This document shows, piece by piece, positions 1 through 38,322 of a DNA stretch of 38,322 nucleotides. Every line of letters starts with the position of its first letter. The first letter of the stretch is position 1. The stretch lies in IMG/VR virus record IMGVR_UViG_3300030202_000690, positions 1 to 38,322 of that record, one strand, 5' to 3'. Made by a program: the position numbers and the translations under genes. The DNA is from a virus. The notes below the pieces were generated by a model. It was not told the DNA's origin. It was given only the letters and a program-made list of their open reading frames with translations, and searched no databases.

Positions 1-219
1 TGTAGAGTGCATTTCTTGATTAGTATAACCTAAATCTTCTGCTATAATTTCAACAATTTTCCAGTAATAATTATTTTGTTGGGCAGAACGAACACCTGTT
101 TCATGAAGTTCAATATAATACTCTCCTGAAAGATTAACAATGGTGTTATCAAACTCTTCTTTATCTAAAAGAGATAACTTACCTTTTTCTATTTTACAGG
201 GGAATCGCAATCTTGACAT
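1..219 (-). CDS. NinB-like recombination protein, N-terminal part (cut by window edge)
   Basis: The first 73 codons of a gene whose full-length 120-aa copy lies at 37283-37645. The reading frame runs off the window at base 1. The segment RSAQQNNYYWKIVNIIAEDLGY of the full copy (here with E for N) resembles the conserved core of the lambda NinB/Orf recombination mediator family (single-strand-binding, recombination-mediator type role). I count 9 amino-acid differences over 73 residues from the right-hand copy, so the two copies come from different strains or diverged duplicates. The start ATG at 217-219 overlaps the end of the 82-aa gene upstream. The family call is by motif only. Confidence 0.6.
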   Translation of the reverse strand, partial: MSRLRFPCKIEKGKLSLLDKEEFDNTIVNLSGEYYIELHETGVRSAQQNNYYWKIVEIIAEDLGYTNQEMHST

Positions 220-437
220 ATTTTTTCATCCCATAATTTCATATCAGGGCTACTCCAAAATTCGCCTTCAAATATATTCCATTTTCGCCTACATTCAGGA
301 CACCAAAATAATGATTCGTCAGCTCTAATTTCATCTGTTTTATGATTTTCTCTATTTCTTTTTTCTATAATAGGGCTATCGAGTGCATCAATAACCCATT
401 GTATAGAATCAAATTTTCTTGTTTTCTGTTTCGGCAA
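189..437 (-). CDS. 82-aa zinc-ribbon-like protein, TTG start
   Basis: Small protein with two Cys pairs, CPEC (about residues 46-49) and CQDC (74-77), typical of a zinc ribbon, separated by an acidic, Trp-rich stretch. No catalytic motif is seen and the function is unknown. The start is TTG, preceded by AGGTGG about 5 nt upstream, and it overlaps the end of the upstream MazG-like gene by 29 nt. The second copy at 37615-37863 keeps the frame and both Cys pairs with 7 residue changes, which supports a real gene. Expression is probably coupled to its neighbours. Confidence 0.7.
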   Translation of the reverse strand: MPKQKTRKFDSIQWVIDALDSPIIEKRNRENHKTDEIRADESLFWCPECRRKWNIFEGEFWSSPDMKLWDEKICQDCDSPVK

Positions 438-729
438 TTATTCCACCTAGTAGCAATAAATAGTTTCGTGCATCCTGTATCCTGCCGATTATAGGTTCTT
501 CTGATATTTGTTTTCCATTAAGTACATAGTTTCTAATAGAGTCCATATGTTTTAATAAATATATTAAAGCAACATGCTCTGCTTTTAACTCCATTCTTTC
601 TCCAATGCTTTTAAAGTTCTTAAACTTGTCTTCATCGGAAACTGTGTACTCCTCCCCCTTAACAAGCATAAGCCTGTTCTCTTCTTTTTGCATAGACTCT
701 GCCCATTTTATAAAGTCTGGTACTTTCAC
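409..729 (-). CDS. MazG/Nmad1-like small phage protein, GTG start
   Basis: A 106-aa all-helical protein. The pattern KGEEY...KFKNFKSIGERM...EHVALIYLLKHMDSI...EEPIIGRIQDARNYLLLL resembles phage proteins related to the MazG-like / DUF1599 (nucleotide-modification-associated) group, implying a nucleotide-pool role. That link is inference. A longer ATG start at 750 is excluded by the other haplotype: at 38155-38176 the same extension carries an in-frame TAA, while the GTG start and its GGAGAG site are kept in both copies. The GTG overlaps the TGA of the 38-aa upstream gene (GTGA), indicating translational coupling. Confidence 0.65.
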   Translation of the reverse strand: MKVPDFIKWAESMQKEENRLMLVKGEEYTVSDEDKFKNFKSIGERMELKAEHVALIYLLKHMDSIRNYVLNGKQISEEPIIGRIQDARNYLLLLGGIIAETENKKI

Positions 730-842
730 TTGTCTCTCCAATATACCCATTTAGATTTATTAGTATCCCACTCACCACTTTCCCACAAATTACTATTGTA
801 GACTACAAGTGCCAATACGAACATTAACATTATTTCTATCAT
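726..842 (-). CDS. 38-aa small membrane peptide
   Basis: A very short gene with a strong AAGGAGAT site 4 nt before its ATG. The peptide starts MIEIMLMFVLALVVY, a hydrophobic N-terminal segment (residues 2-15), then a polar Trp-rich tail ending YWRDK. It is probably a single-pass inner-membrane peptide of unknown role. Its TGA overlaps the GTG of the MazG-like gene. The second copy (38152-38268) differs at three bases by my reading, all synonymous, good evidence that this tiny ORF is translated and under purifying selection. Confidence 0.7.
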   Translation of the reverse strand: MIEIMLMFVLALVVYNSNLWESGEWDTNKSKWVYWRDK

Positions 843-974
843 GTTATCTCCTTTTTTATTTTAATACTTTGCCCCATGAACGCCAATCCATTTGTCAATC
901 TTAACCATAAATTGAATCCAATACCAAGTAGAATCCTTTCTAATAGTTTATTGTTTAAGATTAAGGGGCAATAA

Positions 975-1199
975 TTACTCGCCATATTGTTTAGCCATCT
1001 CATCATCACACTCATCACATACTTCATAGCTACATATTGTGCAAGTTTTTAAATTTTGTATTTCTTCTAATATAGTCTCTACTTTGCTACTAATAGCTTT
1101 TATATTTTTCTTTAAGCCTAATTTAGATAAATCATCTATATCCATCTCTGTATTATTATATATACTATATATCATTGCATTTAATTTACTTAACTTCAT
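975..1199 (-). CDS. 74-aa Cys-rich small protein
   Basis: Small acidic protein with a C-terminal CTICSYEVCDEC cluster (about residues 53-64), a likely metal-binding knuckle, after a predicted helical N-terminus. An AGGAGGAC site lies just upstream of the ATG at 1199. Function not recognised. The 130 bp downstream (843-974) has no gene I can support. Confidence 0.6.
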   Translation of the reverse strand: MKLSKLNAMIYSIYNNTEMDIDDLSKLGLKKNIKAISSKVETILEEIQNLKTCTICSYEVCDECDDEMAKQYGE

Positions 1200-1207
1200 T
1201 TGTCCTC

Positions 1208-1570
1208 CTAAAAATCAAATTCTGTTTGGTTTAATTTAGTTATAATCTCCTCATAATCACTATCTGTAAATTTAATCACTTTATTCTTTCTTTCTTTTAC
1301 TGTTTCGTACCATTGGATGCCACGCTTTTCTATTGCCCATTCAACAAACTCGGCAGGAGTTTTATGGGCAGAGAATTTGGAGGAGAACACATGGCATCCA
1401 ACGCAGAGACAAAAACCATTATCAGTATCCCATCGAACAGACCTAATAGATCTTGAGTAAAAGTGGTGTGCATTAAGAGGCTTAGTCTTATGACAATATT
1501 CACACATTCCATATTCTTTTACCTTGTCTGCCCATGCTTTATCTAACTTCTTTGATAATGATTTTTTCAC
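1208..1570 (-). CDS. NinG/Rap-like HNH recombination nuclease
   Basis: A 120-aa protein with a Cys-coordinated HNH (beta-beta-alpha-metal) fold: CEYC (23-26), AHHFYSRS (34-41) as the first catalytic strand, N51 in DTDNGFCLCVGCH, and C56/C59/H60. This matches the NinG (Rap) group of lambda-type phages, nucleases that act on recombination intermediates. Many NinG proteins are longer. A NinB-like gene lies about 1 kb downstream, as in lambda nin regions. The GTG start directly follows the stop of the SSB-like gene and has no clear Shine-Dalgarno site, so translation probably depends on the upstream gene. Confidence 0.65.
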   Translation of the reverse strand: MKKSLSKKLDKAWADKVKEYGMCEYCHKTKPLNAHHFYSRSIRSVRWDTDNGFCLCVGCHVFSSKFSAHKTPAEFVEWAIEKRGIQWYETVKERKNKVIKFTDSDYEEIITKLNQTEFDF

Positions 1571-1582
1571 AGAGGGGATTAA

Positions 1583-2107
1583 TTAAAACGGCATGTCGCC
1601 ACTAATTACAGGATCTTCAGAATTAGTTAGATGTTTAACTTTTTCTTCAGCTTCCAATATAGAAAGTAGAGATTGCATATTTGTATCTATAGTAACCATG
1701 TCAGTATCACTTAACATAGCACCTTCTTTAACACCAAATAACTCAACAGCCAACTTAAGACACACTTGCTTATGTATGTCGTGAGTCCTATTATCTACAG
1801 ATGTAGATGTAGTTACAGGCGAAACAGCTTTAGGTTGAGTACCCTCTAAAGCTTGAACTGTCCAAGCAGATTTGCCAGGAGCATACTCCTCTTTAGTTAT
1901 ACTAACCTTAGCACCTTGCCCATAAACTGATAACTTTTTATGTAGTGCATCTGTCGCAAAGAAACCTGTCTCTATACCATCTTTTCTTACACCATACAAA
2001 TACCAATTTCCATAGGTATTAGTCCCAGATTTAGGCTCTGGATATAGCAATTCTACTATGTTTGCATCAGTTGGGTTTAATTTAAATGTATCTTTATTTT
2101 GATCCAT
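1583..2107 (-). CDS. SSB-like single-stranded DNA-binding protein
   Basis: A 174-aa protein. The N-terminal half has an OB-fold-like alternation of strands (GNWYLYGVRKDG, GFFATDALHKKL, KVSITKEEY), followed by a linker and a C-terminal tip SGDMPF that strongly resembles the acidic DDDIPF tail SSB proteins use to recruit partners. It would coat single-stranded DNA during phage replication and recombination, alongside the primase-helicase and the Nin-like proteins. Ribosome site AAGGAG is 10 nt before the ATG. Residues KVKHLT near the C-terminus are encoded by one copy of the dispersed 16-bp palindrome (1625-1640). Confidence 0.6.
   Translation of the reverse strand: MDQNKDTFKLNPTDANIVELLYPEPKSGTNTYGNWYLYGVRKDGIETGFFATDALHKKLSVYGQGAKVSITKEEYAPGKSAWTVQALEGTQPKAVSPVTTSTSVDNRTHDIHKQVCLKLAVELFGVKEGAMLSDTDMVTIDTNMQSLLSILEAEEKVKHLTNSEDPVISGDMPF
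1625..1640 (+). repeat. Dispersed 16-bp palindrome, copy 1 (inside SSB-like gene)
   Basis: AGTTAGATGTTTAACT followed by TTTTT on the plus strand. Identical core to copies 2 and 6. It lies within the SSB-like coding sequence and encodes KVKHLT on the minus strand. The half-sites AGTTA/TAACT are inverted, as for a dimeric DNA-binding protein; the binding role is inferred. Confidence 0.7.
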
Positions 2108-2363
2108 TATCTTGATTCTCCTTTGTTTTTATTATGGTTTTTATTGATTCTGTTAAATCTTTTGACTCTATAGTATTTCTGCCATCTCTTAGTTCTACAC
2201 TAGCACACTCAAGGTAAGGATATCTTGATTCAAAGGTATAAAGATACTGCTGTATGCCTTCAATTAAATCCTCTAAGGTTATCCTATAGATTGTTCTTTC
2301 TCCTTGAGTAAGTTCGTTAATACCATCCCAAGATATAGTCGCAATATACACATCACTCTTCAT
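2094..2363 (-). CDS. 89-aa protein of unknown function
   Basis: Starts MKSDVYIATISWDG and contains an acidic helical middle (LEDLIEGIQQYL). No family recognised. I chose the ATG at 2363 because AAAGG lies 9 nt upstream; a TTG three codons earlier has no spaced site. The start overlaps the end of the 45-aa upstream gene, and its end overlaps the SSB-like gene by 14 nt, so it belongs to the same tightly packed replication operon. Confidence 0.6.
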   Translation of the reverse strand: MKSDVYIATISWDGINELTQGERTIYRITLEDLIEGIQQYLYTFESRYPYLECASVELRDGRNTIESKDLTESIKTIIKTKENQDNGSK

Positions 2364-2490
2364 GCTCTGCAACCTTTCTTAAAGTGCATGAGTGCCTTTC
2401 TAACAATTTAAATAACTGATTTCTAACAAATGTTATCTCTTCAGTATTTGCATCATCAGGGAACTCTACTCTTATTGTCTCTCTTTTCAT
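2353..2490 (-). CDS. 45-aa small protein
   Basis: Short ORF starting MKRETIRVEFPDDANTEE with a GGAG site 11 nt before the ATG. Charged, with a leucine-bearing helical segment (FKLLERHSCTLRKV), perhaps a small regulator or adaptor; no family recognised. It overlaps the next start by 11 nt, consistent with coupled translation. Confidence 0.5.
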   Translation of the reverse strand: MKRETIRVEFPDDANTEEITFVRNQLFKLLERHSCTLRKVAEHEE

Positions 2491-2520
2491 GTTATAAGTT
2501 ACTCCTTTTGTTTATATAAA

Positions 2521-3285
2521 TCAACCTTTTATTAACTCTCCCCATAAGGAAGTTTTACCATCTACAATTTGAACTAGATGAACTGTGAAAAATCCAGAGT
2601 GGTAAAAATCAACTATAGCAAAAGCATGTTGCCAATTATGTGACCTATTACCAAGCCACTCATTAGCCTCTGCACTCATATCTTTTAGACATCCAATAGA
2701 CCATGCAGACTTAACACCATCAATATGAGTAACGCTAGATTGTTGTATATCGTGATGATGACCATACATAACATTACCACCCATTCTCAGTAAGTGATTT
2801 CTAGTATGTTGAATACCTGCATAATGATGTCCATGATAAAAATTTAACTTACCAATCTTTAACATCTTACCTAACCTATGGTATTTATAACCACGCTCTT
2901 TTAATCGTAAAGCATTAGGTACTTTATAATCCTTAGCTAGATAGGGATTTTCTTCTACAAATCTATTAAGCCAATCTTCATGGTTGCCTTCAATAAAATG
3001 TCTTATCTTAACATTAGCCTTATCTAGTGATTCATCTATTATATCCATACCTTTATTTACTTGAGCTATCTCTTCATCAACAAATGGTATCTGATATTCT
3101 AGTGGTGGTCTTTTCTTTTTTTTCCATTGCCAATGACTTACGGATTGCCATTCTCCTGTGTCGCCTAAGTCTATATAACCATCAGGTTTTATAATCTCTA
3201 TAGCCTGACAAACCACACTAATAGCCTTCATATCAGCCATAGGAAAATGTTTATCAGGAGTTACAATATATCTTTTTACTTTCAT
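2521..3285 (-). CDS. Calcineurin-like metallophosphoesterase
   Basis: A 254-aa enzyme with the dinuclear metallophosphoesterase motifs in order: DKH (D11, H13), GD (G41-D42), GNHED (100-104), HGHH (151-154) and GHHH (175-178). Such phage enzymes hydrolyse phosphodiesters or phosphomonoesters of nucleotides or nucleic acid ends; the exact substrate cannot be read. The start at 3285 is preferred over one 7 codons upstream because GGAG lies 5 nt before it. The ATG overlaps the TGA of the 75-aa upstream gene. It sits next to the primase-helicase, so a DNA-metabolism role is likely. Confidence 0.85.
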   Translation of the reverse strand: MKVKRYIVTPDKHFPMADMKAISVVCQAIEIIKPDGYIDLGDTGEWQSVSHWQWKKKKRPPLEYQIPFVDEEIAQVNKGMDIIDESLDKANVKIRHFIEGNHEDWLNRFVEENPYLAKDYKVPNALRLKERGYKYHRLGKMLKIGKLNFYHGHHYAGIQHTRNHLLRMGGNVMYGHHHDIQQSSVTHIDGVKSAWSIGCLKDMSAEANEWLGNRSHNWQHAFAIVDFYHSGFFTVHLVQIVDGKTSLWGELIKG

Positions 3286-3509
3286 ATTAACTCCGAGTTT
3301 ATCCACTTAATCAATGCTTTATTCCATTGATCATAGGTGGCTTTATTATTATTATATTTAACCCATATAGAGTCAAATTCTTCATGTAATCTTTTTCTCA
3401 TATGTCTAAGATGTCTATCCTTACTTTGATTTCTAAACTTATCATTTGTTATAGATTCTAGCTTATCCAAAAAGATTTTCTTTAAATCGTTCTTCTTCAA
3501 AATACTCAT
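3282..3509 (-). CDS. 75-aa basic helical protein
   Basis: Starts MSILKKNDLKK, is rich in Lys/Arg and His (KDRHLRHMRKRLHEEF) and predicted all-helical. It overlaps the 3' end of the primase-helicase gene by 47 nt and ends in an ATGA overlap with the phosphoesterase. GGGAAG lies 4 nt before the chosen ATG; another ATG four codons earlier lacks a site. Function unknown; nucleic-acid contact is possible from charge only. Confidence 0.55.
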   Translation of the reverse strand: MSILKKNDLKKIFLDKLESITNDKFRNQSKDRHLRHMRKRLHEEFDSIWVKYNNNKATYDQWNKALIKWINSELI

Positions 3510-5145
3510 AATACTTCCCATTAGTCAAGTTATATTTTAGCTTTGCAGGATTCCCTTGATTTGGTTTTCCGTTCTTATACTGAAACCTTATTTTATGCAC
3601 ATGTACACCTGCATAATCATCCTCATCTGATTTATGTCTATGGATAGTTATTGCATTATCACACTTATTAAACCAATTAGCTGAACCACTTATATCGTAA
3701 GGTGTAGGAACTAAAGGTTTTCTATCAATACCATTCTCCATTTTTTTGGGATGAGCAACTAACCAAACATGAATCTCATTTACTTTTGCAAAGGCACTTA
3801 ACTGAGCCAACACTCTTGAAACATATAAAGTCTCATTCTCTCCATCTCCAAACTTATGTTCTAAAGTATTCCACGGATCAATAATAAGACCATTTAAACC
3901 AAATCTATAATTAAGTATTTTAGCTTGTTCCATAATAGACTCAATAGTAACTGAATCTTCTTGTGTACCTATAAACTTAATGTGGTCATTTAATATTAAC
4001 ATAGAATCTCTTGCTGTCTTTTCATCTAATTTATTATCCCCCCAAAATGGTCTACCTGCAAATTTGCCTACCAGTTTTAATAAATGATGCTCAACTGGAA
4101 AATTTTCTGCTGAGAATATACCAAACTTCCAACCATAAGACTGAACCATATTAATCATCAAAGCATCCATCCATTCTGACTTCCCCATATTTGGTACACC
4201 TGTCACAACTGTGACTTCAGATGGACTGATTAAATAATGAGGATCAACTGCACTCCACCCTGTAGATAAACCCTTATGTTGAGGCTTTAATAATAAATCA
4301 ATAGCATCATCTTCAATATCTTGAACCATCACAACCCCATCGATTGGGTAGGGGTGTGAGTTACTTACAATGTTCTGAACTTCATCTTCTCCATGCTTTA
4401 TAAGTACATCATTCATATCTTTACATCCATCAGGATATACTACTCTATAGCATTTTTCCCTACCTATTCGCCTAGATAATTCATCTCTTAGGTGTTTACC
4501 TGCCCCATCAGAATCTGTGCATAATATGATAGTCTCAGCATTCATTAAATGTTCTTCTGCTGATAATAAAAAACTAAACTTTCTATCTGATGGCTTACTA
4601 TTAGGTTGTGTTGCTCCATCAGGCACAGATACAACATTCATAAATCCAGACTGAACTAAAGCAAGAGCATCCATTTCGCCTTCTGTTATTATAATAGTCT
4701 CCATACCTTTCATAGAATCAAATCTATAAAAACATTTCTCTGCATTTTTAGTTTGTCTAAATTTCTTATCTGCTGTTCTTGATTTTATATTAACCACTTC
4801 CCCATCTTTATAAAAAGGAAATTGTATCCACCTATTATCGTAACCTATTTTCTCTGCATCAACAACTGCTCTAGTAATGCACCTCTCTTCAAACCATTTA
4901 TAAACTTCTTCAGGTAATTCTGTTTTTGGAGGGTTAGGTTTTTCTATAGGAATAGTTAGATGTTTAACTTTTTTCTTTAGTGATCCTTTCCAACCACAAT
5001 GATGACAATGCCATATTCCCTCATCAACATTAACAGACAAACATTGGTCTGACTTATTCTTTCTAGTATGTGAACACTTAGGACATGTAGTTTTTTCTTG
5101 TCTAGATGTCCCCCTAATAAATATACCATGCTCCTCAAATGTCAT
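3463..5145 (-). CDS. T7 gp4-like DNA primase-helicase
   Basis: A 560-aa fusion with an N-terminal zinc-binding domain (C21, C24, C47, C50), a TOPRIM primase core (E155-G-E157 and D211-x-D213 in CTDSDGAGK), and a C-terminal RecA/DnaB-type helicase with Walker A GVPNMGKS (316-323), a Walker B-like strand (LNGLIIDPWN) and a VAHP switch motif. It would unwind DNA and synthesise primers at the fork. No phage DNA polymerase is present, so the host replicase probably extends the primers. It has an AGGAGG ribosome site and a 4-nt ATGA overlap with the initiator gene upstream. KVKHLT (59-64) is encoded by palindrome copy 2. Confidence 0.95.
   Translation of the reverse strand: MTFEEHGIFIRGTSRQEKTTCPKCSHTRKNKSDQCLSVNVDEGIWHCHHCGWKGSLKKKVKHLTIPIEKPNPPKTELPEEVYKWFEERCITRAVVDAEKIGYDNRWIQFPFYKDGEVVNIKSRTADKKFRQTKNAEKCFYRFDSMKGMETIIITEGEMDALALVQSGFMNVVSVPDGATQPNSKPSDRKFSFLLSAEEHLMNAETIILCTDSDGAGKHLRDELSRRIGREKCYRVVYPDGCKDMNDVLIKHGEDEVQNIVSNSHPYPIDGVVMVQDIEDDAIDLLLKPQHKGLSTGWSAVDPHYLISPSEVTVVTGVPNMGKSEWMDALMINMVQSYGWKFGIFSAENFPVEHHLLKLVGKFAGRPFWGDNKLDEKTARDSMLILNDHIKFIGTQEDSVTIESIMEQAKILNYRFGLNGLIIDPWNTLEHKFGDGENETLYVSRVLAQLSAFAKVNEIHVWLVAHPKKMENGIDRKPLVPTPYDISGSANWFNKCDNAITIHRHKSDEDDYAGVHVHKIRFQYKNGKPNQGNPAKLKYNLTNGKYYEYFEEERFKENLFG
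4954..4969 (+). repeat. Dispersed 16-bp palindrome, copy 2 (inside primase-helicase)
   Basis: AGTTAGATGTTTAACT followed by TTTTTTC on the plus strand. It is identical over 16 bp to copies 1 and 6, and lies in the linker between the zinc domain and TOPRIM, where it encodes KVKHLT. Confidence 0.7.
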
Positions 5146-5927
5146 ACTTTTCCTCCTCTAGTATTGTATGCTGTTAATATATTATGAAATTTAATATTGC
5201 CATTATTTGACTTATGTCTTAATGTATGTAATGATGTTACTTGAGAGTGCCAAAACTTATCTCCTAATGTATAATCTAAAACATCACAAACAACATTATA
5301 ATTAACCTTATCTAATTTAATTAAATCGTATAATGTATTGATTGATTTATTAAGTAAATCTGTTTCATCCTTACCTTCAAATAAATGAGGAAATCTTTTT
5401 TTCTGCTTATGTAAAAAATTAGATGCCACATTTCTCAATGCAATTAATTGTTCAGCATTTATGTTTTTATTTATAGGGGTAATGGGTTTATTGCCATCGG
5501 TATATATTTTACTTATATTATTATTACTTAATAATGTTTGGGTATTCTGAATATAGGTAAGGGCATCATCTCCTCTTAAGGTATCACTAACCCCTAGATT
5601 ATTTTGCATATAGGGGTTATCACTATTTTGATTAACCCATAGGAAATTCTGCATAGGGGTAATACATCTTTTTATAAACTTCTCTGTACCCTTTTCTAAT
5701 ATAGTTTGTACATATACAAAACCATAATTTCTTAGTTCTGCAATACTTCTAGATGCTGTATCCTTAGAAATATTTAAGACCTTACTAAAATAAATATTCC
5801 TTTTTATACATGTACCATCATCTTCTAAACAAGCTATAATTTCAGCATATATTAATTTAGAATTTGCTTTTAATTTCTGATGATGTAATATTGTTTTTGG
5901 TATAATACCATAGAATGCACTTTTCAT
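5142..5927 (-). CDS. Replication initiator with winged-helix N-terminus
   Basis: A 261-aa protein. Residues 1-95 look like a phage winged-helix module (KANSKLIYAEIIACLEDDG, then DTASRSIAELRNYGFV as recognition helix). The middle is low in structure, and a C-terminal helical domain ends KFHNILTAY, like DnaD/O-type replication proteins that load helicase. Placed directly upstream of the primase-helicase with a 4-nt overlap, it is the likely origin-binding initiator. Its linker-coding region carries the repeated TAGGGGTNA elements (5473-5663), as lambda O carries its own origin. AAGGAGG site before the ATG. Initiator role is inferred from fold pattern and context. Confidence 0.7.
   Translation of the reverse strand: MKSAFYGIIPKTILHHQKLKANSKLIYAEIIACLEDDGTCIKRNIYFSKVLNISKDTASRSIAELRNYGFVYVQTILEKGTEKFIKRCITPMQNFLWVNQNSDNPYMQNNLGVSDTLRGDDALTYIQNTQTLLSNNNISKIYTDGNKPITPINKNINAEQLIALRNVASNFLHKQKKRFPHLFEGKDETDLLNKSINTLYDLIKLDKVNYNVVCDVLDYTLGDKFWHSQVTSLHTLRHKSNNGNIKFHNILTAYNTRGGKV
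5473..5663. other. Candidate replication origin: iteron-like repeats inside initiator gene
   Basis: Repeated element ATAGGGGT(A/T)AT on the plus strand at 5473-5483, 5610-5620 and 5653-5663, with an inverted copy TAACCCCTA at 5588-5596. Degenerate relatives lie at 5551-5563 and 5633-5640. The 5588-5596 and 5611-5619 copies face each other as an inverted pair. The interval 5500-5550 is very A+T-rich, like an unwinding element. Position inside the middle of the initiator gene matches lambdoid origins. No binding data; origin function is inferred. Confidence 0.5.
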
Positions 5928-5937
5928 TTTTCCTCCT

Positions 5938-6150
5938 TTAGAAACCTGCTGTTTTTCTTACTATATTATCATAATATTTACACTTTTCTCCATTAGCGAT
6001 CTTACAGGGTTTATTATAATATTCTGAATCTACAACTTGATTTAGATTCTTATCTATCATTATACCACTGCATTTATAACCTGTGTCATAATTTGCACAA
6101 TGATTTTTTACGGATGTTTTTAGGGTGTTTTTTTCTCTGTTCATCCTCAT
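5938..6150 (-). CDS. 70-aa Cys-containing phage protein
   Basis: Four cysteines in the pattern CANYDTGYKCSG...KPCKIANGEKCKYYD, resembling a small conserved protein type found in many phages with one structural zinc site. Function unknown. AAGGAG lies 10 nt before the ATG at 6150. It is the first gene upstream of the initiator in the operon. Confidence 0.6.
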   Translation of the reverse strand: MRMNREKNTLKTSVKNHCANYDTGYKCSGIMIDKNLNQVVDSEYYNKPCKIANGEKCKYYDNIVRKTAGF

Positions 6151-6170
6151 TATCTTTGTTCTCCTTATTC

Positions 6171-6461
6171 TTAGGAACTATGTTTTTTATAAATGGATAT
6201 GGCATTTTTACTCCAATGTTTTATAGGTACAACTAACTTCTTTTCTCCACCTAGATTTTTATAAAAACCATTAGAAAGAGCCTCTTCCGTATCTATATCG
6301 TAGACATACTGCCTTGTAATATAACGAATAGAGTGGTATTTTGCAAGTGGAAATTTTTCTACATTAATTGTCCAACTTCCACCAGACATCCTAAGTTTGC
6401 TAGATTCCTTTTCATATTTAGTTAAAACATAATTTTTAATATAAACTCTAGGCATTTTCAT
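6171..6461 (-). CDS. 96-aa protein of unknown function
   Basis: Basic protein starting MKMPRVYIKNYVL with beta-rich character; no family recognised. GAGGAGAT precedes the ATG by 8 nt. It is part of the closely spaced early minus-strand operon. Confidence 0.6.
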   Translation of the reverse strand: MKMPRVYIKNYVLTKYEKESSKLRMSGGSWTINVEKFPLAKYHSIRYITRQYVYDIDTEEALSNGFYKNLGGEKKLVVPIKHWSKNAISIYKKHSS

Positions 6462-6462
6462 A

Positions 6463-6615
6463 TTATTTAATCTCCTCTAATAATTGGTCAGTTATTATTT
6501 TCATTGCTCTTATCCCACCATAATACTCAGACTTTGTATGACTATCATTTACCCATTCATCATCATTCTGAATATCTTTTATAATATTTATTAATCTTTC
6601 TAAACTAATTTTCAT
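6463..6615 (-). CDS. 50-aa small protein
   Basis: Short helical, acidic protein (MKISLERLINIIKDIQND...QLLEEIK). AAGGAGAT lies 4 nt before the ATG, and the GAGGAG site of the next gene lies inside its last codons. Found by reading the gap between longer genes; no family recognised. Confidence 0.55.
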   Translation of the reverse strand: MKISLERLINIIKDIQNDDEWVNDSHTKSEYYGGIRAMKIITDQLLEEIK

Positions 6616-6616
6616 A

Positions 6617-6772
6617 TTATCTCCTTTTGAATTGTTTAATTGATATATCTATTGTTGAATCATCCATATTATCAATAAAATGAAACATAAATCGATACAA
6701 ATTTCTACGATCTGAATGTGCAAGTCCTATTATAACTTGCTGTAATTCAGCTAATATTTTACTCTTTGTCAT
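6617..6772 (-). CDS. 51-aa small protein
   Basis: Starts MTKSKILAELQQVI; helical, ending QFKRR. A GGAGG site lies 10 nt before the ATG. The stop codon sits inside the ribosome site of the following gene. Function not recognised. Confidence 0.5.
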   Translation of the reverse strand: MTKSKILAELQQVIIGLAHSDRRNLYRFMFHFIDNMDDSTIDISIKQFKRR

Positions 6773-6932
6773 CTTTTAATACCTCCCTTGCTATTTTTCT
6801 TAAATAAATTGGATTCCCTTGCTCTGAGCAATTAGCTATCTCAAAAAGTGCTTTTTGATATTTTAGAATCTTTTTTAGATATATAGCTCTTACTCTAACA
6901 TTTTCATCTATATTTTTCTTATTATGTTTCAT
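6759..6932 (-). CDS. 57-aa small basic protein
   Basis: Starts MKHNKKNIDENVRVRAIYLKK; helical with one Cys. The ATG at 6932 has a GGAGATA site upstream and the 3' end overlaps the next start by 14 nt. No family recognised. Confidence 0.5.
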   Translation of the reverse strand: MKHNKKNIDENVRVRAIYLKKILKYQKALFEIANCSEQGNPIYLRKIAREVLKDDKE

Positions 6933-6947
6933 ATCGCTTATATCTCC

Positions 6948-7118
6948 TTATCTATTTTCCCAAGTTTGCTTACCATTACAAGTTATAACAACATCTACAT
7001 CTTGTTGAGTCTTTCTTCTTAATTGACAACAAATTTCATCCCCTATAGCATCAAAGTCAATTATTGCATTATCTTCATCATCCATATAATAATATATTGG
7101 TACTTTTACTTTACTCAT
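6948..7118 (-). CDS. 56-aa small protein
   Basis: Starts MSKVKVPIYYYMDDEDN and has a CC pair in the middle; an acidic N-terminal half and a basic C-terminal half. A strong GGAGGTG site precedes the ATG at 7118. No family recognised. Confidence 0.55.
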   Translation of the reverse strand: MSKVKVPIYYYMDDEDNAIIDFDAIGDEICCQLRRKTQQDVDVVITCNGKQTWENR

Positions 7119-7119
7119 T

Positions 7120-7737
7120 TTACACCTCCTTATTTTCTAATATTTCATAACATAACTCTTGAGGTATTTTACTACGCTCATAGTTTCCTTTTAACCCCTG
7201 TGTTCCTGTTCTACTGCCTCTAGGTGCAGGTTCGTGATGGCAATTTCTATTACCATTGTGACACATATCTCTAGGAATCCATTTAAAATCATTTGAAAAT
7301 ATGTCAGTTGGTTTCATTCTTGTATCTTTATAAGAGCAGTAGGTTACAGATTTTCTAAATGGTATAGGTTTTACAACATCTAATTTCCTCAGTTTTCCTC
7401 TAGGGTTTTCAATATAAAAATACTTCGGATTAAAATGATCTATAATATCTAGAGTCTTTTGTACTATTTTTATACCTAACTTTGCTTGTTCTGTTTTGGG
7501 GGTATTATCCTTGTGCCAATGCTTACCTATACTAGCAACAGAAAAGAATGTACAGGGGCAACTAGCCCATATAATATCAGGTTTAAATGGTACTTTACCC
7601 ACATCAAACTCTAATATGTCTGTGACATAATCAATCTTATCAAAAGCATTTATATCTGATGTAAAAGTTTTATGTCCCAAACTTTCAGCAACTTTACTAA
7701 AAGACCTAGAACCTGCGAATAATTCTAATACATTCAT
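7120..7737 (-). CDS. C5-cytosine DNA methyltransferase
   Basis: A 205-aa single-domain enzyme with the SAM-binding FAGSRSF (7-13), the catalytic loop SCPCTFFS with Cys62 preceded by Pro61 (motif IV), YIENP (108-112, motif VI), and a C-terminal GSRTGTQG / RSKIPQELCYEI segment corresponding to motif X. It is shorter than typical 300-400-aa C5 methyltransferases, with a much reduced target-recognition region. It would methylate cytosines in phage DNA, probably to evade host restriction. No partner restriction gene is seen. The ATG overlaps the stop of the upstream gene. Confidence 0.9.
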   Translation of the reverse strand: MNVLELFAGSRSFSKVAESLGHKTFTSDINAFDKIDYVTDILEFDVGKVPFKPDIIWASCPCTFFSVASIGKHWHKDNTPKTEQAKLGIKIVQKTLDIIDHFNPKYFYIENPRGKLRKLDVVKPIPFRKSVTYCSYKDTRMKPTDIFSNDFKWIPRDMCHNGNRNCHHEPAPRGSRTGTQGLKGNYERSKIPQELCYEILENKEV

Positions 7738-8060
7738 GCTACTGCCCCCACATCTTCAATTAGTTTATAATCATCATATTGTGGCTCTATATTACAATGC
7801 TCCATTATAGATGATTTTATACTGCCAACAAAAGCATCTACAGATTCCTCATTGTGAATAAGATGATGTTCAAAGTAATGGCTGATATGATGTATTAATA
7901 AGGTAGGTAATACTATCTCAGCAAACTTATGGAATCTATTATTAGATAATAAATGTGAGTGGTGCTTTAATAAATCGAGTAACTTATCATTAAATTCATT
8001 GCAATCTTTTTGGTATTGCTTTGATTCAAGATACTTTTCTTTTTGACTTTCTTTTAACAT
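7734..8060 (-). CDS. 108-aa His-rich helical protein
   Basis: Predicted all-helical with a central LLIHHISHYFEHHLIH stretch (about residues 54-69) whose His spacing could bind metal or line a helix face. No family recognised. AGGAGAAC lies 4 nt before the ATG, and the TGA overlaps the methyltransferase start, so the two are translated together. Confidence 0.6.
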   Translation of the reverse strand: MLKESQKEKYLESKQYQKDCNEFNDKLLDLLKHHSHLLSNNRFHKFAEIVLPTLLIHHISHYFEHHLIHNEESVDAFVGSIKSSIMEHCNIEPQYDDYKLIEDVGAVA

Positions 8061-8075
8061 ATTGTTCTCCTATTT

Positions 8076-8091
8076 AGTTAGACATTTAACT
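8076..8091 (+). repeat. Dispersed 16-bp palindrome, copy 3
   Basis: AGTTAGACATTTAACT followed by TTTTTATT on the plus strand, differing from the main form at two central positions. It overlaps the stop codon of the 84-aa zinc protein and fills the gap before the 108-aa gene. Confidence 0.65.
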
Positions 8092-8340
8092 TTTTATTAT
8101 TTCTTGCACAGGTAAACCAGATACAATCATTTTATGACTTGTCATATTTAAGCATGATGGACAGGTTTCTTTTGATTTTCCATAAGTAACAAAATCATTA
8201 TATTTCATTATATACTTTTTAGAATAGCTTAGTCCGTAAGGTGTTAGTCTTATTTGTTCCCAACAATCTCCACACACTTTGCAATGCTTTATTACTTTAT
8301 CTACTTTCGCCTCTGAATTTCTGTTATGAATACGAGCCAT
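8086..8340 (-). CDS. 84-aa zinc-ribbon protein
   Basis: Two Cys pairs, CKVCGDC (20-26) and CPSC (60-63), separated by about 35 residues with a Tyr-rich middle: a zinc ribbon or treble-clef fold. Function unknown. The start overlaps the upstream stop (TAATG). Its stop codon lies within palindrome copy 3. Confidence 0.65.
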   Translation of the reverse strand: MARIHNRNSEAKVDKVIKHCKVCGDCWEQIRLTPYGLSYSKKYIMKYNDFVTYGKSKETCPSCLNMTSHKMIVSGLPVQEIIKS

Positions 8341-8537
8341 TATTCTGAACCCCCATTAAATAATATTGGGTGTATTTCTCGCACCTCAAAACAATCTGCT
8401 TCTTCAGGTACATTCCCATCTGCAATACGACTTTCATTATGTTCTCTCAGCCACCTTTCAAAGTTATCTGTCGTAACTTCAAATTCAGGAGCGTGTCCGT
8501 GAGTTGTGTCAATATAATATATGTTATATAGTTTCAT
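8340..8537 (-). CDS. 65-aa acidic protein
   Basis: Begins MKLYNIYYIDTTHGHAP and is acidic, with strands resembling a small alpha/beta fold. The second of two adjacent ATGs is preferred because GGGGAT lies about 5 nt upstream. No family recognised. Overlaps the neighbouring gene's end by 14 nt. Confidence 0.55.
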   Translation of the reverse strand: MKLYNIYYIDTTHGHAPEFEVTTDNFERWLREHNESRIADGNVPEEADCFEVREIHPILFNGGSE

Positions 8538-8697
8538 CATCTATCCCCTTAAGTTCTATATTATAATCATTAGCTACTTTTTTAAGTAGTATCTCAGTAT
8601 AATATTTTTTATCACTAGTCATTTCTAATGTATAACCCATAGTAAATAAATACTCTATAGCATCCATACATTCTTTTTTAGTTACTTTATTTAGCAT
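8524..8697 (-). CDS. 57-aa small protein
   Basis: Begins MLNKVTKKECMDAIEYLF; helical and acidic at its C-terminus. The ATG at 8697 sits 5 nt after AGGAGAG. An earlier ATG lacks a spaced site. No family recognised. Confidence 0.5.
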   Translation of the reverse strand: MLNKVTKKECMDAIEYLFTMGYTLEMTSDKKYYTEILLKKVANDYNIELKGIDDETI

Positions 8698-8854
8698 TAT
8701 TTCTCTCCTCATATAGTTTGATAGATTTAAGAGAGTGGTATCTGTAAAGGTCTACTTTTTCCCTCTCAATGTTTAATTCTGTTTGTAATTTAGCCACCCA
8801 TATAACAAGTGCCATAATTATAAAAGATACTGCAATGTTTAATATAATCTCCAT
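8687..8854 (-). CDS. 55-aa membrane protein with coiled-coil tail
   Basis: Begins MEIILNIAVSFIIMALVIWVAK, one clear transmembrane segment (residues 3-21), followed by a charged heptad-like tail (KLQTELNIEREKVDLY). A longer frame upstream is open, but AGGAGAAC lies 2-3 nt before this ATG and the hydrophobic start fits a membrane protein. Location: inner membrane, cytoplasmic tail likely. Role unknown. Confidence 0.55.
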   Translation of the reverse strand: MEIILNIAVSFIIMALVIWVAKLQTELNIEREKVDLYRYHSLKSIKLYEERNNAK

Positions 8855-8910
8855 AAGTTCTCCTATTGTTAGATTTAAGTTACCTCTAATATAAAATAGA
8901 GTCAAGCAAT

Positions 8911-9303
8911 TTATTCTTCCCCATGTATAGCCATGTGACAATTAAAACATATCACATCACATTTATTAATTTCCTTTAAAATATTCTCCCAAGAATAACT
9001 CATCATATCGGATACATTTTTTATTTTATTATTATCCTTGTGATGAAATGTTAAAGACCTTGTGCTGAATTTCTCTTTGTCTCTTTTAAGAGAATACCCA
9101 CAGCTACAACTTGCATTCAGTTTCCAATCATTTAATCTTTTTCTATTATTCCGTTTATAATTATTTTTAGATTCAGTATAACATGGTCTGCAAACATGCC
9201 TCAAATAATCTTCTCCGTTTGCTTTTTTCTTTCCAACATCTTGAAAATAAATAATAGTAAATGGTAATGTGTCGCTACATGTTTTACATTCTTTAAGATT
9301 CAT
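8911..9303 (-). CDS. HNH endonuclease
   Basis: A 130-aa protein with a Cys-rich N-terminus (CKTC 6-9, CRPC), CSCG, then the HNH core LTFHHKDNNKIKNVSD and the closing CFNCHMAIH. This is the arrangement of small phage HNH nucleases, either homing-type or recombination/packaging accessory. It sits inside a run of tiny genes away from the terminase, so a homing or selfish role is possible; its target is unknown. Confidence 0.75.
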   Translation of the reverse strand: MNLKECKTCSDTLPFTIIYFQDVGKKKANGEDYLRHVCRPCYTESKNNYKRNNRKRLNDWKLNASCSCGYSLKRDKEKFSTRSLTFHHKDNNKIKNVSDMMSYSWENILKEINKCDVICFNCHMAIHGEE

Positions 9304-9523
9304 TTATAACCCCCAAAAATAAATCAGTTCTATTACACACAATTTCTTTAGCAAGTTCTAACCCCATTAATAAATCATCCTTATCAAATTTATAACCCAT
9401 ATCAGTCATTAAATCGGGTTCATCCCAAGCCATATTATTAAAAACATCTGAAAGAATAAGACTCTCAATTTCTTTTAATACCTCATTAACTATTTTTCTA
9501 TTTTCTTTATCAATATGTTTCAT
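9293..9523 (-). CDS. 76-aa acidic helical protein
   Basis: Begins MKHIDKENRKIVNEVLKEIE; acidic and helical with an aromatic middle (FNNMAWDEPD). No family recognised. GAGAGGT lies upstream of the ATG; its 3' end overlaps the HNH gene by 11 nt. Confidence 0.5.
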   Translation of the reverse strand: MKHIDKENRKIVNEVLKEIESLILSDVFNNMAWDEPDLMTDMGYKFDKDDLLMGLELAKEIVCNRTDLFLGVINES

Positions 9524-9524
9524 T

Positions 9525-9683
9525 TTATACCTCTCTGTATATTGTTAAATATAATATCATAATCCAAAATAAACTTGGAAATACAATTTCTAAAAATCTT
9601 AATATAAAATAGTGGTCAAATTTTAAAATCACGAAAAAAGATCCTACAGAAACCCCTAAAATAATTCCTATTAATTTACTCAT
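9525..9683 (-). CDS. 52-aa small membrane protein
   Basis: Two hydrophobic segments, LIGIIILGVSVGSFFVI-like at residues 4-18 and FPSLFWIMILYLTIY at about 35-49, joined by a short basic loop: a predicted two-pass membrane peptide. The ATG overlaps the TGA of the 59-aa gene upstream. Could be a superinfection-exclusion or holin-like peptide; no evidence for either. Confidence 0.5.
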   Translation of the reverse strand: MSKLIGIILGVSVGSFFVILKFDHYFILRFLEIVFPSLFWIMILYLTIYREV

Positions 9684-9859
9684 TTCGTAACCCACATAAT
9701 TTCTTCTATTTCTAAGTATAACTCATGCCTTGAATCATAATCACTCCATTTATAATTGTCTCTAAATTCGTTAGCCTCTTCAATGGAATCAAACAACCCA
9801 TAGACCATTGAGTCACATGAATTCCAATTTGCTATAACTACATATTTCTCATATTTCAT
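9680..9859 (-). CDS. 59-aa acidic protein
   Basis: Begins MKYEKYVVIANWNSCDSMVYGLFDS; acidic, with aromatic residues spaced as in a small alpha/beta fold. An AGGAGAT site lies upstream of the ATG. No family recognised. Confidence 0.5.
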   Translation of the reverse strand: MKYEKYVVIANWNSCDSMVYGLFDSIEEANEFRDNYKWSDYDSRHELYLEIEEIMWVTK

Positions 9860-9876
9860 TTTATTATCTCCTATTA

Positions 9877-10443
9877 TTAAAATTCAAAATCCATTAATTC
9901 ATCAAAGCAATCAGAAAAAGTTTGATGTTTAACTTTTTTACCTGTTTTTTCTATTCTATAAATTCTTTTTACTTGGTGTTTTCTTCCTTCAGTCCAATCA
10001 TTTACAATTCCATCTTTAACCCCGATAACATGACCTCTGACACCTAAAATATAATTATCTATAGGTAGGTAGTCGCTTTGATTATTTGGTGTAATATTCT
10101 TATCAATTATACAAAGTTGCTCTTTATTATCGGGAACAAATTTTGGGCTATAATATCTATAATCCCTAGAATAATCATGTGAACCTGATACCCACTTTCT
10201 GATGTCTCCATTGTAGGTAGGTCTAAAAAGAGTAATTTTATACCCTTCAGTTTTAGCTAATTCTTGCATAATTCTTTCAGTATGGAAAGGCAACAAACCT
10301 CTATTTTTTTTCCTGCCATTAGACATATAAAACTTATGCACTTTTTTATAATCCATGTTAAAAGCAACAGAACTAGCAACGATAGTGCATTGATTATTAT
10401 CGTTTTTAAACTCTGTAGTTTTTTCTATTTCTTTAATGTTCAT
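9877..10443 (-). CDS. Papain-like cysteine peptidase
   Basis: A 188-aa protein with NNQC19T as likely oxyanion Gln plus catalytic Cys at the start of a helix, the conserved GRKKNRG stretch (43-49), and RGH138VIGVKDG followed by N148-D149, giving a C-H-D/N triad as in papain-fold peptidases or transglutaminase-like enzymes. Substrate unknown; host-takeover or peptidoglycan/protein cleavage are options. The start at 10443 is set by GGAGG 4 nt upstream. That ribosome site directly follows hammerhead ribozyme B, so this mRNA is predicted to begin 17 nt before its start codon after self-cleavage. KVKHQT near the end is encoded by palindrome copy 4. Confidence 0.65.
   Translation of the reverse strand: MNIKEIEKTTEFKNDNNQCTIVASSVAFNMDYKKVHKFYMSNGRKKNRGLLPFHTERIMQELAKTEGYKITLFRPTYNGDIRKWVSGSHDYSRDYRYYSPKFVPDNKEQLCIIDKNITPNNQSDYLPIDNYILGVRGHVIGVKDGIVNDWTEGRKHQVKRIYRIEKTGKKVKHQTFSDCFDELMDFEF
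9919..9934 (+). repeat. Dispersed 16-bp palindrome, copy 4 (inside peptidase gene)
   Basis: AGTTTGATGTTTAACT then TTTTTTACC on the plus strand, one base different from the main form. It encodes KVKHQT near the C-terminus of the cysteine peptidase. Confidence 0.6.
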
Positions 10444-10452
10444 AATTCCTCC

Positions 10453-10509
10453 AATTATAGACGGCATATAAATGCCGTTTCGCTTTTGTTAAAGCTCATC
10501 AGTATAATT
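10453..10509 (-). ncRNA. Hammerhead ribozyme B (type I)
   Basis: Read on the minus strand: stem I AAUUAUA (10509-10503) pairs perfectly with UAUAAUU (10459-10453). Core CUGAUGA (10502-10496). Stem II GCUUU/AAAGC with loop AACA. GAA then A15.1 (10478). Stem III ACGGCAU/AUGCCGU, 7 bp with loop UUAU. Predicted cleavage follows GUC, between 10460 and 10459. Every invariant hammerhead core position is present, including G10.1-C11.1 and A15.1-U16.1. Stem I begins within the stop codon of the 191-aa gene and ends directly against the GGAGG site of the cysteine peptidase. Cleavage would give a 5'-OH mRNA for the peptidase. Confidence 0.93.
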
Positions 10510-11084
10510 TAAGACGCTTTTTTGACCTCCAATTCATCCAAAATTTGAGTATCTGTCATCTGAGTTTGAATCCATTCTAGCAAGTCATTTGGGAATTTAT
10601 CATGTTTAGTCATTAACTTTTGTAATTCCTCTTCAAAGACTTTTTCCTCAGTTACTTTCTTTGCCTCGATAATTACCTTAAAAAGTCCTAAATCCTTATC
10701 TTTGAATAGATTTTTATTCAAACATTTATCGCCCTCTAGAACACCATTATTAACCTTTTTAATGGTTATTAGCTTTGTTTTGACATCATCACCCAACAGC
10801 CTACGCTGAACAGATTTTGCTTTAACTAGAACTTGTAATCTAGTTTTAACCCATTTTTTCGTGGCTGTAATTTTCGCAGGTGTTTCAGTAGCATAAATTC
10901 TATCGAGTTCCTTTGTTAGCATGGTTTCAGCGTTTTTCTTATTAGCAAGAAATATATCCCTTGTGATAATATCAACCATAAAAACTTCCATTTTTGCTGT
11001 CTGCATTCCACCCTTAACAACTTTAGAAATTTCTTCTTCAGTTACTTTCTCGGCTGATGTCATTTTTTCAATTATATTCTTCAT
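10509..11084 (-). CDS. 191-aa protein bracketed by two hammerhead ribozymes
   Basis: Starts MKNIIEKMTSAEKVTEEEI and is Lys/Glu-rich and predicted mostly helical; a basic middle (ATKKWVKTRLQVLVKAKSVQRR, about residues 74-95) could touch nucleic acid. No family recognised. AAAGGT lies 5 nt before the ATG. Ribozyme A ends about 20 nt upstream of the start codon and ribozyme B starts in its stop codon, so double cleavage would release a roughly 650-nt RNA carrying this whole gene. The segment EEKVFEEELQKLM near the C-terminus suggests a coiled coil. Confidence 0.75.
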   Translation of the reverse strand: MKNIIEKMTSAEKVTEEEISKVVKGGMQTAKMEVFMVDIITRDIFLANKKNAETMLTKELDRIYATETPAKITATKKWVKTRLQVLVKAKSVQRRLLGDDVKTKLITIKKVNNGVLEGDKCLNKNLFKDKDLGLFKVIIEAKKVTEEKVFEEELQKLMTKHDKFPNDLLEWIQTQMTDTQILDELEVKKAS

Positions 11085-11103
11085 TTTTTACCTTTCATTA
11101 TTT

Positions 11104-11159
11104 GATTAAGACGCTGAAATGAATCAGCGTTTCGACTATTAAAGCCTCTTCAGTTAATC
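11104..11159 (-). ncRNA. Hammerhead ribozyme A (type I)
   Basis: Read on the minus strand: stem I GAUUAA (11159-11154) pairs with UUAAUC (11109-11104). Core CUGAAGA (11153-11147; position 7 is variable in hammerheads). Stem II GGCU/AGUC, loop UUAAU, one G-U pair. GAA plus A15.1 (11130). Stem III ACGCUGA/UCAGCGU, 7 bp, loop UUCAUU. Cleavage predicted after GUC, between 11110 and 11109. Compared with ribozyme B all three stems differ in sequence but keep pairing, while the core is kept. It starts in the stop codon of the 43-aa gene and ends just before the AAAGGT site of the 191-aa gene. Confidence 0.92.
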
Positions 11160-11290
11160 TATTTAAAATTAAAAATATCTTTTCTATCAGTCCAAATTTG
11201 ATGTAAAAAAGCACCAAAACCCATGCTAAGAATAGTTACTATTAATTCATAAAACATTAATTGATTTTGTGTTAATGTTATTGTCTCCAT
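11159..11290 (-). CDS. 43-aa membrane peptide
   Basis: Begins METITLTQNQLMFYELIVTILSMGFGAFLH: one predicted transmembrane segment (about 12-29) and a charged tail ending IFNFK. AAAGGG lies 6 nt before the ATG. Its TAG contributes the first base of ribozyme A stem I. It is the second gene of the leftward operon. Role unknown. Confidence 0.6.
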   Translation of the reverse strand: METITLTQNQLMFYELIVTILSMGFGAFLHQIWTDRKDIFNFK

Positions 11291-11291
11291 T

Positions 11292-11579
11292 TTAAACCCT
11301 TTCCAAAGTTAATTCATTACTTAAAAACTCAAATGTCTTTCCGTCATATTCTACGAACCAGTCAAAATTCTTCTGATAAACTCTAAATCCTAAATCAAAT
11401 TGGTTTGATGTTTGGTTCATTCTTGTTTTAGTTGTGTTAGTCTCAAATCCGCCTGTGTTAAGTGTTATTGTATCCTCATTAAACGACACCACATTTGTCC
11501 AATGATACTTAACAAATGTTGTGTTTTCATGAGTAAAAACAGATGTTTTATGAGAACCGATTGTATCTAAACTAGCCAT
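11292..11579 (-). CDS. 95-aa leader gene of the early operon, unknown function
   Basis: Beta-rich, Thr/Asn-rich protein starting MASLDTIGSHKTSVFTHEN, with aromatic-containing strands (FDLGFRVYQKNFDWFVEYDG). Not recognised. GAAAGGT lies 9 nt before the ATG. First gene downstream of the leftward promoter near 11706-11733, so likely among the earliest and most abundant products. Confidence 0.65.
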   Translation of the reverse strand: MASLDTIGSHKTSVFTHENTTFVKYHWTNVVSFNEDTITLNTGGFETNTTKTRMNQTSNQFDLGFRVYQKNFDWFVEYDGKTFEFLSNELTLERV

Positions 11580-11655
11580 AATTAATTACCTTTCATTTTA
11601 TTTTGAGTTCAAAGGTACTTTAAATCTTTTCAACATGTCAAGGAATTTTTTAATT

Positions 11656-11671
11656 AGTTAAATATTTAACT
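11656..11671 (+). repeat. Dispersed 16-bp palindrome, copy 5 (perfect, in control region)
   Basis: AGTTAAATATTTAACT, a perfect palindrome, followed by TTATTT on the plus strand. It lies about 35-50 bp downstream of the predicted leftward -10 element and upstream of the first early gene, a position where a bound protein could block transcription. Only copy with full two-fold symmetry. Confidence 0.7.
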
Positions 11672-11705
11672 TTATTTAAGGTTCTGAAATCCCATAAAGG
11701 ATTTT

Positions 11706-11733
11706 AAAATATTCTAATTTATGAGAAAGTCAA
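11706..11733 (-). promoter_or_regulatory. Candidate leftward sigma-70-type promoter
   Basis: On the minus strand TTGACT (11733-11728), a 16-nt spacer and TATTTT (11711-11706). Transcription would begin near 11.70 kb and run into the 95-aa gene and the ribozyme operon. A weaker TTGACA with TACATA lies further upstream at 11807-11780. Prediction by eye. Confidence 0.5.
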
Positions 11734-12131
11734 GTACTTTTTTACACTATTTTAAATTTGTTAAGAAAAAAATTCATTTTATGTAATTTTTTACTTGCTT
11801 TTGTCAAAAAGCTTTTAAACATGTCTAAATGATCCATAAAGACGCTTTTTTAAGTATTCATACATTTACATTAAAAAAGTTTTTTAATCGATTCTAGACC
11901 TATTCTCGCAATCTTATTCTCGTGAAAATGTATCAATTTTGCATGAATCCTAAATGGCATTAAGTAAGTTATCTCCATAGTAAAGACTAACCAATAAAAC
12001 AAGTAATTTCTACTCAAAGGGTAAAGATTTAATTAGAGCGTTTTGTCATTTGTCAAGACTTAATTTGACTTTAATTTGTATAGCACCAAGCCACCCACAA
12101 ACGCAACAAAAAAGATTTATTTTCTTTTTAC

Positions 12132-12160
12132 TTGACATTCTCGCGATCCATCGTTATATT
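12132..12160 (+). promoter_or_regulatory. Strong rightward sigma-70-type promoter
   Basis: TTGACA, 17-nt spacer, TATATT: a perfect -35 and a near-consensus -10 at optimal spacing. The start would be near 12167, giving a leader of about 265 nt before the terminase small subunit. Confidence 0.75.
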
Positions 12161-12181
12161 AAAAAAAACTTTATTTTTTAC

Positions 12182-12211
12182 TTGACTCGTATGCCCCTAT
12201 AGGCGTATATT
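12182..12211 (+). promoter_or_regulatory. Second rightward promoter with embedded inverted repeat
   Basis: TTGACT, 18-nt spacer, TATATT. The spacer contains ATGCCCCTATAGGCGTAT, an imperfect palindrome (7 of 9 positions paired) centred between the two boxes, as expected of an operator that would occlude polymerase. It lies 50 bp after the first promoter. Confidence 0.65.
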
Positions 12212-12307
12212 TAGGCTGATATAAGCGTGTATCGCCATTCCCCACAAATTATTGTATAACAAACACTTAGAGCCATTTTATAAAAAAATTTTTAAAAGAA
12301 AGTCCTT

Positions 12308-12325
12308 TAAAAGCTAAAGCTTTTA
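12308..12325. other. Leader hairpin
   Basis: TAAAAGC-TAAA-GCTTTTA, a 7-bp stem with 4-nt loop within the rightward leader. Followed by TGTTATG rather than a pure T-run, so a weak attenuator at most. Confidence 0.35.
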
Positions 12326-12432
12326 TGTTATGTATTGTATAGTAGTATTAGTGCCTTATTAGGATTCAGATGAAACATCTTGTATAAAAAAATTAAAGTC
12401 CGTAGAATATACCATAAAATAAGGAATTTATA

Positions 12433-13041
12433 ATGAGTGTTACATTACCAACTAAGTGGAAACCAGAAAAATCCCTAGCTATAGATATACTAGTTACGAG
12501 TCCTGAAGCTTCAATACAGAATGTTGCAGATAAAGCTGGGGTTACAACAGCTACTATAAGAAATTGGTTTAAAGATCCTGAGTTTGTAGAAGTCTTTTAT
12601 CAAAAATATATGGTTACTTTTGGTGCTAGATTACCTAATGTTTTAAATAGTATGGTAAGAGAAGCTGAAGCAGGTAATGTTCAAGCTGGTAGGTTAGTAT
12701 TAGAACACTCAGGTAAACTTATTAAGCGAGTAGAGGTAAATAACCACCAAAGTCCATTTGAAAAATTTTTAAATACGCAAGTGCCAGAAGATGCTGAGAT
12801 AATAGAATACGATGAAATAGAGGTTTTACCTCAAAGACCTGTATTACCAGATAAACCTATAGATGAGAAAAAGAATAAACTAAAGAATAAAAAGCGTAGG
12901 GAGGCTAGAAGATGGAGAGAAAGAGCTGAGGCTGTAGGTATTGAACCCCCTAAACAAGGGAGGCAGACTCCTGCTCAACGCAAACAATGGCAGGAAAAAA
13001 TAACAAAAAGAGAAAAAGCATTAGGGGTTAAGCCTCTTTAA
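12433..13041 (+). CDS. Terminase small subunit
   Basis: A 202-aa protein. The N-terminal helix-turn-helix (residues about 24-50, ASIQNVADKAGVTTATIRNWFKDPEF) is of the type that recognises packaging sites, followed by an oligomerisation helix region (residues 60-95) and a very basic C-terminal third (KKNKLKNKKRREARRWRERAEAV). It would bind phage DNA and deliver it to the large subunit. Unusually it stands alone on the plus strand, 2.5 kb from the large subunit gene and convergent with it. AAGGAA lies upstream of the ATG. Confidence 0.75.
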   Translation: MSVTLPTKWKPEKSLAIDILVTSPEASIQNVADKAGVTTATIRNWFKDPEFVEVFYQKYMVTFGARLPNVLNSMVREAEAGNVQAGRLVLEHSGKLIKRVEVNNHQSPFEKFLNTQVPEDAEIIEYDEIEVLPQRPVLPDKPIDEKKNKLKNKKRREARRWRERAEAVGIEPPKQGRQTPAQRKQWQEKITKREKALGVKPL

Positions 13042-13167
13042 AAATGTTTTAACATCGTAAGATTTACATTCTGGACATTCTTGTTCTCTATCAGCATCTA
13101 CTGCTAATACTTCCCAGTCCCAGTGACAATTCATGCAAAAACATCGCAATACATTGTAATCGTTCAT
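13021..13167 (-). CDS. 48-aa zinc-ribbon protein
   Basis: MNDYNVLRCFCMNCHWDWE...ECPECKSYDVKTF: two CxxC pairs (C11/C14 and C31/C34) forming a rubredoxin-like zinc ribbon. Its ATG overlaps the TGA of the morphogenesis gene (ATGA), and its end overlaps the 3' end of the terminase small subunit gene on the opposite strand by 21 bp. It is the last gene of the packaging block. Function unknown. Confidence 0.65.
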   Translation of the reverse strand: MNDYNVLRCFCMNCHWDWEVLAVDADREQECPECKSYDVKTFLKRLNP

Positions 13168-13631
13168 ATAATAATGCTTTCTTCGATTTCTAGTGACTCA
13201 GGTACTAATTGACAATAGCAATTTTCCCTACAAAGACTCCACCCAGATCCTGGCAAACCCCTTGTTACCCAATTATCCCAACTATCAACTTCACCACTTA
13301 TACTAACACAGTCACTACAGGGATTCTTAGATACAGTAATCCACCTTAAGCCTTCCCCCATTTCTCCAGCTCTGCGGAATGCTTGGTTAATTCCTCCCAC
13401 AACTCCTCTTTTGATTGAGTTTCGTAATTCTCCGAAAATTCTGCCATTGGAGTTAAAGTCTTGCTCAAGTACCCTAATAATTGATTGTTCATCAAGACCA
13501 CTTCGCCTAAGTCTTTCAATTTGTTGTCTAAATCTTTGATTGAATATTCTTGTGTCGTAAGACATTCCAGAAGTAATCTCAGCAAGTAATCTTCTATCTT
13601 TTCCATCTAACTCATTTCCTTTCTTTGCCAT
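13164..13631 (-). CDS. Head morphogenesis protein (Mu gpF-like minor capsid)
   Basis: A 155-aa protein whose C-terminal half carries the gpF/SPP1 gp7-type signature NPCSDCVSISGEV...GLPGSGWSLCRENCYCQLVP, a Cys cluster with conserved G-x-P-G. These minor head proteins associate with the portal during assembly. It is shorter than most family members, retaining mainly the C-terminal domain. It lies downstream of the portal, as in other phages. Confidence 0.75.
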   Translation of the reverse strand: MAKKGNELDGKDRRLLAEITSGMSYDTRIFNQRFRQQIERLRRSGLDEQSIIRVLEQDFNSNGRIFGELRNSIKRGVVGGINQAFRRAGEMGEGLRWITVSKNPCSDCVSISGEVDSWDNWVTRGLPGSGWSLCRENCYCQLVPESLEIEESIII

Positions 13632-13665
13632 AATGTACTCCTAGTCTTTTATTTAATACAATAAA

Positions 13666-14088
13666 TTATTTTTTAAGTGCTTTATTTACTTGTTTAATAA
13701 ATTCTTTTTGAATTTCTTTTTTATCTTTAATTGTAGCAGATATAAAAGGTCTAGGCTTAACATCTTTATTTGGAATCATAGAGTTTTTGCCTGTAGTAAA
13801 CCCTTCATTGTGTAATAACCCATATTCGAGCATTTCTAAGTTATCTTCTACTTGCTTGATGCTGTTATATAAACTACCAGTAGCTTTTAGTGCAGGTCTT
13901 TCAGGCTGTCCTCTTTGTTTTCTAATCTTAACAGTAACATCATTTAACTTGGGCAATCCTCTGTCTATCTTACTTTTTGAACCCTTTTCAGTTTTTTTAG
14001 CATAATTAGATGCAGTATCTTTAATAATTTGCTCTATATTACTAGAAAGTTTTTTAAAACTAAAATTACTCGTTATCTTTAATTCCAC
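13666..14088 (-). CDS. Virion morphogenesis / tail completion-like protein
   Basis: A 140-aa protein with the pattern LKATGSLYNSIK, YGLLHNEG, then KPRPFISATIKDKKEI near the C-terminus, typical of the phage virion morphogenesis (gpS/gpG) and HK97 gp10-like group that complete the tail end or head-tail joint. A Lys-rich N-terminal helix precedes the domain. It overlaps the preceding 75-aa gene by 23 nt. Confidence 0.65.
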   Translation of the reverse strand: MELKITSNFSFKKLSSNIEQIIKDTASNYAKKTEKGSKSKIDRGLPKLNDVTVKIRKQRGQPERPALKATGSLYNSIKQVEDNLEMLEYGLLHNEGFTTGKNSMIPNKDVKPRPFISATIKDKKEIQKEFIKQVNKALKK

Positions 14089-14293
14089 CCCAAAACTCCT
14101 CTCCTAATTTTTTTGCCTCTAGATATTTATTAAGATTTTCAAATACACCTCTTTGAACTTGCTGTTCTGCCCATCCAATAGGGTTTTTCATTACATCCTC
14201 AAGAGTACCTGTAAAATTAATCTCCAGATTGTTTATCTTGTCCAGCTTCGTTACGGAATTGCGTAAAGATTGGGTTAGGGCTTTCTTTTTCAT
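14066..14293 (-). CDS. 75-aa protein between portal and morphogenesis genes
   Basis: Starts MKKKALTQSLRNSVTKLDK with AGGAAAG 3 nt before the ATG; an upstream in-frame start lacks a site. It overlaps the portal 3' end by 77 nt. Pattern NPIGWAEQQVQRGV resembles short linkers found before phage morphogenesis genes; no confident family. Confidence 0.5.
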   Translation of the reverse strand: MKKKALTQSLRNSVTKLDKINNLEINFTGTLEDVMKNPIGWAEQQVQRGVFENLNKYLEAKKLGEEFWGGIKDNE

Positions 14294-15533
14294 TAACTTT
14301 CCTATTATCATCTATAATTTTTTGTGCCTGAGCAATGCTTAAATCTTTATTATCACGAACCATTATCTTTGCTCTAGTAGATAGGTTGTTTTCAATATCA
14401 AAATTATCTTTCAATATTTGGTCTTGAACTGTCTTTGGGTATTCAACCTCTTCAAAGTCTACTCCAAAATCATCTGGCAATTCTATCCCATTATACCCAG
14501 CAATTACTCTTTCTACATCATAAAATTGCTTTTCATACATTCTCCAAAGAGCAATATCATCATAATAATCTTCTTTTCTTTCCATATCTTTAATCATAAG
14601 TGAAATACCACTTGGTACTTCCCCACCTGATTCAGCCCATGTAATCCATAAGTGATTATTAGTAGCAACTAATTCCATTTGAAATTTAATATTGTTAATT
14701 GCCTCATCAATATTACCTTGAGGACTAGTGATATTATAAGCACCATCTTCCCCCATATCTAAAATAGTGTTAGAACCTGCTCTTAACATACTTTGGTCTG
14801 CTCTTAATCCAGTAACCCACGGCTGTCCAAACATATTAAACCTCATACCTAAATTCATTTCAGTTAAGGCAATATTAACTTGCTCATTGCAGTTTACAAT
14901 ATCAGATGCTCCCTCTACAAAAAATGAATCTATCTGATCTTCTCTATGAGTAAATACAAAAGGTAACATTCCATATGGATTAGGAACTTCAGATAGCATT
15001 TCACCATTTTCATTCATTACTCCATATTTTTCATTATCCCAATACTCCCATTGTAAATTGTCAGCATTAGATAAATCAGAAGTGCTATTTAATAATGGGT
15101 AAACAATAGCATTGGGTTCAAATGGATTTTCATCAAAATATGCTTCAAAATAATATATAGGTCTATAATCAAAATAATCATCTCTCCAATAAACTCTATT
15201 AGCTATAGTTCCTAAAAGACGAGTCATTCTTTCAGAGTGTTTCATACGCACATCTTTTGTGGGAATTAACTCTTCATATCTTTTAGTATTTTTACCAGCA
15301 TTTCTTTTAGCACCTAAACTATATATTCTACTAATTTTATTAATAAATTTTCTAGTAAAATTGGTTAAACTAGGTGGTATTTCCCCAAAAGCATCTCCTG
15401 TAAAGTAATTATTTATATATTGGTCTGTAGAAACACCAGAATAATAATCTAAATGTTTTCTAATTTCATTTCTCCTAGCATGTGACATCATTAGTTTAGT
15501 TTCCAATAATTTATCTTTTAGTATCTTCTCCAT
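14217..15533 (-). CDS. Portal protein
   Basis: A 438-aa protein with portal-like features: an N-terminal helical region (HLDYYSGVSTDQYINNYF), a beta-rich wing (residues about 130-195, EYWDNEKYGVMNENGE), the NPYGMLPFVFTH turn, and the long stem/clip helices after residue 200 (SDIVNCNEQVNIALTEMN). It forms the dodecameric ring through which DNA is packaged. Encoded directly after the terminase large subunit, ending in a 1-nt overlap with it. It is compact compared with many portals. Confidence 0.85.
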   Translation of the reverse strand: MEKILKDKLLETKLMMSHARRNEIRKHLDYYSGVSTDQYINNYFTGDAFGEIPPSLTNFTRKFINKISRIYSLGAKRNAGKNTKRYEELIPTKDVRMKHSERMTRLLGTIANRVYWRDDYFDYRPIYYFEAYFDENPFEPNAIVYPLLNSTSDLSNADNLQWEYWDNEKYGVMNENGEMLSEVPNPYGMLPFVFTHREDQIDSFFVEGASDIVNCNEQVNIALTEMNLGMRFNMFGQPWVTGLRADQSMLRAGSNTILDMGEDGAYNITSPQGNIDEAINNIKFQMELVATNNHLWITWAESGGEVPSGISLMIKDMERKEDYYDDIALWRMYEKQFYDVERVIAGYNGIELPDDFGVDFEEVEYPKTVQDQILKDNFDIENNLSTRAKIMVRDNKDLSIAQAQKIIDDNRKVNEKESPNPIFTQFRNEAGQDKQSGD

Positions 15534-16846
15534 TATCTTTGAATCCTCTTCATTTCTTGATTTCTCATTGGAAATCTATTTATTATAAAATATCTAAAAG
15601 CATCGTTCCCATGATCGTGGAAACCATCCTTTAATGGTTCTTCTTTAATAGGTTTTCCATCTTGACTTTCTGGATACCTATACTCTTCAAAATCTTCTAT
15701 CATTTCTTTACACTTTGCATCAACATGTACTCTCCTTACCCCATCGGCATTTTCAAAAAACCCTCTAGTATATGCTACACTAGCTACTAAATTTCTACTC
15801 ATTCTATCTCTTGTGCATAAAATCCGTATTCCACTTCTTCTAAATATTTCAACATCTCCTGCACCACTCTGTCCTTGAACATTACTTCCAGCAGGATCGC
15901 CATAATACGAAAGCACTGGATAACCCTTTGTTTTAATCATTTTAATTAAATCTTCTGTTTTAATATTTTGTTTGTGTAGTATTGTGTCAAATATTCTTAT
16001 TTGCTCTGCCACCCCATCAAACTCTGTTTGAATAAATAAAACAGCAGGTTGCCTGTATCCAAAATCTATTGCACAAAATGTAGGCAAATTAGGATCGTAT
16101 GGAAAATTACCAACATCTAAATCTCTATTAAAATCCCAAACCTTCCCCTCAAATACAGAAAATTCAGCACCAAACTCTTGTCCAAAAAGTTCTTTTGACA
16201 TATTTCTTTTTCTTTCTATAATAGCAGGATCTTCAAGTCCTAATGGAAATTCATGCTGATTAACCCAAGATGGAGAGCTATGACTTTCCCACATTGGATC
16301 ATCCCTACCTAATTTAAACAAATCATATATCCAGTTTCTACCTTCTGGTGTTGTAATAAAAATAACTTTACCTTTCCTACCAGCAACAGTTGGAGATAAA
16401 TACATATCCCAAATTTTTTTATTCATTTTAGCAACCTCATCAATTACAAGCAGGTCAAGACCTTCCCCCACAAGACTTGAAGGATTATCTGCTGACATGC
16501 CTTCTACAGTAGTTCCCCACTTAAAGCGAATAAACATATCTTTTTCTGATGCTTTATCTACATCATCAGGATGCCCTATAACCATTCTTTGCCAAATCTC
16601 CCTAAAGATTAATCTAGCCTTCTTGTAAGACATACCGACAACCCATATTCTTTTATTAGGCTGAGATGCTACATAGGTTGCCTCCATAGCACTAGCCCAA
16701 GTCTTTCCAAATCTTCTACCACATACTACAACTTGAAAACGAGCATCTTGTTTTGCAGGATAGTGTAATGGTAGTTGCCCATTGTGCGGTTTGTATCCTA
16801 AGTAATCAAACCATTTTTTCTTAAAATTGTAATTTTTTTCTTGCAT
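15533..16846 (-). CDS. Terminase large subunit
   Basis: A 437-aa packaging motor ATPase-nuclease. Walker A is GRRFGKT (43-49), Walker B LDLLVIDE (130-137), and a coupling motif FITTP (163-167). The C-terminal RNase H-like nuclease has acidic residues at D261 (AIDFG), D317 (YYGDP) and D415 (HGNDAFRYF). It translocates and cuts phage DNA. The ribosome site before the ATG is weak. It is the first gene of the minus-strand packaging block, divergent from the scaffold and coat operon. Confidence 0.95.
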   Translation of the reverse strand: MQEKNYNFKKKWFDYLGYKPHNGQLPLHYPAKQDARFQVVVCGRRFGKTWASAMEATYVASQPNKRIWVVGMSYKKARLIFREIWQRMVIGHPDDVDKASEKDMFIRFKWGTTVEGMSADNPSSLVGEGLDLLVIDEVAKMNKKIWDMYLSPTVAGRKGKVIFITTPEGRNWIYDLFKLGRDDPMWESHSSPSWVNQHEFPLGLEDPAIIERKRNMSKELFGQEFGAEFSVFEGKVWDFNRDLDVGNFPYDPNLPTFCAIDFGYRQPAVLFIQTEFDGVAEQIRIFDTILHKQNIKTEDLIKMIKTKGYPVLSYYGDPAGSNVQGQSGAGDVEIFRRSGIRILCTRDRMSRNLVASVAYTRGFFENADGVRRVHVDAKCKEMIEDFEEYRYPESQDGKPIKEEPLKDGFHDHGNDAFRYFIINRFPMRNQEMKRIQR

Positions 16847-16930
16847 TAGATTGATGTACTAATTTATATTGTACCATATATTAATGCAAGGATAATTCTT
16901 GCTATTTCATAACTCACTGAAGAGGTTAAA
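16847..16930. promoter_or_regulatory. Divergent intergenic region between terminase and scaffold
   Basis: A short gap between divergently read structural operons. It contains GCAAG-GATAATT-CTTGC (16886-16902), an operator-like inverted repeat, and a TGTAC...GTACC inverted pair just left of it. No textbook -35/-10 pair is evident, so late promoters here may need a phage factor. Confidence 0.45.
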
Positions 16931-17434
16931 ATGTCAGAAGAAACGACCATCGAGCCAGATGTAAAACAGGAATCCGACACACAAGTCGAAAATAATGTAC
17001 CGATTTCAAGATTAAATGAAGTTATTTCAGAAAGAAATCAACTTAGAGATAGTCTTGAGTCTTTTAAAACTAAAGAGGAAGAAGAGCGTAGAGCAAAACT
17101 TCGTGAAGAAGAAAAATGGCAAGAACTAAATACTGATCTTGCTAGTGAAATTGAATCCTATAAGCCTTATAAGGAAAGATGGGAAGCGATGGATGCAAGA
17201 CTTCGTGAAGGTGCTTTAGCACAACTTCCTGAAAGTAAACGAGAAAAATTTGTCAATGTTGAAACCGAGGTTCTTTTAAGCATTATTGAAGAGTTCGCTG
17301 AAGAAGAAAGAGTGAACCCACCTGATAATAAAGGCACAATCCCTGTTAAAGCAGGAACTGATTGGGTTGATATGCCAGATGATGAGCGAAGAAGAAACTG
17401 GGGGACAGTATTGCAGTCATACATGAAAAGGTAA
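16931..17434 (+). CDS. Capsid scaffolding protein
   Basis: A 167-aa acidic protein with a long coiled coil (residues 28-90, RLNEVISERNQLRDSLESF onward) and a short basic C-terminus (RRRNWGTVLQSYMKR) of the kind that contacts coat protein. Position directly before the coat gene and composition are those of scaffolds. GAAGAGG lies before the ATG. Confidence 0.8.
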   Translation: MSEETTIEPDVKQESDTQVENNVPISRLNEVISERNQLRDSLESFKTKEEEERRAKLREEEKWQELNTDLASEIESYKPYKERWEAMDARLREGALAQLPESKREKFVNVETEVLLSIIEEFAEEERVNPPDNKGTIPVKAGTDWVDMPDDERRRNWGTVLQSYMKR

Positions 17435-17439
17435 TTTAA

Positions 17440-18336
17440 ATGGCTAAACATTATCAAGGTAGTCCTGTTACTACCACAACAGACCAGCATTTCATTCCAG
17501 AAATTTGGGCTGATGGAATTTATAAATATTTTGAACGCAAAACTGTATTTCGTGGATTAGTTGATGACTATTCTGCACTTGTAGGCAGTAAAGGGTATGG
17601 AGATGCAATTAACATCCCTGAGATGAGCTTAATTAGTGCTAGTGATAAATCTGCTGGTAGTGATGTATCTTATGATGCAACTGCAACCACAACAACTCAG
17701 TTAGCAATTAATAAACACAAATATGTTGCAAAATTATTTGAAGATGTGGCACTCATTCAGTCAGAGGCTGATTTAGTAGCTAAGTATTCAAGAATGATGG
17801 GTGAAGCTCTTGCTCGTCAAGTTGATGCTGATATTTGGGCTGAGTTAGATGGTTTAAATCAATCTCAAGCTCTATCTGCTGATGATACATTAACTGCAAC
17901 TGTTTTTGAATCTGCTCTTGCTCTTTTAGGTGAGAACGATATACCTTACATGGATGGTGAATGTGCAATGGTTGTTAATCCAACACTATTTGCTGATATA
18001 CTTAACCCATCTGCTGGTATCGCTCAGTACTTTATCAGAAATGATGCTGTAGGCGAAGGTAATCGTGGACTAAGGTCTGGTATGGTTGGATCTCTTTATG
18101 GTATTGATGTTTATATGTCTAATACTATAAGCACAGCTGGTACTTCATCTACAATCCCAGGTGCTATTTTTCACAAATCTGCGTGTGCTTTTGCATCTCA
18201 GCAGGAGGTGAGAGTACAGAGTGAATATTCTGTTGATGCACTTGGTACTAAAGTGGTTAGTGACTTATTGTATGGTGTCAAGATAATTGATGATTCAGAC
18301 AATAAAAGAGGTGTTAAGTTTACTAATGTAGACTAA
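17440..18336 (+). CDS. Major capsid protein (HK97-fold)
   Basis: A 298-aa protein starting MAKHYQGSPVTTTTDQHFIPEIWADGI, containing the FxxL..DY spine, an E-loop like region (VGSKGYGDAINIPEM), long helix with EALARQVDADIWAEL, and the C-terminal beta-rich A-domain (AIFHKSACAFASQQEVRVQ). This matches HK97-type coat proteins of marine siphoviruses. Follows the scaffold by 5 nt. No delta-domain protease is encoded. Confidence 0.9.
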   Translation: MAKHYQGSPVTTTTDQHFIPEIWADGIYKYFERKTVFRGLVDDYSALVGSKGYGDAINIPEMSLISASDKSAGSDVSYDATATTTTQLAINKHKYVAKLFEDVALIQSEADLVAKYSRMMGEALARQVDADIWAELDGLNQSQALSADDTLTATVFESALALLGENDIPYMDGECAMVVNPTLFADILNPSAGIAQYFIRNDAVGEGNRGLRSGMVGSLYGIDVYMSNTISTAGTSSTIPGAIFHKSACAFASQQEVRVQSEYSVDALGTKVVSDLLYGVKIIDDSDNKRGVKFTNVD

Positions 18337-18352
18337 TACTTAGTTAATACAT

Positions 18353-18376
18353 TGGGGGTGGTGACGACTGCCCCCA
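18353..18376 (+). terminator. G+C-rich hairpin after capsid gene
   Basis: TGGGGG, 12-nt loop, CCCCCA: a 6-bp stem unusually G+C-rich for this genome, 17 nt after the coat stop. No T-run follows, so it is more likely an mRNA 3'-end stabiliser or partial attenuator that keeps coat mRNA abundant than a full terminator. Confidence 0.5.
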
Positions 18377-18392
18377 TACACTAGGAGATAAT

Positions 18393-18575
18393 ATGCAATA
18401 TTGGAAAAAACCAAACAATGGGCTAGTTCAAAGAGTAGAAGATTCAGAGTTAGAAAAACACCCTGAAAAACTAGAGCATCTAAAAGAAAATGGTTGGGAA
18501 AGAGTCATGGGAGAAGATGATTACTCCCCTTTTAAAAAACCTAAAATCTTTAAAAAATCTAAAAAGAAAAAATAA
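18393..18575 (+). CDS. 60-aa protein with Lys-rich tail
   Basis: Starts MQYWKKPNNGLVQRVEDSELEKHPEKLEHLKENGWERV, a small motif common after phage coat genes, and ends in a strongly basic KKPKIFKKSKKKK tail. Possibly a minor head protein touching packaged DNA. AGGAGATAAT lies before the ATG. Confidence 0.6.
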   Translation: MQYWKKPNNGLVQRVEDSELEKHPEKLEHLKENGWERVMGEDDYSPFKKPKIFKKSKKKK

Positions 18576-18628
18576 TTAAGACACACAGTCTCATTCACGC
18601 TGTTGTCATAGCTTAGAGAGGAAGAAAA

Positions 18629-18973
18629 ATGGCAGATATTCACACATATTCGGTGCAAGAAGCACTAAACACTACAGTTGGGGGAGAATGGACAGTAGCA
18701 TCCGCAGGGACTGCTGGTAGTTCAGCCAATGTAAATAACACATCACATCAATTATTAAAAGGGGCAACTGGCACTTTTGGAGTATATAGTGCAGTTGAAA
18801 TTTATTTTAATTTTAGTGCATCTCAAACAGATGTAAACGCATCTAACGATATGATCATACCAAAAAATACATTAATGTTTTTAACAATTCCTAGAGGATT
18901 AGGAACTACTATATATTTTAACTATAACTCTACCTCAACAACAACTGGTGCAGTTAGAATGGTGGAAGTATAA
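18629..18973 (+). CDS. 114-aa beta-rich structural protein
   Basis: Thr/Ser/Asn-rich all-beta protein starting MADIHTYSVQEALNTTVGG; its place between coat and fibre suggests a head decoration or structural accessory protein. AGAGAGGAAG lies before the ATG and its stop overlaps the fibre start (TAATG). Confidence 0.55.
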   Translation: MADIHTYSVQEALNTTVGGEWTVASAGTAGSSANVNNTSHQLLKGATGTFGVYSAVEIYFNFSASQTDVNASNDMIIPKNTLMFLTIPRGLGTTIYFNYNSTSTTTGAVRMVEV

Positions 18974-21900
18974 TGTACGGAGGAATGGGGAGTGCCGTAA
19001 CTCCTGATTTAAGTAAAGGCGGTGAGATAGATGGCGACCTAACTATTACTGGGGATTTTAAAGTTGAGGGTGGTGGTAGTTTTGCTTATGATGAGATACT
19101 ACAAGGCAAATTATTAATAGAACAATCAGCGGATGACCACGGTATAAGATTATCAGGCTATGATAACATGGCTAATCGTGATGCTGATATTTACTTAGAC
19201 CAGTATGGACAATTAAATATAAAAAACAATGTTCAGAGCGATGGTTTAGCTAATGCTCATATAAACTTCCTAACAAATCAAGGTGGTGCTGTTTATATGT
19301 ACCCACAATTAAGGGTTAGTAGTCATGGTATAATTGCTCAAGGTGCGATTGATTTAAATATTGGTGGTACTTATGATTCAGATATAAAATTACTTAATTC
19401 AAGTGGAAACGCAGTTGTCACAGTAGATGCTGGTACTTCTACAACTTTATTTAGTGGCGATGTAACTATTGAATCATCAGGCGGTTCTTTTGTTGTTAAG
19501 AATACTGGAACTGGTACTGATGCTGATGCAGATATAACTTTAATAGCTGGTGCTGGTGGAGTAAACGCTGATTTTTGGAAAATAAAAAGTGACCATTCTG
19601 ATAATAAATTATATTTTATAAATGGTAACGACACTAGAGGAACATTTACTTCAAGTGGAACTTTTACTGTTACTGAAAAATTAAAAGTTGATGCTGTAAG
19701 TGGAAGTCATGGAATATTAGGATTAGAATCAGGAAGTGGTAATGAATGGTTAATAGTATCTAGTGTTGCCTCTAATAATTTAGACTTTTATAATGGAACT
19801 CCTGGCACAGTTATGACCATAACTAAAGATACTGCTCGTGTCGGTATCGGCACAATCTCTCCTGCTTATAAATTAGACATTGTTCAAAGTGGAGATTACC
19901 AATTTAGAGTAGGTTCATCAGATAATAAATATGTATCTATTGAAGATGATGTAATGCGATTTAAAGGAATGACTGGCAATGGAATGAGGATTTTGACGAT
20001 AGATTCCAGCGATATAAACTTTGGTACAAATACCACTCTTAATAGATTAGTTATTAAAGCAGATGGCAAAATTGGCATAGGTACATCCTCTCCTGATAGC
20101 TTACTTGAAATAGAATCTTCAGGAAGTACTGGTCATACTTTAGCAATGAAAAACACTAGTACAAATGCAAATGTTAATATAAAATTAGATTTTTTAGGCA
20201 ATGATGGAGTTAATAATAATAGTAAAGGTCATCTTCTATGGAGTAACACTACTAATCAACTACATTTAAATTCTGCTAATAATGGCTTAAGATTTCAAGT
20301 TGCTGAAACCACAAAATTTTTACTTGATGCTGACTCTCGCATGAGTCTATCTAATACTGATGCTGGTACAGATAATACAACCTATGGTAAAAGAGCTGGA
20401 AAAAGCATTCAAAGTGGTGGTAATTACAATGCTTTTGTAGGCAGATATGCAGGTGAAGCAGTAACAACTGGAGATGCCAATACTGTCTTAGGAACAAATG
20501 CTCATTATGCTAATGTAACTGGCAGTAATAATACTGCAATAGGTTATATATCTCAATTTGGAGCTAGTAGCCAATCATTTTCTAATAACACATCAGTAGG
20601 AGCAGAATCATTAAGAAATGTCACTACTGGTAATGAAAATACAGGATTAGGTGCTTATGCATTAACTAGTAATACAAGTGCTGGTGGTAATACTGCTGTA
20701 GGAATTTATGCTAGTAGGCAAAATCAAACTGGTACTGGTAATACTGCTGTAGGTTCTCAAGCATTAATGGGTTCACATGGAAATTCTCATTCAAATAATA
20801 CTGCTGTAGGAAAAGATGCATTAAGAGGAGTAACTACTGGTGGTAATAATACTGCTATGGGATTTGGTGCAGGGGATGCTTTAACTACAGGACATGCTCA
20901 AGTAGCAATAGGGTACAACGCTTTATCCACAGAAGATGCAGGACTTGGTTCTGTTGCAGTTGGATATCAAGCACTACAAAATCAAAATGTTGATGGAGAT
21001 AGTGGAAATGTTGCAGTCGGTTCAAATAGCGGTAATGCTGTTACTACAGGAACAAATAATTCATTATTGGGATTTAGGTCAGGAGCATTAATTACAACTG
21101 GGGTAGATAATACTGCAATAGGCAAAAGTGCTATGTCAAATATGATAGCAGGAGCATATAATATTGCTATCGGATCTAATGCATTGGCTGATTATAAAGG
21201 CGATGATGGTAACAATGCTGGTAGTAAAAATATTGCTATCGGTGTAAGTGCAATGGAAGCATTTCAAGGTGGAACTGGAGATGTTCACGCTAATACAAGA
21301 TTTGATAGAAATATAGCATTAGGGTATAACTCATTTAGAGGAACAGATTTTAACAACGCTGAAGTTGTAGTAACAGATAACATAGCTATTGGAGATGAAG
21401 CTCTAAATTCAACTGGGGCAAATGGTCATGTGGGGACAATAGCGATAGGTTCAAGCGCTCTTACTGCTCTTACAGTTGGAGCAAAAAATACCGCGATTGG
21501 CTATCAGGCTGGAATGGCATTAGGCGATTGTAACAATAATACTATAATCGGTTATCAGGCTTTTAAATCAGCAAATGGTGGTGAGCATAATAATGTAGTC
21601 ATTGGTCAGGGAGCTGGTCTTTCTTGCGATAATGCTAGTGTTGATAATAATGTCATTATCGGAAATGGAGCTGGAACTGGCGGTGCTGGTTCTATGGTAA
21701 ATTGCATATATATTGGAGCTGAAGCTGGTGTTGCTAGTCACCCAAGAAATCAAAATGATAATATTTTTATAGGTAAAGGTGTTGCTAAAGTAGAATGGGG
21801 TGGTCAATGTGATGATAATGTTGGAATTGGCTCAGGAGTAATGTCTACTGGTGCATTAAATGATGCTCATGGCAATGTAGCTCTTGGTTATGAAGCTATG

Positions 21901-24252
21901 AAAACATTGACTCAAAGTGATAATAATGTAGCTATTGGAAAACAGGCTTTATCATCAATATTAGCTGGAGCTGGTGGAAATGTTGCATTAGGTTATCTTA
22001 GTGGTCGTGATGCATATGGAACTAAAAATGTTTTTATTGGATACCAAGCAGGAATGCAACAGACATCGGGTAGCGGTAGTATTAATATCGGTAATCTCGC
22101 TGGTCAGGTAGATTCATCAAGTCCTAATACTATAATAGGTTCAGGAGCATTTGCCTCATCTAATAATTCAAGTTCGGGCAGTAATGTAATTGTTGGATAT
22201 GAAGCAGGTGGTAGTATTAATAGTGCAAATTCAACTGATAATGTTATTTTAGGTCGAGGAGCTGGTGGCGGTGGTGGTGCTGAGTTTACTGAAAATATTG
22301 CGATTGGTTCTTATGCTTTAGATGGAACTGGAAGCAACGCATCAACTGGTCAAGTAGCAATAGGTCACTATGCTTTATCTGCTGTAACAAGTGGTGGTTT
22401 AAATACTGCGGTTGGCTATCAAAGTGGTGATTCTGTTACAACAGGAGGTGGAAACACTTTGTTCGGATATAGAACAGGTACTGAAGTAACTGATGGTCAT
22501 AGTAATACTCTTATAGGTGCAGAAGCACAAAAAGATAATAATGTTTCAGAAGTGGTTGCTATAGGTGAAAGAGCTGGTTTATATAATAGTGCTACTCAAA
22601 ATGTATTTGTTGGTAATGAAGCTGGTAGAATATCAAGTACTGGTACTGGACAAACTTACTTAGGTTACAATAGTGGATATTACGCTCTTGGCAATAATAA
22701 CACATTTGTAGGAAAGAACTCAGGAAAAGGTGGAACAACTTCTTCTCCTTATAGCACAGGTACAGATAATACCGCTATTGGATATGAAGCTCTTGCCTCT
22801 TATACAACTGGAAAAGAAAATACTGGAGTAGGTAGAGGTGCTTTAACTAGTGTTACAACTGGTAATTATAATACAGCGGTAGGATTTAGTGCATTAGACC
22901 AAACTGATGATGGAGCTAGAAATGTTGCTGTAGGTGCTTATTCCATAGGAAATGCTAATTGTGGAGATAAAAATGTTTGTATAGGATATGCTACAGGATA
23001 TGTATTAACTGGTTCAGGTAATGTAGCATTGGGAGATGCGTCTCTTGCTGGAACAACTGATGGAAATAGAAATGTTGCTATTGGACAAGAAGCTTTAAAC
23101 GCAGATGCAGATGATGATAATGTGGCAATAGGATTTCAAGCCTTAAGACTTTGTACTGGTACAGACAATGTTGCATTGGGCGGTTCAACAGGCGATACTG
23201 TAACATCAGGATCACAAAATACTCTTCTTGGTAGAAATGCACAATTAAGTGCTAATAGTGGTACAAATCAAATTGCTGTTGGTTATACAGCAACTGGGCA
23301 AGGAGATAATACAGCTGTTATTGGTAATGCAAGTATAACAGATGTTTATATGGGGCAAGATGCTAATACTGGAAATGCTCAAACAGAAGGTGCTAATGTA
23401 CTTGCTAGGTCAGGATATTTTAAAGCAGTTGGATTAGACCACGACAAAAGTGGTACAGATGGTGTTGGTGATATGGAAAATATCTTACTTACTTTGCACG
23501 GAGCTTATGATGATGATGCTATAGGTGGTAGAGGTATTGGTATGAGTTTTAAGATGCAAGATGAATCAACAAATGTTGGTGAAGTAGGTAGAATTTCAAT
23601 GATACCTCGTTCAGGAAATATGAACTCAAATCTAAGTGCATATGGTACAGAAATGTATTTTTACAATAGTGTTGGTGGAACACTTACTAAGCAAATGGAA
23701 ATTGAAGGTGGAGATAGCCACGCTAGAGTTTCAATTTTTAGTAATACAAGTACACACGGACTTATAGTTAAGAATGATGGTAATAATGCCAACAGAGATG
23801 GTATTTATATTCAAGCTGGAGCAGACGATGCAAGTGGTACAACTGCTTATATAGATTGTCAAGATGGCGATGGTAATCAAGTAGGACACATATCAAATAC
23901 TTCAGGTACATTTGCATTAACCGATGTATCAGATAAAAGATTAAAACAGAATATTGTAGATACATCTGTCAAAGGTGTTGAGACTATTGACAAGATGAAA
24001 GTGAGAGATTTTGAGTGGATTAAATCAGGCGATAAAATGACCGCTGGATTTGTAGCTCAAGAATTAGCAGAGGCTTTCCCATCTGCTGTTACTGGCGAAG
24101 ATGGTGCAATGGAAGATATATTGGATGATGATTATAACAAAATTGGAGAAAGAATTAAACCGATGGGTGTGTCAAGAGATGTTCTTATACCTGTCTTAAT
24201 CAAAGCAGTTCAAGAGTTGTCGGCTCGTGTTAAAGAACTGGAAGGAAAATAG
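18973..24252 (+). CDS. Giant fibre protein with S74 C-terminal chaperone
   Basis: A 1759-aa fibre. Residues about 1-470 contain stem segments with the repeated GIGTxSPxxxLxI motif. About 470-1470 is a long run of roughly 20-30-aa repeats of the form NTAIGYxAL...TGxxN, a predicted beta-solenoid or trimeric adhesin-like shaft. The C-terminus (about 1653-1759, SDKRLKQNIVD...AGFVAQELAEAFP) is an S74 intramolecular chaperone with candidate autoproteolytic Ser1653 and a final coiled coil. It would form the host-recognition fibre. It is the longest gene here, about 14% of the unit genome. Confidence 0.92.
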   Translation: MYGGMGSAVTPDLSKGGEIDGDLTITGDFKVEGGGSFAYDEILQGKLLIEQSADDHGIRLSGYDNMANRDADIYLDQYGQLNIKNNVQSDGLANAHINFLTNQGGAVYMYPQLRVSSHGIIAQGAIDLNIGGTYDSDIKLLNSSGNAVVTVDAGTSTTLFSGDVTIESSGGSFVVKNTGTGTDADADITLIAGAGGVNADFWKIKSDHSDNKLYFINGNDTRGTFTSSGTFTVTEKLKVDAVSGSHGILGLESGSGNEWLIVSSVASNNLDFYNGTPGTVMTITKDTARVGIGTISPAYKLDIVQSGDYQFRVGSSDNKYVSIEDDVMRFKGMTGNGMRILTIDSSDINFGTNTTLNRLVIKADGKIGIGTSSPDSLLEIESSGSTGHTLAMKNTSTNANVNIKLDFLGNDGVNNNSKGHLLWSNTTNQLHLNSANNGLRFQVAETTKFLLDADSRMSLSNTDAGTDNTTYGKRAGKSIQSGGNYNAFVGRYAGEAVTTGDANTVLGTNAHYANVTGSNNTAIGYISQFGASSQSFSNNTSVGAESLRNVTTGNENTGLGAYALTSNTSAGGNTAVGIYASRQNQTGTGNTAVGSQALMGSHGNSHSNNTAVGKDALRGVTTGGNNTAMGFGAGDALTTGHAQVAIGYNALSTEDAGLGSVAVGYQALQNQNVDGDSGNVAVGSNSGNAVTTGTNNSLLGFRSGALITTGVDNTAIGKSAMSNMIAGAYNIAIGSNALADYKGDDGNNAGSKNIAIGVSAMEAFQGGTGDVHANTRFDRNIALGYNSFRGTDFNNAEVVVTDNIAIGDEALNSTGANGHVGTIAIGSSALTALTVGAKNTAIGYQAGMALGDCNNNTIIGYQAFKSANGGEHNNVVIGQGAGLSCDNASVDNNVIIGNGAGTGGAGSMVNCIYIGAEAGVASHPRNQNDNIFIGKGVAKVEWGGQCDDNVGIGSGVMSTGALNDAHGNVALGYEAMKTLTQSDNNVAIGKQALSSILAGAGGNVALGYLSGRDAYGTKNVFIGYQAGMQQTSGSGSINIGNLAGQVDSSSPNTIIGSGAFASSNNSSSGSNVIVGYEAGGSINSANSTDNVILGRGAGGGGGAEFTENIAIGSYALDGTGSNASTGQVAIGHYALSAVTSGGLNTAVGYQSGDSVTTGGGNTLFGYRTGTEVTDGHSNTLIGAEAQKDNNVSEVVAIGERAGLYNSATQNVFVGNEAGRISSTGTGQTYLGYNSGYYALGNNNTFVGKNSGKGGTTSSPYSTGTDNTAIGYEALASYTTGKENTGVGRGALTSVTTGNYNTAVGFSALDQTDDGARNVAVGAYSIGNANCGDKNVCIGYATGYVLTGSGNVALGDASLAGTTDGNRNVAIGQEALNADADDDNVAIGFQALRLCTGTDNVALGGSTGDTVTSGSQNTLLGRNAQLSANSGTNQIAVGYTATGQGDNTAVIGNASITDVYMGQDANTGNAQTEGANVLARSGYFKAVGLDHDKSGTDGVGDMENILLTLHGAYDDDAIGGRGIGMSFKMQDESTNVGEVGRISMIPRSGNMNSNLSAYGTEMYFYNSVGGTLTKQMEIEGGDSHARVSIFSNTSTHGLIVKNDGNNANRDGIYIQAGADDASGTTAYIDCQDGDGNQVGHISNTSGTFALTDVSDKRLKQNIVDTSVKGVETIDKMKVRDFEWIKSGDKMTAGFVAQELAEAFPSAVTGEDGAMEDILDDDYNKIGERIKPMGVSRDVLIPVLIKAVQELSARVKELEGK

Positions 24253-24253
24253 A

Positions 24254-24577
24254 ATGAAAAACTATAAAGCAATGAAGTCTGCTAAAAGCTGGTCTGTAAA
24301 GAAAGCTAAAGTGGTAGACTCTCCAGCTGTTTCTGAAGTCAAAGATGATGACGGAAATGTTGTAAGAGAGGCACGAGCAGAGCAATCACATGATGAATTA
24401 CAACTAGTTAGAAAGCAATGGGATGCTAGTAGCGGTAAAGCACTAGATGATTCAGTTCAATCTTATAGCTTAGAGCAAGTTGCTAGAGAAATCCAACGCT
24501 GTAAAGATAGAGCATCTGAAGCTCAGTCTGAACAAGCTGATTGGGAAGAACTAGAAAAAGATTTAAAAGCACTTTAA
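24254..24577 (+). CDS. 107-aa acidic helical protein after fibre
   Basis: Starts MKNYKAMKSAKSWSVKKAKVV and has a helical C-terminus (QVAREIQRCKDRASEAQSEQADWEELEKDL). It could be a fibre assembly chaperone or attachment protein by position. GGAAGGA precedes this ATG; an earlier start inside the fibre gene is less likely. Confidence 0.55.
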   Translation: MKNYKAMKSAKSWSVKKAKVVDSPAVSEVKDDDGNVVREARAEQSHDELQLVRKQWDASSGKALDDSVQSYSLEQVAREIQRCKDRASEAQSEQADWEELEKDLKAL

Positions 24578-24599
24578 TCAATAACCATAGGAGTAAATA

Positions 24600-24824
24600 A
24601 TGGCTAAAAAAGAAAAACAAAAGCTAAATCTGTTTGATAAAGAATATGAAATAGATGACCTAACTGATGAACAAAAAGCAATGGTAAATCACATTGCAGA
24701 TCTTGAGAATAAGATAGGCTCAATGGCTTTTAATCTAGACCAATTAAACATTGGAAAGGAAGCTTTTATCAACAAGCTAAAGGATTCTCTAGAGTCTGAG
24801 GATGAGGTAGAAGAAGAAAAGTAA
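24600..24824 (+). CDS. 74-aa DUF6447-like protein
   Basis: Contains FDKEYEIDDLTDEQKAMVNHIADLENKI, which matches a small phage family built around a short strand plus helix hairpin; often encoded near fibres in marine phages. Acidic C-terminus (EDEVEEEK). TAGGAGTAAATA lies before the ATG. Function unknown. Confidence 0.6.
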   Translation: MAKKEKQKLNLFDKEYEIDDLTDEQKAMVNHIADLENKIGSMAFNLDQLNIGKEAFINKLKDSLESEDEVEEEK

Positions 24825-25111
24825 TGCTTGTTCGTAGGTCATCAAAAGGTAAAAAAATATACATCTTTAAGCCAAGAACTAAAGAAAATGTTTCTTATAA
24901 GTTTAGCAAAGATGAAACAGTATCATTTGATGCACAGAACAAGTCTTATATTGTGACAAGTGATGGGGCGGTAGTGAAGAGAACTGATTCTTGGATTACC
25001 GCTCAATCCGCTTATGATGATGAGTGCAAAAAACATTATGATGACACAACTGGCATATTAAAAATAGGTAAACATACTTTAGTTAATGGGGTGGCAAAAG
25101 TTGTTAAATAA
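24824..25111 (+). CDS. 95-aa beta-rich protein
   Basis: Starts MLVRRSSKGKKIYIFKPRTKENVSYKF. Its start overlaps the preceding stop (TAATG), and its end overlaps the pilin-like gene by 26 nt. Not recognised; small structural or lysis-region protein. Confidence 0.55.
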   Translation: MLVRRSSKGKKIYIFKPRTKENVSYKFSKDETVSFDAQNKSYIVTSDGAVVKRTDSWITAQSAYDDECKKHYDDTTGILKIGKHTLVNGVAKVVK

Positions 25112-25595
25112 TAAAGGAAACAGTCTTGCTGAGTTCGCAGTTACTATGGCTATCATGGCTACTCTTACTGTTACTTCCGCTCCTGCTTTTAGTAGGATTG
25201 GCGAAGGTGCTAAAGCTAAACAAACTAAAGCTAACCTTGAAAAAATTGTTAAAGCATCTCAGATGTGGTATAATCAACAAGTTGAAGTAAATGGCATGGG
25301 TAAATTTCCAAGTCAATCACATAGAACTAGTAGTGTAGGCACATTAGTAGATTATAACAATAATAGAAGAATTGAAATTGATGAGTTGTTAGAGGCAGAG
25401 TTTGTGCCAGTATTTAGTGATACAAGTTTTTTACATTTATTTGATAATGATACAATTAAAAGTCCCTATCAAAATGGATTATACGCTTATGCTATTATTG
25501 GTGGATCTGGCACAGGGAACAGTATTGTTAGCCCAATTTTTGTTGTAGTAGATACAGAAAATTTTCAAGATTTTTATAAATATTACAAACCATAA
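25086..25595 (+). CDS. Type IV pilin-like (prepilin) protein
   Basis: A 169-aa protein with a classic class III prepilin start: short basic leader ending NNKG, then NSLAEF (Glu at +5 after the predicted cleavage Gly11), a hydrophobic helix AVTMAIMATLTVTSAPAF with Pro near +23, and an amphipathic continuation (KQTKANLEKIVKASQMWY). The globular part has an EF-hand-like DYNNNRRIEIDE loop. Such proteins are processed by host prepilin peptidase and enter type IV pilus or type II secretion filaments. A TTG start at 25101 with GGGGTGG upstream would give an even shorter leader. Confidence 0.75.
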   Translation: MGWQKLLNNKGNSLAEFAVTMAIMATLTVTSAPAFSRIGEGAKAKQTKANLEKIVKASQMWYNQQVEVNGMGKFPSQSHRTSSVGTLVDYNNNRRIEIDELLEAEFVPVFSDTSFLHLFDNDTIKSPYQNGLYAYAIIGGSGTGNSIVSPIFVVVDTENFQDFYKYYKP

Positions 25596-25602
25596 ATGAG
25601 GT

Positions 25603-25932
25603 ATGAGTAATGCCAAACCTAAAACAGCAAGGTCGTATCGTGGAGCTATGGTCGATGACAACGCTATTATATCTATCAATATTAAGTGGCTTATTCAGTC
25701 AGTTGTGGTTATCGCTGGACTTGTTTATTCGTACCTACAAATTGAAAATAGAATTAGAGAACTTGAACGCAGAGTTGAACTTGCTGATACCGAAATTGAA
25801 GAACTTGTCAGTAAACATATAAAAGAAGAAAATAAAAAAATAACACAGATGCAAGAACAATTAGAATGGTACGAAACAGAATTAAATTTAAATCCTTTAT
25901 CTTGGGGAAAGAAAAAAAGGAAGAGAAAGTAG
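25603..25932 (+). CDS. Membrane protein with coiled coil (lysis-region, holin/spanin-like)
   Basis: A 109-aa protein: soluble N-terminus, one transmembrane helix (about 28-45, WLIQSVVVIAGLVYSYL), a coiled coil (IENRIRELERRVELADTEI) and a Lys/Arg-rich tail (GKKKRKRK). Typical of a conserved membrane protein of marine phages found near endolysins. An overlapping 70-aa ORF at 25610-25822 in another frame has a better-spaced ribosome site, but its composition is less convincing. Confidence 0.65.
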   Translation: MSNAKPKTARSYRGAMVDDNAIISINIKWLIQSVVVIAGLVYSYLQIENRIRELERRVELADTEIEELVSKHIKEENKKITQMQEQLEWYETELNLNPLSWGKKKRKRK

Positions 25933-25996
25933 TCTTAAAAGAAGATGACTTTAATCATAATTACTTTATTAACAGAGAACTGCGGAGAAAAAGATA

Positions 25997-26314
25997 GTGG
26001 ATTTTTTAGCAATATATTCAGAAGCTGGGATGATAGGAGTTGTAGGAGCGATGTTTGTGTTCATGGTTTACTCGATGAATAAAAGAGGTAATGAACAAGC
26101 CAAAGCACTACAAGATTTACAAGTAGAAAATAAAGGACAATCAGAAACATTAGAAAATACAGAAGGCATGATTATTAAACTTATAAATAGATGGAATCAA
26201 TCTGATGATAAATTAGATAGAAAATTTGATGGGTTAAATAAAGAAATTAATGATCTAGATAATCAAGTTTCTGAAATAAAAGGTTCTTTAAGCAGAGTAA
26301 ATGGAAAAAGATAA
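25997..26314 (+). CDS. Holin-like membrane protein with coiled coil, GTG start
   Basis: A 105-aa protein with one N-terminal transmembrane helix (AGMIGVVGAMFVFMVYSM, about 10-27), then a long charged coiled coil. GGAG lies 9 nt before the GTG. Its stop overlaps the next ATG (TAATG). Single-pass topology with cytoplasmic or periplasmic coiled coil fits a class III holin or membrane anchor; proof lacking. Confidence 0.55.
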   Translation: MDFLAIYSEAGMIGVVGAMFVFMVYSMNKRGNEQAKALQDLQVENKGQSETLENTEGMIIKLINRWNQSDDKLDRKFDGLNKEINDLDNQVSEIKGSLSRVNGKR

Positions 26315-26454
26315 TGGATAGTACGAAAGTAGCTTTAGCAAGTATTGGCAACTATGGGTTGTCATTAACAAATATAAGTTTAACATTACAATGTATTGTA
26401 GCATTTCTTACAATCATTTACTTATTAATTAAAATAAAAAACACAAGGAAATAA
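26314..26454 (+). CDS. 46-aa holin-like membrane peptide
   Basis: MDSTKVALASIGNYGLSLTNISLTLQCIVAFLTIIYLLIKIKN: one transmembrane segment (about 22-41) and a basic C-terminus. The start overlaps the previous stop (TAATG), so it is coupled. Small size and place upstream of the endolysin suggest a holin or pinholin part. Confidence 0.6.
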   Translation: MDSTKVALASIGNYGLSLTNISLTLQCIVAFLTIIYLLIKIKNTRK

Positions 26455-26456
26455 TA

Positions 26457-26684
26457 ATGGATTTTAAAGCAATAATGTTATCAGTAGCAGAGTCTCAAGC
26501 AGACCAATTTAAAGAAAAAGCAGTAGCATGGGTTCAGTCTAATGAATTTCAAGAAGAACTAGCTACTAAAATAAACGCAAAGATTGACATACCTTTTGTT
26601 GATGAAGAAAAAGAGCAAATCTTTTTTGAAAAGTGTGTTGATTTAGTTGCAGATGTAGTAGAGGGTTTATTTAAGGGGAAGTAA
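26457..26684 (+). CDS. 75-aa acidic helical protein
   Basis: Starts MDFKAIMLSVAESQADQFKEKAVAWVQSNEF; helical, with FVDEEKEQIFFEKCVDLV. ACAAGGAAATAATA lies upstream. The stop overlaps the next ATG (TAATG). Not recognised; part of the lysis-region cassette. Confidence 0.55.
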   Translation: MDFKAIMLSVAESQADQFKEKAVAWVQSNEFQEELATKINAKIDIPFVDEEKEQIFFEKCVDLVADVVEGLFKGK

Positions 26685-26986
26685 TGCCTAGAAAAAAGAA
26701 AAGCAAAAGAGATCCTAGATTAGCTAGGTATGGACTAAGTGGTTATAACAAACCAAAAAGAACCAGAGGTCATAAGACTAAATCTCATGTTGTTCTTGCT
26801 AAGGTAGGTAGTAAAGTAAAACTTATACGATTTGGGCAAAAAGGTGCTAAAACAGCAGGTAAACCTAAAAAAGGAGAGTCTGCAAGAATGAAAGCAAAGC
26901 GTAAATCATTTAAAGCAAGGCATAGAAAAAACATTGCTAGAGGTAAGATGTCTGGGGCTTATTGGGCAAACAAGGTAAAGTGGTAA
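26684..26986 (+). CDS. 100-aa highly basic protein (DUF6321-like)
   Basis: Extremely Lys/Arg-rich (MPRKKKSKRDPRLARYGLSGYNKPKRTRGHKTK...), with a C-terminal KRKSFKARHRKNIARGKMSGAYWANKVKW resembling a small family found in marine viruses and phages. Positive charge suggests DNA binding or condensation in the virion. It is the first of three consecutive basic proteins coupled by TAATG. Confidence 0.65.
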   Translation: MPRKKKSKRDPRLARYGLSGYNKPKRTRGHKTKSHVVLAKVGSKVKLIRFGQKGAKTAGKPKKGESARMKAKRKSFKARHRKNIARGKMSGAYWANKVKW

Positions 26987-27117
26987 TGGCTAAAACAGTA
27001 AGTTGGAAATGGGGTAACAAAAGATACTCTGGTAAATTAATTAGAGAAACTAAAACACATAAATTTGCTAGAACAAAAAATGGCAAAATTAAAAAGATAA
27101 AGAAAAAGGGGAAATAA
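26986..27117 (+). CDS. 43-aa basic microprotein
   Basis: MAKTVSWKWGNKRYSGKLIRETKTHKFARTKNGKIKKIKKKGK: basic throughout with a Lys-rich tail. The ATG overlaps the stop of the 100-aa gene. Probably a virion DNA-associated or RNA-binding peptide; function unknown. Confidence 0.55.
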   Translation: MAKTVSWKWGNKRYSGKLIRETKTHKFARTKNGKIKKIKKKGK

Positions 27118-27118
27118 T

Positions 27119-27205
27119 ATGCCAAAAGGAAAAGGCTATGGTTTCGGCAAAAAGAAACCTATGAAAAAAAGAAAAAAAGTTAAGTCTAAAAGAAAGAAAA
27201 AGTAA
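27119..27205 (+). CDS. 28-aa Lys/Arg-rich microprotein
   Basis: MPKGKGYGFGKKKPMKKRKKVKSK...: nearly half Lys/Arg. The start is 2 nt after the previous stop and its own stop overlaps the endolysin start (TAATG), so it may mainly serve to couple translation to the endolysin, or act as a tiny DNA-condensing peptide. Confidence 0.5.
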   Translation: MPKGKGYGFGKKKPMKKRKKVKSKRKKK

Positions 27206-27585
27206 TGTATAGGTTCGGTAAAAGATCTAGAGAGCGACTAAAAGGTGTTAAGCCTGAGTTAATATTTATCTTGAACGAGCTTATCAAAATAATGGATGTA
27301 ACCATTATAGAGGGGGTAAGGACACAAGAAAGACAGGATGAGTTAGTTGCTAAGGGTGCTAGTAAGACGAAATATTCAAAGCATATTGAAGGTAAGGCTG
27401 TAGACCTTGCCCCCTATCCTATTGACTGGGATGATAGAGATACATTTCATTATATGTGTGGGATGCTTAGAGGCATTGCTCATGTAATGAAAATACCAGT
27501 TAGGGTTGGATGTGATTGGGATGGGGATGGTCAAACAAAAGATAATAATTTTGATGACTTAGTACATATTGAATTAAAAAGTTAG
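27205..27585 (+). CDS. Endolysin, M15-type peptidase (L-alanyl-D-glutamate-like)
   Basis: A 126-aa single-domain peptidoglycan peptidase of the VanY/M15 group. Zinc ligands are H60 and D67 in SKHIEGKAVDLAPY, and H121 in DDLVHIE. It would cut the peptide stem of host murein at lysis. No signal peptide, so it needs a holin from the membrane genes upstream. The last codons run into palindrome copy 6. Confidence 0.9.
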   Translation: MYRFGKRSRERLKGVKPELIFILNELIKIMDVTIIEGVRTQERQDELVAKGASKTKYSKHIEGKAVDLAPYPIDWDDRDTFHYMCGMLRGIAHVMKIPVRVGCDWDGDGQTKDNNFDDLVHIELKS

Positions 27586-27599
27586 ATGTTTAACTTTTT
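27576..27599 (+). repeat. Dispersed 16-bp palindrome, copy 6 (extended hairpin after endolysin)
   Basis: Core AGTTAGATGTTTAACT at 27580-27595, here flanked by AAAA and TTTT so the inverted repeat extends to a 9-bp stem (AAAAAGTTA/TAACTTTTT) with loop GATGTT. Overlaps the endolysin stop codon. The U-rich side could give weak termination on the plus strand, but the same core inside coding genes argues for another role. Confidence 0.65.
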
Positions 27600-27640
27600 G
27601 TATTGTATTAAAGAAGATAAAAGAGTAATATAGGAACACT

Positions 27641-28591
27641 ATGGCATATTGTACAAATAGAGATTTAAAAGATATATTCCCATCAATAGATGAGTTTGAT
27701 ACTAAAACAGCTTTATATGGCTGGGTAGTTCATAGCAGTAATCTATATAGGGCTGATAACAGTGGTTTAGTAACACAGCTTTTTGCTAATGGGCAAGATT
27801 TAGGCTCTGCTCAAGCAAATAGTGGAGTAGTTGATTCTAATGGAGAGTGGTTTTATGAATCTTCCTTAGATGCTGTTTACTATTATAATAGTGCCACTAA
27901 CCCTAATGATATGTTAATGGAGTCTGGAGATGATTGGGCAACATTAAAAACACGCTATATTTCAAATGCTGAAAAATACCTTGATTCTAGGTTAGATGGC
28001 AGACTACCCAGAAAACAATTCAAAGATAAAGATGGCAATTACGACTATATGATTGTAAGAACCACAGCTTTACTTGCTTGTTCATTTCTTATTAGGGCAA
28101 ACGATCCTACATCTGAAATAGCAAATGCTTTATTTGAAGAGGCAGATAGAAACATAGCGTCATTAAATGATGGATCAACAAAATTATCTTGGCAGGTTTC
28201 TGGAGATTCTAGTAAGGGAGTAATTAGGCAAGTATCTGTAAGCGGTTCTATTAATTTAGTAGATACTAGAGGACATTATTACGATATATATGATAGAGTA
28301 GGTGTAAAGATTACTACTGCTGGTGCTATGGGAACTGCTAAATATTCTGTATGGCATAAAGATGCAGATAACTTAGGTGCTGAGAGAATGAATAATGGAG
28401 ATACTGCTGATTATGTTGAGACTATTAATGGTCAATATCAACCATTAACTGATAATATATATATAAGATTTGCAGGAGATACCGCTGATACAGCAACTTT
28501 AAATGATAAATGGGAGATAGAGTTTTTTGGTAAGCATGAATCTGTAGATGATGCAGGGATGCCATACTCTATCAGGATGACTCGTAGATGA
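27641..28591 (+). CDS. Head-tail connector (adaptor) protein
   Basis: A 316-aa protein starting MAYCTNRDLKDIFPSIDEFDT. The middle carries a helical region (YISNAEKYLDSRLDGRLPRKQ..., about residues 105-175) like gp6/gp15-type adaptors that stack on the portal, and the C-terminal half is a beta-rich domain (SVSGSINLVDTRGHYYDIYDRVGVKITTAG). It is first of the connector/tail genes. Family call is by pattern and position. Confidence 0.65.
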   Translation: MAYCTNRDLKDIFPSIDEFDTKTALYGWVVHSSNLYRADNSGLVTQLFANGQDLGSAQANSGVVDSNGEWFYESSLDAVYYYNSATNPNDMLMESGDDWATLKTRYISNAEKYLDSRLDGRLPRKQFKDKDGNYDYMIVRTTALLACSFLIRANDPTSEIANALFEEADRNIASLNDGSTKLSWQVSGDSSKGVIRQVSVSGSINLVDTRGHYYDIYDRVGVKITTAGAMGTAKYSVWHKDADNLGAERMNNGDTADYVETINGQYQPLTDNIYIRFAGDTADTATLNDKWEIEFFGKHESVDDAGMPYSIRMTRR

Positions 28592-29019
28592 TTTCATTTG
28601 TCAATATATGGGATGACAAAATATTAGATACTATTAGAACTTTTTTAAATACTGAGTTTTCTGGTAGTATTCCTGTTTATACAGGAGAATTTAAAGACAT
28701 GGGTAACCAGTCTATAAGACTTAACCCTGTAGGCACGGATTTGATTGAACGCATGTCTACAGCAGAAATGAGAGAATATATACTAGATGTATCATATACT
28801 TTCAAAGAAAAAACAGTCAAAAAGGATACTTGGGAACATATATTTCGCCAAATATCACACATAGAAGCTCTGTTCTTTCAAAATGAGCATAATGTTTACT
28901 TTGATGGTAGACTATTAAACTGTCGTATTAACGAGAAGGAAGAAGATGAAGAAGTTATTGAGGGTTTAAATGTTATGAGATGGGAATGGAGAGGTAAGTA
29001 CTTAGGAAACATATCATAA
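28588..29019 (+). CDS. Neck / tail terminator-like protein
   Basis: A 143-aa alpha/beta protein starting MISFVNIWDDKILDTIRTFL; the size and order (after connector, before tail tube) match tail terminator proteins such as lambda gpU. Starts in a 4-nt overlap with the connector (ATGA). Evidence is mostly position. Confidence 0.6.
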   Translation: MISFVNIWDDKILDTIRTFLNTEFSGSIPVYTGEFKDMGNQSIRLNPVGTDLIERMSTAEMREYILDVSYTFKEKTVKKDTWEHIFRQISHIEALFFQNEHNVYFDGRLLNCRINEKEEDEEVIEGLNVMRWEWRGKYLGNIS

Positions 29020-29037
29020 AGTAATAAGGAATACGGT

Positions 29038-29220
29038 ATGAAAGTAAAGTTAAAAAAAGATGAAAAGCTATCTTCTAGTAGTAATTATTGCAATTTAGCT
29101 TATAAAGATTGGGTAGCTCTTAATCAAGGCAAAAGTGTTGAATTAAGTGAAGTACCAAAGCGAATTGAAAATAAAATAGAAATTAAAAAAGAAAAAAAGG
29201 AGATAGAAAACAATGGCTAA
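29038..29220 (+). CDS. 60-aa protein before tail tube
   Basis: Starts MKVKLKKDEKLSSSSNYCNLAYKDWVAL; a short conserved-looking module (KDWVALNQGKSVELSEVP) with a Lys/Glu-rich tail. Overlaps the tail tube start by 8 nt. Not recognised beyond resemblance to small phage proteins between terminator and tube. Confidence 0.55.
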   Translation: MKVKLKKDEKLSSSSNYCNLAYKDWVALNQGKSVELSEVPKRIENKIEIKKEKKEIENNG

Positions 29221-30220
29221 CGCAGTTTTTTCACCAAGAGATTTTAAAGCATGGATTATCGAAGAGGCAACCCCTGGCACAAGTCCTGCAATTACATCAG
29301 GATTATATCAATTAGATGTTGATTCTGTTGCTTTTCCAAGCTTAAGTCCTAATCAAGTTACCGCAGTAAGATCACGAGGCGGTAGAGTTATACATAAAGA
29401 TGATTTCTTTCAAGATAATGAAATGAGAGCAATCGAAGTATCTTTATCAGGAACTTTTAGAAAAGATATAGGCACAGTAATGCTAATGCAAAGTGTTGCT
29501 GGAATGGATTTAAATAACGCTGTTGCTGATGTAACTTTAGGTGCAACACCTACAGGTCAATCAGGAGCTTATGGAGACACTGGAAGCACTGGTGATAACA
29601 AAACATTTAGTTTAGTATTAGCATCTCCTGACACAACAGATGGTTATAATATTATAATGAAGGGTTGCCTATGTACTAGCTTTAGTGTTAATGCTGATAT
29701 GACTGCTGATGGTGGTTTGTATAAGTTTGAAGCTACTATATCAAGTGGTCAAAACCCTGAAACTAATAACACAGCTACAGAAGATGGTACAGCATTTGGA
29801 ACTGATTTAATTTCACTATCAACACTTGATAGTGCTAATGCTAAGTTAGCTGGGGTTACAGCACCTGTAATTAGTTCTTTTGGAATTACTATAGAAAGTC
29901 CTGCTATTTATACAGGTTTTTCTAGCACAGGGTATCATTCATATGCTAGAGGTAATGAGTTTACTGTAACTGCTAATTCTACAGTTAAGTATGATTCAGT
30001 TACTAGAGGTTTATATGATAGTTTAAACACTCAAACATCAGAAATAGGTTCTAATTTATTTATTATGCCACAGGGTACAGCAACTAATTGCTCTGTGTCC
30101 TTACCTGTTGGATTTTTAACTGATGTAGCGTTTAATGAAGGCGATGCGATGATGCTTGATGTATCTGTTCAAGGTGCAAGTGATGGATCTGCTAATATTC
30201 TTACCTTTGACCTAGCGTAA
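29213..30220 (+). CDS. Major tail tube protein
   Basis: A 335-aa beta-rich protein starting MANAVFSPRDFKAWIIEEATPGTSPAI, with ALSLSGTFRKD-type strands, and a C-terminal beta half. Its position before the frameshifted tail chaperone and tape measure genes identifies it as the tube. GGAGAT lies before the ATG. Confidence 0.75.
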   Translation: MANAVFSPRDFKAWIIEEATPGTSPAITSGLYQLDVDSVAFPSLSPNQVTAVRSRGGRVIHKDDFFQDNEMRAIEVSLSGTFRKDIGTVMLMQSVAGMDLNNAVADVTLGATPTGQSGAYGDTGSTGDNKTFSLVLASPDTTDGYNIIMKGCLCTSFSVNADMTADGGLYKFEATISSGQNPETNNTATEDGTAFGTDLISLSTLDSANAKLAGVTAPVISSFGITIESPAIYTGFSSTGYHSYARGNEFTVTANSTVKYDSVTRGLYDSLNTQTSEIGSNLFIMPQGTATNCSVSLPVGFLTDVAFNEGDAMMLDVSVQGASDGSANILTFDLA

Positions 30221-30483
30221 TGAAGAGCATAAAGTTAAATACTGGCAAAGAAATAAAAATAAAAGAGATGTCAGTAGATGAGATAGACTTCTGTAGTGAT
30301 ATACCTGAAATGAAATACGATGGCGATAATCTAGTAGCAATAAAACATTTAGCTAAAGCTAGAACAGCATGGATTCGTAAAGGTGTTGAAGGTGCAGATG
30401 ATAATTTCATTAAAACTTTAAGTGATGATGAGAAGAATGAATTATCAGTCGCAGTCCAAGATTATCAACGCTTGGGGGAGTAG
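30220..30483 (+). CDS. Tail assembly chaperone, short form (gpG-like)
   Basis: An 87-aa helical protein ending QRLGE. Its last codons form a G-run (30474-30478) just before the TAG, and the -1 frame stays open across the stop into 30477-30923. Two-product chaperones made by frameshifting just before the tape measure gene are a conserved hallmark of long-tailed phages. They coat the tape measure protein during tail assembly. Confidence 0.8.
   Translation: MKSIKLNTGKEIKIKEMSVDEIDFCSDIPEMKYDGDNLVAIKHLAKARTAWIRKGVEGADDNFIKTLSDDEKNELSVAVQDYQRLGE
30474..30480 (+). promoter_or_regulatory. Programmed -1 frameshift slippery site
   Basis: GGGGGAG directly before the TAG of the short chaperone. The 0-frame codon GGG (30475-30477) can slip by one base onto GGG (30474-30476), after which reading continues GGA GTA GAA GCC in the -1 frame. 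The GT-like extension ORF is in exactly that frame. No strong downstream stem was confirmed. Confidence 0.75.
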
Positions 30484-30923
30484 AAGCCCTCACACTAGAA
30501 TACAATCTTCGGGTTACAGAACATTGTGAGGGATGTGTGCATCATACATACCCATATAAAGCTCGTATTCCTATCTTAATCGATGGAAAGTATGAAACTC
30601 GTACATTTACATCAAAAGAAGATGTTTACGCAGTTATTGACCTGTTAATAGAAGAAGTACATCAAAGAAACAAAGAGGGTAGTAGCTTTAACATTGCTGA
30701 GTCAGTTGTTAGGCAATTACCCTTTTTTACTTGCACTAATGTATTATTAGACAAACAAGCACAAAAAGATATATCTAGGTATTTGTATGCTGAAAATTTT
30801 GGAGTACCCCCATATAAAGGATCCTATGGAGAACAACCTAGTAAATGGATAGAAAAAAGTTTTTTAATTAAAAAAATTATAGAGAGTAAAAAAACAGAGG
30901 CTATGAATCATGGCAAAAGATAA
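30477..30923 (+). CDS. Tail assembly chaperone, frameshift extension (gpGT-like)
   Basis: The -1 frame is open from the slippery site to 30923. It would add about 148 residues (GVEALTLEYNLRVTEHCEGC... then HHTYPYKARIPILIDG) to the 86-residue front part, giving a product of about 234 aa. A GTG at 30537 with GAGGG upstream could also start a separate 128-aa protein. Overlaps the tape measure start by 14 nt. Confidence 0.7.
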   Translation, partial: GVEALTLEYNLRVTEHCEGCVHHTYPYKARIPILIDGKYETRTFTSKEDVYAVIDLLIEEVHQRNKEGSSFNIAESVVRQLPFFTCTNVLLDKQAQKDISRYLYAENFGVPPYKGSYGEQPSKWIEKSFLIKKIIESKKTEAMNHGKR

Positions 30924-33363
30924 TACAATACAAATAAAATTTAGACCTGATGGACATGAAAAGCTAATTAAAGCTATTGAAAAATTACATGAAGTATCTA
31001 GAAAGCTTATTAAACAACAAGATGGTCAATTTAAAAGTGGTAAAAAAGTATCTAATGAGTTTAAAAGATTAGATGCTAGACTAAAAGGTTTAGGCTCTAG
31101 CATGTCAAAAGCTGGAGTAAAAGGTAAATTATTAACAAGTGCTTTACATGGCAATAAAGTTCAATTAGAAAAAGTTAAAAATGCTGTAAATGCACATATT
31201 AGGTCTTTAAAAGGTTTAGATGTTCAAACAAAAAAAACATCAGCTAGAACAAGAATATTAGGTGGCACAGTAGCAGTAGCCAGATCTAAACTATTATTAT
31301 TTAACTTTATTTTAGGATTAGGTATTAGGCAATTAGGTAGGTTTGGTGAAGAGGCATCTAAAGTAGAGTCTATGGAAAGAGCCTTTAATACTTTAACAGG
31401 TGGTACTGAATTATCTTCTGAAGCTATGAACAAACTTCAAGAAGCTACAAACAATACTATGTCTCAGTTTGATTTATTCCAACAAGCAAATAATGCTATG
31501 GTTCTTGGAGTTAGTAAAAACTCTGATGAAATGGCTGAAATGTTTGATATTGCACAAAGGCTTGGTAGAGCATTAGGTAGGGATACAGCATCTTCTGTTG
31601 AGTCACTTGTTACTGGTATAGGTAGGCAGTCTAGATTAATGCTTGATAATATTGGTATTATTGTAAAAGCAGAAGAAGCCTATGAAGCATACGCTGAAAA
31701 ACTAGGAGTATCTACAGACGAGTTAAGTGATGCTGATAAAAAACAAGCATTTTTAAGTGCTACTATGGAATCAGCAAGGGAAAAAATTAAAGACTTGGGA
31801 GATGAGGTATTAACCAATCAAGATTCTTACGATAAATTAAAAGCATCATCTTCTAATTTAGCAACAGAATTAGGAAATACACTTCAACCAGTTTTATCAG
31901 GTTTATCAAGGGGTTTTGCTAGTATAGCTGATAGCATTACAGAAAGTTTAAAAGTTTCAAGAATTGCTAGTAAGCAATATGATATGGATGCCCCATTGCA
32001 AGAGCGTAGAGAAATTATATTAAATAGAATTGCAAAAGCAGAAAAAACTTTAGCTTACCAACGAAGAATAGGCTCAGATGATGTAGTTACCACAGCTAAA
32101 GCTGAGGCATTTATGGCAAGTCAGCGAGTTTTACTTCATAATCTTGACAGGTTAATAAGAAAAGATCAAGAAAAAAAGATACAAAATAATAAAGACGAGC
32201 AAGACTCATTAAAAAAACTAGCTGAACAAGAAAAAAAGAAAAAAGAAGCATCTGAAAAAGCAATCGAAGATGAAAAAATAAGGGTTGAGTTAGGTAAAAA
32301 ATTAGCAAAAGAACAAGAACAATTAAGAAAAGACATAGCTAATGATGAAAAACAACATGCTAAAGATTTAAAATCAGCTAGAGATACAATTTTTCAAAGC
32401 TCTGTAGACTATCAATTAATGCAATTAGATTTAAAAGCAGAAGAAATAAAAGCTTTAGGTTTAAATGGGCATGAGCAAATAGCTTTAGAAAGATATATTG
32501 CAGAAGAAAAACAAAAAATTATTAAAGAGGATGCTGATACTAGGCAAAAAATTATTGATGAAAGCAATGATAAAATTAAACAAGCAAGAGAAGATATTCA
32601 TCAAAATGATTTACATTATCAGTTTTTAGAACTTGAGGCAAAAAGAAAACACTATGAATCCTTAGCACAAACAGATGAAGATAGAAGATTAGTAGAAGAA
32701 TTTGTTAGAGAGCAACAAAAAGAATTAGCAACTGCACATTTAGAAGAAAATAATGCTTTATATAATGCTACACTTAGCTCGTATGATGCTTTTGTAACTG
32801 GATTGATGGATAAAGATACAAACTTTTTAGAGTCTAGACAAGCAATGGAGAATGCTTTTAAAGAATCTCTTATTAGGTTTTTAGCTGACCTTATAAAAGA
32901 ACAAGTTAAAGCATTTTTAATAGAAGGAGCTATAAGAAAAGCATCAGATAAAGCTACTGAAAAAGATGCCATGATAAGCGGTGCTAGAATATTTGGAGCT
33001 TATGCGGGGGCGGCGAAAGTTAAAGCTATAGCAACAAGTGGTGCTAGTGTAGTGTCTGCTATGGTAGCAACAAAAGCATATAGCTCTCAAGTGGATTCTA
33101 TGCAAAAATTTGAACAAGGCGGTCTAATAGGCGGTAGGAGACATTCTCAAGGTGGTACTATTATTGAAGCAGAACAAGGTGAATTTATAATGAATAGAAA
33201 TGCTGTAGAATCTATTGGTATTGAAAATCTTGCAAGAATGAATCAATCAGGAACACAACCTGTAACAATCAACATACAAGGCAATATGGTTGGTAATGAA
33301 GAATTTGTAAGGGATACATTAATTCCTGAGATAAATAAAACAGTAAATAGAGGATTGGCATAA
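30910..33363 (+). CDS. Tape measure protein
   Basis: An 817-aa largely helical protein with hydrophobic segments (LLLFNFILGLGIRQLGRFG near 130; IFGAYAGAAKVKAIATSGASVVSAMVATKAY near 700-730), long coiled coils (residues 430-600, Lys/Glu-rich) and a C-terminal GGLIGGRRHSQGG / EFIMNRNAVESIG region typical of tape measures. By the usual scale it predicts a tail of roughly 120 nm. It sets tail length and helps DNA cross the host envelope. Confidence 0.9.
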   Translation: MAKDNTIQIKFRPDGHEKLIKAIEKLHEVSRKLIKQQDGQFKSGKKVSNEFKRLDARLKGLGSSMSKAGVKGKLLTSALHGNKVQLEKVKNAVNAHIRSLKGLDVQTKKTSARTRILGGTVAVARSKLLLFNFILGLGIRQLGRFGEEASKVESMERAFNTLTGGTELSSEAMNKLQEATNNTMSQFDLFQQANNAMVLGVSKNSDEMAEMFDIAQRLGRALGRDTASSVESLVTGIGRQSRLMLDNIGIIVKAEEAYEAYAEKLGVSTDELSDADKKQAFLSATMESAREKIKDLGDEVLTNQDSYDKLKASSSNLATELGNTLQPVLSGLSRGFASIADSITESLKVSRIASKQYDMDAPLQERREIILNRIAKAEKTLAYQRRIGSDDVVTTAKAEAFMASQRVLLHNLDRLIRKDQEKKIQNNKDEQDSLKKLAEQEKKKKEASEKAIEDEKIRVELGKKLAKEQEQLRKDIANDEKQHAKDLKSARDTIFQSSVDYQLMQLDLKAEEIKALGLNGHEQIALERYIAEEKQKIIKEDADTRQKIIDESNDKIKQAREDIHQNDLHYQFLELEAKRKHYESLAQTDEDRRLVEEFVREQQKELATAHLEENNALYNATLSSYDAFVTGLMDKDTNFLESRQAMENAFKESLIRFLADLIKEQVKAFLIEGAIRKASDKATEKDAMISGARIFGAYAGAAKVKAIATSGASVVSAMVATKAYSSQVDSMQKFEQGGLIGGRRHSQGGTIIEAEQGEFIMNRNAVESIGIENLARMNQSGTQPVTINIQGNMVGNEEFVRDTLIPEINKTVNRGLA

Positions 33364-36230
33364 TGGCTAGTTCATCAAACATAAAAGAAAATTGGTTATT
33401 TGATTTTTATAATCAAGATTCTTATCTTAGTTTTGATGGAGCTGATGACTATATTGATTGTGGAACTACCACTCAAAGTTCTCCAGTAAATGTATCTGCA
33501 TCAGGAACATTTGCATTTTGGATTAGGTTTCCTGAACTTGTAAATGGGCAAGGTGAAATGATATTTGCTAATAATATGATAGAAAGTCATTATTCAGGGT
33601 TTTGGATTGGTAAAAATGGCGATCATAAAATACAAGTACATATGATGGATGGCTCAGGTAGTGGTAGTAGTGATAGAGAAACATTTCTTAGTGGAACTGT
33701 TTTACAAGAAAATGTGTGGTATTTTATTGTAATAGCATCAAATTTTAACCACGACAGCAGTAATGTAAACACTAATTGGAAAATATATGTAAATAATGAT
33801 GCTAGTGGCAATGTATCAAATGATGGTAGTGCAAGTATCGATGCACCTTCATATACAACTGGAAAGTGTGAATTTGGAAGAGAAACGCAAGGAACTGATG
33901 CTTATGGTAAGTTTGATTTAAGAAGTTTTGCTGTTTGGGGTACATGGCTTAGCACAAGCAATATTACTGCATTGTATAATAATGGCTATTATACAAATTT
34001 AGCAGATATTGACTCAGACAATATTGTTGCTTATTGGAAATTTAATAATGATGTTGTTGTTACAGATTTTATAAATAGTCAAAATGGTAAGATTTATGGT
34101 GCTAGTTATAGTGGCTCTGCATTACATCTATCATTTAGCGATACAAAATATAATAATCAATTTTATTACGGAGCAATTTTAAATAAGCCATCTATTAGAG
34201 AGTCAATAGATTTAAGTCAATCTAAAGCAAAAAAATCTAATCTCAGTATTCAAATACCTGATTTTGAATATAATGATTCTTTAATTTCAGAGGAATTATT
34301 TGGCAGTAGTGTATATTTAAATTATAATGTTAAAGTTTATTCTAAAATAGACTCAGATACACCATTGCTTATAGGGTGTTTTAGATTAGCAGATATATCT
34401 ACTGATGGCAAGACACTAAACTTAGCATTAAATTCCTTTGATCCGTGGGATGATGTAACATTTCCTCAAAAAAAACATACTCAATATGGAGTATATCAAC
34501 CTGCTGTGTATGGGGACTATGCTCATGGAACTTTTGGAGGCGATGGTGCTTATGTATCAGTTTACCCTGTTCCTGTTTTATATGCTAATAATAACTTATT
34601 AACTTGTGTTTATCCAAGAGCCTATGATGCAGGTTCAAATCACTATCTACATCATAATGTTGGATTTAATTGGTTTACTGCTATAAGTGATGGGAGTGGA
34701 AATGCAAATAGTGAAGCTCCAGCAACAGTAACTGATGGAGGCATTGATGTATTTCACTCACCAACAACTAGAACTGCTAGGGGGTATATTCGCTCTGCAA
34801 ACTCAACTTATGAAGCATCAGATAGTGGGACTGTAACCTACCTTACAAATCCTGAAAATATTTTTAAATATAACTCTTTTGATGGCTCTGCTTACGCTTC
34901 ATCATCTGACTCTACCACATATGGAACAGCAGATGTAGATGATACTAGCGAAAATAAATATTTAGTTATTCAAACACCTAAAAAAACTTATGAAGTTACT
35001 TTAATAAAAGGCATAAAGGTTAAGCATAGTATAATGTGGGATGATGGAGCTGGGGATAATCAAGAGTATGACATTGATTTTTTTACAAATGAATATGATT
35101 CAATCAATGATGACTTGTTATCTTCCCCAATAACTAAAACTTTAGCTCATAATATTAGCACACATGAATTTCCTTTTAACGAAAGTCCAGCTAATGCTTT
35201 ATCAGGTAAAGGAAGTTCGTCTTTATGCCCTGATGAGATTTTAATGAAGTGGAATCCACAAAGTTCATCTAGCTATTCCCATGAAGATCATGAACTTAGA
35301 GTTTATGATATACAAATGGACTCTCTTACAGAATTTGACTACAATAAAGATGATAACAAACAACTAGCTAGAGAAAAGTATTTTTATTGTGGTGGAGATG
35401 GATTGCAACATGGTATTACAGGTTTATCAGGAAATAATATTACTGAAATACATGAAGCTCATTTAGATTTAATGAATAGGTTTGCTAATTTTGATGTAAA
35501 AACAAATCCTGCAACAGATATTATAGGATGGGGAAATGGCTCAAGCGATAATAAATTAGATCACGCTAAAGCTTGGAAAATAAGATACTGGGAACTAGAA
35601 CCAATTAGTTTATTAAAGTCTTTAGAAAAATTACAATATGAAGGTGGGTTTATTTTTAGATTTAGAAGAGGAGATTTAACACAACCTGAGTATATTTTTA
35701 TTAAAAATAGCTACGCATCTACTGATATAGATTTTCCTAATATATCTAAGTTTGATTTAAGTTCCGTGGATATACAACCTAGCTCTGTTAAATCAATCAC
35801 AACAAAATTAGATATTAATTACAAAAAACACCCAGATCCTAGTAGTAATAAGTATGTTGTATTAAAAAATTGCTCTAACAATATTTCTAAAGCTGAATAT
35901 GTAATTAATTCAAAAGAAAATAAAAAAAGTATAAATTTAGATACTTATGTAGCTCCTGAAATACCAGCTAACCCATCATCAACTCCTAATAATGATTTTT
36001 ATAGTTATTACAATAATATTGATGGGAAACTAAGAATAAAAATTACTTCAAATATGATTAATCCAAAATATTTTGACATTAATGTAGGCAATACAATGAC
36101 ATTTACTAATATGTACCCTAAAAAATTATTTAATAAAGAATTTACTAATGTAGTTTTTATGATTACATCTATAACTAGGACAATGGGATCGTTAAAATTT
36201 ACAGCAAAAGAAATAGCAACAATTACTTAA
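33363..36230 (+). CDS. Tail tip protein with N-terminal LamG-like domain
   Basis: A 955-aa protein. Residues about 20-235 form a LamG/concanavalin-type beta sandwich (YLSFDGADDYIDCG, WYFIVIASNFN, NWKIYVNN, VAYWKFNND), a possible glycan-binding module. The rest is beta-rich tail tip sequence (SISLLKSLEKLQYEGGFIFRFR near 775). Position after the tape measure fits a distal tail/tip hub. Start overlaps the tape measure stop (TAATG). Confidence 0.7.
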   Translation: MASSSNIKENWLFDFYNQDSYLSFDGADDYIDCGTTTQSSPVNVSASGTFAFWIRFPELVNGQGEMIFANNMIESHYSGFWIGKNGDHKIQVHMMDGSGSGSSDRETFLSGTVLQENVWYFIVIASNFNHDSSNVNTNWKIYVNNDASGNVSNDGSASIDAPSYTTGKCEFGRETQGTDAYGKFDLRSFAVWGTWLSTSNITALYNNGYYTNLADIDSDNIVAYWKFNNDVVVTDFINSQNGKIYGASYSGSALHLSFSDTKYNNQFYYGAILNKPSIRESIDLSQSKAKKSNLSIQIPDFEYNDSLISEELFGSSVYLNYNVKVYSKIDSDTPLLIGCFRLADISTDGKTLNLALNSFDPWDDVTFPQKKHTQYGVYQPAVYGDYAHGTFGGDGAYVSVYPVPVLYANNNLLTCVYPRAYDAGSNHYLHHNVGFNWFTAISDGSGNANSEAPATVTDGGIDVFHSPTTRTARGYIRSANSTYEASDSGTVTYLTNPENIFKYNSFDGSAYASSSDSTTYGTADVDDTSENKYLVIQTPKKTYEVTLIKGIKVKHSIMWDDGAGDNQEYDIDFFTNEYDSINDDLLSSPITKTLAHNISTHEFPFNESPANALSGKGSSSLCPDEILMKWNPQSSSSYSHEDHELRVYDIQMDSLTEFDYNKDDNKQLAREKYFYCGGDGLQHGITGLSGNNITEIHEAHLDLMNRFANFDVKTNPATDIIGWGNGSSDNKLDHAKAWKIRYWELEPISLLKSLEKLQYEGGFIFRFRRGDLTQPEYIFIKNSYASTDIDFPNISKFDLSSVDIQPSSVKSITTKLDINYKKHPDPSSNKYVVLKNCSNNISKAEYVINSKENKKSINLDTYVAPEIPANPSSTPNNDFYSYYNNIDGKLRIKITSNMINPKYFDINVGNTMTFTNMYPKKLFNKEFTNVVFMITSITRTMGSLKFTAKEIATIT

Positions 36231-36240
36231 AGGTTAAAAA

Positions 36241-37308
36241 ATGGCAAATTTAGATATTAGAACTCCAAGATTTTATGTAGATTATATTAATTTTTTAAAA
36301 AATCGTGACCAAGCTGGTGGGCATTATGGTATTAGTACATCTACAGATCAAATTAATGTAGTATCAGGTAATAACATAGCAGAATTATATGATATGCGAC
36401 CACTAAATCAAGTTGAATTTAATACGACAGGAGATGCTAATGGTCATGTTAATTTATGGTTTGATTTAAAAACATCAGGATTTAATATAGATTTTGTAGC
36501 AATCTTAAACCATAATATGCACAAAGCAGATGCAAAAGTAAGAATTAGTGCATCAGAAACTTTATCTGAAGTTCAAGCAGTAGATCATGCTAGTGCTGAT
36601 GATACAGAAGGTAATATGACATTAACTAGCGTTATCGGAACACACCAAATTCAAAATAATAAAGCATCTTCAGATGATGAATCATCTTGGGGAACTGGGC
36701 ATACTATTGTTAAATTTCCAGAATCTACTCATAGATACTGGGGTATTCAATTTGAAGGAACTTCTGGTCAAACAAGCGTAGGTCATGGTGATGGAGATTT
36801 TGATGGTAGTACAAACTTAAAAATAGGATGTATATTACTAGGACAATACTATGATATGCCCAGAACTCCTGATTTATCGGTTAAGAGAAGTATAGACTTT
36901 GATGGAGTTAGTGTGCAAGAATCTATTGGTGGTCAGAGATTTTCTACAATGACTCAACATGGTAGGCAAAATATAGAAGCTACAAATAAAAGCCCATTTC
37001 ACACTTATTATAATAGTTTTGGGGCTTATGGTGGCAGAATGTCTTATGATATGAAATTTAGTTATTTAAATTCAACAGATATTATGCCAGATAATTATAA
37101 TCAATTTCAAAATAGTGATGAGGGAATTATTGAAGATTTATGGAATAAAACAAATGGTAGATTAATACCATTTATATTTACACAGGATGGAGCAAGTTCA
37201 AGCTATTCTGATTATTTATTTGCTAGGTTTGCTCAAGATAGTTTAAATATGACTCAAGTAGCACCTGATGTATTTGATATATCTATGAGGATTGAAGAAG
37301 AGTTTTAG
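36241..37308 (+). CDS. Minor tail protein
   Basis: A 355-aa protein starting MANLDIRTPRFYVDYINFL. The middle (residues 60-110, HVNLWFDLKTSGFNIDFVAILNH) resembles a galactose-binding-like jelly roll; the C-terminal part has GGQRFSTMTQHGRQN and a beta-rich end. Last gene of the rightward operon; it is convergent with and overlaps the NinB-like gene by 26 bp. AAAGG lies before the ATG. Confidence 0.6.
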   Translation: MANLDIRTPRFYVDYINFLKNRDQAGGHYGISTSTDQINVVSGNNIAELYDMRPLNQVEFNTTGDANGHVNLWFDLKTSGFNIDFVAILNHNMHKADAKVRISASETLSEVQAVDHASADDTEGNMTLTSVIGTHQIQNNKASSDDESSWGTGHTIVKFPESTHRYWGIQFEGTSGQTSVGHGDGDFDGSTNLKIGCILLGQYYDMPRTPDLSVKRSIDFDGVSVQESIGGQRFSTMTQHGRQNIEATNKSPFHTYYNSFGAYGGRMSYDMKFSYLNSTDIMPDNYNQFQNSDEGIIEDLWNKTNGRLIPFIFTQDGASSSYSDYLFARFAQDSLNMTQVAPDVFDISMRIEEEF

Positions 37309-37645
37309 TATCAGGTATAACTATATTTAAGTCTACAGCACACCACCTTATTATACGCTCTATAAACTGAGCGAACTCTTTAGTAGATAATACCTTAGTG
37401 CTTTCAACATTAAAATGTGCTTTAATTGTAGAGTGCATTTCTTGATCTGTATAACCTAAATCTTCTGCTATTATATTAACAATCTTCCAATAATAATTAT
37501 TCTGTTGGGCAGAGCGAACTCCTGTTTCTTTAAGCTCTATATAATACTCGCCTGAAAGGTTAGCAATAGTATTATCAAACTCTGCCCTGTTTAAGAGAAC
37601 CAACTTACCATCTTCTATTTTACAAGGAAATCGCAATCTAGACAT
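37283..37645 (-). CDS. NinB-like recombination protein (complete copy)
   Basis: A 120-aa protein with the SAQQNNYYWKIVNIIAEDLGY and HSTIKAHFNVESTKVLSTKEFAQFIERI segments resembling the NinB/Orf family of lambda-type recombination mediators. Complete counterpart of the partial copy at 1-219. It is the last gene of the leftward early operon when the genome is closed, and meets the late operon tail to tail. Confidence 0.65.
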   Translation of the reverse strand: MSRLRFPCKIEDGKLVLLNRAEFDNTIANLSGEYYIELKETGVRSAQQNNYYWKIVNIIAEDLGYTDQEMHSTIKAHFNVESTKVLSTKEFAQFIERIIRWCAVDLNIVIPDTKTLLQSS

Positions 37646-37863
37646 ATTTTTTCATCCCATAGTTTCATATCAGGACTACTCCACATTTCGCCCTCAAATA
37701 TATTCCATTTTCTTTTACATTCAGGACACCAGAATAATGATTCATCAGCCCTGATTTCATCTGTTTTATGATTCTCTCTATTTCTTTTTTCTATGATCGG
37801 ACTATCAAGTGCATCAATAACCCATTGTATAGAATCAAGTTTTCGTGTTTTTTCTTTCGGCAA
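37615..37863 (-). CDS. 82-aa zinc-ribbon-like protein (second copy)
   Basis: Same gene as 189-437 in another haplotype: CPEC and CLDC pairs kept, TTG start with AGGTGG upstream kept, 7 residue changes mainly near the C-terminus. Confidence 0.7.
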   Translation of the reverse strand: MPKEKTRKLDSIQWVIDALDSPIIEKRNRENHKTDEIRADESLFWCPECKRKWNIFEGEMWSSPDMKLWDEKICLDCDFLVK

Positions 37864-38155
37864 TTATTCCACCTAGTAGTAGTAAATAGTTTCGTGCATC
37901 CTGTATCCTGCCGATTATAGGTTCTTCTGATATTTCTTTTCCATTAAGTACATAGTTCCTAATAGAGTCCATATGCTTTAACAAATATATTAAAGCAACA
38001 TGTTCTGCTCTTAAGTCCATTCTATCTCCAATGCTTTTAAAGTTTTTAAACTTATCTTCATTAGAGACTGTGTACTCCTCTCCTTTAACGAGCATAAGTC
38101 TGTTCTCTTCTTCTTGCATAGACTCTGCCCATTTCATAAAGTCTGGTACTTTCAC
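37835..38155 (-). CDS. MazG/Nmad1-like protein (second copy)
   Basis: Same gene as 409-729. The upstream in-frame TAA here proves the GTG at 38155 (or later) is the start. Mostly conservative changes (D/N, E/D, K/R), with a divergent C-terminal tail. Confidence 0.65.
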   Translation of the reverse strand: MKVPDFMKWAESMQEEENRLMLVKGEEYTVSNEDKFKNFKSIGDRMDLRAEHVALIYLLKHMDSIRNYVLNGKEISEEPIIGRIQDARNYLLLLGGIIAERKNTKT

Positions 38156-38268
38156 TTATCTCTCCAATATACCCATTTAGATTTATTAGTATCCCACTCG
38201 CCACTTTCCCACAAATTACTATTGTAGACTACAAGTGCCAATACAAACATTAACATTATTTCTATCAT
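38152..38268 (-). CDS. 38-aa small membrane peptide (second copy)
   Basis: Same gene as 726-842 with an identical protein by my translation; AAGGAGAT site also identical. The window ends 54 bp upstream. Confidence 0.65.
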   Translation of the reverse strand: MIEIMLMFVLALVVYNSNLWESGEWDTNKSKWVYWRDK

Positions 38269-38322
38269 GTTATCTCCTTTTTTATTTTAATACTTTGCCC
38301 CATGAACGCCAATCCATTTGTC

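Follow-up and report, generated by a model that had tools for sequence, protein, structure and literature searches.

Clusters of hammerhead ribozymes that flank single genes or short blocks of genes were reported from prophages by Perreault et al. (2011; PMC3088659), who proposed that they segment mRNA. According to the available part of that paper, such arrays are active in vitro and in E. coli, including a triple array around ardA of Agrobacterium tumefaciens, and no spliced or circular products were detected. The same part describes HHphage of haloviruses HF1 and HF2, a hammerhead that lies a few nucleotides before the start of an early gene. In HF2, a transcript end was mapped no more than 3 nt from the hammerhead cut, 13 nt upstream of the early gene. 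Other small self-cleaving RNAs offer partial parallels. The theta ribozymes of gut phages (PMC10879173) are likewise found widely among uncultivated phages and linked to the maturation of RNA, but have an HDV-like fold and adjoin tRNAs. In retrozymes and viroid-like circular RNAs (PMC7761336), RNA units are bounded by two hammerhead cuts.

The window analysed here is the whole 38,322 nt of the virus record IMGVR_UViG_3300030202_000690. Its minus strand carries two hammerheads, HH-A (11104-11159) and HH-B (10453-10509), with a single gene for a 191-aa protein between them (10509-11084). The arrangement is a known one at a new locus, and the claim of an earlier note on this DNA that no phage operon punctuated in this way had been described is wrong, such clusters having been reported in PMC3088659. 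As in those prophage clusters, so far as the available text describes them, at least two hammerheads on one strand flank a gene of a phage operon, several occur in one transcription unit, single genes or short blocks are enclosed, and the enclosed genes vary. The window differs in having type I elements only, of about 56 nt, with a stem I that stops at 6-7 bp, in the conserved placement of the ribozymes on stop codons (a placement we did not find in the available text of PMC3088659), and in forming an orthologous cassette over 48-98% protein identity. Cleavage was shown for the earlier clusters, whereas the elements of the window are known from sequence alone. HHphage of HF1/HF2 shares with the window the position just before a gene start, but is a single ribozyme with a variant core in a virus of an archaeal halophile. 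What is new here is the wider pattern, a compact and regularly placed subclass that falls below Rfam thresholds wherever tested.

Both elements have the type I order of parts, with an open stem I, closed stems II and III and a perfect core (CUGANGA ... GAA-A ... UH). In HH-A, the strands of stem I (GAUUAA, 11159-11154, and UUAAUC, 11109-11104) enclose the core CUGAAGA (11153-11147), stem II GGCU(UUAAU)AGUC (11146-11134), GAA (11133-11131), stem III with the strands ACGCUGA and UCAGCGU (11130-11111) and C17 (11110), and the predicted cut lies at 11110/11109. The corresponding parts of HH-B are stem I (AAUUAUA, 10509-10503, and UAUAAUU, 10459-10453), the core CUGAUGA (10502-10496), stem II GCUUU(AACA)AAAGC (10495-10482), GAA (10481-10479), stem III with ACGGCAU and AUGCCGU (10478-10461) and C17 (10460), with the cut predicted at 10460/10459. 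The hammerhead fold is predicted for each element in isolation (z of -2.0 for HH-A and -2.4 for HH-B). A covariance model found only these two elements when scanned across the window (68.1 and 60.8 bits; next match E 0.83), scores that are partly a matter of construction since the 42 phage hammerheads used for training include the window copies and their orthologues. A finder requiring the core and three stems returned no match in 1.1 Mb of shuffled sequence.

Rfam 15 gave no match in the window at gathering thresholds. In E-value mode, HH-B matched Hammerhead_HH9 (28.7 bits, E 2.5e-4), and the best sub-threshold match of both elements was RAGATH-1-hammerhead (RF03152), which also has a type I core and whose open stem I is about as long. 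The scores of 29.4 bits (HH-A) and 27.7 bits (HH-B) are half of its gathering value of 56.3, and its extra upstream stem is not formed in the window elements.

One alternative is that the elements are not ribozymes but intrinsic terminators or chance hairpins. Stem III does resemble a terminator stem, and the complement of the HH-B stem III region on the plus strand (10459-10480) is scored as an intrinsic terminator. However, stem III is not followed by a terminator-like U-tract on the sense strand, which rules out an intrinsic terminator there, and neither a terminator nor chance would account for a full hammerhead core absent from shuffled sequence or for covariation in three stems. We give this alternative almost no credence, and regard the identity of HH-A and HH-B as hammerheads as practically certain. 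That they cleave in the cell is very probable, at a somewhat lower level of confidence. Stem I ends at 6 bp without an internal loop to dock with loop II, and no loop II contact is recognisable, which could make cleavage slow at the magnesium levels of a cell.

The operon that contains the pair runs leftward on the minus strand. It is headed by a promoter-like sequence, TTGACA-N18-TACCTTTG (11610-11641), with a Bacteroidota-like TAnnTTTG -7 element, followed by a first gene of 95 aa (11292-11579; Pfam Kyano_Gp96, 2e-13; phrog_554, 5e-17) and a 43-aa ORF (11159-11290). The stop codon of this ORF, UAG at 11161-11159, supplies the first base of HH-A, its G beginning stem I. Past HH-A come the ribosome site AAAGG (11095-11091) and the AUG of the 191-aa gene at 11084, 25 nt from the cut. 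That gene ends in UAA (10511-10509), the final A of which begins stem I of HH-B; past HH-B, the Shine-Dalgarno sequence GGAGG (10452-10448) precedes the AUG at 10443 of the next gene (9877-10443), 16 nt from the cut. Thus the anatomy given in the earlier note holds in full: two ribozymes around one gene, each starting within the preceding stop codon and ending before the next ribosome site. Its coordinates for the RNA that double cleavage would release were also right, a predicted 650 nt (10460-11109, minus strand) with a 5'-OH at 11109 and a 2',3'-cyclic phosphate at 10460, as follows from the cut sites. We also considered whether the uncut ribozyme hides the ribosome site and rejected the idea: a weak pairing is present in the window, but by inspection it is not conserved.

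The 191-aa protein belongs to no known family; Pfam gave no match and PHROG only a weak one. AlphaFold2 models reached a mean pLDDT of 67 with nine sequences and 42 with close relatives, and the former gave no confident match in the PDB. We found one viral homologue, A0A516M4L5. The downstream protein matches phrog_3754 (2.6e-13), a family of unknown function; C20, H139 and D150 are invariant in its relatives, and this pattern suggests a papain-like peptidase. No relatives were detected among named phages, whether by DNA comparison or by tblastn with the two proteins of the pair, for which several family members served as queries.

The earlier note had also proposed a search for paired hammerheads around homologues of the 191-aa protein, and these were found in ten IMG/VR records with 48-98% protein identity, which with the window represent eight distinct versions. 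Both ribozymes occur at the same places in all ten, and the eight of these records that were searched whole contain exactly two hammerheads each. The homologues were picked by protein search, independently of RNA structure, with the exception of L083, which first surfaced in a ribozyme pattern scan and was then confirmed by protein search. Across the eight versions, 100% of the cells of HH-A are paired, with 17 compensatory cells, compared with 23-37% when the partners are shifted by up to three columns. In HH-B, 98% of the cells of stems I and III are paired and the nine compensatory cells are in stem III. Stem I of HH-B (AUUAUA/UAUAAU) is invariant among orthologues and so neutral as evidence, and stem II shows compensatory change by inspection, its alignment being too irregular for the counter. 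The catalytic core is invariant in all orthologues. Together, the invariant core and the compensatory changes in both elements point to selection for cleavage competence.

The gene upstream is far less constant. At least four unrelated types of ORF occur directly before HH-A, yet the stop codon is at the ribozyme edge every time. From this we infer that the ribozyme travels with the 191-aa gene and that exchange occurs at that edge. The swap falls exactly there in the window (11159-11290) and at the equivalent place in L002-L006, L083, L132 and L134.

A more distant relative, L137, has the same gene pair at 4974-5801. Its 165-aa homologue of the 191-aa protein is 34% identical across the alignment and 37% within the best segment, and the gene after it is a homologue of the peptidase-like gene downstream of HH-B. 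The two genes are 46 nt apart, which leaves no room for both a hammerhead and a ribosome site, and the hammerhead model had no match in the whole 10 kb record. The gene pair therefore exists without ribozymes in L137, through loss or later gain, and the ribozymes are dispensable for the gene. According to the earlier note, related phages with the gene but without ribozymes would refute its proposal; such a case exists at a distance, in L137, while all ten closer relatives keep both ribozymes.

These observations bear on the idea that the hammerheads are selfish or recombinational modules that hitch-hike at gene junctions and mark sites of gene exchange, with little effect on expression. The exchange of ORFs exactly at the edge of HH-A, the diversity of the genes that adjoin hammerheads and the ribozyme-free L137 would all fit such modules. 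Modules of this kind would not, however, be expected to keep an invariant core and to preserve their stems by compensatory changes in every orthologue, and we think this explanation rather improbable.

To place the locus, we collected compact type I hammerheads from an IMG/VR pattern scan (at least 120 stretches) and from related loci, which yielded at least 168 unique elements in phage contigs (loci L011-L129). Among the matches listed, 160 of the 168 have a stem I of exactly 6 bp, and pairing beyond it is at or below chance. An A is conserved beside stem I among these matches, on the 5' side in 162 of the 168 and on the 3' side in 148, which hints at a contact; HH-B lacks such an A. GC content among the matches listed is 35% in stem I and 61% in stem III, compared with 39% in the loci. 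The loop II consensus of the class is biased by the search pattern; the other features are not. Records with up to seven compact hammerheads occur among the matches listed (L121, L120), and seven type III candidates were also seen in the fetched IMG/VR loci.

The placement of these elements is regular, as judged from our own, crude gene calls. Among the matches listed, 119 of the 168 hammerheads lie between co-directional genes, the upstream stop codon falls no further than 20 nt from the ribozyme edge in 90% of the 144 measurable cases, and the median distance from cut to start codon is 27 nt. The commonest arrangements are a UAG that shares its G with stem I and a UGA inside the core, and the modes of stop-codon position relative to the ribozyme start are +1, 0 and +10, the last being the UGA of CUGA. 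Consecutive pairs within a locus (n = 66) enclose one gene in 23 cases, two in 16 and three or more in 26. The layout thus appears to be common in phages. At the Rfam gathering score, nothing was reported for ten class loci; for one class locus, E-value mode gave RAGATH-1-hammerhead at 25.9-28.6 bits (threshold 56.3) and Hammerhead_1 at 19.9 (threshold 34). A single scan of bacterial genomes returned 20 pattern matches, about the number given by a rough chance estimate, and only four were full hammerheads, three of them in Bacteroidota.

Hammerheads in general cut themselves to leave a 2',3'-cyclic phosphate on the upstream product and a 5'-OH on the downstream product, and for other RNAs such ends are known to alter decay. 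We consider operon punctuation by two cis-acting type I hammerheads, dividing the transcript into segments, to be the probable function of the pair, with real room for doubt. Transcription would run through, and each ribozyme would fold from the intergenic RNA once the upstream stop codon had been passed and cut after its GUC. The 3' end of the upstream mRNA would then consist of the G+C-rich hairpin of stem III and a single further nucleotide bearing the cyclic phosphate, because stem III ends one nucleotide before the cut, and the A+T-rich strands of stem I would favour separation of the products. The downstream mRNA would begin with a 5'-OH leader containing the ribosome site, of 25 nt for the 191-aa gene and 16 nt for the next gene. 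The 191-aa gene would thereby obtain a discrete linear mRNA of 650 nt with a lifetime uncoupled from those of its neighbours. By analogy, the ends may protect the RNA from decay that depends on a 5'-monophosphate or a 3' end at this locus, presumably to the benefit of the phage. Weighing against this reading are the predicted stem I probabilities with 110 nt of flank on each side, 0.03 for HH-A and 0.02 for HH-B (although the class mean is likewise low, at 0.20, and no worse than with shuffled flanks), the possibly slow cleavage and the ribozyme-free L137. The earlier note had proposed self-processing and, possibly, a circular product; of the two, self-processing to an mRNA for one gene best fits the anatomy and conservation, and the circle is not supported, as set out below.

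A second reading gives translation a controlling role. With the stop codon in the first strand or core of the ribozyme, a terminating ribosome would hold the catalytic strand open, so that cutting followed only when translation ended or failed, and the element would be a sensor coupling cleavage to translation of the upstream gene and not a constitutive cutter. The modes of stop-codon position (+1, 0, +10) fit this, as does the retention of the HH-A geometry despite different upstream ORFs. In addition, stem I forms well only when flanks are left out: its probability in the class is 0.68 without flanks and 0.20 with them. However, native flanks behave the same as shuffled flanks, which gives no hint of selected competition, and the idea that flanks were selected to help or hinder folding was rejected. 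Moreover, compact genomes alone would bring stop codon and ribozyme close together, and their packing may partly reflect this compactness. On balance we consider the ribosome-controlled version unlikely at this locus. We are equally reserved about its generalisation to a widespread phage system, in which a hammerhead woven into the stop codon would let termination gate cleavage, and every cistron would be released as a separate mRNA with about 25 nt of 5'-OH leader and a hairpin-capped 3' end.

Segmentation into linear mRNAs also has to be weighed against a circular, translatable mRNA, made from the released RNA by ribozyme re-ligation or by an RtcB-type ligase. The ends would be chemically suitable in principle. 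The ribozymes of retrozymes are copies of one monomer junction (PMC7761336), whereas HH-A and HH-B have different sequences in all three stems and do not form direct repeats. The 5' end of the fragment, UUAAUC, forms only two of six pairs with the HH-B strand AAUUAUA (two to three in the relatives tested), and the duplex is unfavourable at +0.3 kcal/mol, so HH-B would be a poor ligase for it. This result does not bear on a protein ligase, which would need no such pairing. Circular or spliced products were not found by Perreault et al. in the available part of their study (PMC3088659). We therefore find a circular mRNA from this locus very improbable.

Elsewhere in the class, the prospects for re-ligation differ. 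In L051, L038 and L016, successive hammerheads have the same stem I but different stems II and III, and the processed mRNAs of one such phage would therefore begin with the same six bases. In L051, five ribozymes share one stem I, and re-ligation or gene skipping is possible in such phages, judging by their stems. Adjacent pairs are fully compatible in 38% of cases among the loci listed, compared with 7% in shuffled sets. This likeness of stem I within genomes is significant, but we rejected it as evidence that circularisation is selected, because the stem III sequences of a locus also resemble one another and common descent may account for the pattern.

The promoter-like sequence bears on both timing and host. 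TTGACA-N18-TAnnTTTG is also found upstream of the operon in L083, L132, L134, L135 and L136; by itself, TAnnTTTG occurs in the window about as often as expected by chance, and it is the conserved position that counts. The earlier note's description of the operon as early is consistent with this sequence and with the operon's position, and we retain it provisionally on those two grounds. The promoter layout in the five relatives, together with the few bacterial hammerheads, suggests a Bacteroidota host. Terminase matches, at below 60% identity, give no host. Separately, similar minus-strand sequences near the two ends of the window (283-322 and 37709-37748) suggest a duplicated gene or related end genes.

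The locus described here is a clean test case for the role of hammerheads in phages and bacteria, with two ribozymes, one gene, fixed cuts, conserved orthologues and a distant relative free of ribozymes. Given that the same regular layout of stop codon, ribozyme, short leader and start codon recurs in many phages below library thresholds, self-segmenting operons may be much more common than annotation indicates.
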